Of a stretch of 64,000 nucleotides of DNA, positions 1-64,000 are shown piece after piece. The position numbers and the translations under genes are program-made. The notes below the pieces were generated by a model. The model ran no database searches and was not told where the DNA came from. It saw only the letters and a program-made list of their open reading frames with translations. The stretch's first letter is position 1. Each line of letters opens with the position of its first letter. The stretch covers positions 5,185,747-5,249,746 of the forward strand of contig NC_079488.1 in NCBI RefSeq assembly GCF_020520425.1. The letters are read 5' to 3'. This stretch comes from Spinacia oleracea (lineage: Eukaryota > Streptophyta > Magnoliopsida > Caryophyllales > Amaranthaceae).

Positions 1-1853
1 TTTTTGGAAAAGGATCACATTTCCAAAATGGCAAGTGGGAGAAAAGTAGACCTCGAAGAAATTCGAGTCGAACAATAAACTCTAGAGAATGCTCAAGATG
101 ACATTCAAGATGAAACTCAGAGATCTTTAGAAGTATCTGGTGAGAATCATGGACCATCTAGAGATGTAACCCCGCGTAGATAGCAAAGATATAGATCTCA
201 ACCGGAAAGATACTTAGGTATTTTGACGAACGAGAGCTATGACGTTCTATTACTTGAAAGTGATGAACCTACGACTTAAAAACAAGCTATGACGAGCCCT
301 AGCTCCAAGAAATGGCAAGAAGCCATGCAATCTGAATTAGACTCCATGTCAGAAAACCAAGTTTGGGATTTGGTCAATTTGCTAGATGGCTACCAAGCCA
401 TAGGAAGCAAATGGGTTTTCAAACTGAAAAAGGACAAGGATGGGAAACTAGAAGTTTTCAAAGCTAGATTGGTTGCAAAAGGTTACAGGCAAGTCCACGG
501 TGTGGATTACGATGAAACTTTTTCACCAGTTGCAATGCTAAAGTCTATTCGGATAATGTTAGCAATCACTGCATATTACGATTACGAAATATGGCAGATG
601 GATGTCAAAACCTCTTTCTTAAACGGCGTTTTAACAGAAACTGTGTTCATGACACAACCTGAGGGTTTTGAGGATCCAAAGAATGCTAAAAAGGTATGCA
701 AGCTAAAGAAATCAATCTACGGATTGAAGCAGGCATCAAGGAGCTGGAATATACGTTTTGAACTTTTGATGAAGCAGTCAGTGACTTTGGTTTCATCAAG
801 AACGCAGACGAATCTTGTGTATACAAGAAGGTCAGTGGGAGAAAAATTGCTTTTCTAGTACTATATGTCGACGACATATTACTTATCGGAAATGACATTC
901 CTATGTTGAACTCTGTCAAGATTTGGCTTGGGAAATGTTTTTCGATGAAGGATCTAGGAGAAGCACAGTACATACTGGGCATCAAGATTTACAGAGATAG
1001 ATCTAAAAAGATGATTGGACTTAGTCAAAGCACTTATATCAATAAGGTGCTTGAAAGGTTCAAGATGGCAGACTCCAAGCGAGGCTACCTACCCATGTCT
1101 CATGGAATTACTCTAAGCAAGACTCAGTGCCCAAAAACACTTGATGAGCGTAGACGAATGAGTGGGATTCCATATGCATCATTGATTGGTTCAATAATGT
1201 ATGCTATGATATGTACACGCCCGGATGTTGCGCATGCACTCAGTGCTACGAGAAGATACCAGTCAGACCCAGGAGAAGCACATTGGACTGCTGCCAAGAA
1301 TATTCTGAAGTACCTGAAAAGGCACAAAGATGACTTCCTGGTATATGGTGGAGATGATGAATTAATTTTTAAAGGCTATACGGACGCAAGTTTCCAAACC
1401 GACAAGGATGATTTCAGATCACAGTCTGGGTTTGTCTTATGCCTCAACGGAGGTGGAGTAAGCTGGAAAAATGCTAAGCAAAGCACCATTGCGGATTCTA
1501 CAACTAAAGTGGAGTACATTGCTGCACATGAAGCAGCAAAGGAAGCTATATGGCTAAGGAAGTTCATAGGTGAACTTGGTGTAGTCCCCTCCATTAAAGG
1601 ACCAATAGCCCTATATTGTGATAATAACGGAGCTATTGCACAGGCAAAGGAGCCTAGACACCACCAAAGAGTCAAGCATGTACTTCGTAGATTTCACCTT
1701 CTACGAGAGTTCGTTGAAAGAAAAGAAGTCGAGATAAGAAAGATTGGAACTGATGACAACATCTCAGATCCATTGACTAAACCTCTGTCGCAGGCGAAGC
1801 ACAACTCGCACACTGCACCTATGGGAATCAAGCATATTGGAGAATGGCTTTGA
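1..1853 (+). pseudogene. Ty1/copia polyprotein remnant (integrase end, RT, RNase H), Angela/Tork-like
   Basis: Degenerate pol region of a copia retrotransposon that runs in from the left edge. Positions 1-288 hold stop-ridden remains of the linker between integrase and reverse transcriptase. The stretch 289-858 encodes the RT start, with the KARLVAKGY motif, the MDVKTSFLNG motif and the SIYGLKQA motif. A frameshift near 850 breaks the frame just before the catalytic YVDD-like box, which lies in another frame at about 866-885. From 903 to 1853 the frame continues with the RT thumb and an RNase H domain (YTDASF, then the ADSTTKVEYIA segment). Motif wording resembles the Angela/Tork branch, which is family knowledge rather than a search result. 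The frameshift makes the copy non-functional. Confidence 0.9.
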
Positions 1854-2717
1854 TATCCTTGTTTAATGTTTTAAAGTTTTAGAGTTTAATACTTTGTAAA
1901 ACAATATTGGTTAATCATTCACAATAAATGAATAAAATTCATTTTTCCATTTAATTTGTGGTTTATTAAATGATGAGTCCCTTCAATTTGACGAAATATT
2001 CAAGATAGACTGTCAGGACCAGTCCTGTGACTAAGAAATGTCTATCAAGTGAACTTGAATGTCAAAAGTTGAAAATGGTCCCTGGTCGGAGTTTTCTATA
2101 AAGACGGACGCATAGAAAACGTTAGACGACTAGAATGCAAGATGACTAGTAGTTCTGTTTCTTGAACTATGTGGACATGGCAATGTCATAATCATTTGCA
2201 TAGATACTTACTTTGGGAAGACTAGTATCGGAAAGACCTATGAAACTTTACTGTAAGAGATGAAAATCTGTCATAAGTAAATTTCATTAAAATTATTAGA
2301 CACTAAATCCTCAATACCTGAGTGATTTGAGATTACTTGTTTGAGAACTGGTTACTTTGACGTTGACCAACCGTCGCACCGTAAAAGGAGGCTATAAAGG
2401 CAACGCTCAGGTAATCACCTATCAAACGAAGTCTAATCTCAAGATCGCAAGATTGGGATTGTCCTCCCATAAATCGGGATGAGATGCTTAAAAGTTGTAC
2501 AAGGCCACTCGGAGAGCTAGAAACTGTGAAATGCATGGTCGTGCTCGGATGAATCATAGGCTATGATTATCTGTTTATTTGATCAATTGAACTCTGAAAC
2601 CGAGAAACACCTCTGGACATAATAAGGATGACAGCTCTTACCTTATGTTCAAGAGCAAGCATCGAGCGACAAAGGAATTAGGAAATGCACACTTGTCCCT
2701 AAGGACAAGTGGGAGAC
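1854..2717 (+). other. Non-coding 3' internal region and polypurine tract of the copia element
   Basis: About 860 bases separate the RNase H stop from the LTR and hold no credible reading frame. The last bases, around 2706-2717 (AAGTGGGAGAC), form a purine-rich tract directly before the LTR, as expected for the plus-strand primer site. A long non-coding spacer here is usual for Angela-type elements. Confidence 0.75.
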
Positions 2718-4113
2718 TGAAGGAAATAATGTCCTTGGTCCAAGTATGCATTTAATGTTAAGTCTAATAAATGTGGTTCAGTATTAATTAACAAGTTAAT
2801 AAATTCAGTGAGATCAAGTGAGCTGAATGCCTAGCTAGAGGCCGCTTCAGTTCAAGTGGAATTATGATATTAATCCACAGCTTACTCTTGACTGAACCCG
2901 TAGGGTCACACAAATAGTACGTAAATGGATCAAGTATTTAATGGCATTAAATACTCCATCTATGGATATTCGGAATCGACGGATCTTGGTTTCAGTGGGA
3001 GCTGAGATCGTCAAAGGCAAGTAAATGAATACTCCGGAAACGATGATATTGCCGGAAACGGAAATATGGATCGTATAGGAAATATAAATATTATCCAAGT
3101 CGTAGATGTTGCCGGAAACGGAAACATGGTACGTATCGGAAAATATTATCGGAAATGGAAATATTACCGGAATCAGAAATATTGCCGAAAACGGAAATAT
3201 TGTCAGAATCGGAAATATTATCAGAATCGGAAAATAATTCCGGAAACGGAAATATTAAATATTTGTTCGAAACGGAAATTAATTCCGGAATCGGAAATGT
3301 TAAATATTGTTCGTATCGGAAATGAATTCCGGAATCGGGAATTTAATCGGAAGCGTATCGTACGAATTAGCATCGGACGAGGCTTGCTAGACGAAGGCCC
3401 AGCACGAAGCCAGGCTGTCGCCCAGCAAGCCACACGCATCAAGCAAACACGCCAAGGCCTCGACCAGGCCCAGCGCAAGGCCAGGCCCAGCCAAGGCTTG
3501 GCGCGCGCGCACGTATCAAACAAATGGGCTGCGGGCAGTGGGCCTGTGCGCCGTGCGCTCAGCGTGGGCCGCGAGGCTTGCGCATGGGCGTGCAGTGCTC
3601 GTGCGGTGCGTGTGTACGTGCTATACGAATCCTAAAGCTATCGGAATTCGTGCATTGATTAAATCCTAATCCTAAAAGATTAAATTAATTATTTAGAGTT
3701 CTAAAAGGATTCTAATTAATTAATTAGTATTCTAACAGGATTCGAAATCCTTTCCATGGTTCTATAAATATATGCCTAGGGTCATAAATTTATACACTAG
3801 TTTTTCAACAAGTATTCATACAATAAAACAGTGATTTTTGAGCAGAAAATTCAGTCACATTCTTGCCCATAATTTGCCGAAAATTATACTTCAATCTTAA
3901 GGCGGATCCGGACGTGCTGTGGACTATCTACGGAGGGACGACACTTGGAGTCCTAAAGACTTGTTCTTGTTCGGTTCGGGCGCAGCTAGGGAGGGCACGC
4001 TACAAAGTGTATGCACCTAAATTATGCTAACTGATTATGTGTAAATAATATGTTTCCTGGCATTAAGGTTTTCCGCATGATTTATGTTTTGTCATATGTA
4101 TCATAACCTAACA
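2718..4113 (+). repeat. 3' LTR of the Angela-like copia element
   Basis: The LTR begins with TG directly after the polypurine tract (TGAAGGAAATAATG) and ends at CCTAACA, giving about 1.4 kb. It contains a TATA-like motif (TCTATAAATATA, near 3761). Between about 3040 and 3360 a degenerate GGAAACGGAAAT motif is reiterated. A GC-rich stretch follows at 3380-3620. The reading frames inside the LTR are by-products of this biased composition. The matching 5' LTR lies outside the window. Confidence 0.8.
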
Positions 4114-4404
4114 GAGTTGTATATATTAGTAATTAATTTATTAATTAAAATATCTATGTAGCACCTAAATAATTATCTACGTGGCAATCGATTATTTTTT
4201 AATTATTAGAGTGTTTGATTTTCGATGGAGTTGTATATATTAGGACTATATATTAATAATTAATTAATTAAAATATCTACGTGGAACTTGATTTTTTTAA
4301 TTCAAAAAGAAATTAGAAATCTTGTTTTTCATTTGCCTAAACCATTAGTAATCTTAGGTGGCGCTCTAATATTTCAACAAATATGCCTCCTTTATATATG
4401 TATA
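4114..4404. other. AT-rich spacer with a local duplication
   Basis: No gene is visible. The phrase GAGTTGTATATATTA followed by an AATTAATTAA-rich stretch occurs twice, at about 4114 and 4231, each followed by AAAATATCTA. This suggests a small local duplication or decayed repeat ends. Confidence 0.5.
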
Positions 4405-4513
4405 CTAGTATAGTACCCGTGCAATTGCACAGTTAGTAAACTTCAAATATTAAGCTCTTACTAATTTAAAATTGTAAATATTATTTTACTAAAGTGATGA
4501 TATGAAACTCATA

Positions 4514-4775
4514 CTCCATATATATGTTCCTAAATGTTCTTTCTATTTCATTTTGGCACATTTGCCAATGCATATTTTACATGGTTAATATATTTAATTA
4601 CATGTTATTAAAAATTATAAATTTTCACATTGTTAAAGTACTCATTGAGACGAATCAAATGAGATCCCACATGACTATATTTTTTCTTAGATATTATTAG
4701 TAATTCAAAAGATTCTCTTTAATTGTGAATAGTGTCAAAATTCCAAATGGGAAGAACATTAAAGAACGAAGGGAG
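4514..4775. mobile_element. Stowaway-like MITE
   Basis: Bounded by TA on both sides, with imperfect inverted ends (TACTCCATATAT on the left; GAACGAAGGGAGTA on the right, a variant of the CTCCCTCCGT terminus). Interior motifs (GACGAATCAAATGAGATCCC, GTGTCAAAATTCCAAAT) recur in inverted orientation at 5884-6134, showing a repeat family. Confidence 0.65.
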
Positions 4776-5883
4776 TACTGCAATTAAATTTACATAATTA
4801 CATATTATAAATAATTAATTTATATAGATGTGAAAGTTTTACGCTTTAATATTTACAACTTGTTAACCCAAAATTTCACTTCATAAATTTACATTAATAT
4901 CCACATTTCGATACTAATATAACTATTTGCATTATCATATTCGTTTAGTGTACATGGATTTTACGGGGTAGAGTATAAATATTTGCATTTTCTTATTGTA
5001 GAACTCGAAAAGATGTGATTGCATTAAATCTCAATTTTTATTTAGTAACCACCCAATCTGTGTGTATTTAGTTCGGGCTTGACATCTTATTTGATTATTT
5101 GAGTTTTTATAAAATTATAGAATTGATCGAAGTAAAAAACTAAAAAGTCATTGAGGATCATATTTTTAATTAATATGAAAATCGGTACACGCATGGTTGA
5201 CAAATCTAAATTATATTTGAATAAAACCTAAAATATACTTCGTACTTAATTTATCGATACGAGAGGGATTCAGTATGTTCGCCCCTGACCCGCACTATTA
5301 CGTATGTTTTTTTTTTATTGTATGTAATAGTTACAAATTAATATACACGGGAATGAATTATATAAGATAAGAAAATACTCTATCGAGTTTTTTTTATGAC
5401 AGTTGCTAAATTTATTCAACGCCTTAAAGTCTCAAACCTCAGTTGCAACACTTTCACCATATAGTCTAGATCCACCCGCCTAACTTATACCCGCCATCTG
5501 CTTCTCCACCCACCTTATTTGCTCGATTCACCATATAGTCCAGATTAATACTTGCTTTATCTACCAACTTTTTAAAAAATTTATCACAAAAATTAATTAA
5601 GCATACATACTATTCTTTTTGGCTATTGATCACCCTTAAATATGTTTATACTCTTAAATGTTAAGGATTTTTTTTCCAGTGCTAATTATATTTTTTAATA
5701 TAATTATTTTAAATTAGCAACATTATTGTTAGAGTACGTGTTTGCTTCACATAACTATGTTAAAATATTAAGTGTTCAATCTTGCAATGAGAACATTTAT
5801 TCCTTCCAATGGACAATAGTTTTTATCGTAATACTTACTAATCTGTAATTCTGTATTATTTAATCTTAGATAACATGTTAACA

Positions 5884-6134
5884 CTCCCATAATGATGTTC
5901 CAATTTAGAGTTTTGACACTATTTACAATTGAATACAATCTTTTAAATTATTTTCATTGCATAAGGAAAAACAGATTCATGTGGGGTCTTATTTGATTCG
6001 TCTCAATACATATTTTAATAATATCAAAATTTTATAATTTTACCTAATGTATAATTATAGCTATTAATGATACAAAATGTACATTGAAAAACGTGAAAAA
6101 TAAAAATTGGAATATCATTGTGAAGCGGAGAGAG
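5884..6134. mobile_element. Stowaway-like MITE, inverted sister of 4514-4775
   Basis: Shares interior blocks with the MITE at 4514-4775 on the opposite strand (GATTCGTCTCAATAC, TTTTGACACTATTTAC). Ends are degenerate (CACTCCCATAATG, GCGGAGAGAGTA). Confidence 0.6.
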
Positions 6135-6392
6135 TATTATTTAGATAATGCACTAATTTTCTTTTCACTTTTAGTTTAACCTGTTCCTTAACATTCTTTC
6201 AATGTTTTTCTTGAATCATTGTTTGTCAAGGTGTATCCCCTGTTATCCTATTCAACCCCAAATTATAGCACAACTACAATATCTCTCTTAATTCTAAAAA
6301 AGTACACACTTTTATACTATCCCTCCTCAATTAATGTTTCATAGTATGTATTGATAGAGTAAGTTGGTATAACTTCCCCTCAAAAAATAAAA

Positions 6393-6594
6393 AAGGTTGG
6401 TATAACTTATATTGGAGGAATAATTACTTTTTACAAAAGTATATTTGATGAATATATCAAAAGACAAATATTATATCAATTCATTAATTGCTAAGGTTGG
6501 TATAACTTATGAAATGGATGAATAATTATTTTTTACAAAAGTATATTTGATGAATATATCAAAAGAAAAATATTATATCAATTCATAAATTGCT
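6393..6594. repeat. Two-copy tandem duplication, unit about 100 bp
   Basis: Two adjacent near-identical copies begin AAGGTTGGTATAACTTAT at 6393 and 6493 and end ATTGCT. They differ by a few substitutions and a 2-base indel. Confidence 0.85.
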
Positions 6595-7097
6595 ACGTAC
6601 ATTATCCTTTTTATATTTTCTACTCGTAGAAAACATTATTGTTATGTTAATTACTTAATATCTCCTATTTAATTGTATTTACTACACACGTATTTACTTA
6701 GTTTGGTCCGCTATTCAGTAATTTATTGTTCACCGGGTTTTATTAAAAGTTCGTGTAAGTAATATAGATATAAATAGATAGAAATTTGTGATAGCTTAAT
6801 TTTGTTTATAGATATTTCCGGCGTATTATATAAGTTTCTCCAATCTAAATATATCCAATTATTCAATATAATGTGAGAACGATACGTGTCAGTTTTGTTT
6901 TTAGGGCCTCTCTTTTCATCTGTAATTCACCAAATATTCACTGTCAAAAAGTACCAAATAAATACTCATCTTGAAAATAATTACTTTTTCCCTCAAAAAA
7001 TTAAGAAAATAATTACTTTATATAAAAGCTCAACCGCATATATATAAAGTAATTTACTAACACACTATAAATAACTACCGAGTGTAAAACTATAAGA

Positions 7098-8538
7098 TCT
7101 CTATTCTATAAGCCAACAGGGGAGGGGTATTCCAGTAACACCACTTTTGGTGTCCCCAAACAAATATACTAAAATACCCTCTTATATTTCACTGTAAATC
7201 TAATTATTTATTATTTTAAAAAGTTGATTAAATACAGATTTTAAAAACTGAAAATAATAACAAATCGGGCAAACTTTTTGAGTGCCAGTATTTTTGGCTA
7301 ATTAATTGTTTAAACGTCAATCAATTCGCATTCAATAAGGAAATCTTAAGACCAAATTAGTAGTAAATTCCTAAAATCAAGGAGCAATAAAGGTATTAAA
7401 ACAACAATCATTTCACATTCAATCAGGAAATTAATCATACAAAACCGTAAAGAGCAGTAAATGCCTCAAATCAAAGGTAATAAAAGGCTAAACCTCCGGG
7501 AGGGTCAGAATTAAAAATTAGAAGTTTCCAAATCAATAATGGTGAGTATTTTAAAATTCCAATCGCAATATTTCAGCAGAGATTGAAGTTGTCGACTATA
7601 AAATTTAACAATTCCATCAAATTACAGCGAATTTGAGTACTGAGCTCAACAATTGAAAATTCGAAGAGAAGAAAAAAACTCCGGTACCTAGGAAACGTAC
7701 TGAGAATCATTTCCATTCTAATAGGAGAATCTGAAGGCGATTTGGAATGAACAAGATTGTGTGAACGCCTACGATCAGAGTAGAGAGAATCGTAGCCATG
7801 GATCGAGAGTTCATCTTCTTCGTCGTAATCATCGTGGACATCAAGAGAAATTTTATTTAGATTTTCTTTCAAATCAGCAATTGAACTCCACATCTTTCGA
7901 GTTCAATAAATCAATTCGATAATTCGGTGGCATGAAATTGGAAATGCGCTTGGGAATTGCAGGGGAGTTTGTTGATGGCTAAATCTGAAGGGAGAGGAAG
8001 TTGGGGTTTCGGTGGAGCAAAAGAGGTGAGATTAATATGTAGATGCCAAGGATTGAATTAGGTGAATTAGGTGTTTGATGTAGAGCCATTGAGATGCCAA
8101 TGACTGTATTAGGTGAATCAGGATGTTTCATTTTGCTTTTGTTCACCAAATAAAAAATGTTCTTTTTTTTTTATTAGGTTTATCTTTCCCCCAAACAAGT
8201 AATACTTTTGCAATTTATGTTCTACTAATTTAGTAAAAAGATATATTTTTAAATAGAGAAAAATTGATAATGGTGATTAGAAATATTAACGGTAGAAACG
8301 AAGATCAAGGTATACAAGATCGAAGGTCAAAATGGTGGGATAAAGAAAGACAACAAAGACAATCACTCACTCCAAACAAAAAGATCGCCAAAATACCAAA
8401 AGAAAGATTTCCTAGAGCCCAAGGTCGTGACCTCCGGACCAGATGATTTTTTAGTGCTTAATATTTGTTATGATTAGTTGTAACAAAACAATTTTAATTT
8501 TTAATAATTTCGCACGCATCGCGTGCATATAAGACTAG
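7098..8538 (+). mobile_element. Helitron carrying a golgin gene fragment
   Basis: Starts TCTCTATTCTATAAGCC after an A at 7097 and ends with the hairpin GCACGC-atc-GCGTGC at about 8511-8525, eight bases, then CTAG before T at 8539. These are Helitron termini with A/T target bases. The 1.44 kb body has no transposition genes. It contains the 5' part of a golgin-candidate gene on the opposite strand (7688-7893), its presumed 5' flank and part of the following intron. The 3' end is clear; the 5' end was chosen by the TC start and A/T target and is less certain. Confidence 0.6.
7688..7893 (-). pseudogene. Captured first exon of a golgin candidate 3/4-like gene (GRIP-related golgin)
   Basis: The frame opens MWSSIADLKENLNKIS and continues with an acidic stretch (DVHDDYDEEDEL) and the SIHGYDSL and SDRRRSH segments. 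This matches my knowledge of the N-terminus of plant golgin candidate 3/4 proteins (GDAP1 type), Golgi coiled-coil tethers recruited by ARF1 through a C-terminal GRAB domain. Here only about 68 residues remain. A plausible splice donor follows CCTAG at 7688 (next bases GTACC), and intron-like AT-rich sequence follows. No other exon is present. It lies inside the Helitron at 7098-8538, so it is a transduplicated fragment, not a working gene. The short open frame could still be transcribed. Confidence 0.7.
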
Positions 8539-8966
8539 TAAATATATATGTCAACATATAATTATATGCATCAAAAAGGAAGTAAGTTACCCGTATTTTA
8601 ATGATTCATAGGGTCATAACAATTAATGGGATACATTCCTAAATTAATCATGTAAATACAGTAATTAGTAGAATAATTTGGATACTATGACCTTATTAAA
8701 TCATCAATTGACTAAAATAATGTATCCCGTATACGACAATATTTAACAATTAAGTTGTTAATTTTATTTATTATTCTTTATGCAAAAGCATATAATAATT
8801 GTTTTTAAGTAATGGCATAATAAATAAGATAGTGTTGCCATAAAATAATTTATTTACATAAAGTTAATTCCTTTAATTAAGGCAGGACAAAAGAGCGGGA
8901 AATCTTTTAATGAGAGTGCGACATGTGGCAGCCGTGGTTTTAGGGACTTCTCTTTTAGTATAGATA

Positions 8967-9402
8967 CTAGATTAAATCCCGTGCACGCACGGATTTTGAT
9001 AATTTTTTTCACAAAATATTTAACTGAATATCTCACAAACTACTTCATAGTTATAACATTTTTAACATACTCGTTTAAATTTATTCATATAATATGCATA
9101 TTTAAATGCTAATATGATAATTTCACCAAAATATTGAGTGATATATTTTTCATTATTAATATAGCAAATTGACTAAAATATCAACAATTTAGAATAATTA
9201 TTATTACGCCGTATATATTATTGGCATAATTTATAAACTAAATTTTATTTCTTATACATAAATAGTTTTTTTTAAATAAGGTAGAATAAATATAAAATTA
9301 AACAGATACACTTTTTTTGGGAAAGTGATTTTGGCGGGAAAAAATCGCACCAGGAATTGACACGTGTCATTCCTGGTGTCTCTTTTAGTATATAGTAATA
9401 GA
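8967..9402 (-). mobile_element. Small non-autonomous Helitron (minus strand)
   Basis: On the minus strand it starts TCTATTACTATATACTAAAAGAGAC at about 9402 and ends at 8967 with the hairpin CCGTGCGTGCACGG followed by GATTTAAT and CTAG before T. Its length is about 436 bp, with no coding capacity. The 5' end sits in a GATA microsatellite, so it could shift by four-base steps. Its 3' end lies two bases from the 5' end of the 4405-8964 element. Confidence 0.65.
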
Positions 9403-10008
9403 TAGATAGATAGATATAGAAGATTAGATTATGATTGATTGCATTTAATTATTTAACACTATATATTCATAAGATTTATTTTACCAAAAATCTTGTTAAA
9501 GTAAATTTAAAAGTAGAACTCGGATAATAATTTGGCTCGGAAAATAATTTGGCTCGAATTGTTATCGAGTCAATTTGAGCCGAGCTCAAACTCGAACCCA
9601 AACAGTAGATCCATTAATCGAGCCGAATTCAAGCTCAAAATTAAAGTTCGAACCGAGCTCGAACCCGAACTCTACCCCGATATACTAATAGTTAAACCGG
9701 CCACAATTTTCTCATACATCCTTCCTTCTGGTAACTAACACCTCTTCACGCAACCACCGTAACAACTACTCCTCCCACCATCTGACCCTTCCCTCCACCG
9801 CCGGTCCACCGCAGCACCCACCTTTCTGGCAGCGGAGATATCCAGGGAGGGCGGAAGTGACGGAGATGTCGTTGAGTGATGACATCGCTGGGCAAAGGCG
9901 GCGGCACTAGTTAGCGAGGAGTTTCGGATAATGATCAGTTCAAAATCTATCCATTTGTTTACTTAATCAGTTCTAATTAATACCCAATTTTAGAGAGAAA
10001 TTGAAAAA
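9403..10008. other. PIG-X upstream region with a degenerate GAGCTCGAAC-rich repeat
   Basis: Positions 9520-9690 are dense in variants of GAGCCGAGCTCGAACCC, probably an eroded terminal part of a hAT-type MITE like those at 19123 and 60653. Positions 9740-9960 are less AT-rich and probably hold the promoter and 5' untranslated region of the gene starting at 10009. I could not place a TATA box with confidence. Confidence 0.5.
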
Positions 10009-13000
10009 ATGGGTGTTAAATTCGGAAAATCTCCAGTCCATATTCTAATTGCGACGATTGTTCTTCATTTCACCATTCGTATTACCTCTTCAACTTCAAA
10101 TCAGGTTTGTAATTATATCCTGAATTATTCTCTGATTTCTAATTTATCTTTATTTAATTGTACGTCACTTTATTGTTCTTGGATTGTGAAATATATGATC
10201 TGCAATGTGTTTAGAAGATCAATGACATTGTAAAAATGCTGCTTTTATGAATTCTGTGTTGTTCTTTTAATTAATTTCTTTTATGAGATTGGTACAATTG
10301 GATTGCTCTATCTAGGTTGATTAGGCTTTTAATTAGGGTTTTGTGGTGTCAGGTGTCACTGACTAGTAGCAAGAAGGGGTTTTGATTGTATCTTTATGCT
10401 ATTGAAAACTTTAGGGTGGTCTAAATGTATGGCATTGTTGCAGAGGTGTGATAATGATTCTAAATGGGAAAGAAAATTCGTTTAGCCGAGGTTCCTAATC
10501 GGTTGTTGGGCAGGATTATCCCATTATTTCACCGTTTCATGGATTTGAAGTTTTTGGATAATTAGGTCTGTGGGTCTTGTGTCATGAGACTCATGATAAT
10601 GAGCTATTGAAGGTTTGTTTATGTTTCTCAAAAGGATGATACAACCTCTTTAATAGTCTTGGAATAGTTTGGGTGAGGCTACCTGTAATGTTGACTTCTT
10701 CCTTAATCGGGTATTGTACGAAGTTCGTAAGTCATAGCAATTCCCTGCCACAATATCTGGACCTTTTAGTTGAGGCTGTGGCATGCTCAAGCTTCTGTTG
10801 AGGTTGTTGGGTGAGAGTGATAGACTTTTCACCTCTCTATTTTTTGGAAGGCTTCGGAAGTTTTCGGCCATAAGCACTGCCCTACCACGTTATGGGGGGA
10901 AGCAGGTGTGAATATGTGCTGGTAGATGTGATGTTGACAGTGGATCATGTTGTATATCGTGTGAGTTTTCTGTATGTTTCAAGTAGGTATTGGCTGAAAA
11001 TTAGTGATAAAATTGCCTGATGCAATCCTTGTTTTTGTTGTGTGCGAGGGGGGAATTAGACTTGATTTCGAACCAGCCTGCAGTTGTTAGAATCATTTTG
11101 GTGCTTTGAGATACGATCATCTTATAAACATAACATACAATTGCAGAGGATATTACTGATTTGTTACTTTTGTTGAACCCGGTTATCTTTTCGTTGAGTT
11201 CTGATTAATAGATCTCGTAGATTTCAATTCCCGTTCTCAACCCATGACCAAATCTCTTTGTGTGATTGTTATTTTGTTAAAAGATGTCTTTTTTCTTCAT
11301 TTACTAACTAGTACCATCTCTCTGTTCCTCTTTTTGCATAAAATCTAATAGCTTTTGAGAAATATAAGAATTTGTGACGTATTAGTTTAACAACAATGAC
11401 TCTACATGTATTTCTATTATTCTTCATCTCCTTTGAATTTTGTTGATTAAACTTCAATTTGGAACAGAAATGGTATTGCAAACTCTTGTTTATTTCCTTG
11501 TTTAGCTGGGCAAGGAGATGGAAAGTTTGATTTATGCATGTTTCACTTTGAAATTTCTTCATCTTCTCCTCTTATCATATTTTTCCAGGAAAGTCTTAAT
11601 AACTATAATGGTGACTACATGAAGCACAGCACCAGTTCCTCTCCTTGTTTTGCAAGATATGCTCTGGAGTCGTTTTCCAGGGAATATGATAGCTTCACCG
11701 ATTCAAATTTTTTAGAGTATATGAAACATAAGATTCTAGTTGGCTCTGAGCCAACATTTTCTAAACTTTTACAATTAGAGCGCCGTTTGATTGGAGAGGG
11801 TTCTCATCGCCGTCTATCTTCATCTGTCAGATTAAGCATTCAGCCAAATCTGATTGCTGACTTTTCCTCACAAATGTGTGAGATCATAATCATTGAAAGA
11901 CTACCATCTGGGGTTTTTGCTGATCCTTTTGAGCTTCAACATCTAATTTACCGTGGAGGTACTTTTTATATATATCTTTAAGTTTTTGCCTTTAAGTTTT
12001 TGCCTTCTCATTCTTTCATGACATTGACTCCAACGGCTCTTTGCTGCAGCATTCAAGGATGCTTATGTTTTCGGAGATGCTAATTTGGAGTTGCCATCCT
12101 TTCTTTCCAATCAGTCAATTGTTGAAGTTCACTTAGATACAGCCTTGAATAATTCAGCAGGTCAGGAGACTGTGCTAGAGTTCAAGATAGAGATACCATT
12201 GCATGCTCGATATCCTGTAAGCACTGTTATAAATTATCATAGTATCTTTACTTGTGGAAGCGATTTGTTTGCCTAAAATTTTCCGGCTCTGTGAAATATT
12301 AATATTTGAGCTTTTTGTTAATATGTTTTGCCTAAAGGTTTCTGCGTACATGAACCATTTTATCAAAAAGTGTTTCTTGCTTTGATGGAGCAGTAATGTC
12401 AAGACTTCAGCATATATGAAGCTGAATCTTGATTTTATTTGCAACGAATTCCGAATTTGTGAAATGAGCTATTGGTGCTTTTACAGAGGCACTGTTACTT
12501 TATTTTTTGGTGTTGTAGCACATAAGGAAAGAGTCTGCTTGGTAGATTAAGTACCTTGCAGTGTGTTTTAGATTCTGTTCAAAATTTTCGGAATCAATCA
12601 TCTGACCTTGGAATATGAAGAATACAGTAATATTTTCCATCGGATAGATCTTATCTGCTTATGTTTGCATATAATTAATCTATATCAAAGTGCTCTAACT
12701 TGTGTATTTATTACCTAAAGCTATAGATTTGGTATTCTTAAGCTATTACATTACAAAAATAGAAGAAAAAATAAGCAAAAATGTGACATGTTTTATATTG
12801 TCCTAAACTTCATTTGATTCTAAAACTATTCCTCCGTTGTTTTTGGTACCCCAACGACTTTTTGCACTATTCACGGTTTACTTTGACTATTTTCTCATCA
12901 TTCATTATCATTACCCCATTGCCTCAAAGAGGCTCCCGCAAGAAGCGGGGTAAGGGGGGTCGGGTGTACGCAACCTTACCCCTACAATTGCAGAGAGGTT

Positions 13001-14319
13001 GTTTCCAATTGACCCAAAAGCGACAACGGGATGAAAACGGGACGAACATCTTCTACTTCATGGAAATGAAGCGAAGAGGTTTTAAGAGCCAATTTGATTT
13101 AGTCCATTACATCCCACAGCCAAAAGAAGAATCTTTGGCTCCATCGGAAATGGACACTTTGACTATTTTCTAAATATCAAATTTTTATAAAATTTACAAA
13201 TGTCTTACTAAATATTATAATGGTTAAAGTTGTGCGATAGAAAATATGAAAGTCAATAAGGTACAACTAAAATAGCCGAGGAAGTAGATGATTCCAGGAG
13301 AACTTCAAAATGCTTATTCAAGATCATTAGAAATTTGTTTTTGAAGTTCTCCTTACCCTAGACATCTTTTTTGTTGAAGTGGTGAATGCTTTGGGGCTGA
13401 GTTCATGTAAGTATAATATAAGTGTGGACTTTCTGCCCCTGTTTTGGTGTTTGGACACTGGGTGAGGGTTTAGAGAAAAGCATACTACACTTGGATAAAT
13501 GGTGCTGAGTGCTGATATTTTAATGTATGTTGTAAACATCAATTCTTGGTAGACATTCCAATTAGGAGAATATCTTGTTTTGCCAGAATAAGTTATGCAT
13601 CTGCTAAGCAGCAGAACTGTGTTATTTAATGCACTGATATGGATCACAGTGACCCTGATGTTCTGCCTATTGTTAAGGACTTTTCTAAATTTGCATTCAC
13701 CATTTACGTATTTCTTGTTTGATAAGAATCTATATCGCCTATCTAACAGATGATTGAGGTAGTTCAGAACATAAGGCATTTAGACTTCATATTGTTAACT
13801 AAAAGATTCTGTATGTTCATTGTAAAATCAGAAAGGTTATAGGGATCCTAGCTTAGTTCATTAGCAGATGGAAGCATTCACTAATTTACTGCAGCCTAAA
13901 AGAAATTATAGCTAAGCATGTATTGCTTCCACCTTCCAATTCACTTGGCTATGTTATTTGTATGTGTGTGGTGGTTATTTTTATTCATTTCTAAGTATCT
14001 TGTACGATTTCATGTATTTTAACAGCCTCTGGAAGAAAGTGGATATTCAAAAGTCAGGTTTGGTGCTCCTGACTTGTATATGTACTGCAAAATGCATGGA
14101 ACGTCACCTGCTCAAAGCTGTTCTTTGTCACCCATTACTAGCAACGGTTCTCTGGAACTTGATGATATTGTGTGGAGCATTCCAGCGGGGATCAAGTCTC
14201 ACTCAAGAACAGTGTCTGTTGTTACTTACGCGTCAGCACTACTGTCAGCAACTTTAATCATCTTTTTTTCCTTGCGATCTTCACGCATAGAATGTGATGG
14301 AAAATCGAAACAAACTTGA
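10009..14319 (+). CDS. PIGX: PIG-X homologue: GPI mannosyltransferase I regulatory subunit, four exons
   Basis: PIG-X/Pbn1 proteins stabilise PIG-M, the ER enzyme that adds the first mannose to the GPI anchor precursor. Exons read from the sequence: 10009-10104, 11589-11958, 12050-12216, 14026-14319. All introns are GT-AG and the phases join without a break, giving 308 residues. Residues 1-31 form a hydrophobic signal-peptide-like start. The middle holds the hallmark segment LPSGVFADPFELQ, then FGDANLELPSF and IEIPLHARYP. The end has GAPDLYMYC, then one transmembrane helix (about 277-297) and a short lysine-containing tail. This type I ER membrane layout fits the family. Intron 3 (1.8 kb) contains a MITE with a nested SINE at 12829-13284. 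All key blocks are present and no frameshift is seen, so it looks functional. Start chosen because it opens directly into the signal peptide. Confidence 0.92.
12829..13284. mobile_element. Stowaway-like MITE in PIG-X intron 3, split by a SINE
   Basis: TA on both sides, with ends TTCCTCCGTTGTTTTTGGTA and CTAAAATAGCCGAGGAAG as imperfect inverted repeats. Removing the SINE and one copy of its target duplication leaves about 180 bp, normal for this type. Confidence 0.7.
12896..13155 (-). mobile_element. SINE-like retroelement, about 260 bp, with 16-bp target-site duplication
   Basis: Flanked by perfect copies of ACTTTGACTATTTTCT at 12880-12895 and 13156-13171. On the minus strand the 3' part reads GTAAGGTTGCGTAC, then CGCTTCTTGCGGGAGCC, GAGGCAATGGGGTAATGA and a short ATGATG-type tail. 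Orientation is supported by the 5'-truncated copy at 20590-20654, which keeps only this tail end. I cannot identify clean pol III A/B boxes at its head. The reading frame crossing it is incidental. Confidence 0.8.
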
Positions 14320-15149
14320 TAACCAATAACAGTCAGACTGTCCTATGCCTAATCCAGTGGGGGACAACCAGATCTATGAGGGTTTTCACCTGGAGCCCGT
14401 CTGCATGAGTCCATGACAATATCTGTCATTGAATTTCTACCAACAGTCCTGCGAGGAGCTCAGGTACAGGTTTAACAACCCTGATACCTTTTATATTTGA
14501 TACTTTTTCACATCTGAATGTTTAGTCGTATGATGCACTGCTTCACAAGTCACAACTGTGGATATTAGGTTTATGTTTCTGTAGATTTGGCTGCTTGTGT
14601 GAAAAGTAGTTGTGGTGTATGGGTCAATTGATCTACTTTAATTTTTAGTAGAACAAATGATAGAGGATAAATCAGCTTTTTTGGTGTTATATTGTTTGAA
14701 AGAGGAAATATTTGTCTAATTCAATAATGCTGAATTTGTCACCAATTTGAGATATACTAACCCAGATTGATTCAGCATTATTGTGCTTAGAACAACTGTA
14801 TACATTTAAATCCCATCAGCTAATAAAGGAAATTTTCTGGAAAAAAGCCCTGCACTTCTTTGAGTTTTTAGTGTCCAGATTTTCCATTAAAATTAAGCTC
14901 TCCATAGAGATAAGCGGAACCAAACACGAGATAGAAAAACCATTTATGGAATTGGAGTATGATCATCTTTTGAAATGATGGATTGTCAATATATTCTAAT
15001 TTGGGATGGATTACAGATTTTTTTAGATTATTCATGAGTAGCGCTTTACTGTTGAAGATAATAAATCGCGCACGATGCTTCCTAAGTCTAAACTTATAGG
15101 CCACATTTGACATTTGCTTACAAAATTAATCAAACTTGACAATAATTTT
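14320..15149. other. PIG-X 3' flank
   Basis: Probably holds the PIG-X 3' untranslated region (roughly to 14470) followed by AT-rich intergenic DNA. No further gene or clear repeat boundary is seen. Confidence 0.4.
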
Positions 15150-16145
15150 CTTCCTGTTAACCAAAGTTTTTGGTGATCCTTGACTATCAATTGTAACCAA
15201 AGTTTTTCCTGATTCGCAATGGTAACCTTGACTTCTTAAATTTACTAAGCATGATATTAATGATCACTTTTGGTATACACTTCTTTAAATCTAACGTTTA
15301 TTAACCACGGTTAATCGGTTAACCCATCATCAATTTACCAACCTAGTAGTCTAGTACCCTTATCCATCATCCTCATCATTCAACCTCTTCCTCTCTCCAC
15401 TAATTCAAACAAGGATCCAATGGCCATACCGCTCACATGACCCATCTTCTCTTTCCCGTCGGCACCCTGCCACCGTCCCAATACTGTCCACCGTCAAACC
15501 CACAACCTCGCCCAACCGAGACTGGCCTGGCTTCTTCCTCCATTAAGAATGGGGGGATCCACCTACTGCAACAAGGAGTACACCAAAGGTAAGGAGTAAG
15601 AATCAATCAGGGAAATAAAAGATCCGTCGGCCACCACTAGCGAAGCCCAACCACCACCACCTCCTCTTCTTCCCGGTGAGTCACAGTGCACAGTGGATGA
15701 ATGTCGACCTTCTTTTTCTCTCTACTCAATTGTAGCTTTGGTTTATAGTGGTTGTTGTGGTTTTTGTGATGTGCTGGGAGCAGCAAAAGGTTGTAGTTGT
15801 TGCTTGATTTGGGTGATTGCGAGGAGTGGTGGGTTGTTGTTGCTCCAATGGTAAGGGTGCTTGGAGCTTGGTGTTGGGGCAGAATATTGGTGAAGGTGGA
15901 GTTAGGGTGTTAATGGTCGATGATGGTGTTACAAGAAGAAGGTTTAGTGAAGTAAAAGAGAGAAATGAAAGAGGATGGTTGGCCTGGGACCGTGGTTAAC
16001 TCAAAATAGCTTATTAACCATTAATGTTTAAGGTCGCTAATGCCACTTAGTAAATTAAAGAAGTACAGGGTCATTGGGAATCGGAAAATATTTTGATTAC
16101 CATTGATAAAAGTACAGGAACACCACTAATATTTCCCTAATATTA
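15150..16145. mobile_element. Candidate Mutator-like element with long degenerate inverted ends
   Basis: The left flank (about 15150-15350) and right flank (about 15990-16145) share blocks in inverted orientation: TAAATTTACTAAG, CAATGGTAA, GGTGTTCC-type and TTAACCACGG. The enclosed 600 bp are much more GC-rich than the surroundings (CCACCGTCC, GGCCACCACTAGCG) and could be captured sequence. I do not recognise a protein in it. Target duplication was not resolved. Confidence 0.45.
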
Positions 16146-17664
16146 CATAGTAATTGTAAAAACACCATTCCATATTATGAACATGTTTTCACTTGTAAAG
16201 TCGGTTTTAAACTTTAACCATTAATCTGACAGTATCTATATGAATATTTTTAGATTTGTAATAGAAATTGATTATGTCAGAATTGACCTCGAATACTGCA
16301 AGACTATAAACAGGTTAATCTTGCAGAAGCAACTCCTAGGATGATTTTTTTTTAATAGTACTCTTAAGATGACTCGAGTTCTGATCTTTATGCAATATAG
16401 CTCGATACCCTAAGTTCAATGTGGTACAAGTAGTAAACTGTAGAGTATAGACCTTAAAATAACTTCCAGTTACAACTTTCAGCATCAACAGGATACTTCT
16501 CAAACTTAGAAACAGCTAAGCATCTTCCTAGGTTGTGAACTCATGGTACAAACCAGCAATTAGATCTGAGATTGTTACACTCCATTCATCCTCAGCTGTT
16601 GAGTCTTGAGCATAAGGGGAGAAGTAGGGAAGGGAAGAAAAACCAAATCTTATTTTCATGGGACATTAGTCAGATTGAGAAGTCCTCGTTTTGCTTCTAA
16701 GATTTTGAGAACGAAGGGAACAGATATGGAAGTTTTCAATTGACAATCTTTTCTTGGAAATTATGGATCAAGTCTTGAATGAAATCCGTGAATTATCTGA
16801 CAACACTAAGATGCAGATACCTAAAAATCCTACTGTTCCATGTTAAGGCTAGTTGTCAAACGTTAGTTTTCGTCCATTTTACAGAGTTTGTTTACAACTT
16901 TATTATGCTCTCCTGCTGGTAATCCTAAATTCTATTCCTTATACAAGTATAAAGTTCCCAAATATTTTGGGTATTATAACTTTTTGCACCAACCTCATCT
17001 ATCATTTTCTTCAACTCTAAGTCAACACAGTCAAACACCTCTCTTTGTCAACCTATACACCTCAGAAGATCCACATTCTAGTTAACATCCAAAATTCCAA
17101 ATCATCCAGTCACACTTTCAGCCAAAATTTGTATTTGTCGTATGAGTCGCCTAGTGAGTTCTGACTTGCGTTATCTGGTCTTGGTCAAAGAAGTCCTCCT
17201 GTCCTGTTTACTGATTATTGTGAGGGGTAGAAGCTATGGATCTCGTGAAAATGATCTAGGGAGGGAGACCTTAGCCACAATGCACCACATTCGATATTTA
17301 TAGTAAAACCTTTTGAACTTATTATCAGTGAAATGCTTTAAATAAGTAATGATCTTACGGATGTATTTTGCGGTAAAACTTCTTGTTGATTATATGTTTC
17401 AACAGAATTAATGGTTAATTGACTTAATTCTAAAACAAGTTTTGAGAATCAGACTCGTGTCTGGTTTTTTAATTTGAGACTTGAGATGGAAGGTAGTTGC
17501 TTTTTAGTTTTTACCCACAATTGAAGTTGATGTCAGCAGACAAGGGAGACAAGAGCAACATGCCTATGCCCAAATGTCCAACAAAGACGGAGGCCATTGT
17601 CTTCGAGAGTGAAACTCGAGCGCCTAAGCTGGATATTCATAGAGTTTGGGTGGAGGGAGGAGGA
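16146..17664. other. Intergenic region without recognised content
   Basis: AT-rich DNA with only short frames. No motif, splice structure or terminal repeat that I could support. Confidence 0.4.
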
Positions 17665-17940
17665 TGTTAAAGCTCCTCTCTTTATAGAAGAATTGAATAC
17701 ATATTATCGAGCCTTATAGCAGAATATATATTACAAGAGAGTTATGCAAATATGTACGAATACTACTACCGAGGAAAGGAGAAGAATATCCGGTCAGGAG
17801 GATATTATGTACACAATCAAGGGGATATTATTTGCATTAGTAAAAGATAATCTGCTCCTAGTATATTAAGTAGTCGAAGATGTGAGAAGATATTATTGTG
17901 AAGATTATATCAAGAGATGTTCTTGATATTATCTTCCACA
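17665..17940 (-). repeat. 3' LTR of the minus-strand copia element
   Basis: 276 bp, TG...CA ends (TGTTAAAG and CTTCCACA on the plus strand). It adjoins the purine-rich tract at 17941-17955 and is about 46 bp longer than its partner because of indels. Confidence 0.75.
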
Positions 17941-17955
17941 AACCCCCTCAAGATG

Positions 17956-20446
17956 GACGACGGTTTGGGAAATCTGATCATGGGAAGTCATCTTTGGGTG
18001 GTCACCGTTATTAATGATTATTCAAGGAAGGTGCGAGTGTTCTTGAAAAGTAAAGATCAAGTATTTGAAGAGGTCCAAGATTGGAAGATTTTGATTGAGA
18101 AGCAAACATGAAAGCAAGTAAAAGGTTGTGAACGGACAATGTGTCCTTTGAGAAAGAGTTCACCAAGTTTTGCAAAAAGCTTGGGATTGTCCAGCGTCGC
18201 ACTCTGCCGGTAGACCACAACAAAATGGAGTGGCGGAAAGGATGAAAAGGACTTTGCTCGAAAAAGGCTCGTTGAATGTTGTTTCAAGCGGGATTAAGCA
18301 AGGTATTTTGGTCCGATTCGGTAAAAATGGCGGCTCATTTGGCAAACTTGTCATCACGTACCGCTCTTAGGTTGAAGACGACAGAGGAGATGTGGTCGGG
18401 TTTGCCAGCGGATCTTTCCGGAATGAGGGTATTTGGTTCTCCGGTTTATGCTTATGTGAATGATGGGAAGTTGGAGCCACGAGCAAAGCAGTGTATCTTC
18501 TTATGATACATGGATTGGGTCAAAGGCTATAGATTTTGGACCCTAGTTCATCAAGAATCATTTATAACCGAGATTTCACTTTCAATGAGTATGTGTTTAT
18601 CCATAAAGAAGAGACCTCTTCTTTTAACCTTGTTGGGAATGAGGCGGGGGTGTTAATGGTGATGAAACTCATGAGAAGGATGTAGAAGATGTTCTTGATG
18701 ATGATGATGGTGGCGTAGAAACACCACAAAAGGTGGATATTTTCTTTTATAGGAAGGTCACCACACCTAGGAAGGAACAAACTCGCTATGGGCAAAAATC
18801 AAGTCTTGCACAACATAATACTAACTGGCCTATTAAGCCTACGGTCTTGTTCAATTTAAGTAGATGGCGGCTTATGATTTGAGTGTCGCAAGTGATATCA
18901 TTGATCTTGAGTCACTCATAAAACGAAGCAACGAGGGACTGTTAACTCCGGAAAGTGGCAAGTAGCCATGGCAGAAGAGATGGAGTCTCTTCAAAATAAC
19001 CAAACATGGGAGCTTGTAGAAACACTGTTGGGTAAGAGAATTGTTGATTGCTAATAGGTCTACAAATACTAAGAGGGGATTAAGGAAATTGAGTTGTCAA
19101 TGTGCAAAGCAAGAGTCATAGCTAGAGCTGTCAAAAATCGACCCAACCCGAAAACCGACCCGAACCCGACCCGAAAATACTGGGTCCTGAACAAGATTTT
19201 GTGACCCGTAACCCGATTTTATCCGAACCCGAACAACCCGAAAAGGAATGGGTCAAAACCCGACCGAACCCGTTTTAGACCCGACCGATTGAAAATCATT
19301 GTATTTATAGCAATAAATGAGATTATGAGAAAATTTAAGCATAAAAGACACGTTGTTTTTACTATTGTTCTGTGTAATATGATTTTAATTTGAATTATAC
19401 GCCATTTTATGATTGAATTTGACAAAATATAAACTTTCGTAGGAAAATTTGTTAACTTGTGCCAATATTTTGTATATTTTTCACCTAAATTAATGAAAAT
19501 ATAATGCGTGTTTTAAAATCTCTCAACCCGTTGGGTCGACCCGAACCCGAAAGTTCTGGGTCTTGAACAAGCATTTATAAACCCGAACCCGAAAGTGACC
19601 GACCCGATTCAACCCGAACCCGAAAGTAAATTTTCACAACCCGACCCGACCGACCCGTTTGACAGGTCTAGTCATAGCACACGGTTTTAGCCAAGTTCCG
19701 GAGCCGATTACAATGAGAATAGTGGTAAGACATACTTCCATTCGTACATTACTTGCTCTTGTTGCCATGCATGATTTGGAGTTGAGCTATTGGATATGAA
19801 GATGCTTTCTTGCATGGAGAGCTTAAGGATGAGATTTACATGTGACAACTGGATGGTTTGTTGTTGAGGGCAAGAGAAGCATGTGTGCTTGTTGAAGAAG
19901 TCGTTTTATGGTGAAACAATCACCTCAGCAATGTATGAACGGTTTGACCAATTTCTGTTGGGGCATTGTTTCTCCCGGAGTGAGTACCGTAGTTGTATTT
20001 ACTTGAATAAGGTGAGTAATGGCTATTTGTTGTATCTTTTGTTATACGTTGATGATATGCTTGTTGTAGCAAAAGACACGTTTAAGGTTCATGAGGTGAA
20101 AGAGATGTTGAAAGGGGAATTTGAAATGAAGGATTTTGGGTCGAAGGAAGATTCTCAACATAAAAATAATCATACGAGATCGTGAAAGACGGAGTTTGTA
20201 CTTGTACTAAGAAAAGTACATTGAAAAGGTTTTGAGCGATTTCATATGTTGAATGCCAAGCCTGTGTCCGTTCCTTTGGCATCTCATTTCAAATTGTCAT
20301 CATCAGAGTCTCCTAGTTCCAATGAAGACGAGGAGTTCATGTCACCCATTCCTTATGCAAATGCGGATTGGAGCATAATTTATGATATGGTTTGTACTCT
20401 ATCAGACATTGTTCAAGCCGTTAGTGTTGTGAGTAAAGGATTTTGA
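17956..20446 (+). pseudogene. Degenerate Tork-like copia fragment: integrase, RT and start of RNase H region
   Basis: Plus-strand copia remains in several frames. Integrase: VTVINDYSRKVRVF at about 18000, the GRPQQNGVAER motif at about 18210, then a frameshifted C-terminus to 18510. RT: WQVAMAEEMESLQNN near 18955, ARVIARGFSQV (split by a hAT MITE at 19123-19670), a broken LDVKTAFLHGEL-like stretch near 19790, and LLYVDDMLVVAKD at about 20040. It ends near 20446 after a PYANADWSIIYDMVCT segment. Many stops and frameshifts make it dead. Wording differs from the surrounding minus-strand copia element, so it is a separate lineage inserted or recombined in. Confidence 0.85.
19123..19670. mobile_element. 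hAT-type MITE rich in CCCGACCCG motifs
   Basis: Flanked by a perfect 8-bp duplication GTCATAGC (19115-19122 and 19671-19678). Termini are TAGAGCTGTCAAA and, inverted, TAGACCTGTCAAA. Both arms are packed with CCCGACCCGAACCCG variants, the middle is AT-rich, and there is no coding sequence. It interrupts the RT region of the copia pseudogene. Confidence 0.9.
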
Positions 20447-20499
20447 TAGACTTCTTAAGATATTTTATGTTGAGGCTTTGAATGAAAAGCTAGCTTAGT

Positions 20500-21460
20500 G
20501 TAGGATTTATTTTTGAGAGGATAGAACCAGATGTATGGTAAATGATCATTCGGTAAGTGATCAATAAACACAACATAGTATTTGAAATTCATCATCATTA
20601 TCATTACCCCATTGCCTCAAAAAGGCTCCCGCAAGAAGCGGGGTAAGGCTCCCGCAACATAGTATTTGAAATTATGAAGATAAATTAGGAAAGTCCATAA
20701 ATTGGTGTAAATAATTTCAAGAGGAGCGTGAGATACTAATCTTGATTTATTGAATGGAAGCTTATGACTTTGTTGTATTGGTATACACCACAATTTAAAG
20801 AAAAAAAGAAAAAATCCGAAAACATTGATTCTAAAATCTGACAAGCGATTCTTGAAAGTAGCATATGATGCCAATTTATTGCCAAATTGTCGGTTCGTTG
20901 ACGCTGGAAAAGGCAAGAATTGATGGAAAAGACGGCAACTCATAAATCCCTTGCCTATTTGGACCCTTGATAAGATGTGCCCTTGTGAGATTGTCCTTGA
21001 TTATGAAGGAATCGGGTAAGAACTCAATGACAAGATTATTATCGGCACATAATTGGGAAACAGAAATGATGTTGCGAGTCATATTGGGTGCACATAGAAC
21101 ATTCAATAAATGAATAGAGTTAGAAGGAGATGTAAGGAGAATACGCGAGCCAATGTGAGTAATAGGGGCACCAGTGCCATTGCCCATGACAATCACTTTG
21201 GTTCCAACATACGGATGTATGAAGGATAAGTTTGACATGTCGTAAGTGACATGGTGAGTGGCGCCAGAATCAAGGAGCCATGTTGTCGGAAGTGTGGCAT
21301 TACTGGTTGTTGCAATGTAAGCCTGTGGTGTTGTCAGTGGGCCGTTGACATGAGAATGAATGGCATGAGCCGAGGCACATATCATAGTGTGCCTTGTTGG
21401 CATTTGAAGGCTTACAATGAAGGGGTGCGAAGGTTCGACATCGTTGTTGTTTGATGCCAT
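20500..21460 (-). pseudogene. Copia protease and N-terminal integrase remnant
   Basis: On the minus strand from 21460: a short gag-like start (MASNNN), then the aspartic protease motif LLDSGATHHVT at about residues 61-71, VMGNGTGAPI, and NIISVSQLCADN. A frameshift follows near 20900. Zinc-finger-region and integrase remains (LPFNKSRLVSHAPLEIIY) follow, then a frame resuming past the SINE fragment at 20590-20654 with YYVVFIDHF. Most of gag and all of RT/RNase H are missing. Family wording points to the Ale/Retrofit type; this is inference. Confidence 0.8.
20590..20654 (-). mobile_element. 5'-truncated SINE-like copy, 65 bp, with 19-bp target duplication
   Basis: Bounded by perfect copies of CAACATAGTATTTGAAATT at 20571-20589 and 20655-20673. 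The insert matches the tail end of the SINE at 12896-13155 (ACCCCATTGCCTCAAA, AAGAAGCGGGGTAAGG). It interrupts the minus-strand integrase frame, which resumes on both sides. Confidence 0.85.
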
Positions 21461-21508
21461 GAAAATGTTGGTAGAGAAAAAGATGGACGTTTGAATTCTA
21501 CTATACCA

Positions 21509-21738
21509 TGTAAGGAAGAATTGAATACATATTATTGATGAGCTTCACAACGGAATACATTTATATATTACAAGGGAGTTGTGCAAATATGTACGTAATA
21601 CTACAACTAAGGAAAGAAGAAGAATATCCGGATCAGGAGGATATTATGTATCCGGATCAGGAGGATATTATTTACAAAATTGAGAAGTTATTATTGTGAA
21701 CATTATATCAAGAGATGTTTTTGGTATTATCTTCCACG
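21509..21738 (-). repeat. 5' LTR of the minus-strand copia element
   Basis: 230 bp, alignable over most of its length with 17665-17940. The minus-strand 3' end (TTACA) is followed by TGGTATAGTAG, a variant of the initiator-Met tRNA primer site usual in copia. A 19-base phrase ATCCGGATCAGGAGGATAT is doubled inside it. Confidence 0.75.
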
Positions 21739-21821
21739 CTCTCATCCTAAACTAGCCACTCTTCTTATAGTCCAAGCAGCACTACTAGTAGTTGTGTTGG
21801 GCAATCTCTAGTAGAGTAATA

Positions 21822-22017
21822 CTCCCTCCGTCCCTAATTGTTTGCCCCATGCTCCAAATTTGCTTTATTAAGAGTTGGGATTGTGGAATTGAGAAAAGAC
21901 AAAAATGGTGGGACCAAATGTAAGTTGTGGTCCCATGAGCATTTTTTGTAATTGGATCAATCTTTTGGGGACAAACCAAAATGGCAAATGGGGCTAACAA
22001 AAAGGGGACAGGGGGCG
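21822..22017. mobile_element. Stowaway-like MITE, 196 bp
   Basis: TA on both sides. Left end CTCCCTCCGTCCCTAATTG; right end GGGGACAGGGGGCG as the inverted match. No coding content. Confidence 0.8.
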
Positions 22018-22355
22018 TATCAGTGAAATAAGTAGTGAAATTGTGAAACGTGAAACTGTGAAAGTATCTAAAGGCGAATTGTGTGATGAGGGAAAACTTT
22101 GATTGGTGGTGGGAGCATAAAAATGCAACCATAATGTCATGTAACAAATCATGCGGAACTCTGCCAGAAATGCATGCAGAGTAATAGAGTCAAGATGGTT
22201 GGTTGTTGTAGTTGCCTTGTGAAGTTATACAAGATGAAAACAAAGATAGACCGAGTGCTAGCCTGATGCCAGTTTACACACTTGGCTAAAAATGAAGCAT
22301 ATAAACCCGGAGTTCCTTTATCAAAGTTATTAGCTAGTATTATCCATGGTTAATA

Positions 22356-22659
22356 CTCCCTCCGTCCCTTTTTATAGTCACGTTTCTATTTTGAGCGTTC
22401 TAAAATTATAGTTTTATTTCTATTTTTGGCCATTAAATTTCCCACTTTCCCATATATTTTTTAAAAATGCATTGAAAATCCAACAAAACTTCCCTCATGT
22501 ACTATATTCCAATTCCCCAAGTACTTTATTCCCTTTTCCATGTACTATATTCTACTTTCTCACTCAAATGTATTATATCCAATTTTCCATGTACTATATT
22601 CCACTTTTTTTTAAACCCATGTTTAGTCAAATGAGACTATAAATATGGGACGGAGGGAG
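22356..22659. mobile_element. Stowaway-like MITE, 304 bp
   Basis: TA target duplication, near-perfect inverted ends CTCCCTCCGTCCC and GGGACGGAGGGAG. The interior reiterates TCCATGTACTATATTCC-like phrases. Confidence 0.9.
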
Positions 22660-23999
22660 TACTAAAGAGTTGAGGTATGAACGAGTATTGTAGAGATCGC
22701 TGATGTTTGTTTAAGTCTTTCAGCCATTTTTAGCAGCAACGCTTCCATAAAATTCTCAGTTTTGATTGGCAGATATAAGAAGTGAGATTCTTAAGCTTAA
22801 TAGGTACACCTACAGAGACTTGGGAAGGAGAAAGGGTAAGTTGGGAGTCATTTTAGGAACTGATTCATATATAACAGGGGGCTTTTCCAGAAATATGTAC
22901 ATAATATTTTGTTGTTTTGGTTATATGACTTATACTGGTACTTATTTTGTGGTTCAGAATTAAGTTCTTAAAGCTTGCATTATTTTGATTGTCATCCAGT
23001 GACTCTGAATTCTGATGACAATAGAACAATAGAATAGTTCTGTAGTTGCTCTAAAGTCTGATTTTGATAATCTTTATTTCAACACTCCAATAATTCAGTA
23101 GCTCCATTGTTGGTTTGATTATTAGAATGTTGGTTGTTATTGGCAACAGACGCATTATTTTCCTAATCATCAACATGTATGGATCTTAGTCTGCCTTTGA
23201 TACTTTTCTTCCTTGTCAAGTTTGCCAATTTTCCTCATCGGCTCACCGCCATCTATAAAGGCACTATATGTTGAGAAGACTAATCCACATGTGAGTTGAG
23301 ACTAAGTGTTTCACATAGAAGAAATAGAGGGATATTGACGAGGTTGGCGAGGCGGCTATCTGATATGTGTTGCATCAGTCAACAAAACGACAAAATAGGG
23401 GAAAAATAATGTGTCATTCATGTAAAAACAAATACCATTCCGGTTAAAAAAAAGTACCCTTCTATAAATAAAAAAAAGTACCATTCAATTTATTTTTTGT
23501 CTTTTTCCTATTTTGTCTTTTTCCTATAATATGCATTTGCAAGCACATATCAGATATGCAAAAATACTTCCTCGGATATTGACTAACATATAAGATTGGT
23601 GAGATACTACACTTATTACCAATAAGTTTTAGGATAGGAATAAATCAGGCTTATATATGGTCCATCTCTGATATCTATTTAGAATAGAATGTTTGGCTTG
23701 CCACATGTTTATCTTCTTGATTTTCTATGCTTTTCCTTTTTTTAAGGAATTGGAAAAGGTGTTGCCTGCTTCCATTTGCCAAGAACAATAAAATTACACA
23801 AATTAGAAGGTACACTCGGTTACATGTATTGTTTTGTATTTTACAATTTCAAAGCACATATTTTTGTTTATTTTTTCAAATTCTATAATTGAAGTACTTT
23901 TTTCCAATTAAGAAAAAAAACCTAAACCTAAGAGGTGAGCAACCAACAACAATTTACATATTCTCTCAAATCATTTGCGCTCAAGTTTGAAAACCCCAA
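22660..23999. other. Intergenic region without recognised genes
   Basis: AT-rich. A possible decayed short element lies around 23345-23580, where CTATCTGATATGTG and CACATATCAGATATG form inverted arms around AAAGTACCATTC-type phrases. Nothing else could be supported. Confidence 0.4.
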
Positions 24000-24594
24000 C
24001 TAGTTAGTGGCCCGGGGCCCGGGCGATGTCCCAGAGTGTTTGATATTGTTTGAGTTTCTTTTTAATCTTTGAGTAATTTACATTGTTTGTGTAAAACTTT
24101 AGTTTATGTACTTTTTTACTTGTAATTTATCCTCCGTACAAAATTTAAGTTACAACTGTAAAATGAGTTATAAAGTCGAAATACTTTTGTAGGAAAAAAA
24201 CACAATTTGATTAGCTAAAATAAATAACATTATTTTTTCTATTAATTTAATTGTTTTATGTTTGATTTAATGAATAAATATGAAGAGAAAAAAATTGTTA
24301 TCTTAAATTTGGCCATTAAATTTTACACATAGGTAAGAATGAATTTTACTTTTGTTTAATTGTTTTAAAGTTATAACGTATGTTGTTGGAAAGATGGATA
24401 AAACTTTGTATTAACATATGAGAGGTCATGAGTTTGATGATACATACCAACATTTTTTTGTGAAGACACAATTAACAAAAGTGTGTGCATTTGATGTGGC
24501 GTGATGACGCCATGTCACTTGCCAAATCATCGCGACACATGGCGAGATGACATGGATTGCCTTGGAGTTTTAATAATATATATATATATATAGA
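24000..24594 (-). mobile_element. Non-autonomous Helitron, family A copy 1 (minus strand)
   Basis: Minus strand: starts TCTATATATATAT...TTATTAAAACTCCAAGGCAAT at 24594 and ends with the palindromic CCCGGGCCCCGGG hairpin, then CACTAACTAG before T at 23999. It is 595 bp and non-coding. The 5' segment (CCAAGGCAAT, GTCATCTCGCCA) and interior match the element at 43985-44722. Confidence 0.75.
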
Positions 24595-26441
24595 TTTGTT
24601 CAAGTGTTAGATTTCAATTCCTTTAATGGTTAATTGCATACCTTTGGATAATATGTTCATTTTATGTACAATATGTTCTTTTGAAATGTATGTGCTTTTA
24701 AGCTATAAAAATGTATTTTTGAGAGGTTTAAAATACGATTCAGTTGCATGTAGATCTAAGCTATAGTGGTGTCAATAATACCTTTATACTTCATATAAAT
24801 TTAATTAAACATACCCTTATTAGTAGATGTGATGATGAGATAAGACCATCAATTGTCACATTTTGATTAGTTGGACCAAACTGGTCTTAGGAAAAGACCT
24901 AACCTATAGTATGTCCTATGTGTAGGCATCTAGATTTCTCAACATATACTAAATTATTAAAGGACCTTCTTTTATGCTAGGTCCTCTTTAAATCAAACTT
25001 TTCTTTCTTTGGTTAAAACTCTTTATAACAAACTTGATCCCACTGTGATAACATTGTAAATTCATTTCTATCTAATAATATACTCTATACCATTTCACCA
25101 TATTTAATGATATCATAGAAAACGATAAGCCCTTTTTACTTAATTTAGTGTGAATAAAGCAAAATTGTCCCCAATGTTTGGTGTCTTTTTTCAGTCCAAG
25201 ATTTGCAAATCACCACTATGGGATAGTTTGCTCAAAAGTACTAGTCAATTACATTTGGGAAAAGATTATTTATAAACATTAGAACTTATGGTTCTATTTC
25301 CGTCTCATTTCACTTGTTCCATTTCTTTTAGTGATGTCCCGTGCCTCGTTTCTTCTATATTTTTTTATTAGTTGAGTCCTATTATTTATCAACTCACTTT
25401 CTTCTCTATACGTTTTCATTTTCGCAAAATTCTATGCAAAAAAGCTTCAGAATAAATAAAAAGAGACGGAGAGAGTAATAAATTAATTTTTATTGCTTTT
25501 GGTGGAGATTAGGTCCCTTTACTTCAAAAAGGAAAATATCCCATGCACTCAAAGTACACAAAATTGACTCATCTTTAAATTAATTGGTGCTTACTTCACT
25601 AGATAAGCAAATCAAAAAGTTCGATAATGTGAGTGATGTCCCAATTTGAGTAGGGTCCCTAGATACTCTAATGTAACTCTCAAAACAATTAGGAATTATA
25701 TATATTGGTCTGGTATGGAATGGGAACGATTAAAGAAGCATGCTTAGTGTCTTGGGATTCTTTGTGCTGGTAAGAGTGTGCACAGGTAGGAACGTTAGCT
25801 AGTCTTGGGTGTGATTTGAGAATCCCCTCCGATGCTCAAATCATATAGCATACCTTTCGCAATAAATGAAGCCCATTTATATTGGTGGATCGGATACATG
25901 GAGGGTACGAGCCATTCCACATGACCTTTTGACCTTTATAACCATCACATCGCATCATTGACGTCTACCGATAGGAAGGGATCCTGACTAGAGCTTACTT
26001 CACCGGCTAACAGGGCATTTGCTAGGTGATGCCTTCCTGTCATATTTTTGTAAGGGTTACTATCGGCAGGTTTATACGTATCCCGTATAACTAGCCCCCT
26101 CGGAGTAATTTCCAACGGCTATACATAATTCTAAGCCTCTTTCTCAAGCAAGCCAAAAAAAAAACCATTAGTATAAATTTCATCTTAAATTAGTGAATAT
26201 TGCCCCTTTTTTGTATTAGTAGTTTTCATGATTCTTCTTTCCATTATTAATAAAGATTAATGCTCAACTAACTAGATTTTTTGGTTTCAAAAAGGTTTTG
26301 GTTTTCCAGGTATAAAGGAAAATTCTTTAACGTTTAATGGGTGGTCTTGTCATAAGTTTGTGTTTGTGCTTAAATAAAGCTCTTTTTTTATGAAACAAGC
26401 TTGTGCCGAGGTCACAAAGGGAGATAATGACCCACTATAAT
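24595..26441. other. Intergenic region with a decayed MITE and possible LTR remnant
   Basis: Around 25291-25477 lie decayed Stowaway-like ends (TTCCGTCTCATTTCACTTG and AAAGAGACGGAGAGAGTA). At 25780-26110 a less AT-rich block (GCCCCCTCGGAGTAATTT, GATGCCTTCCTGTCA) looks like retrotransposon LTR or leader sequence, but I cannot assign it. No gene is seen. Confidence 0.4.
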
Positions 26442-26450
26442 TTAAATTAA

Positions 26451-27887
26451 GGATTTTTTGCCAAAAAGGACCTTTTATAAGCATATTTTTGCGAGAAAGG
26501 ACCTTTTATGTCAAAATTGGTGAAATGGGACCTAAAATACAACATTTTTTGTTAAGTGGGACCTTTGCCCGGATTCTTGGAGTCAACCCAAGTTTCTGGC
26601 GTTGACTTCGACACGTGGCAGCCGGAAACTGCCACGTGTCAATATCCTTATTTAAAAAATAAAAAATAAAAAAAAAATTTATTTTTTTTCCCAAAAATCA
26701 TCGTTTTACTGAAACAGTTTTACCCAAAAAAAAAATCGATTCTCGATTCTCGATTCTCTTCTCTCTCCTCTGCTCCTTCAACTCGACGCCATTGTTGAAG
26801 ATTCAAGGTTGAAGGAAAGTGCTTCTTCACTCAAATTGCTTGCCAAGAATTGTTACTCAGGCCTCCACGAATCAGGTATGCTATTTCCCCCCTCAAAATC
26901 CTCTTCAATTGTTGTAATTTTGGGTCGAAAAAATTAGGGTTCTTCCCAAATTTGGGGATTTTGTAATTCGTTGTGTATTTGTGTTTTAGATTGACAATGT
27001 CCCATCAAAAAGCGAAAATTTGGGGACTAATTCAGTTTTACTTAGTGGTTGGTGTAGAATGAAGAATCTAATGGAAGCTGGTGAAATCTGGAACGAGATG
27101 ATTGATCAAGGTTTGAACCCAGATGTTGTTACTCATAACATAATGTTAGATGGGTTGTTGAAGGTTAATAAGAAATCTGATGCAATCAAGCTTTTCGAGG
27201 TGATGAAAGTTAAGGGTCCACCCCCAAATGTTCGGACCTATACTATATTGATTAGGGATTTGTGCAAGCATTCAAAGTTGAATGAAGCTGTTGCTTACTT
27301 TGATGGGATGACTTCTTCAGGTTGTAACCCAGATGCTGTTGTATATACTTGTTTGATTACTAGATTTAGGAACCTTAAAAAGATGGATATGGTGTTTGGT
27401 TTGTTAAAAGAGCTGAAGGAAAAGGGTTACCCACCTGATGGGCAACTGTATAATGCTTTGATTAAGTTGATGATGAATAGAAGAATGCCGGATGATGCAG
27501 TTCGTGTTTACAAGAAGATGATTCAGAGTGGAATTGAGCCAACAATTCATACTTATATTATGATGATGATGAAATCTTACTTTGATTTTTTTTTTTGTGG
27601 GTAAAAATGTTTCAGTAAATGATGTTGGTTTTGGAGGGAATTTTTTTTTTAATAAATTTTTTTTTTTATTTTTTTTTATTTTTTAAATAAGGATATTGAC
27701 ACGTGGCAGTTTCCGGCTGCCACGTGTCGAAGTCAACGCCAGAAACTTGGGTTGACTCCAAGAATCCGGGCAAAGGTCCCACTTAACAAAAAATGTTGTA
27801 TTTTAGGTCCCATTTCACCAATTTTGACATAAAAGGTCCTTTCTCGCAAAAATATGCTTATAAAAGGTCCTTTTTGGCAAAAAATCC
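26451..27887. mobile_element. Pack-MULE (Mutator-like element) carrying a PPR gene fragment
   Basis: A perfect 9-bp target duplication TTAAATTAA lies at 26442-26450 and 27888-27896. Nearly identical inverted repeats of about 235 bp (26451 to about 26685, and about 27650 to 27887) begin GGATTTTTTGCCAAAAAGG. Long terminal inverted repeats with a 9-bp duplication define Mutator-like elements. The interior has no transposase. It holds a 5'-leader-like pyrimidine-rich stretch (26740-26780), a possible intron (26876-26989) and a PPR coding fragment. Near-identity of the repeats suggests recent movement. Confidence 0.93.
26990..27604 (+). pseudogene. Captured pentatricopeptide repeat (PPR) gene fragment
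   Basis: The open frame runs from 26990 (first codon after an in-frame TAG) to 27604. It encodes about four to five P-type PPR units of 35 residues, with phrases such as NPDVVTHNIMLDGLLK, PPNVRTYTILIRDLCK, NPDAVVYTCLITRF, PPDGQLYNALIKLMM and EPTIHTYIMMMM. PPR proteins bind organellar RNA in mitochondria or plastids. This piece lacks a targeting peptide and most repeats. Its last codons run into poly-T next to the right inverted repeat. No ATG begins the frame; the first in-frame ATG is at 27059. It lies wholly inside the Pack-MULE, so it is a transduplicated fragment that could be expressed but is not a complete gene. Confidence 0.88.
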
Positions 27888-27896
27888 TTAAATTAA

Positions 27897-29950
27897 TTAG
27901 TGTGTCATGTTTTTGTGCGATTTTTTCGTGTTCTCTTAACCTTATTCTTATTATATATTCTTATTATATATTATGTATTTTTCTTAAATTATTACGGAGT
28001 AGTACTTTACTAGAAAAGAAAAGTGTATACCATATGTTATCAAACCTAAAAAAACAGACCAAAACAGACCAGAAAAAAAAAAACCACCTAAAGAAAGCAT
28101 TCAAACCAATCAGAACAGACAAGATCTGAAAAATTCATACCAAAAATTCATACCGACCAGATAAGACCGTGAAAAATTAGACGAGCCCATATCAAACCAG
28201 ACCAGGTCACAAGAATATTACAAATAGGAAGAGGGTTATGAACCTATGATCCTATCATACACGTGTCTCAAGTATTCAGTAGGTCAAAACTAGTGCATCA
28301 TTTTTTTTTTGGAATGTAAGAAGAATAATACATTAAGATCCTCTCCGTTCAATGGTCACTCCTAAGTAATCACTATTGAGAATATAAAGTAAATGCGGGC
28401 AATTACATGGGTCTACATACATTTTATCACTAAAAATATATCATGTTCGCAAGCCAGTTTGTTGTTGTATTAGTTTCTTTGAAAATATGTTTAGTTTCCC
28501 ATAAATCAAACGGATTGATTATGGAGTACCTAAATATCTTTGTACATATCTCTATAATGTCGATGTATTCCCTTTAGAAACGTTAATAATGAGTCTCAAA
28601 AGAGGTTACTTATTGTTAATTTCATGCTTTAATTAAAATAATTTTGTATTAATAGAAGTTTAGAAGGAGCTAGTAATTAAGCGAAAGGTGGCATACTTAG
28701 TTATCAAAGTGGGTCATATGGTGTTATTCTAATGCAATTAATTAATGGTCCAAAGCACTCATGAAACACTAATAATGCCAATTAAGGATAATCAAAAATC
28801 AATATCAGTTTTGACATTTTATGGTAATAATTAATCAAATGATATTGATATCTTAATTAATAATTATGTTTGTATTAGTGATAAAGAAAAGGATCATAAC
28901 TTAGTCATATAACATTTCCCCATTGGTAGGGAAATTGAAAGATATTGATGTTGTTTTGTCCATGATTTTTTCATTATGAATGAGAAAGACAAGTGATACC
29001 AATTTATTTCGTGTACACAAATCATTTAAAGTGTATTGGAACCAATTGAGACATTGAGAGGGCCACTCCCCCATTTTTCACAATCCTATAATTCATTCAT
29101 TGGAATATATACCGACCTTATTGATGTGTCTTCTTCAAAAAACTAGTGTTTTTTTTGCAAGTGTTGAACCAGAATATTACGGTAAAATTGTGGATGTCAA
29201 ATAATTTAGTTTGTAAAGTATGAGGGGGTAGTACCCGCTACCCAAGACCTGGGATTGAATCTCGTTTACATCACTTGTCGCATTGTCCTCTATGGCTCTC
29301 TCTACACCAAAAAGAAAAATTGTGGTAGAACTCATGATAATCAGTTGAAATAATGTCTCTAAATTTAGCCGCGTATGATGTAATCAACCGAATAGGTCAT
29401 CCACCAAGTCCCTATACATCTCATTTCTAGTAAAGAATCAAGCAATGGTGGTAATGGATCAGAGGTGAATTTAGTGATGTTTCATTTGCCTCCATTCGCC
29501 ACCCAACCCACCCATTACCTGATTTATCCTTCATCCACAGATAAATCGGGTGAAATAAAGGTATAGATTTATTGTACTCCCTCCGTATATAATTAATTAG
29601 ATGTGGGTCCCATGGGGCCCAAACATCAGGTATTCAGTGGAGAAACATATAGGATCAATCTAAATTTTTGGATAGCTCTGATACCACGCACACGAAATAC
29701 ATTTGCACATGAATGCTTCACAACAAAAAAACATCAAAGGCACAATGATGTTACATGCACAATGATGAAGCATATGATATAATTATATAATATTATATTA
29801 TTCAAATATTATATCATTCTGCAAATATTACATTTAGTATAATTCCCAAATACTAGTCCCTCCGAATTTAGCTTTGTTGATATATTTTCCTGTACACATA
29901 ATATACTATAGTAATATAATATCCTCAATAATGATGTCTTAACCATTAGG
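27897..29950. other. Intergenic, AT-rich, decayed repeats
   Basis: No gene. At 28050-28210 phrases like AAACCAGACCAG recur. At 29576-29600 a truncated Stowaway end (TACTCCCTCCGTATATAATT) is visible without a partner. At 29690-29730 ACATGAATGCTTCACA matches a second copy near 30016. Confidence 0.45.
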
Positions 29951-30049
29951 CTAAGACAATTTTCCTTTGCCAAAAATTGATCGATTGGCTAAGGGTATAC
30001 GTGTATTACTTTGTACATGAATGCTTCACACACACACACACACACACAA

Positions 30050-32170
30050 AACATCAAGGCAATTACATCTCTAAGGTTGGGAGGGCTATTCTAATCCAGA
30101 GTAATCTTGAAGCTCTCCCAGCTTATGTATGCTCCCCCTTTCTACTACCTCAAAAGACTTGCCAGCAATTAGATTCGGCCATAGAAATTTCTTTTGGAAA
30201 CAAACTTTCCAGTCAAATTCCACTCCACTCATTTCCTGGGACACCATCTGTAAACCTAAGTCCCTAGGTGGACTAGGACTATGACGAACAAGACCTCTGA
30301 ATAAGGTTTTTCTAGCTAAACTTGGTTGGAAAAAAATCTCCAAAATAACAACAATCTGTGGGCCTCAATTATTAGAAAAAAATATATCTTTCCAACGCTT
30401 CTTTTTTCAATTGCAAACCAAATCAGCAACATTAGCATATTTGGCGGGATATCTTAAAACAACGAGATATTCTTAGGTAGGGAATTCGATGGAAAATTGG
30501 GAATGAAAATTCTATTAACTTCTGGCTTGATAATTGGGCAATGCAGAATAATCTCCTAACTGTTCTTAACAAAAGTATAGATAATGTTGATATGAACCTT
30601 GTTGTCGCTGATTTCATTCTTCTTTCTAAAGAATGGGACATGACCAAACTACTCACTGTTTTACCTCAATTATTGGTTCAAAAAATCAAGGGAATCCCAA
30701 TCCCTATTCTTGACATAAGTGACACCCCAATCTGGGGACCCACGACATCAGGGGATTTCTCAGTCAAATCAGCAACCTGGCTAGCACATGATATCTCTGG
30801 CGGTCTTGCTCGTTGGGAATATCGATGGATTTGGAAGCTTAATCTCCCACCAAAAATTCATAGGAAAATCTGCCACAATAGTATCCGTACTAGAGATACC
30901 CTTTTCCAAAGAAACATACTACCTTTTAATGTATGCCCTCTTTGTGACACTTACATTGAAAACATTAATCACCTCTTCATACAGTGTCCTACTGCAAAAC
31001 AAGTGTGGACTCTCGATCATACTAAAAGGTGGCTATATTTTTCTAACCCTTTTTTTGACTTTTTTGAAACTATCTATACTAATATATTAAAAGGCGTTTA
31101 TGAAAACGTATATGTGTCACGTATACCCCTTCCTTATTACGCCACGTCACCGCTAATAAGCATCATGGCATGTTGACAACCAAAAAAATCATGTAGCAAG
31201 GATCGAACATCAAACCTCATGGATTAAAGTTTCATTTCTTACCATCTTAACTAGCTACAATGTATGTTATATTTTTCCATATAAATGTAAAATACAATCT
31301 TTTAAAAATGGGTACATTTTTACAAAAAGTAAACCCTACTAAAAGTAAAACCCGGAGCAACGCCCGGGCAAAACACTAGTTTGTTATTTAAAAAAGTATC
31401 AAACAATTCTTTGCAAATTTTTGTTCATCATTTGGGCTCTTTGGAAAGAGAGGAATGACTGCATTTTTAACAATAGTATTTTTAATGCTTTTCGACTCTT
31501 CTTTAAAGCCAGTATATCTTTCAAAGAATGGCATTTCAGAACTAATATTGACCAGCATCAACTTAAGGGCACCCCTCTCACTTCACACACCCACACAAAG
31601 GTTACTCACAATCCTCCGGTGCTAGTTTGTTGGTTCCCCCACCCCCCTCCCCTCAGGGTGCCTTCAAACTCAACTTCGACGGCTCTTGCAAATCTTCATC
31701 AGCAGCAGCTGACTTCATCATCTGCGACAACAACGGTACCCCTATCAGTATTCATACTTACAACTTAGGCCCTACGCAAGCTTTCATGGCAGAAGCATTC
31801 GCTCTTCACAAAGGCCTCCAAGAAGCGAAGAATCACAACAGCAAGCATATTTACATTGAAGGTGATAACCTGTTAGTCATCAATGCAGCCAAAGGAACTT
31901 GGAGCATCCCATGGAAACTCCATTATATCATCCAGGACATCCAGGATATTCTCAAATTTTTCGACACTTGGGATATTAAGCACATCTTCAGAGAAGCTAA
32001 TCGAGCAGCATATTGGATAGCAAATGTTGGACATTCAGTTAGCAATACCATGTGTATTGAATCTTGTACTAGTCCCTAGTTACTTTGCATTTTAGATAGT
32101 GATTACTTAGGAGTATTCCTCGTGCGGAGGGGCTCCTAATGTACTATTCTCCTTATCTGTATAAAAAAAA
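30050..32170 (+). mobile_element. L1-type LINE 3' fragment with RNase H, split by a Helitron
   Basis: Decayed ORF2 C-terminus: ISKVGRAILIQSNLEALPAY near 30070, then GDFSVKSATWLA and the zinc-knuckle-like CPLCDTYIENINHLFIQCP at about 30940 (zf-RVT domain of plant LINEs). The Helitron at 31073-31379 interrupts it. It continues with WALWKERNDCIF at 31426 and an RNase H domain (KLNFDGS at about 31660, AEAFALHKGLQEA at 31790, EGDNLLVINA at 31860, FREANRAAYWIA at 31990). A 3' tail with an A-run ends near 32170. Frames shift between 31580 and 31660. The 5' part and catalytic RT core are missing, so it is dead. Confidence 0.85.
31073..31379 (+). mobile_element. Small non-autonomous Helitron inside the LINE, 307 bp
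   Basis: Begins TCTATACTAATATATTAAAA after an A (31072) and ends with the hairpin CCCGG-AGCAACGC-CCGGG, then CAAAACACTAG before T (31380). The LINE coding sequence stops and resumes at its edges. Non-coding. Confidence 0.9.
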
Positions 32171-32639
32171 ATATATACTATAATAATATTTTATCCTCAT
32201 TAATAATGTCTTAGCCTATTGGTTAAAAATGAGAGTTTATGTACAAAGGTATTACTTCGTATAAAAAGCATGAGACTAAAAGAAAACACAAGTAGCACAA
32301 CAACAAAACAAGATACTTCGTATAAAGATTCAAAAGAAGCTTCTTTTTGTTCATCTATAAAAAATAGCTGTCCCAATTCAACCTCTCTTTTTCACAACTA
32401 CTAATATCTTGCATTTTTTTTCTTAACAAATTTAGAGATCGAGGTCCTAAGTAACAAAATAAACAGAAGTAAACTGTCCATTAGGAGGGAGACAAACCCA
32501 CCAAACGGGGGGTGATACTTAAATGATCCTTACCTAAGCTGTCTGATTCTGGACACCCAACACATGAAACTAGTACTATATTGTTGTACAAAATCTATTA
32601 AAAACCACTAGAGAAAAAAAATATTAAAGAAACAAGGAA

Positions 32640-33012
32640 AATACTCAACAATCCCTATTTTGTTGTGGAACAAAGCCCGTCCAAAAGACAGTTTTCCTTT
32701 GCTAAAAATTGACCGATTGGCAGACTCCGCGGCAGGGTATGCCATGATGAGCTTCATGGACGCCTACTCAGGATTCCACCATATACCTCTTCTGGCCCCT
32801 GTGGATCAAGAAAAAAACCCTCCTTCGTGATTCAAGTTGTAATATTTCAGACAATCCCCTATTTTGTTGCAACATAGACTACACAGACTTGAACAAAGCT
32901 TGTCCAAAAGACAGTTTCCCTTTGCCAAAAATTGACCGATTGGCAGACTCCACGGCAGGGCATGCCATGATGAGCTTCATGGACGCTTACTCAGGATTCC
33001 ACCAAATACCGA
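32640..33012 (+). pseudogene. Two tandem Ty3/gypsy reverse-transcriptase fragments
   Basis: Two copies of the same RT segment lie one after the other (about 32648-32790 and 32850-33012). Each covers the NKACPKDSFPLPKIDRL, ADSTAGHAMMSFMDAYSGFH region, the start of the Ty3/gypsy RT palm before the catalytic YxDD. They differ by scattered substitutions. A third short piece (TTTTCCTTTGCCAAAAATTG) occurs at 29960. No LTRs, gag or integrase are nearby. The second copy ends within three bases of the PAO5-like stop codon. Confidence 0.8.
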
Positions 33013-33014
33013 TT

Positions 33015-33179
33015 TTACTGAATGTCGGTAGTAGTAATGTGTTTGACCAAGTGGTAGTGATGAAGAAGCCTATTGGCTTCCCTTAAACCACTGAAGTAAG
33101 CACCATGAGTTGTGGAGTAATGAGTTCTATGTGTTGCTTCCCCGGCGAAGAGGATTTGTAGAGGTGGTGGTGGTGAACG

Positions 33180-33212
<33 letters not shown>

Positions 33213-34736
33213 CGTCTTTGTTGTTGTAGTCTCGAGGATGATTTTAGGCAGTGGTTGAGCCAGTGTGTCGAAATCATCACCACTAGATCCCACTGCAACA
33301 TGGCTATATGATCCCAAGAACAAAGGGTCTGTGCCCCATTTGCTCCTCAACACTTTCTTGAACTCAAACTTTGAATCCTTTTTCCCATTGCATAGATGAT
33401 TGAATTGATTAGGGTTAGAGTTTGAGATAAAGCTCGATAATGTAGTCGAAACACCATCGATGATCGCCTCATCCTCGAGAGACTCGAGCTCTAGAGCTTC
33501 TTTACCAGCAAACCATGAAAGCAAGACTCTTGAATTGTCATAGATTGGGTAAATAGAAGCTGTTTTCCTCATCCACCATGGTATCTTCCTATACCTAAAC
33601 TCCGAATCAGACCGAAAAAACGCCATTTTCATAAAGGGAAATTCTTCTTCTTGACCATTACTTTCTTCTGATGATGATGGGGTTAACTGTAAGAACAATT
33701 TGTTGACAACACCATACCCAAGCCTCGAAATTGCATCCCTTTTCACAAAAGGGAGTGGTGGGCTAAACAAACCTGACCCAGATTTGGATTCGGATTCTTC
33801 ATCACTGACTACTACTCCAGCTTTTAGTACTCCTAATGAAACTGTCACAATGACATGATCAGCTTCCATAATTGACCCATCAGAAAAATGCAGTTTCACA
33901 GGTCTGCTGTTACAACTACTGATAATACTACTACCACAATGATCATCATCATCTTCTTCATCATTATTATGCCACTCAATCTTGACAACTTTCCTACCCA
34001 ACTGGATCATTCCAGGAGGTAAAACTGAAGCTAAGGACTCAACAATGGTGATATAACCACGAGGGATCGTGATCTCGTCCCCAGAAAACATCCTGTACTC
34101 ACTTTCAGCAGCATAATCTAAACTAAACAGATCACCAGCACCAGTATATGTTCTCTGTGTGTTCTCAAATCCACTAAAAACAGCTTCTTCCACCATTTTC
34201 CTGCTCCAATTCCCACAAACATTATCATCATCTTCTTCAACCTTTCCACCTCTCAAATCCCAGAACTCTTGAAGCCCAATCTTCAGAAATGAGCCAATGC
34301 TGCTCACCTGCTTCCCACCCTTTTCAGGGCTACATTGAGCAACACTCATTAATCTATGAAAAAGTGATGAAATTGGGTCAACAACATCAGGATTAACCAC
34401 AAACCCGCCTTCGGCCCGAGTTTCTGCAATGGAAAGTTTCTCCTCAAACAAACCACCCATACATTCCCATGGTTTCTCAGACTCTAAAGACTTGATTTTT
34501 GTAGCAATCTCATAAACTGGACTCCCAGAAATCCCATGAATCCAAGTAGCACCCATCTCAATTCTATCACCACCAAACTCAGTAGTGTTAATCCTACCCC
34601 CAATCCTCTTCCCACCTTCAACAACACACAAATCAAAAGTCTGTTTCCCACCTGCTGCTGTGTACAGCTTGTTTGCTGCTGTCACACCCGCCATTCCTGC
34701 ACCAATTATCACTACTTTTGGCCTTTCAGCCCCCAT
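33015..34736 (-). CDS. PAO5: Polyamine oxidase, PAO5-like, single exon
   Basis: FAD-dependent amine oxidase that oxidises spermine or thermospermine; PAO5 enzymes are mostly cytosolic and intronless, which fits this uninterrupted 573-residue frame. The start MGAERPKVVIIGAGMAG gives the Rossmann dinucleotide motif GxGxxG at residues 12-17. VVEGGKRIGGRIN is the second FAD-contact block, followed by MGATWIHGISGSPVYEIA. The C-terminal FAD motif LFAGEATHRTHYSTTHGAYFSG lies near residues 529-550. It is somewhat longer than typical PAO5 (about 530 residues), partly through an acidic insert (EEDDDD, about 258-263) and a poly-Thr tract (about 503-520) encoded by an ACA microsatellite. No targeting peptide or peroxisomal SKL end is seen. 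The 3' flank runs at once into a Ty3/gypsy fragment, so its polyadenylation site must lie in transposon DNA. It looks functional. Confidence 0.93.
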
Positions 34737-34930
34737 TTTTCACACAAGTTTTCAGAACAGTTTTCTGGGTTAAATTTTTTTTTTTTTTTTTTCAGTGAGG
34801 CAAAACAACAAACACTTTGTGGGCATTCACGAAAAGATGATGAAAACAAGGGAAGGAGGAGAGAGAAAAATGGAGCAAAATAATTGAGAGGTGTTTCTGT
34901 GTGTGGTGTGAAAGAGGTGTTGATAAGGAA

Positions 34931-34940
34931 TTTATAAAGA
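34931..34940 (-). promoter_or_regulatory. Candidate TATA box of the PAO5-like gene
   Basis: On the minus strand TCTTTATAAA lies about 195 bases before the start codon, leaving a leader of roughly 165 bases that includes a run of A's. It is the only good TATA match I see close upstream. Confidence 0.5.
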
Positions 34941-35099
34941 AGAAGAGGGTGAGATTGTTTATGGTAATCTTTAGACACAGTCACACTAGCAGTTTCATAC
35001 TTGCAATTTTTTTCCCACTTTAACTTTACTTTGATGATCCGTACTTTAAAGAGATTTTGGCTATGGAGTAAATAATAAAAAGACAGGGCTCTATTTTTA

Positions 35100-35368
35100 T
35101 TCAGCCCTACTTCCATTTTAGCTACCACGGCCGACGGTGGCAGATCTTGAACACTTTTACGAGGGACAATAGTATGCAATTTATACAATTGTACACAAAT
35201 TTTAAGGGGTCGTAACTTAAAATACACTACGAAACTTTTTGCTCGGGAGATCGGGTCCACCCCAGCCATATAGAACATCCGCACTTCTGCAGGTATATGG
35301 CTAACCCTCTCACGCCACATACTCCAACAAATTGCCAATTGACCAAAAGTGATTGGGGATGACAAATT

Positions 35369-35402
<34 letters not shown>

Positions 35403-35783
35403 GCTCTCTGACGACAATTTGGTAAATTAAAATGAACACGCTGTCAATTTGGCAAATTAAAATAAATTCAACGTATTTGATCCATAAATTAAACCGGAAA
35501 TTTATATCCTTTTTATTACTGGTACTTCTTTTTTTTTGAAGAATTTTTGTTATTACTATTATATATGCTTTTTTTTTGTGACGAAAATATTATATACTCA
35601 TCGACCTTATCTACTTCAAAACCCCTTTTATTTTTATTTTTTAAAACCCTTATCATAAGTTTTATTTTGTCCCTCCCTCTTTGATTTTTTAAAACCCTTA
35701 TCATAAGTATTGTTCTTCATTTTCATAAACTATACAATACTTTTTAGAAGGGATGAAAAAAATTCAAAGGATTAAAAACCGGA
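35100..35783. other. PAO5 upstream DNA with homopolymer runs
   Basis: Contains an uninterrupted run of 29 A's at 35372-35400, and the phrase TTTTTAAAACCCTTATCATAAGT twice (about 35638 and 35687). No gene is visible. Confidence 0.55.
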
Positions 35784-36069
35784 AACTTTTGTGTAAAATC
35801 GCCTTACCGAAAAGACCACTTTGATTGTTTAACTAATTGGTTTTATTGCTTAACTAATTAGTTATAATGCTTAACTAACTATTTCTAGGTTTATCAAAAT
35901 AAAAAAAACAAACTATTTCTAGTGCTTAACTAATTAGTTCATTGCTTAACTAATTGGTTTAAGTACTTAACTAATTGGTTCTATTGCTTAATTAATTGGT
36001 TCAATTGCTTAAGTTATATGACACCAAGGTGGTATTTTTTGTAAGACCGCCTTATATGAAAAATTGTAT
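35784..36069. mobile_element. MITE with internal GCTTAACTAATTGG minisatellite, copy 1
   Basis: Imperfect inverted ends (TTTTGTGTAAAATCGCC on the left; GTAAGACCGCCTTATAT on the right) enclose about seven to eight variants of a 17-20 base unit around GCTTAACTAATTGGTT. A second copy with the same ends is at 43031-43286. Confidence 0.75.
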
Positions 36070-36247
36070 TAAACAATTGATATTTATTAGATGTAGGAAA
36101 ATTAAACCAATTTGGTCAATTGGTCATGGGTAAAGGACTGACCAAAGATTTGTTTTCATTCCCAACAGTTTGGAATCGAACCCCTGACCTATTATAAGAC
36201 ACAAATTGAGCAATCATTATGTCAAGATCAACTTGGTTAGCCGGTGA

Positions 36248-37007
36248 GAGCAAGATTGTTGAAGAGGATTTATATATCCTCTCTTCAACTCTCTCTCATT
36301 TTCTCCTTTTGACACATCATGTTCTCTTTCTTCCACATCATTTTCCACTATCTCCTTCCTCTTCATCTTCCTATTTTTATTTTTTTCCACACATTAAAGA
36401 GGATCCTCTCTTGTTTTCTCTCTCCTACTTTACATACCCCACTATATATTATCTTTTTATTAAAACATTTAATTTAGGGATAATTTCAAGTATTTACAAA
36501 ATAAATTAGCCTAATAAATTATTTTTCTATTACTATTGATAAAATAAATCGATTTGTAACCTTGACAATAATAAACTTTGTTAAAATAACACTAATAATA
36601 TTACAATACAATACATTGACAATAATTAACTAACAATGTGTGCTTCAAGTACATCATGAAAAAGATGAGATGTATGAAATATGGTTAAAATTAGGTTCAT
36701 TTTATAGAGGAAAAAAATATATAATCGTTGGTGTTTTTTTTATTTACAAATAAGTTACCATTTTTTATTTATTACCGTTATAAAATTATAACCGTATGTA
36801 AAATTGTTTAAAACTAGCCAATTATTAAATGACACGTGGCTCAATATATCCTCTCCCAATTACCATATATCCTCTTCACATGGAGGATATATTGTAATCC
36901 TCTACCAAGGTAGTATCTTCTCTTCCATTTCTACATCAAAGAGGATACTACTTTGGAGGAGAGAGAGTGTAAGGAAGGATGATATATCCTCCCCAATGTT
37001 CATGCTC
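36248..37007. mobile_element. MITE-like element with GAGCA ends (possible Harbinger type)
   Basis: The left arm GAGCAAGATTGTTGAAGAGG and right arm CCCCAATGTTCATGCTC are imperfect inverted repeats, each continuing into GGATATAT-type blocks. A 3-bp direct repeat TGA flanks the element (36245-36247, 37008-37010). It is about 760 bp and non-coding. The reading frames inside are pyrimidine-rich artefacts. Confidence 0.6.
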
Positions 37008-37420
37008 TGAATAACGTAAAAGTAATCATGTTGCGATGGACCTGGAAATCTGAAATAGATGGAGTAGGCTTTAAACACGTGTCATGTGTAATTGTGTGCT
37101 AACACTCTAACAAAAGTGGTCCTAAAGAGTAAATATTGTTATCTCATTTTCCATTTATTTATCTCTATTTTTGTCTTGAAGAGTAACATAATGCTAATTA
37201 CACCCTTAATTCCATGACTTTGTTACTCTTTTGTACTTCCAGTTCCCAATAAGTAGACAACAACAACAAAAAAACAGATATATTATTACACATTTAATAT
37301 TAATGCTCTAATCTCCATTAATTATTTTATTATATTCTAAACAAGCCTTTAATTGTCATTAAAAACTGTGCAGATGCGTATCTTAATACATTTGTTATTG
37401 AGAGGTAAGACGAAATTCTA

Positions 37421-37777
37421 TTTCCTACGTCTCTTTTTGTTCTTTACGTTTGGTATTTTTCACGCATTTTAACGATTAATTAATTTGAATCGAAATTCCT
37501 CAATTTCTTTTATTTAAATAAGATAAATTACGTTTATTATTTATAATGTTTTCACTTTTATCAAAATTCTGATATTGGAAAATGAGAAAAATTTAATGTT
37601 CCAATGGAAAAGTGTGAGAGATTAAATGACCCAATGAATTTAATTGGTTAAAATAATAATTGGACACAAATTTTGATAGAATACTAAATCATGTATGTGA
37701 TAATATAAAAGGAAATGTAAAGAACAATTTAAAATACCCAAAAAGGAAACGTAAAGAACAAAAAGAGACAGAGGGAG
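37421..37777. mobile_element. Stowaway-like MITE, family B copy 1
   Basis: TA on both sides, ends TTTCCTACGTCTCTTTTTG and CAAAAAGAGACAGAGGGAG. Over 350 bases it matches the element at 56976-57329 closely, in the same orientation. Confidence 0.85.
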
Positions 37778-38144
37778 TAGATATCAATATATCATGATTT
37801 ATCAAAAAGCTCCTTTTGAAAGGGTTCAGTACAAGTTTCCTCAAGATACTAAGTAACAAACTTTAGAACTATGTATACTCCCTCATTTTTTTCCCGCCAC
37901 AGAGTTTAAGGAATGTGAGTTTCCTCAAGTGTATGGCTAATTCTCTCGTGTCTTGTGCTTTAATTAAGGGAGGATACACTTTTACCAGCATAAAGCTTAA
38001 GAAATGTGAGTTGATTTTACTAAAATAAGATATAAGTGGGATAAATATTGAATAATCAATTGTAATAAAAGAAAACAGGGTAATATTTTTATTTACTTTT
38101 ATTTGAGTGAAAGAGCGAGCTAGTATATTACAGTCATTTAGGGA

Positions 38145-38315
38145 CAACCAATTGTTTGTTGGTTCAGTGGTGATTGGGGCTGAACTTGGTAGGGAGGACT
38201 GCGTGTTCGATCCCCCGCAACAACAATTGGGAGAGGACTGGAACATATCCACCCAGAACTCGCTCTGAATCCAGATTAGCTCTAAGGGTGAACCGTTTGT
38301 TAACCCAAAAAAAAT
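38145..38315 (+). mobile_element. tRNA-derived SINE, copy 1
   Basis: Perfect 13-bp target duplication AGTCATTTAGGGA (38132-38144 and 38316-38328). Internal pol III promoter: box A-like TGGTTCAGTGGTGATTGG at 38159 onward and box B-like GTGTTCGATCCC near 38203. Ends with an A-run. About 171 bp. Same family as 44937-45110. Confidence 0.9.
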
Positions 38316-38394
38316 AGTCATTTAGGGATAAAGTGTCCACGAGCACATAAAGAGCAACATCTTGGGGACAATGATTCTCCCAAACATATTTGTA

Positions 38395-38649
38395 CCTCCG
38401 TCCTGAAATACTCGCACCGTTTTGACTTTTGCACTATTCACATAGTTCACTTTAACCCTAATTTGTTTAAAGTATATGAGAACAAATGTTAGTACATAAT
38501 ATATTGTTGGCTTCATCTTAATATATATTTTCAAAATATTAATATTTTATAAGTTTTTATAATATGTAGTTAAACATATTGGTGATCAAAGTTGTGCATT
38601 GACAAGCGTATCCGGTCAAAGCGATGCGAGTATTCCGGGAAAGAGGGAG
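38395..38649. mobile_element. Stowaway-like MITE, 255 bp
   Basis: TA on both sides. Ends CCTCCGTCCTGAAATACTCG and GCGAGTATTCCGGGAAAGAG are clear inverted repeats. Non-coding. Confidence 0.85.
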
Positions 38650-40635
38650 TAGATGAGAGTAGGAACCTTGAAATGAAATAGATATATTATTAAAAATGTA
38701 AAAGAGTATTAAAATGAAAAATACTCCATTTAATTAAAATAATGCCGTTTTAGAGAAATGAGTCATTTAATAAAATACAAAGAGAGTAACAAACCGGCAA
38801 CAAAAAGAATGGACGGATGGAGTACTATCGTTAAAATAATGAAATCTATAACCCTTAAAAAGTGGGAGCAATCCCTTATGAATAGTAACACCTATTTTAT
38901 TTATTTATTTTTTCTTTAATTTTTTTCTTGTTTTTCATTTTTATTTAACATGTTGAGTACAGTGGCTAGCTACATGTCACGGATTGCTATATATATAATT
39001 GTAGTGATTAATTAGAGAATATAATGGACAATGCTAACATCCAATTAAAATACAAAATTATATTAATTGTTCCGAGTATGAAACAATGGGTTTCAGATGA
39101 AGGCTCTTTCGTAATAGTGGGAGATCTAGCTTGTTCTTGAGAGTATTTTGGCTCAAAGTACATGCACACAAGTAAGTTAACTGGCCTCGGGGGTGTTTTG
39201 AGGAAAGACTCTCCGATACCTATGTAATAGGTTTGAAAGTAGAGAGAGTTCTCTAAGTTAAAGTGTGTGTGAAGATAATAAATGACCATACCTTGGTATA
39301 TGCACTAGGGCGACTTATTTATAGTGTTTGTGTAATAAATGTCACTGGATTTTATTACAAATGGGACATGAGCCACTTTAAGAGGTCTAGAACCTTGAGA
39401 GAGAGAGAGCTGAGTTATGTTGTATTTTAGCCAAGTTGGGATATCAAATCCAAAATATCCGAAATTGTACGTTGATTAATAAGTTCACTTTTGTGGTACA
39501 CGACTATTTCACATACTCATAGAATGTTAGAACACCATCGATACCAAATTTCAAATTTCCAGCCACACTGCGCGCAACCGGCTACTAGCATCTTTCAAAA
39601 GTACGTGGTAAGTTAAAAGATTTTAGCCAATTGCTTGAGTCTAAAACATAGAGATATTATATGTAAGTCAAATATGATATGATTATTTGGGGTAATGAAG
39701 ATTTTGAAAGTCAAAAACATCATTAAATGATTTTTGGTTACCTAAGTTTGATTAATCATTATCAATAATAGTTAATCATGTCATTCTCCATTTCAATACT
39801 CCTAATTTTACTCCACATTGTCTCTTTGTGAATGTTGTGATGAATGTCTTTCTATTCCTCTCTTTATTTCTACCACAATCGTTCTAGAACTTCATGCACT
39901 TACAAATCTCTCAAAATTATTATTTGGAAATATACATTAAAGTAATTATTTGTATATTTTTTATTTTATTATTAAGTAGGAGAAGGATTATATTAATTCA
40001 ACACCTATCACAGGTTAATCAGTTCAGTTACACATATCAAGTTTGAGTCACTTCCAAGCGCTAATTGTATGGTGTTCGCTACAAAGTATGAAGAATGAAG
40101 TATATGTGTACTAGTTGACATCCTATCTATTTGCTAAAAGAAATAAATAGTTTATTTTGTAGATCAACAAACGTGATTCCGTGAATGTAGGAAGGGGGTA
40201 ATTATGAAGAACTTTATGACTTCTTTTAACTAGGTTAGATATTATTGTCCTAAACCATTGTTGCTAGTATCTCTTCCATCTATTGGAAATTGAAATTAAT
40301 ATAAAATGTTCAAAATATAATATAATAATTATACTCTATATCCAAATGTAGGTAGGTATTGAACACGCGACAATACATAGGTACACACCCTGACCACACG
40401 ATATTAAAAAAAACACTAGTGTAAGTAAAAATTTGAGGACAAAAAATGAGTACTCAAATTAAAAGGGGTGCTTTAAATAGGGGAATAGTAGGTGGACATA
40501 TCAACTTTTATAATTGAGAAGTAATTGATCTGAAAATGATGGGAAAGATTTGTGCAAACAGCAGTCATGGATTGCTATCTTCTTCCTACTTGTTGCTTGG
40601 CTCCACACTTCACATAATGCTTTAATTGCCAAATA
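38650..40635. other. Intergenic region with an LTR-like block at 39050-39440
   Basis: At 38800-38825 a MITE end (GAATGGACGGATGGAGTA) is visible. The block 39050-39440 on the minus strand has a TATA-like CACTATAAATAAGTCGCC near 39320, followed by CTCTCTCTACTTTC and CTCAAAACACCCCCGAGG. That looks like a retrotransposon LTR, but no coding region adjoins. The rest shows nothing. Confidence 0.35.
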
Positions 40636-41093
40636 CTTCCTCAATTTTTATTAATTAAGTGCATCACTTTGATTGACATAGATTTTAGAAATTTAAGTTG
40701 AATTTTAATATCATAGAGTAATGATATATTGATATAATATTAGAATTTAATGTATTTCCGAAATTCAAATTAATATAGGAATGTGTGACAAAATCACGAG
40801 TCGATCAGTGTAATTAATGTTTTATATAAGTTTGTATGTTTCCATTTTTAGCAAGTTGAAACACTTTTATTGTAGAAAAAAACATAGTGAAAGAATTATT
40901 CATCACAATAAAAAGATGGTGTAAGTATGTGTAAAGATCACGGGTAATTCTATGGAAAAATTGAAATAATTGAGAGTATGGAAGATGGTAGGAGAGATAA
41001 ACAATAGATAAATAAAAACGATAGTAGAACATAATGCATTTAAATAAAAGCGGAAGATTATGGGAAGTGAATCACTTAAAATAAAGGAGGGAG
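40636..41093. mobile_element. Stowaway-like MITE, 458 bp
   Basis: TA on both sides. The left end CTTCCTCAATTTTTATTAAT with AAGTGCATCACTT and the right end AAGTGAATCACTT with AAATAAAGGAGGGAG are inverted matches. Confidence 0.75.
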
Positions 41094-43030
41094 TATGCAA
41101 ATTTAATTAATTTTCAGGGTCTAGGCTTTATTATATAAGCCGCTCTTTAGCACTTTCGTGCCACGTAAAATGTTTATAACTCCCCTACTTAAGATTTAAA
41201 ACATTATTTGCATATAAATTCATATTTATAAAATGTATGAAAAAAATCATGCGCATCAAATACTAGTAAATCATAAAAGATTGTAATTTATCTAGCACGA
41301 TTACTTTTGTTATTTTACGCATACCACATCCGTTTCACCAAGCTTAACTCTGACGACATCTGAATCTTACCCGTGTCACACACCTTGCTGATGGGTGAGT
41401 TTTCCAACAAGGGTGAGTTTTCCAACAAGGGTACTCAGGCATACAGTGAGGCTCGAACTCGAGACCTTTCTCAAGCAACATCAAAAAACTATTTACCATT
41501 TAAGATAATTCTATGTTGGTCTAACATGATTATTATTATTATTGAGTATTATTTTTTACATATGTATCATGACCTCCATTTTATATTATTTATTATTCAA
41601 CTAACTATGGATATAATTTGACTACAATTAAAGTAATTCCTACTAATAAGCTCATTTTAGTTGAAGTAAAGTTTGAGTCGGTGGCCTTGATGCCCTATAT
41701 AGATTAGGATTTATGGTGATTGGTATTGTTTGGAGCACTATTGTTTGAGATTCTTGAGCCACACGTACGACTGTCCAATTTGGCCTACATTTGAAGGGTA
41801 CCCATGCAATGGTCCTAATTTTATGTCTATAACTTATATTTGTCGACCCCTAGCTAGGCCCTTAGGTTTGTATTATTTGGTAGATTGTCCTTTAATATAT
41901 GTACAAGATGGAAAAAGGTGTCGAAATCAGGTGATTTATACTCCGTATACATATTATGTTTAGCTGACCTTATTTTCACTTATTTAAATTTTAATAAGTA
42001 CAAAAAATAATATCTTCAAACAAATGATGGTATATGTTGGATGGTTAGGGTGTGGTGTTGGTCGTCGACGATAGGGAACCGGTGGTGGTGGTGGTGGTGG
42101 TGGGGAGTTGGGAACTTGGGATGATAGAGAGAGAAAGTATAGTTGAGGTAAAACCACAGTATGTAGTAGATCGGGATGTGATTTTATTGGGTGTAATTTT
42201 GAAATTTTATTATTTTTAGATGGGCGACATAAGTAAATATCGAGTGCCGAATAGCTTGGCACTTATGAAAAGCCGCAACTAGAATACGGAGTAGTTTTCT
42301 TTTCTAATTTTGTTTTAGTATTGCCGATATAAAAGAAAGGGGTTGGATATTTTTCTTGATATCTCAAAATAGAAAAAATGGTACATCGGATATAAAGTAT
42401 GAATTTTTTGTGTTGTTGCAAATGAGCCACACAATAAACAGGAAAGGGATAGTTGAGCTTGTAACTTATCATACACAATACCCTTTGTCTTAAGCAAGAT
42501 CAAGGGGTTTGAATTAAAACTTTCTTCATATTCCATGTCAACATCCATCAGTTATTTACTTCGTAATAATTAAATTATTCTTAAAGACATCTCTAGACTC
42601 TGTTAAATTTATGTTTTCACCCCGGTCGGCCCTTAAACTCATTAAGACCTCTCGATTAATATACCATATTATTCTATTATCTTATTTAACTCACACATTG
42701 AGTTTTCAAGACTCCGTTTTAAAGCTATGACAAAACCCGCACATTTCAATTCTACAAATCGTAATGTCTTATTTTAATAATAGGTAGGACATAGTCAAAC
42801 CCTCTATCCCATAACTTGTTTACTACTTGTATGCCACATTTTCCTATCGGTTGATACTCCGTATTTGTAATTAGATAACCAATTTTACTTTCAAATCTAA
42901 ATAATATTAATATTAACCAATGAGAATAAGTGGCACACAAATGGTATAGAAGATTCAGACTCATAGGACAGAGTCAACTCTCTATCTCACAATTTACGAA
43001 CCACGTATGTGCCACCTTTTCCTATCTACA
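41094..43030. other. Intergenic region with a GGT microsatellite and a local duplication
   Basis: A GGT microsatellite lies at about 42080-42104. GAGTTTTCCAACAAGGGT is repeated directly at about 41396 and 41414. Blocks ending in TGCCACATTTTCCTATC (about 42835) and TGCCACCTTTTCCTATC (about 43010) suggest a diverged duplication of some 180 bases. No gene is supported. Confidence 0.5.
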
Positions 43031-43286
43031 AATTTTGTGTAAAACCGCCCTACCGGAAAGACCACTTTTATGGTTTAACTAATTGGTTATATTTGGCAAT
43101 TAATTAGTTCTAGTGCTTAACTGGAGTAATTATTTTCATTGCTTAACTAATTGGTTTCAGTCTTTAAGTAATTAGTTCAAGTGCTTAACTAATTGATTTC
43201 ATTGCTTAACTAATTGATTCCATTGCTTAACTGATATGACGTCAAGGTGGTATTTTATGTAAGACCGTCGTATATAAAAGTTTGTA
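43031..43286. mobile_element. MITE with internal GCTTAACTAATTGG minisatellite, copy 2
   Basis: Same ends as 35784-36069 (TTTTGTGTAAAACCGCC; GTAAGACCGTCGTATAT) and about seven variants of the GCTTAACTAATTGATT unit. The unit number and order differ from copy 1. Confidence 0.75.
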
Positions 43287-43984
43287 TTTTCCTATTGATT
43301 ATGATGTTAGCAAAATTCAAAATTTAAGACTTGGAAGTTGGCTCTAATCGTGCTCTAAGTTTGGTGTGGATTCATTATATGTTTACCTCTGAATGCATTA
43401 AACAAGTTCAGCCATTAGAGTGGGCTATGGGCCAATGACCATTGGGGTAATGGGCCTACTGGCTATCGGACCCTCTTGTGGATCATATTGGCGAAATTGA
43501 CGAGCAATGAGTTGGGTATGAGAGCAATCCAACAAAAGTCATTATAACAATATTATAAATTTGAATACATTTTTTTTCACTTATAAATAACTTAATATTA
43601 ATAATTATATATTTTTATTTAAATCTTAATTATGAAATGTCAGGTCGTATTGTATCATATCAAAGAAAATAAGTTTAAATCAGATAAGGAGAAATACGGT
43701 GAACTAAATGAGAACTAACTTTACATGTTATATGTCTCATGTTCTAATCGTACTATAATTATAGTACGTAATAAAGTTCTAATGAGGTCAATTAGGTCTA
43801 ATAAATTACATTCTCGTGAGAATGTCAAATAAAATTTTAAATTCTACTGAGCTGTACTAAGTTTACGGAGTATAAGATAAGTTCGGGACTAATTAATAAG
43901 TTTAAATAAGATAAGTTCAAACAAGATAAGTTAAGAGCTATTAAGATAAGATAAGTTTATGAACTAAGAAGTTTGTAAAGATAA
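43287..43984. other. Intergenic AT-rich region
   Basis: No gene. The phrase AAGATAAGTT is reiterated between about 43870 and 43970 (AGATAAGTTC, AGATAAGTTAAG, AGATAAGTTTAT), resembling decayed simple-sequence DNA. Confidence 0.4.
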
Positions 43985-44722
43985 CTAGTACGTTATTGGC
44001 CCGGACGATGCCGCGTGTTGTAACATGTATGTTGACATTAATTTTTTATTTAAAATGATTTTAGCAGAATTGTTATTATATATACATAAATATTAGTTAG
44101 CAAATATATAATTAGTTAACTAAAATTTGTTAGATTCAAGTTTTTTTTTTTTTTTTTTTGTAAATGTTGTATGATTTTTTATTAAAATTTACTTTTACTT
44201 GATTGGTACTCGGTATAAACTTTATTTTTTTCAAGTAATTTACTTGATTGATACTCGGTATAAAACTTTTTTTTTCTTTTTCTAATTCACTTATAAACAC
44301 GAGAGATTTCTTAATGCATCAATTATTAAAAAATTGAATAACACAAATGATAATATTTGGAAAAAAAACACACAATACATTAGCTAAAGAAGCAGTGCAA
44401 CAATAATTAATAAAGGTTAAGTTTTTTTTTTTTTATAATAGGCTAGTATTCACATATATATTTGGCATTAAATGTTTGATATTTATAAGATTGAATTTTG
44501 TCTTCTTTCATTACTTTAGAGTCATATGTTATATCATTGTAAAGATGGTTAAAGCTTTATATTATGAATTAGAGGTCATGAGTAACTTTGATACTAACAT
44601 TTTAATGATAATAAAATTAAGTAATGCATGTGTGCATATGACATGTCACATCATCATTTAATTTGTCAAATCACAGCGACATATGACAACTCATTGCCTT
44701 GGAAATTTAATAATAGTATAGA
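43985..44722 (-). mobile_element. Non-autonomous Helitron, family A copy 2 (minus strand)
   Basis: Minus strand: starts TCTATACTATTATTAAATTTCC then AAGGCAATGAG at 44722 and ends with a GGC-rich hairpin region (GGCATCGTCCGGGCC), AATAACGTA and CTAG before T at 43984. 738 bp. Shares the 5' end and interior (GTCATATGTCGC-type) with 24000-24594. Confidence 0.75.
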
Positions 44723-44936
44723 TTTATGGGAAGTAAATTTAAGATGAGAAACACAATCTAATTTGGGCCGTGGCAGGGTGTGGGCCGTGTGACAGTTCAT
44801 GGTCATGTCCAAAAAATAAACTAGGATAATAATAACAAGGACATTTGACGAATATTTCCTGTGAAAGCAGTCAAAAAGCCTTGACCCTAGATAATGCCAA
44901 AACGTGTAGGGAGAACCAATTGTCACACTAACTAGT

Positions 44937-45110
44937 AATCAATTGTCTATTGGTTCAGTGGTAATTGGGGTTGAATTTGGTAGGGAGAACTCGTGTTCGA
45001 TCCCTCGCAACAACAACTGGGAGGGGACTGGAACCTATTCACCCAAACTCGACTCGAATCTGAATTAGCCTTAAGGGTGAACCGGGTGCTAACGCCAAAA
45101 AAAAAAAAAC
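44937..45110 (+). mobile_element. tRNA-derived SINE, copy 2
   Basis: 9-bp target duplication CTAACTAGT (44928-44936 and 45111-45119). Box A-like TTGGTTCAGTGGTAATTGG, box B-like GTGTTCGATCCC, and an A-run at the end. It matches 38145-38315 along its length. Confidence 0.9.
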
Positions 45111-45800
45111 CTAACTAGTGAAGTCCTTATTCCTAGTGGTTAATAACGAGGGTTTGTGTAACCTTGTACGATAGTAGACAGATTACAAAGTTACAAACTC
45201 ATAGATTTAAATTCTCCTCTTTCAAATTTGTACTCTCGCATTTTGAATTGCTCTTGTGACTTATTTACGTGAGAAAAAAAAAAACCTACTACTCTTGCTA
45301 GGGTTGAGTAACCGTTGCAAAATTAAGAGGTAAGGATGAAATTTCAGACCGTTATCCAATGAACCCGACCCGATGTGAACTCAACCCAATATGAGTTTGA
45401 CCGAGAATATGTTACAGTGCGACTAAACCAGTTTACAACCCGACTCATTCCAACTGACCGAACTAGGCCCGACCAGACTATAACCGACCTGATAAGAGCT
45501 AGTGCATCCTAACCCGTTAATTTTCGAATTCCGATCCAATTAATACGTTAGCAAAATGAACTACCCGAACCGAAGAACCCGGTCCGTTTGTCTTAAATTG
45601 ACAGCTCTGAATTAGCAAGTGATTAGGCCAATGAAAACATCTAGTTGGCACTGGAAAATAAGAAAGCACCGTTTAACAGACATAAAAAAGAATGTATGGC
45701 GTGTGAAGCACTCCAAAGGGTAAGTAACAGTGTTAAAGCTTAAAGAAGAAGTCGTAGCAACAGCAGCAAGTTCCAGTGAAGAAGACAAAAAATGGCATGA
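45111..45800. other. Intergenic region with a decayed CCCGACCCG-type MITE
   Basis: At 45355-45610 repeated AACCCGACCCG, CGAACC and GACCGA phrases end with TTAAATTGACAGCTCTG, matching the terminus of the hAT-type MITE at 19123-19670. The other end is too eroded to place. No gene is present. Confidence 0.5.
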
Positions 45801-45805
45801 ATAAT

Positions 45806-46013
45806 TGTTACGATAGTACTTCGTATAATAGAATTAGGATACCACCAGGATCCTACTAGCATTCAAAGTAGAAATACGTAAGAGTTATATGGTTTATTAA
45901 CTTAGTCAGGAATAGCATATTGAGTTGCAGTAGGAATTGGTTACATGTTTGCTGTACTATAAATATTGGTGTTTATTTGATAATAAAGATATACGTTTTG
46001 AGTTAATTTGTCA
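45806..46013 (+). repeat. 5' LTR of the young copia element
   Basis: Starts TGTTACGATAGTA, ends TTTGTCA, and is followed directly by the tRNA primer site. A TATA-like ACTATAAATATTGG lies at about 45957. Confidence 0.95.
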
Positions 46014-46092
46014 TGGTATCATGAGCCTAGATTACGAAACCTAATTTTTTTTCCGCAATAACAAACCCAGAAAAATAGTTAGATCGTCTGCC

Positions 46093-49000
46093 ATGTCTAG
46101 CGAAGACGATGAGCCAAAGAAACCTTCGACAGAGGGCAAGAGTTTGAAGGAGGAAATCCTTGCCAAGGCCTATTATCTAGGTTCGAGTGAAAGTCCGGGT
46201 AATATCATAACCCCGATTAAATTAAGAGGATCGAAAAATTATGAAGAATGGTCGATGTCTGTACGAAGGGCATTGATTTCAAAGAGGAAGTTTGGGTTTA
46301 TTGATGGGTCAATTCCGGAACCCATTGATGATCCCGAAAGACTAGCAGATTGGATTGCGGTGCATTCTATGTTAGTCTCTTGGATAAAACACACATTGGA
46401 AGAGTCTCTACGATCGACCGTTGGAGACTATGATGATGCCGGAGCATTGTGGATACATCTTAAGAAACGATTTTGCGTAGTTAGCGGTACAAGGGTCTGT
46501 CAATTAAAGATGAAACTTAGTGATTGTAGGCAGGCTCAAGATGAAAGTGTAACCGATTATTATGGTCGTTTACACACAATATGGAAGGAGTTGGTTATGT
46601 TTGCTCGCGTGCCGAAGTGTTCTTGCGGGGCTTGCAAGTGCAATATTGCAGGACAAGTAGCAACTATAAGAGAAGAGGACTATCTCCACCACTTCCTCAT
46701 AGGGCTTGATACACCATATGAAGATAGACGCGCTCAATTGCTAGCACAAACACCACTGCCGGATATTGACGAGGCTTATCAAAGCATTATAAACACAGAA
46801 AGTCTGAGAAAAGACAAGGGAGGCAGAAGCAATGTGATGGCATTCAAGGTTGGGGTACGTGACACTACGAAGCATGATGATAATATTGAGCGGTTTTGCA
46901 ATCACTGTAACCGTAGGGGACACGATGAAGAAACTTGTTATCATATACATGGGTTCCCGGAGTGGTGGGACCCCAACCGTAGAGGTGGTCGAGGTAATGG
47001 ACGCACTGGAGGAAGAGGGGGCCGTGGAAGCCGAGGTAGTCGGAGCAGTCCGGGCAACAGCTCTTCTAATACAGGGGCAACAGTAACAGTTCGTGCCAAT
47101 AAAGTCTCGCAGCAGACTCCTCATGGACAACTAGGTGTTGCTTCCAAAGCAGGACTTACAGAAGGTCTGGTTGGTGTGACTGACTCCCAAGTGCAACAAA
47201 TATTGGAGATTTTACAACCTACTGCCAAAACAAAATTAAAGGGTAAGAAATCAGATTGTGAATGGATCGTAGATACAGGAGCATCAAATCATGTCACATC
47301 CGATCTCTCACTGTTGACGAATATTCAAACAATACCAAATTGTTCCGTCGGACTTCCCGACGGACAATATGCGAATGCTAACCAGATTGGTTCCGTTGTA
47401 CTAGAAGGAGGATTGGTGCTTCATAATGTTTTATTTGCTCCAAAATTAAACTGTAATTTAATTTCTGTTATGCAGTTAAATGATGAATCAAATTGTTCTG
47501 CTCAATTTACTAACAAAATATGTGTTATACAGGACCGATCGACGAGGAGGATGATTGGCCTGGGTAAACGAGTAGATGGACTATTTATTTTCCGTGGGAT
47601 CCCGGCGGTTAAAGTGCGTGCAGTTGGGACTGATTGTGTAGTAGAGCTGTGGCATCAACGAATGGGGCATCCATCGGATAAAATTCTGAAGCTTCTTCCT
47701 CCGGTACAGAGTATTGTTAGAAAAAGTAATAAAGTATGTGATGTATGTCCTCGTGCAAAACATACTAGGAGTAGTTTTCCTGTTAGTATGAATAAAGCAA
47801 ATAGAATGTTTGAATTAGTTCATCTAGATTTGTGGGGGCCCTACAAGACACGTTCGTCATGTGGAGCTCATTATTTTTTGACTATTGTTGACGATTATTC
47901 TAGAGCAGTGTGGATTTATTTACTTCGAAATAAAACTGAGGTTGAAGAAATGTTTATGAGTTTTGTTGCAATGATTAAAAGACAATTTAATGAAAAAATT
48001 AAAGTCATACGGAGTGATAATGGGACTGAGTTTAATTGTCTACAAGGTTATTTTTTTAAGAAATGTATTTTGTTTGAATCATCTTGTGTTGGTACCCCAC
48101 AACAGAATGGTCGGGTAGAACGAAAACATCAGCATCTTTTAAATGTAGCCCGTGCTTTAAGATTTCAAGCTAATTTACCCAAAAAGTTTTGGGGGAAGTG
48201 TGTTTTGTCGGCATGTTATTTGATTAATAGGACTCCCACACCATTGCTAGATAATAAAAGCCCGTATGAAATGCTATTTGGGAAAACACCATCATATGAG
48301 TTGATTCGAGTTTTTGGTTGTCTATGTTATGCTCATAATCAAAGGAGTAAAGGGGATAAATTCAATTCTCGGGGAAGACGATGTATTCTTATTGGCTATC
48401 CTTTTGGGAAGAAGGGGTGGCAATTGTTTGACTTGGAAACTCGGGAATTTTTTGTATCCCGAGATGTTCAATTTCATGAGAAGATATTCCCGTACACCAA
48501 AAGCTTGGGTCCGTCTGTTATTGAAGATGAGTTTGAGGTGCCAATCATTAACTATGACAGTGATTATGACACTGTTCTACATACCATAATTAATTCTGGA
48601 CAGCAGCCCAACATGGCATCGCAGACCATGGAGTCACGTGGTAGGCCAGTAGACACAGATGCAGGAAAATGCAATGAGGCGCTACATCCAAGTGAAGAGG
48701 CGCTGCAGCCCAGTGAAAGCACGATGCGAGAAACACTGCATCGAGGTGCCAAAAAGGCGCTGCACCAAGGCGCTGATGAGGCGCTGCCACAGGGCGCTGA
48801 TGAGGCGCACGGCGGGGCGACCCACTGTACTGCTGAGCCAGCACGCTGCAAAGAAGCAGTTCTTCCAACAGCGACAGTAAGCAGCAGTGAGTATACGACA
48901 CTGGGTAACAGCAATATAGATGAGGCAGCAGGTACAGAAAATAAGGATGAGTTAGGGAGAGGAAAGCGGATAAAAGTTCCGTCATTTAAACTACGGGATC

Positions 49001-49343
49001 ACGTCACGCACACTATACGGAAAAGTAATAGTCCTTCGGCAAATTCATCCACGACATTGTCTTCCTCAGGTACTCCTTACCCTATAACATATTTTGTTAA
49101 TTATGAACGATTTTCTGCAAAACATAGAAATTTTATTGCAGCCATTACAGATAGCAAAGCCCCGAAAACATTTAAAGAGGCTATGAAACATGAAGCATGG
49201 AGAGATGCGATGGCGGCAGAGATTGATGCACTTGAAGGACAAGGAACATGGGTATTAGAAAAATTACCTCCAGGAAAGAAAGCACTAGAAAGCAAGTGGG
49301 TGTATACGGAAAAGAAAGATGAGGATGGAAACTTGATCCGGAA
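46093..49343 (+). pseudogene. Copia gag-pol, first part (gag, protease, integrase, RT start), cut by CACTA
   Basis: An open frame from the ATG at 46093, just after the leader. Residues 1-260: gag of the UBN2 type. The CCHC zinc knuckle CNHCNRRGHDEETC is near 269, followed by a Gly/Arg-rich stretch. Protease DTGASNH is near 393. The GAG-pre-integrase block LWHQRMGH is near 520. Integrase has HLDLWGPY near 577, DNGTEF near 641 and the PQQNGRVERKH segment near 670. The RT start WRDAMAAEIDALEGQ lies near 1036. The frame is intact until the CACTA insertion at 49344, after which translation runs into transposon DNA. The product resumes at 53876. Intact motifs suggest it was recently active; I describe it only as the interrupted copy present here. 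Confidence 0.93.
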
Positions 49344-49359
49344 CACTAGTGGAAAACTC

Positions 49360-49635
49360 TTCATTTGCGTCGCTGTATTTGCGTCACACATTTAAACACG
49401 CGACGCATCAGTTGAATATTAGTCTGAAATTTTATCATTTGCGTCGCAGTTCAACTTTGAGCGACGCAAATTACGAATTATCTTTAAATTAAGTCAATTG
49501 CGTCGTCGATTTATTAAACTGCGACGCAATATTAATTAATCTTGCGTCGTAGATTAATAAACTAGCGACGTAGTTGACATATAGAAAGATATTCAGTCAA
49601 TTGCGTCGCTCATTTATTAATCTGCGACGCACTGA
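49360..49635. repeat. Left subterminal repeats of the CACTA element
   Basis: Roughly ten TTGCGTCGC or GCGACGCAA motifs, mostly paired as inverted arms with 10-20 bases between them (for example CATTTGCGTCGCAG facing GAGCGACGCAAATT). Confidence 0.85.
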
Positions 49636-52079
49636 CATTTCCATTTTTCCATTTACACATGTTCCGCCTACCTTCTCCATACCTCTCTTTCTCTCTCATC
49701 CGCTTCATTTCAAAGCTTGAAACCTCAACCGTCAAAAACTCTCTTTCTCCGCCACCCTCCTCGTCCAGTTGAAGACTCCTACAACTTTCTCTCTCCTCAA
49801 AAATTCCAATCACTAGAATTGAGACCGAAAATTACAAAGTCCATGAAAAGAGCTCTGCGAAAATAACAAGAGGAAAAACGCTAGGTTCCGGCGCGACGAT
49901 GAAGGCAAAATATCGAAGCAGTATGAATGGTTTGTAGTTCCGGTACTTTCTCTCTCTCATACCCTAGTTCCGAAGTTTATCATGTTTTGCTTATGTTGAT
50001 TTTGGTGAACCTAGGGTTTTTGTTTTTTGTTATCGATTGATTTAAGATTGTTTTCCGGTGAGTCGTCAGATCTGCAACTTATTTCTTTGGCATCAAATTG
50101 TATGATTTTATATAGCAACAGATACAGTACAGATTCGTTCAATATTAGGGTTTTGGATAAAATTCTTGTTTAAATTGTGTTTTTTAGAAGCTGGTAGCGT
50201 AATTGGGAAAATTTCCATCCACTTTACTTGGTGATTCGTATATATTTAGGGTTCATGGTTGGGAATTTTAGGTTTAATTTGTTGTTTGATTGAATTTTCG
50301 GAAATTTAGAACTAGTAAATTTCACTTCAATATTCGTTAATAATCGTAGAACTCTATGTAGATTATGTATTAAGATGCTTAATTTGAGTTTAATTTCAGT
50401 TAGTACGAGAATCTGATTATTAGATATAGTTCGTCAGTATTTGAAGTGTTTTGCGATTGATTTAGAGTGTTTAGAAACTTAATATTTGGCTGTTATCTAA
50501 TTGTGGAATTTTTGACACTTGTTTTTTAGGGTAATTGAAATTATTCCTTAATTTTATGGTAATGAAATGGTTATGCAATTATATGGCTGTGAATATAGGA
50601 AATCACATGAGAAGTTTGATGCAGAAGCTTTAAATTCTACTTATATTGGTGGATTCTGTAAAACCCATATTTCAGGGTGTTTTGATTTTTGTGGATGGGA
50701 AATTTGACAGATTCTAGTATCTCAATATCAAACCCGAATTGGAAATTTGACATGCTTTTAATTCAATTATCTTTGTGCCTTATTAGGGTTTGAATCCCTA
50801 ATCACATATGAAGTATTTCATATTTTCATCACTGATGTTATGTGGAGATTCTAGACAACCGTCATTTGCGTTCCTGGGACGTTCTTATTGTTAACAAACT
50901 TATGTAAGTATTTGCATTTTGCAGATGGCTAAGATGTGCAAAGAAGCAGCATACAGGGGTAAGTGCAAGCTTTTCGGCTTTGTACAGTTCATTATTACAC
51001 TAGCTGTTGGTGCCTTTTGTAAACTTGGCTACTTTGTTAATTAAGTTGTGTATGAGACTGCGCATTTATTTGGCCCCTGAAGGTTTATACTTCTATTCTT
51101 GCTCATTGCTCATTGAATGTAGGGTCTAAATAGTAGTTTTGATGTACAGGTAGTCATGTACGAAGTATGATATATGTGAATATGGAATCATATCATGTTT
51201 TCTCATCCTTGTCACTGAGTGGCAAGATTGAAGTTGTGTCTATATATTCCTGCATTAAGCTGATTATTAATTGAATCTTCTGAGTTCTGACCAAAGCTAT
51301 AACATGTTGAATCCAAGTATTGGTTTACGCGTAGTTGATTGTCCAGTTTGTTGAGCTTATGCATGACTTTATTAATCCTGTGTTAGTTGAGTTTGTCCCT
51401 TTGTCTAGCTGTGTTGATTTATTTTCGTTCATACAGCTTTGAACCGTGTGTTTAGTCAGATTTTGTAGGTTGTACTTTGTGGATTCTGTGGTAGGAGATA
51501 TAACTTACCCTTTAAACATTTAAACGTCTGCGTAAAACTAACACTATTAGTTAACTTAATCTGATTAGCCTAGTTTATAGGGACAGTAAGTGAGGCCTGG
51601 ATGGTACATATGAAACCCCTAACATTTCAAGTTAAAAAGGAATGAAATTGATGTCCGGTTTCTTTAATTTGTTCTTATGTACATAGTGATTGACTGAGCT
51701 GCTACGTGCCTATGAACTAAATGATTACAAATACTTTAATCGTTGAATTGTTTGAGTCTGGATGATTGATCTTTAGTTGCGCTCAGTTCAATGAGAGTTA
51801 TATTAAAAAGTTATTGAAGTTTCTTTGTCTGCTTAATGACGTGTGAAGTGTATCTATTGGTTAGCTTGAACTGGCAGTGTTTTCACTAGTTTTATCTTAT
51901 TGCAGGTTTACGACATATATTAATCTGTATAAAATTCATCTTCATGTGTCAGGCTGTTTAAATAACATGAATTTTTTTGTTGTTGTAGTATCTACTGATA
52001 GGTGCCTTGGGGTTACTTGTCAAGTTGTCATTACTTTCAAGGACCGAGGAAACGAAAGTAGCTGGTGCAGACTGAACAA

Positions 52080-52450
52080 TTGTGACAGTACGTTGAACCT
52101 CAAAACCATGCGAGGGTCTCTCAAGCAGAGCTCTTGACGAGGCAGCTGCTATACCGTTGCCTGTTGTCAAGTCATTGTTGGGTCCCTACCTGGTTTTCTT
52201 ATCCTCCACAGTGAATGGGTATGATGTGCATGCTCACCCTGTCTTTTCTATTTCATGGTCATTATGAAATAGAAATACATACTAATTGATAATTCTTAGA
52301 GTTATCTATCCTCTTTTAGATAAAGTGTATACACATATGTGTCACTGAGATGTATTTGTTTCAGATATGAAGGCACTGGCCGCTCTTTGTCTCTGAAGCT
52401 TGTCAGTCATTTGGAAAAGCAGAGTCACAACCCTGCCACTGGTGTGATTT
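52080..52450 (+). pseudogene. Captured fragment of an RNA cytidine acetyltransferase gene (NAT10/Kre33 family), two exons
   Basis: NAT10-type enzymes put N4-acetylcytidine on 18S rRNA and tRNA in the nucleolus. Exon A (about 52080-52218) carries QYVEPQNHARVSQAELL and then, after a small deletion and frame change, DEAAAIPLPVVKSLLGPYL and VFLSSTVNG. This is the Walker B/DEAA region of the RNA helicase module. A GT donor follows at 52219. Exon B starts at 52365 after TTTCAG and continues in phase: GYEGTGRSLSLKLVSHLEKQ. The junction NG/YEGTGRS restores the family's conserved block exactly. A stop codon and deletion in exon A make it a pseudogene. The rest of the roughly 1000-residue protein is absent. 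It lies inside the CACTA element, so it is a captured fragment. Recognition is from memory of the family. Confidence 0.85.
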
Positions 52451-53097
52451 CAGGAAATTCTGGTAGTAGTTTATTTTTTCTTGCTGTGGAATCCTTCAGA
52501 ATGATGTTTTTATTTTGCATCTCTTTCCCACTTGAAGAAATGTTATTAGGATGGATTAATGTGATATCTGAAACTGTTGGCCAAGTCAATGAAATTAGAG
52601 ATTCTACTCTCAATTCTCAAAACTATCAAGGTTTTACTAAGAGTTCACCACTTTGTTTGAATTTATTAATTTAACCACTCACCGGTAATTTGGACTTGAT
52701 TCTATGCATGTCTTCTTACTGAGGTCGTCAATCCTAATGCTGAAATGGTAAAGTATGTCTAGAATTTGGCCAGGAAGAAATTAGAATTGACAGCAGCAGG
52801 TGTGATCTGTTCGTTTTAGTTGTTGTTCTGTTCTGTTCTGTTTCGTTGCTATTCTGTTTTGTGTTGTTCTGTTGCTGTTCTGTGCATTCTATTCTGTTCA
52901 TTCTGTTCTGTCCGTGCATTATATTAAGTACATGTCATTATTTGTTCTGCATGTTAAATAAATGTTGTGAGATGCATGGGTAGTGCGTTGCATTTATGGC
53001 TGCTTTGTCTGAACAGCTTATATGCGCTCCCTTTATGCGTTAATGCTCTCTCTTGACTTTTCTTCTCACATGTCTGCCTTGTTTGCTTTTTTTTTGC

Positions 53098-53263
53098 TGA
53101 GGCTGAAGCTGAAGCTGTTCCCACAAAGACTACACTTAGATCAGATCATGGAGAGGAGTTTAGGAGGCAGCACCAAGCTGAACTTGCTGGTGGAGGTGCA
53201 GGGGTGGGAGATAATCGCTCAGCATGGAGATCTTTACTTTTGGTCTGTATTGGGTACTTAATA
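53098..53263 (+). other. Unrecognised coding-like fragment in the CACTA element
   Basis: In the frame beginning near 53102 the sequence reads AEAEAVPTKTTLRSDHGEEF followed by RRQHQAELAGGG, preceded by a T-rich tract and a TG-AG-like acceptor. Its composition is exon-like, unlike the surroundings. I do not recognise it; it may be a further captured exon or part of the original element's gene. Confidence 0.35.
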
Positions 53264-53403
53264 TAAATTATTAGAAATACAATGATTGTTTCCCGTATTG
53301 TAAGATTTATTATCTTTATTGTCCTTATGTTTTAAGCCTTATCTAGTAATGAGTTTACCATTTTACTATAGTAAAATGGAACCTATTTTTTTAACAAAAT
53401 CTA

Positions 53404-53860
53404 AAGTCGTTTGTGTCGCACTTTAGCTAATCTGCGACGCAAATGACTATTTTTTTTAACATATTGAAAAGTCATTTGCGTCGCACTTTAGCTAATCTGC
53501 GACGCAAATGACTATTTTTTTTAACATATTAAAAAGTCATTTGCGTCGCACTTTAGCTAATCTGCGACGCAAATGACTATTTTTTTAACATATTGAAAAG
53601 TCATTTGCGTCGCAGTTTAGCTAAACTGCGACGCAAATGACTTTTCGACATTTAAAAAAATAGTCATTTGCGTCGCAGATTAGCTAAAGTGCGACGCAAA
53701 TGACCATTATTTGCGTCGCCCAAAAGTGCGACGCAAATGACCATTATTTGCGTCGCCCAAAAGTGCGACGCAAATGACTTTTTTCATTTGCGTCGATGCC
53801 AGTTGCGTCGCACCAATGTGCGACGCAAATGAGCTTAAATGATCGACGCAAATAAGTGTT
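53404..53860. repeat. Right subterminal array: tandem palindromic TTTGCGTCGC units
   Basis: Four near-identical units with period 64-65 bases (starts near 53406, 53471, 53536, 53600). Each contains GTCATTTGCGTCGCA, 12 bases, and TGCGACGCAAATGAC, a perfect or near-perfect 15-bp hairpin arm. An inverted unit (about 53640-53703) and shorter TTTGCGTCGCCCAAAAGTGC repeats follow up to the terminal inverted repeat. Confidence 0.92.
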
Positions 53861-53875
53861 TTTCCACTAGTGGAA

Positions 53876-55225
53876 TAAGGCACGATTGGTCTGCCTAGGC
53901 AATCATCAGGAAGAAGGTACGGATTATAATGAAAATTTTGCACCGGTTGCTAAAATGTCGACAGTTCGAACTTTCTTAGCCGTTGCAGCAGTGAAAGGTT
54001 GGGAGGTACATCAAATGGATGTGCATAATGCTTTCTTACATGGTGACCTAGAAGAGGAAATTTATATGAAAATTCCGCCTAGATTTCAAAAAGATAATAC
54101 TAACATGGTTTGCATGATGAAAAAATCATTGTATGGTTTGAAACAGGCACCCAGGTGTTGGTTTGAGAAATTGTCTACTGCCCTGAAGCAGTATGGATTC
54201 AAACAGTCATATTCAGATTACTCATTGTTCACCCTTTCGAAAGGGGATTTGCAGTTAAGTGTGCTAGTATATGTGGATGATATGATAATTGCAGGAAACA
54301 ATGTCTTTGCATTAAATAGTTTTAAAGCCTACTTGAGCCAATGCTTTAAAATGAAGGATCTAGGACACCTGAAATATTTTTTAGGTCTCGAAGTGGCACG
54401 CAGTAAGAGTGGATTTTATGTCTGTCAACGAAAATATGCCTTAGACATTATTTCTGAGACAGGACTGTTAGGTGCAAAGCCTGCGGATTTTCCGATGGAG
54501 CAAAACCACAAGTTAGCACTTGCAGATGGAAAGGATTTTGATGATGGAGAAAAATATAGGCGACTTATTGGCCGTCTAATTTACTTGGCAGTTACAAGAC
54601 CAGATCTGGCATATTCAGTACATATCTTGTCACAGTTTATGCAGACACCAAAGAGGAACATTGGGAAGCAGCATTGAGAGTAGTACGGTACTTGAAAAAA
54701 TGTCCTGGACAAGGCATTCTCCTACGTTCTGACAGTGCATTACGTCTAGAAGGATGGTGTGACTCGGACTGGGCTAGTTGCCCACTAACGCGGCGTTCTT
54801 TAACGGGGTGGTTCGTATTACTTGGTTTTTCTCCGGTGGCCTGGAAAACTAAAAAACAGCATACAGTGTCGCGTTCGTCAGCAGAGGCAGAGTATCGTTC
54901 AATGGCAGCACTCACATGTGAATTAAAGTGGTTAAAACAATTACTCGGTGATCTAGGGGTGGAGCACAAGCATGGTATGAATGTGTTTTGTGATAGTCAG
55001 TCTGCACTTCACATAGCACAAAACCCAGTTTTTCATGAGAGGACAAAACATATTGAGGCAGATTGTCACTTTATACGAGATGCAATTAAAGAAGGCATTA
55101 TTTGTCCGTCATATGTGTCTACAAAGGTCCAGTTAGCAGATATTTTTACAAAGGCACTAGGAAAGGCACAATTCGAATTTTTTCTTCACAAGATGGGCAT
55201 TCGAGATCTTCATGCTCCACCTTGA
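53876..55225 (+). pseudogene. Copia gag-pol, second part (RT and RNase H), with a frameshift
   Basis: Continues the RT after the CACTA insertion: ARLVCLGNH, NFAPVAKMSTVRTFLAV, QMDVHNAFLHGDL, KSLYGLKQAPRCW, and the catalytic VYVDDMIIAGNN at about 54270. A single-base loss in the A-run near 54650 shifts the frame. The remainder (54674-55225) holds the RNase H domain: LEGWCDSDWASCP, SRSSAEAEYRSMAAL, CDSQSALHIA, ADIFTKALGKAQ. It ends just before the polypurine tract. Confidence 0.92.
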
Positions 55226-55231
55226 GGGGGA

Positions 55232-55432
55232 TGTTACGATAGTATAATAGAATTAGGATACCACCAGGATCCTACTAGCATTCAAAGTAGAAATACGTAA
55301 GAGTTATATGGTTTATTAACTTAGTCAGGAATAGCATATTGAGTTGCAGTAGGAATTGGTTACATGTTTGCTGTACTATAAATATTGATGTTTATTTGAT
55401 AATAAAGATATACGTTTTGAGTTAATTTGTCA
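55232..55432 (+). repeat. 3' LTR of the young copia element
   Basis: 201 bp, TGTTACGATAGTATAATAG to TTTGTCA, immediately after CTTGAGGGGGA. Identical to the 5' LTR apart from one indel and one base. Confidence 0.95.
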
Positions 55433-55560
55433 ATAATGAATAATGAATCGAACACCATTTTCCAATGCCATTACTATATAAACACATTAACACCCACCTC
55501 TGCTTTCACCTTTACCCAGCGCCAAAACCCACCACATTTCACTCTTTTCGGGATTCCCGG

Positions 55561-56302
55561 CAGTGGCGGAACTAGCCTTGTGTATGGTGGGTCACAGGAC
55601 CCACCATTCCTCGGGAAAAACTCGACAAATGTAATTAGCCTGCATAAAGTATTACATTTATTCTTCTGCTTCAGTGGTTTCTTACACAATTTCATTAACG
55701 TTAACTGTCCCAGCCGGGACCTGGGTTCGACTCTGCAATGCTTGTTTTTTTTTTTTAACCTTCCTTATTCACTTCGTATGTCTTGGTCATTGGGTAGTTT
55801 GGTTTGATTGTAATATCAACATTGTACAGTTGTACCCCTTGTTTTTTCCTTCTCTATTTTATTTTTGTGCTCCAAAACCTTTAAAAAGTAAATAGGTTAT
55901 GGTGAACTATGTTTTTCGTATTAAATTATATATACCACGTGTTTAATTTAAACGAATGTATATGATTTTAGGTTACATTAATATGCTTCGGATTATTTTT
56001 TTACACAAACTAAAATTGAGGGGGCGTCAAAATAGTGTATTGAATATGACCTATCAAGTTTTAAATCATGGGATTGACCGTATGACCGTAGGACTTGGAT
56101 ATGTATCCCTTGGAAAGAGTATCGAAAGACATACCAATATACCATAATACCGATATTACAAGAAATATAAAGTGTAAAAATAAAAACCATGTATTATGTG
56201 AATTTTCTATGATGTTCACTCTGTTTGTATGTTTATTTTTGTTTTTGTTTAATACGCGGTTTATTGTGACACACCATTCCTAAAATCCTGGATCCGCCAC
56301 TG
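55561..56302. mobile_element. Non-autonomous hAT element with CAGTGGCGGA ends
   Basis: Perfect 8-bp target duplication ATTCCCGG (55553-55560, 56303-56310). Ends are CAGTGGCGGAACTAG and, inverted, CAGTGGCGGATCCAGGAT. It is 742 bp with no transposase. CAGTGGCGGA is a terminus I know from plant hAT elements. Confidence 0.92.
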
Positions 56303-56589
56303 ATTCCCGGCCTTTTACATTTTTCGAATTTAAACTTGCAAACCAACATAAATTTTCGACTCTTCAATGAGGTGACAAATGTGTCATTCACTGACTTAGA
56401 ATTTGGCTCACGTGGTAAGCAACTTGATAGAAGTCTCGGGTCAACCTCGCCGTATGCAGAAACTCTTGTTGGAAGAGTTATCCGCAATAGATAAGATGTG
56501 CGTCACGAATCGAATCCGGATATTGTCGGAGCTAAGCCTTCTGTCCTATGCGTAAATCAGAAAGACAAGTTTGTCATTCGGGTTTTGCT

Positions 56590-56681
56590 ATGTTTAATTC
56601 AGTTGTTACCTACTCTACTTTTTCCGTCCTTAAAAATGTTTAATTCAGTTGTTACCTACTCTACTTTTTCCGTCCTTAAAA
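56590..56681. repeat. 46-bp perfect tandem duplication
   Basis: ATGTTTAATTCAGTTGTTAC and the following 26 bases occur twice in direct succession (56590-56635, 56636-56681). Confidence 0.9.
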
Positions 56682-56975
56682 GATTATCTCGGGTGATTTT
56701 ATTCACTTTATTAACAGTGGGTTAAATATATATGATTTGTATCCAACCCTAGTAATAGTGTGTAAAGAAAGACAGGTAAAACTTATAAACCAACTAATGT
56801 ATATGAGTATATGAGTATATGACAAGTATATGACAAATATATATGGACATTTTTTTTTATAATGTATGGAAAAATCTTTTACGTACGGATCGTGTAAGAT
56901 TCATGTTAAATTAGCCTAACACTTGGTAAAAATCATGCTAGCTTGTTGCATTTGAAAACTTTCACATAAAATCTA

Positions 56976-57329
56976 CTCCCTCCGTCTCTTTTTGTTTTTT
57001 ACGTTTGGTATTTTTCACGCGTCTTAACGATTAATTAATTTGCATCGAGATTCCTCAATTTTTTTATTTAAACAAGATAAATTACGTTTATTTATAATGT
57101 TTTCACTTTTATCAAAATTCTAATATTGGGAAATGAGAAAATTTTAATGTCCCAATGGAAAAGTGTGAAAAATTTAATGTCTCAATGAATTTAATTGGTT
57201 AAAATAGTAATTGGACACAAATTTTGATAGGATAATAAGTCATTTATGTGATAATATAAAAGGAAATGTAAAGAACATTTTAAAATACCAAAAAAGAAAA
57301 ACGTAAAAAACAAAAAGAGACGGAGGGAG
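56976..57329. mobile_element. Stowaway-like MITE, family B copy 2
   Basis: TA on both sides, ends CTCCCTCCGTCTCTTTTTG and CAAAAAGAGACGGAGGGAG. A closer match to the canonical terminus than copy 1 at 37421-37777, with which it aligns end to end. Confidence 0.92.
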
Positions 57330-57768
57330 TACTTCTTATAATTCTCTAACATTAACTATAACAACAATCATAACAAAATTTTCACATAGGAAATAAACCT
57401 AATTACGCAAATAAACAAGTACGTAACAAATAATTATCAAATAATATTCATTAGTGAGAGCATAACTAACACTCCATTTACAATAAATCTCTCACATTTC
57501 ATGTAACACTAGGTTGCACAGACACGAGATATAAGTACGGGAATACTGAGTGTTAAACAAGATTTTGTATTAAAATGGAAACACGTTTCGCCGTATCAAA
57601 GTGGTCGTGTGTCTGACAGGTTTCAAAAACATATTTTTACCGTGTCTGTGCAAGTGTGCATCATAGATGTTAACGCACCACTCACATAAATCACGATCTA
57701 TACGAGGGTGAATTTTTTTTTTCTTTTTTTTTAAATCTACACCTACTATTTTTGTACCACTATTCAAT
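57330..57768. other. Intergenic region
   Basis: AT-rich, non-coding. Nothing recognised apart from short poly-T runs near 57714-57731. Confidence 0.4.
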
Positions 57769-58063
57769 TTTTTTTACCATGTGCTGCTCACGTGCACGGT
57801 AAAATACCAGTAAGTTACTACTCCGTAATATTAACATTAACAGTCAGTAAAAACCCCAAAACTCACACAATGTGAACTGACTTTTCCATCCTATTTCCCT
57901 CACACATTTACCACAATTTTTTTACCATGTGCTTCTCACGTGCACGGTAAATACCAGTAAGTTGCTACTCCGTAATGTTAATAGTCAGTAAAAAAAACTC
58001 CAAAACTCACACAATGTGAACTGACTTTTCCATCCTATTTCCCTCACACATTTACCACTTTCC
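57769..58063. repeat. Tandem duplication, unit 148 bp, next to the acidic-protein gene
   Basis: Two copies, each with TTTTTTTACCATGTGCT, CTCACGTGCACGGTAAA and CACACAATGTGAACTGAC in the same order. Positions of ACCATGTGCT differ by 148 bases (57776 and 57924). It sits 3' of the gene at 58138-58893. Each copy contains a CACGTG core. Confidence 0.88.
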
Positions 58064-58137
58064 ATTTTAAGAAACTTTAGACAAAACTAGAGTAATTAAT
58101 TTCCCTCCAACAACCAAACAGTCCCTTAATTAGTTAA

Positions 58138-58893
58138 TTAATTAACCTCTTCTTCCCCTAGAAACTCACTCCAATCCCAAGCATCTTCCTCCTCCTCCTC
58201 CTCCTCCTCATCACGTGACTTCACCATGGAACCAAAAACGTCACCGTTTTGAACCCGGAGAAAACCAAAAGCCTCGGAAATGTGATTACCAATACCGCAA
58301 GTATCGACACTCGCCATGAGAGAAGAATCAGCGTCGGAAAACGACGAGCCGCAGGTCTCCTCGTTGCCATTGATGGTGATGTAAGAGGAGGAGGAATCGA
58401 AGGGAGAGAGCGGGATGTACGGGTAGGAAACGAACCTGACTTTTCCGAAGCAAGGAAACTGCGTCATCGTCGTCGTCGTTTTGGAAGGAGAAGAAGCGAG
58501 GAGGTTTGAGATTAGCTCTTGCTGTTGAGCTTCTGCTTCTTCGAGACTGCCGAAAATATCGTCGTCGTTATCCGCGGTGAGTTCTGGTGAGAGAAGTGGC
58601 GGAGAAGACGGCGGTTTAGGTTTTTTCGACGGAGTGAGGTTGTTGTTGTCGTTGTGATGGTGGTGGTGGTTTGAGATGAGCTCTTGCTGATGAACTTCTG
58701 CTTCTTCGAGGCTGCAGAAAATATCGTCGTCGTCGTCATCCGCTTTGAGCTCCTCCGGTGAGAGAAGTGGTGGAGAAGACGGCGGTTTAGGTTTTTTTGA
58801 TGGAGTGAGGTGGTGGTTGTCATTGTGATGGTGGCGGTGGTGGTGGTTGAGAGGGAGGCGTTTTTTGGAGGGTTGGAGTGGGTGGTCTGACAT
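58138..58893 (-). CDS. Acidic low-complexity protein of unknown function with internal duplication
   Basis: 251 residues from MSDHPLQPSKKR. I do not recognise the family. Two successive copies of a block of about 55 residues are visible: His/Asn-rich stretch, LTPSKKPKPPSSPPLLSPE, poly-Asp, IFxSLEEAEVHQQELISN. After these come a basic/Ser-rich segment, FGKVRFVSYPYIPLSP, a Ser-rich part, SEAFGFLRVQNGDVFGSMV, a poly-Glu run and the ending DAWDWSEFLGEEEVN. The conserved-looking C-terminal half suggests a real plant protein, and the Trp-containing acidic end could be an activation or interaction motif (speculation). No signal peptide or membrane helix. The frame extends upstream to 59013, but a TATA-like box at 58961-58970 favours the start at 58893. 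Intronless as read. Confidence 0.7.
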   Translation of the reverse strand: MSDHPLQPSKKRLPLNHHHRHHHNDNHHLTPSKKPKPPSSPPLLSPEELKADDDDDDIFCSLEEAEVHQQELISNHHHHHNDNNNLTPSKKPKPPSSPPLLSPELTADNDDDIFGSLEEAEAQQQELISNLLASSPSKTTTTMTQFPCFGKVRFVSYPYIPLSPFDSSSSYITINGNEETCGSSFSDADSSLMASVDTCGIGNHISEAFGFLRVQNGDVFGSMVKSRDEEEEEEEEDAWDWSEFLGEEEVN

Positions 58894-58960
58894 GGTAGTT
58901 GAGGACAGAGAAAATGGAGTAATGGGGGGAAGTGAGAAAGAGAGGAGGGAAAGGGGGGGA

Positions 58961-58970
58961 GAATATAAAT
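58961..58970 (-). promoter_or_regulatory. Candidate TATA box for the acidic-protein gene
   Basis: ATTTATATTC on the minus strand, about 68 bases before the chosen ATG and just upstream of a CT-rich leader. It argues against translation from the more upstream in-frame ATG at 59013. Confidence 0.4.
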
Positions 58971-59013
58971 GAGGGGGATTGTATGGGTCGACGTGGTAAA
59001 CGAGAGTTGCCAC

Positions 59014-59528
59014 GTTTTTCTTATTGTTTCCTCCAACTGACGTGGCCTTTTCGATTTCTTATGGTTTTTTTCTTTTTCTTTTTTTGAGGGAAGTTTCTTA
59101 TGGTCTTTCAAAATATTGAATTGTCCTAATTGTAGGGTTGCCCGTTAGGCGTTTGCACTTGGGGTTGGGTGTGCACCGTGTCACCGTCTCTTCACATGAT
59201 CCAGTCTGATTTTTTAATTTCTAGTATAATCTAATCTGGTCTGATTTGAATATAGTATTTGACCATTTTTTTTTTTTAGTTTTTCTAGCCGGTATGATCT
59301 GGTCTGATTGGTCTTTTATCCTTTTGTAACGCTCACATAATATATTCAAAGCACCAAATCAGATCAGATTAGACCAGAAATTTTATTTGTAATTAGCTCA
59401 ATTTGGGCTGCTTTGTTCCCGAGCATTCAAGAGGATGGTCTTGACGCACCTTTTAGCCGTTTTTGGCAGCTAATATGTACGAGTTGCTTCCAAAGCATCT
59501 CGTGTTACAAAAGGTCTTGCGCGCACAA
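59014..59528. other. Upstream intergenic DNA
   Basis: No gene. At 59200-59370, variants of TCTGGTCTGATTGG and AGATCAGATTAGACCAG form loose inverted phrases, probably an eroded MITE. Confidence 0.4.
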
Positions 59529-59813
59529 GGTGTACAATAAATTTATTGTACACCAAAATAACTTTTATGCAGTTTTTTGTAACTTTAACCTATTTTTTTG
59601 TAACTTTTATATTATAAAACTAAAAAGTTGATAGATAAACAGTTTAAAGGGTTAAATGATTAATTTATACATTATTAGTGATTTTGAAGAAATAATTTTT
59701 ATTCAAATGAAAAATTTATCATTAAAAAATAGATAACTTTTACATATATAAATGTAACTTTTAAGCATTTTGAGTCAATTTTTACTCCGGAGTACAATAT
59801 TTATTGTACACCC
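59529..59813. mobile_element. MITE with palindromic GGTGTACAATAAAT ends
   Basis: The left end GGTGTACAATAAAT is followed at once by its own inverse ATTTATTGTACACC. The right end GTACAATATTTATTGTACACC shows the same. The AT-rich interior repeats TGTAACTTTTA-type phrases. Target duplication not resolved. Confidence 0.6.
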
Positions 59814-60652
59814 ATTATAAATAAGAATTTATGCTCGCGTTAAGCTAACGTCAACTCTAACCGAGAGATCCGTGCCACTCTCACCACATACGACTCGCAC
59901 AAAGACTCCTAAAGGCGGCGACATGAGACGGGAGCTACCCACGTGAGCTCTGAGAAAGAGTTGCCAAAAAGTCTTTACAGTTTGCTAGAGAAAGAGAACA
60001 AAACCTTATTAACTTTAAAGACTCCAATTGGTTGGATAAAAAACATTTATAGCTATATGCGAAGTATTTCCTCTGTCTTTTTTTTTTTTTTTTGTCTTTC
60101 ACCATTTGTAATTTTACACCTTTTTCACTCTTTTTAATCAATTTTTTATGATTTATACATAATGAGTAATATAATAACGTGAGATCCTATTAGATTCGTC
60201 ACAAATTCATAATTCTTCCCCCTTTCTCCTGCTCATTCTTTTTATGTAACAAATCTTTACCAGCCTTCCATGTTGTTCGATGATCAAGCTTCCGGCCAAG
60301 GAATGCATAAATCACACCATACGTGGTCGTGTTTTGAAGTATTTTCTGACTAAAAGATGTATTCACAAAACCTAAAAACATACTCCATGAGAGAATCGTC
60401 TATAATTAAGCTTGTTGTGAATAGAGGATTGCCTATAACAAAGCTTGTTGTGAATATTGATCTCCATGTCCATTCTTCAAATGAATGCAACGGAGAAACA
60501 TATAGTCAAGCGAGCTAGAGTAGCATCTACTTCTATCTAGATCAGTGACAAAACCAGAAATTATACATGGGGGCGCGAAACTTAACATACGATTTTTATA
60601 ACAATGCAAACCAAAAATAAATTGGAAAAACAAGTAAGGAAAGCCCCTCAGG
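59814..60652. other. Intergenic region with a truncated MITE
   Basis: At 60065-60205 a one-ended copy of the MITE family at 4514 and 5884 is seen (GTATTTCCTCTGTC, GTGAGATCCTATTAGATTCG). CTTGTTGTGAATA recurs at about 60410 and 60442. No gene. Confidence 0.5.
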
Positions 60653-61090
60653 TAGGGGTGTTCATCGGTCCAAACCCGTACCGGACCGAAGACCGAAATT
60701 TTGAAATTCAAGACCCGAAGACCGGATCGATCATGCCTGGATTGGAACCGGACCGGATCGAAAAAATCGATCCAAAACCCGGACCGGACCGGTTTGGACC
60801 AATTGTAGACCTATTTCTATATATATTTTATTTTTTATACAAATTATGGTAAAATGAAAAATATATATGAAAAACCAATTGTTTAAGGGCTTTTTCGTAA
60901 GATAAAATAAAATATATCATAATATAGCAATATTAACATAGTAAATGAGAGAATTATATTTTTGAATAGTTTATATTATATTTTATTAAGGAATTATCGG
61001 TCCGGTCCAAAACAGGATTTTGAACCGGACCGGACCGAAGACCGAAATTTGATATTTCTCAAACCCGAAGCCAATTTTTGCACACCCCTA
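60653..61090. mobile_element. hAT-type MITE with CCGGACCGG-rich arms
   Basis: 8-bp target duplication with one mismatch, CCCTCAGG and CCCTCAAG (60645-60652, 61091-61098). Ends TAGGGGTGTTCATCGGTCC and, inverted, TAGGGGTGTGCAAAAATTGG. The arms are full of ACCGGACCGGA and GAAGACCGAAATTT phrases. Confidence 0.88.
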
Positions 61091-62556
61091 CCCTCAAGTA
61101 CAACAGACTTCGAAACAAACTCCCCTCTTTCCTTGTGAAACCAATTACCAGAGCAACAAAATATCTAAACCGAACTACTACATCAACAAAACCTTGGCAA
61201 AATATCATGAGTAAACATAATTACAATGTATATTACATTAGACAACTAATTAGTACAGCAACAAAGTGACTAAACTAAACTGAACTATTACGTTGCAAAA
61301 CCTTGGAAAAGTACCATGAGGCAAACATAATTACAAGGCAAATTTGACAAAAATGATACTCGTATTTAATAGCTCAAAATTCTTATACTTGTATAAATTT
61401 TTGGGTGAAGTCTGATCTTAAACTTAAAATTATTTGCAAGAGACTACCCGAGACCACTTTCCGGCATGGACATCCGTTTTCCAGCTATTGACCATCATGT
61501 GCAGGTAACGTGTTGTCGAAGTTGGCTCTGTTCACCCTTTTCAAAGAAACTAATTCAAAAGAAAGAAAACCGAATAGTTTAACGAACTTACCATAAACTA
61601 ATTCACAACTTTAGAACCATAATTCACACCAAATTAAGCAACATTAATAGCGGTGGAAGAAATATTTACACAACTAATCATAGGAAGAGGATTCCAAAGA
61701 CTCATATTGCCATCAAACATACTTCCCCCACTTCACAATAGATGCTCACATGCTTATAAGTTGATAGCACCAGTGCCTCATATCATGATTATCATCCATC
61801 AAATTTGAACTTATATCAAATTTATAGAGCAACTACTACAAACTTTTTAATGCTCAATTAGATTCTTATATCAAGCTAATTTGGGTGGCTCAAGACAAAC
61901 CCATAATCAAGTTAACTACAAGCTATACCCAAAAACGACTTCTCTCTAACATCTAAGTCTATACCTGATCATCATGAGCCCGGCTTCAAAAATAGTGGGG
62001 TTTGGGCGGAAAAGTTAAACCTGTTTCCGGGCCCAGCCCGGACAGGCCCTTTAATTTTTTGGGCAACTCAAAATCACAACCTGGGGACGAGCCCGAAGCC
62101 CGCTATATTTAGCCCAAAGTGTGTCCTGGCCCGGCCTAGTGGAAAGAATTTTTAAACCATGGCCCGATCCGAACCCGGCCTGACCCATAATTTGACTCGG
62201 TCCCCTCATATTTTGCTCTCTACCCTCCTGCTGTCTATTCCCTCTCACCCGTCTTTACGACTCTGCAAATTTTTGAAACTCTTTCCACTTGACCCTTTCC
62301 CACCTCCCCTCTCTTTCACTGAACTTTTATGGTTTTGCGTATTTAGAGAAGCTTCTTCTTGCTGAATTGCTTGTGTTCTTGCATGTTATTTCCTAAAGCA
62401 AATCATACGCTAAATAAGGTCTCTTAAAGTGATATCTTTCTTTTCCTCCCTCCCCTATGTCCCACATCCCTCCCATTCCTTGTGTATCTTCTCTGGTTTT
62501 TAGAAGTTTATTGTAAATCTCTGTGAAAAATGCGCTCTTTCCTTGGTTATACTCTT
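61091..62556. other. Intergenic region with a GCCCGGCCC-rich remnant
   Basis: A diverged direct duplication is visible: AAACCTTGGCAAAATATCATGAG at about 61190 and AAACCTTGGAAAAGTACCATGAG at about 61299. At 61975-62185 phrases such as CCCGGCCTAG, GGGCCCAGCCCGGACAGG and GAACCCGGCCTGACCC mark a decayed MITE of the CCCGACCCG kind. No gene is supported. Confidence 0.45.
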
Positions 62557-63118
62557 AGGGGTCGTTTGGTTGATCGTGGGAATTAGAACTTCCTAGGAAG
62601 AAACTTTTCCCATGTATAAGCATTTCCTAGGAAGTGGGAGATATTGTTTGGTTAAACATGGGAAGTAAATTCCCATGGGAAGTCCCACTTACCCCAGGAG
62701 AACCTAGGTAAGCAACTTCCTCCATTTTGTTGGAAGTGGAACTTCCTAGGTGATGTTTGGTTGCACTTAGAAAGTTATATTTCCCTTGTATTTGCAATTC
62801 ACGTGTATTTTAACTTCCTAGGAATTGAGTATTCTTGTTTGGTTGAATATAGTAAGTTAGAATTCCCATGGGAAGTTTTACTTACCTAGGGAGGACTAGG
62901 TAAGCAACTTCCCCCACTTTAGGGGAAGTAGAACTTCCTAGGAAGTTTCACTTCCTATGCATATGTCAACCAAACAACCTCTTCGCTCTTCACTTCCTAG
63001 GAAATGCTTGTATTAGAGTGTCAACCAAACTAGCCCCTAGTAAGTATGACTTCCCATGTTTTTGTCAACCAAACAATCCTACAATCTTCCACTTCCTAGG
63101 AAGTCATACATGCATGTA
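62557..63118. mobile_element. Palindrome-rich MITE with GTTTGGTTGA ends
   Basis: The left end AGGGGTCGTTTGGTTGATC and, inverted near 63020-63038, AGGGGCTAGTTTGGTTGACA. At least six copies of the palindrome CTTCCTAGGAAG or close variants occur inside in both orientations. A further CAACCAAACAA block to 63118 suggests an inner or nested copy. Non-coding; the right boundary is uncertain. Confidence 0.65.
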
Positions 63119-63529
63119 TATAATAAAGATGAGCATTTTGTACGTGGACAACAGGTTGTGCTATCAATAGGGAGATAGAACTGGAGAGGAAGAGCTCTAA
63201 AATACAGGTCATGAAACATAGGAAATGATTCAACCATGAATGCTTGTTAAATAACTAGGCACAATAAGGATAATGCCGAAATGACCCATATGACTCGATC
63301 ACTACTTTACTCCGAAAAGGAGTTACTTCTAAGTTCTAACAACAGCCTACTGCAATTAATATGTTTTTGAAAAGTAAAACCCTTTTCCTGTCCTCCTTCT
63401 TTCCTCGCACTCTCACTCTCACTCTTCATCATCGACTGTATATTTAAATATCTCATCCCAGAAACAACCATAAATAATCATGATCCAAATTCACATTAAT
63501 CATGTTTAGTTTAGGGAAACAGCTAGAAT

Positions 63530-63561
<32 letters not shown>

Positions 63562-64000
63562 AGGGCGAGAAGGCCACGCTAATAAATCAGAGGAACAAGG
63601 AGCAACTGAGGAAGGCATGGCTAAGGGGGGAAAAAGTCCAAGGACGGGCGAGGTGGTTAAAAAAATAATTTAGAACATTAGATTTCATGGAAATAAGACT
63701 TGTTTCACTATTGATAAGCAAAGTGATGGCACTCCTAGCTTTTAAAAGCTTAGAAACCAAATCATAATAAAAAATAGTCTCGTAAAAGTTCTCTCTATAT
63801 TGTTTCCCCTCCTCGTGACAGTGGCAATTTTGCATATTCTACCACTGCAGAAGCAAACTATATAAGGCTCAACTAATGATGGAATTTACATTTTCTCTTT
63901 TCAAAAATAAAGAGTGATATTGTGTGAGTTTAAACACGTAGTGTGTTCAGTACTCCATGCTGGATTGATATCCAGTTGAGGCATATGTTGTCAGAAAAGA
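63119..64000. other. Intergenic region with a GA microsatellite
   Basis: A GA repeat of about 13 units lies at 63531-63556. A CTCTCACTCTC stretch is near 63415. No gene is supported. Confidence 0.55.

Follow-up and report, generated by a model that had tools for sequence, protein, structure and literature searches.

NAT10 and SPT16 gene pieces in a non-autonomous CACTA element and its probable origin by fusion of two elements

Pack-CACTA and other Pack-TYPE elements are described in Arabidopsis, rice and maize in the accessible parts of Gisby and Catoni (2022, PMC8903248). According to these parts and to those of a 2026 review (PMC13317346), such elements can grow by fusion: neighbouring insertions are mobilised together, and inner or terminal parts are lost. 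That Pack-CACTA elements fuse was previously deduced from mobilised lines and AB-type families of other plants, and in the rice AB example the DNA between the two parts is of unknown origin (PMC8903248, parts available to us).

The family found in the window (the whole 64,000-nucleotide stretch of Spinacia oleracea DNA that was analysed) resembles these elements, as far as PMC8903248 was accessible, in many respects. It is non-autonomous, has terminal inverted repeats (TIRs) and target-site duplications, and unites DNA of more than one host locus; neighbouring insertions are fused in the AB manner with DNA between the parts, and internal ends are lost by deletion or mutation. Host gene DNA lies within the TIRs without a transposase, copies with the same cargo are repeated, and structures that correspond to growth by fusion are found at the loci L057, L024, L025 and L059. 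The differences from the elements of that paper, within the parts available, are the other plant and family, and that here one genome contains relatives of both parents, an A-linker-B arrangement, a trimmed and re-amplified form, and a sequence related to the linker in which no element is inserted. The process is thus already described in other plants, and the element is a well-documented further case. With relatives of the parents, the untrimmed composite and the trimmed product coexisting in one genome, the order of events (the composite moves first, its inner end is lost later) is testable in accessions of one plant. Moreover, the gene pieces of an element can derive from a gene copy for which this assembly yielded only a relic.

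Two further systems are close. Soybean Tgm-Express1 (PMC1947982, accessible parts) is likewise of the CACTA type and carries fragments of several unrelated host genes in which introns and exons are preserved. It lies in an F3H intron and its fragments are spliced into transcripts, whereas the window element lies in a Copia element. In Chenopodium, gene fragments (Neprosin, AP2) occur in CACTA elements of the same family, Amaranthaceae (PMC8978399, accessible parts). Those fragments are located upstream of a transposase-associated domain, whereas the window element has no long frame, carries pieces of other genes and has a traced fusion. In the partly accessible literature that our search covered, we found no report of this family or of CACTA elements that carry parts of NAT10 or SPT16.

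The element, its target site and its copies

The element comprises 4,529 bp and is bounded by perfect 13-bp TIRs that start with CACTA, both exact matches of CACTAGTGGAAAA (Table 1). With at most one mismatch this motif was found three times in the window, a number reached in none of 100 shuffles. The motif TTTGCGTCGCA occurs 13 times in exact form in the window (expected 0.02), each time within the element, and subterminal short repeats are present in both orientations. The earlier note had described a CACTA element with clean ends and a GAA duplication; the exact TIRs, the duplication and the subterminal motifs confirm this.

When 60 bp from each flank were joined with one GAA, an open Copia frame resulted (LESKWVYTEKKDEDGNLIRNKARLVCLGNHQEEGTDYNE). 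The target of the insertion is thus the pol frame of a Copia element. The direct repeats that are its putative LTRs show 96.2% identity in an alignment of 208 columns (7 gap columns). This identity indicates a recent insertion of the Copia element and an even more recent one of the CACTA element.

No TNP2-type transposase was found in the element, the longest stop-to-stop frame on either strand being 116 aa, and a Pfam scan of six element frames gave NAT10 in two and nothing in the other four. The absence of a transposase is as expected of a non-autonomous member; the enzyme would be supplied from elsewhere.

Table 1. Features of the element and of its target in the window.
Feature	Positions	Strand	Basis or remark
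Whole non-autonomous CACTA (Pack-CACTA) element	49344..53872	+	TIRs, GAA, subterminal motifs, frame lengths
5' terminal inverted repeat CACTAGTGGAAAA	49344..49356	+	
3' terminal inverted repeat	53860..53872	-	
GAA target-site duplication, left copy	49341..49343	.	
GAA target-site duplication, right copy	53873..53875	.	
Left block, parent element A	49344..51047	+	match to L057; right edge set by eye on the printed junction, blastn extends to 51052
A/B junction filler, from neither parent	51048..51057	.	5-10 nt, by eye; junctions of window, L057 and L024
Parent element B block	51058..52070	+	98.2% to L025, 98.7% to L024
NAT10-paralogue intron 9, last part, including the 3' splice site	52071..52088	+	717 bp of L024 and L025 missing from the window at the left edge
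NAT10 exon 10 fragment, 7-bp deletion	52089..52218	+	
NAT10-paralogue intron 10, GT...AG	52219..52364	+	aligns to L026 intron; phase as in host gene
NAT10 exon 11 fragment	52365..52464	+	3' edge by next GT, as in L026
NAT10-paralogue intron 11, partial	52465..52788	+	L026 alignment stops at 52788
SPT16 (FACT) fragment: intron end and exon from about 53101	52920..53234	+	host-gene alignment
Array of subterminal TTTGCGTCGCA repeats on the 3' side, both orientations	53383..53832	.	
Interrupted Copia coding region (target)	46093..55225	+	
Direct repeats taken as Copia LTRs	45806-46013 and 55232-55432		

For the interior of the A block, a search found no origin, and for 49640-52070 as a whole, roughly half of the element, no source was recognised. 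The B block upstream of the NAT10 piece is a mosaic of at least three modules, each of which is found separately elsewhere. A place on C4 (C4:169807352, L058) matches 51885-52070 at 83%; by eye it contains no recognisable gene.

The segment 52080-52450, which covers NAT10 sequence, was found at 16 or more places in the host assembly; whole-genome match counts are lower bounds here and below. CACTA-type elements make up 14 of the 16 places listed (the window, L021-L025, L027-L031 and L032-L034), and the remaining two are the host NAT10 gene and the locus L026. Hence the segment, which the earlier note had placed in a CACTA element, lies in CACTA-type elements in its relatives as well. Both CACTA ends were recognised in 13 of the 14, L023 having lost its 5' terminus. 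An exact 3-bp duplication flanks 12 of the 14, if L024 is counted with one changed terminal base; the flanks of L025 (CAC/CAT) are not identical. Four copies are of the window type (the window, L021, L022 and L023) and differ pairwise by substitutions at 0.33-1.16% of positions. The three with intact ends have different duplications (GAA, ACT and ATC). The low divergence suggests recent movement of this form.

Parent elements and the composite

The left 1.7 kb of the window element (49344-51052) is 98.7% identical to L057 on C1. L057 is a complete 4.1-kb CACTA element (18-4163 of the locus) with an ATG/ATG duplication and shows no match to the NAT10 or SPT16 parts. It is one of at least three places on C1 that contain the whole A query at 99% and are absent from the list of NAT10 matches. 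We refer to this type as parent A. The rest of the window element (51058-53872) is shared with L025, parent type B, in three blocks with longer DNA between them. Two of these blocks are 98.2% and 97.5% identical to the window, the last (52855-53872) 85.6%.

The locus L024, at C4:33.557-33.567 Mb, joins both types. It begins with the first 1.77 kb of A, followed by a linker of about 200 bp and then by B with an inner 5' end at 2574; its right terminus is the 3' end of B. It is flanked by ATA/ATA at the outer ends and by GTC at the inner left end. Five blocks of L024 were compared with the window and gave 97.6-98.7% identity; in ten block comparisons among relatives of the parents, the composite and the trimmed form the identity was 97.5-98.7%, gaps not counted. 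The window form contains neither the linker nor the inner 5' end of B, and at its A/B junction 5-10 nt come from neither side.

A search with the linker found L024 itself and at least five further matches at four places, with 75-93% identity. The best of these, L059, aligns with 93% identity over 146 columns, and the match ends one base before the inner end of B. A likeness of L059 to the CACTA end of B just past this boundary was considered and discarded as being at chance level, since 535 of 2000 random positions in L059 scored as high; GCGTCG is absent from the 574 bases of L059 beyond it. Within the linker, L059 has an additional 378 bp at mid-length with no counterpart in L024, which makes it a relative and not a proven source site. 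The sequence GAGTT is common to A, L024 and L059 at the junction of A with the linker, and joining of the two by microhomology would fit.

In our view the window element is very probably a trimmed and re-amplified Pack-CACTA hybrid that arose by way of an A-linker-B composite, and the published fusion model fits it, as judged from the structures compared. By this model, an older CACTA lineage, B, would have acquired SPT16 and NAT10-paralogue DNA. A CACTA element A would have come to sit immediately upstream of a B copy, both pointing the same way; the 3' half of A would have been lost, and the pair would have moved as a unit between the 5' end of A and the 3' end of B, which is the state kept in L024. 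An internal deletion would then have removed the linker and the 5' end of B. Further internal deletions would have taken out 717 bp upstream of the NAT10 piece and some 1.3 kb upstream of the SPT16 piece. The resulting 4.5-kb window form would have moved to at least four places, one of them the Copia element described here. We infer the order of events (composite first, deletion later) from these structures. Since differently built sisters carry the same gene pieces and the window form appears to be a trimmed hybrid, the window element itself most likely captured no genes.

A more specific reading is that L024 is a frozen intermediate of fusion, in which two elements and the host DNA between them moved together with the inner end intact, and that the window form descends from such a composite by trimming and renewed amplification. 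We regard this as probable. If it is true, the proposed steps of gene shuffling are readable within one genome. The joint move would rest on the ATA flanks of L024. As counter-evidence, their match requires that the 5' terminal base is read as a C to T change, and the 3' end is changed too; a 3-bp match of flanks is expected by chance in about 1 of 64 cases. Furthermore, the linker is not unique in the host assembly, and L025 is not the exact B parent, given its last block (85.6%) and its 5' subterminal part, which is unlike the inner one of L024 (154 gap columns).

Alternatively, A and B were never mobilised together and the hybrid arose by recombination or end joining of separate elements at 51047/51058. 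The subterminal repeats shared by the CACTA elements of this family could pair, and the ATA match of L024 could be due to chance. However, the junction lies in internal DNA, by eye without homology, and the A-linker-B arrangement does exist in L024. We therefore consider this origin unlikely.

The reverse direction is very unlikely, namely an ancestral window form from which nested insertions later produced the longer L024 and L025. The junctions are common to the forms, and length alone gives no direction. Yet the additional DNA is no random insert: the 717 bp include NAT10 intron sequence that continues upstream, homologous to L026, L027, L028, L030, L032 and L034, and the DNA that L024 has at 51052/51058 contains a CACTA 5' end and 0.8 kb with 96.7% identity to L025. 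The filler at the window junction also argues against nested insertion.

The captured gene pieces and their donors

Both NAT10 exon pieces reported previously (52133-52218 and 52365-52440) are real, but their true spans are larger (Table 1). The junction of exons 10 and 11 is GT-AG and in phase (GG/A), as had been claimed, and the host NAT10 gene has its donor and acceptor at the same places. Because an intron is present between the captured exons, the source was DNA. This part of the earlier claim of gene capture stands; the capture itself likely took place in older elements rather than in this one.

The earlier note had described fragments of a single gene and thereby overlooked a second captured gene, SPT16. 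The corresponding segment (52920-53234) matches the host SPT16 gene (L056 on C4). There the match is in the same frame as a PF08644 domain (1.5e-36) just downstream. A PDB search with the segment gave no meaningful match, and the identification rests on the comparison with the host gene: 277 of 326 aligned columns are identical (85.0%), or 72.5% by blastn with gaps counted. Relative to this gene the fragment has lost about 16, 12 and 36 nt. The loss of 36 nt is common to all 11 aligned element copies, which points to one capture. Besides the host gene, the segment is found at 23 or more places, four of them being 38-nt matches only.

At five of these places (L043-L047), the SPT16 match extends to the 3' end of the element. 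None of the five is among the listed genome matches to the NAT10 segment 52080-52450, although the flanks analysed stop short of the position that NAT10 occupies in long forms such as L025. SPT16 may thus have been acquired before NAT10. It is equally possible that L043-L047 once had the NAT10 piece and lost it.

One NAT10 gene that looks complete was found in the host assembly, on C3; judging from its frames it is apparently intact. In a genome search with the acetyltransferase domain PF13718 all three matches were located there, and no second full NAT10 gene was found. Alignment to this gene had been suggested as a way to the capture edges. As the donor, this gene was rejected: it shares 77% and 81% identity with the window exons and gives no blastn match to the introns, and compared with all copies and L026 it gave exon matches only (72-82%). 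In contrast, L026 on C6 contains exons 10, 11 and 13 of a NAT10 paralogue, and its introns align to the captured ones. No other exons were found there (tblastn with 15 exon peptides, 9.8 kb). L026 has no exact CACTAGTGG, and end-like matches occur only with up to three mismatches, for example CACTAGTGAGACA at 6652 of the oriented locus; it is a relic without a convincing CACTA end. By these alignments, the NAT10 piece derives from a diverged paralogue and not from the C3 gene; L026 is the one relic of this paralogue that turned up. Between L026 and L025 the introns differ by 17.1%, exon 10 by 7.7% and exon 11 by 11.2%. Since the exons are less changed than the introns, the two lines probably split while the exons were still constrained, and L026 would more likely represent the donor's sister than the exact source. 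Position 52071, where the alignments of L026, L027 and L032 begin, was rejected as a capture edge: L024 and L025 continue upstream, so this edge was left by a deletion in the window form.

The slower exon change also bears on the possibility that the 5' region and the captured exons form a functional chimeric gene retained by selection. L027 and L026 show the same pattern (exon 10 7.3%, introns 16.5%), exon 10 is open in all six of L026-L031, and the NAT10 splice sites are retained. The slower change of the exons can, however, predate the capture. Seven bp of exon 10 that are present in L026, L027, L028 and L030 are absent from the window, L024 and L025; this loss breaks the frame and allows no read-through. 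The SPT16 losses of 12 and 36 nt and the lack of longer frames also argue against a chimeric gene, which we consider highly unlikely. With a broken NAT10 frame and no long frame elsewhere, the captured NAT10 and SPT16 pieces are most likely passengers.

That the NAT10 similarity is due to chance or to another helicase is scarcely conceivable: the fragments are short and the second-exon frame (52324-52671) on its own does not pass the PF05127 cut-off (0.0094), but the first-exon frame (52097-52264) passes it with 2e-7, six NAT10/Kre33 sequences were matched in the PDB (2.5e-11 to 1.5e-9), the junction is that of the host gene, and no better-matching family came up in the Pfam or PDB searches. 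The family assignment given in the earlier note is therefore sound. The alignment with relatives places the start of the first exon at 52089, behind CAG. The TGA counted in six copies belongs to the intron end before this CAG in the four that were aligned (L026, L027, L028 and L030).

Modules of the B block

The B-block segment at window 51058-52070 is a mosaic of at least three modules. Since these are found apart from one another at other places in the genome, repeated module shuffling is suggested.

Related elements

A version of the A block that is 94-95% identical (query 5-1138) occurs in at least 11 places, G000:C6:79746957 and ten more; in each of these 11, query 1190-1413 is matched separately too. 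These places make up a sister group of parent element A, and a more numerous one.

L032, L033 and L034 are among the related CACTA-type elements with a NAT10 segment. Their 5' and 3' ends differ, the latter, read as reverse complement, resembling the 5' end of the window element, and they may be hybrids as well.

Other genes

Of a second NAT10 gene, a relic (L026), exons 10, 11 and 13 are left, the matched part of each being stop-free; no convincing CACTA ends were found in 9.8 kb of this locus. Elsewhere in the window lies an open frame of 573 aa, which may encode a polyamine oxidase-like protein.

Features and their locations
Feature	Location	Sequence
Mosaic modules	query 1-124, 122-582, 579-1013	
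L032-L034, 5' end		CACTAGTACAAAA
L032-L034, 3' end (reverse complement)		CACTAGTGGAAAACTCTT
Target-site duplications		L032 TGT, L033 TTA, L034 TAG
NAT10 relic L026	G000:C6:6041100-6050900	
Open frame	window 33015-34736 (-)
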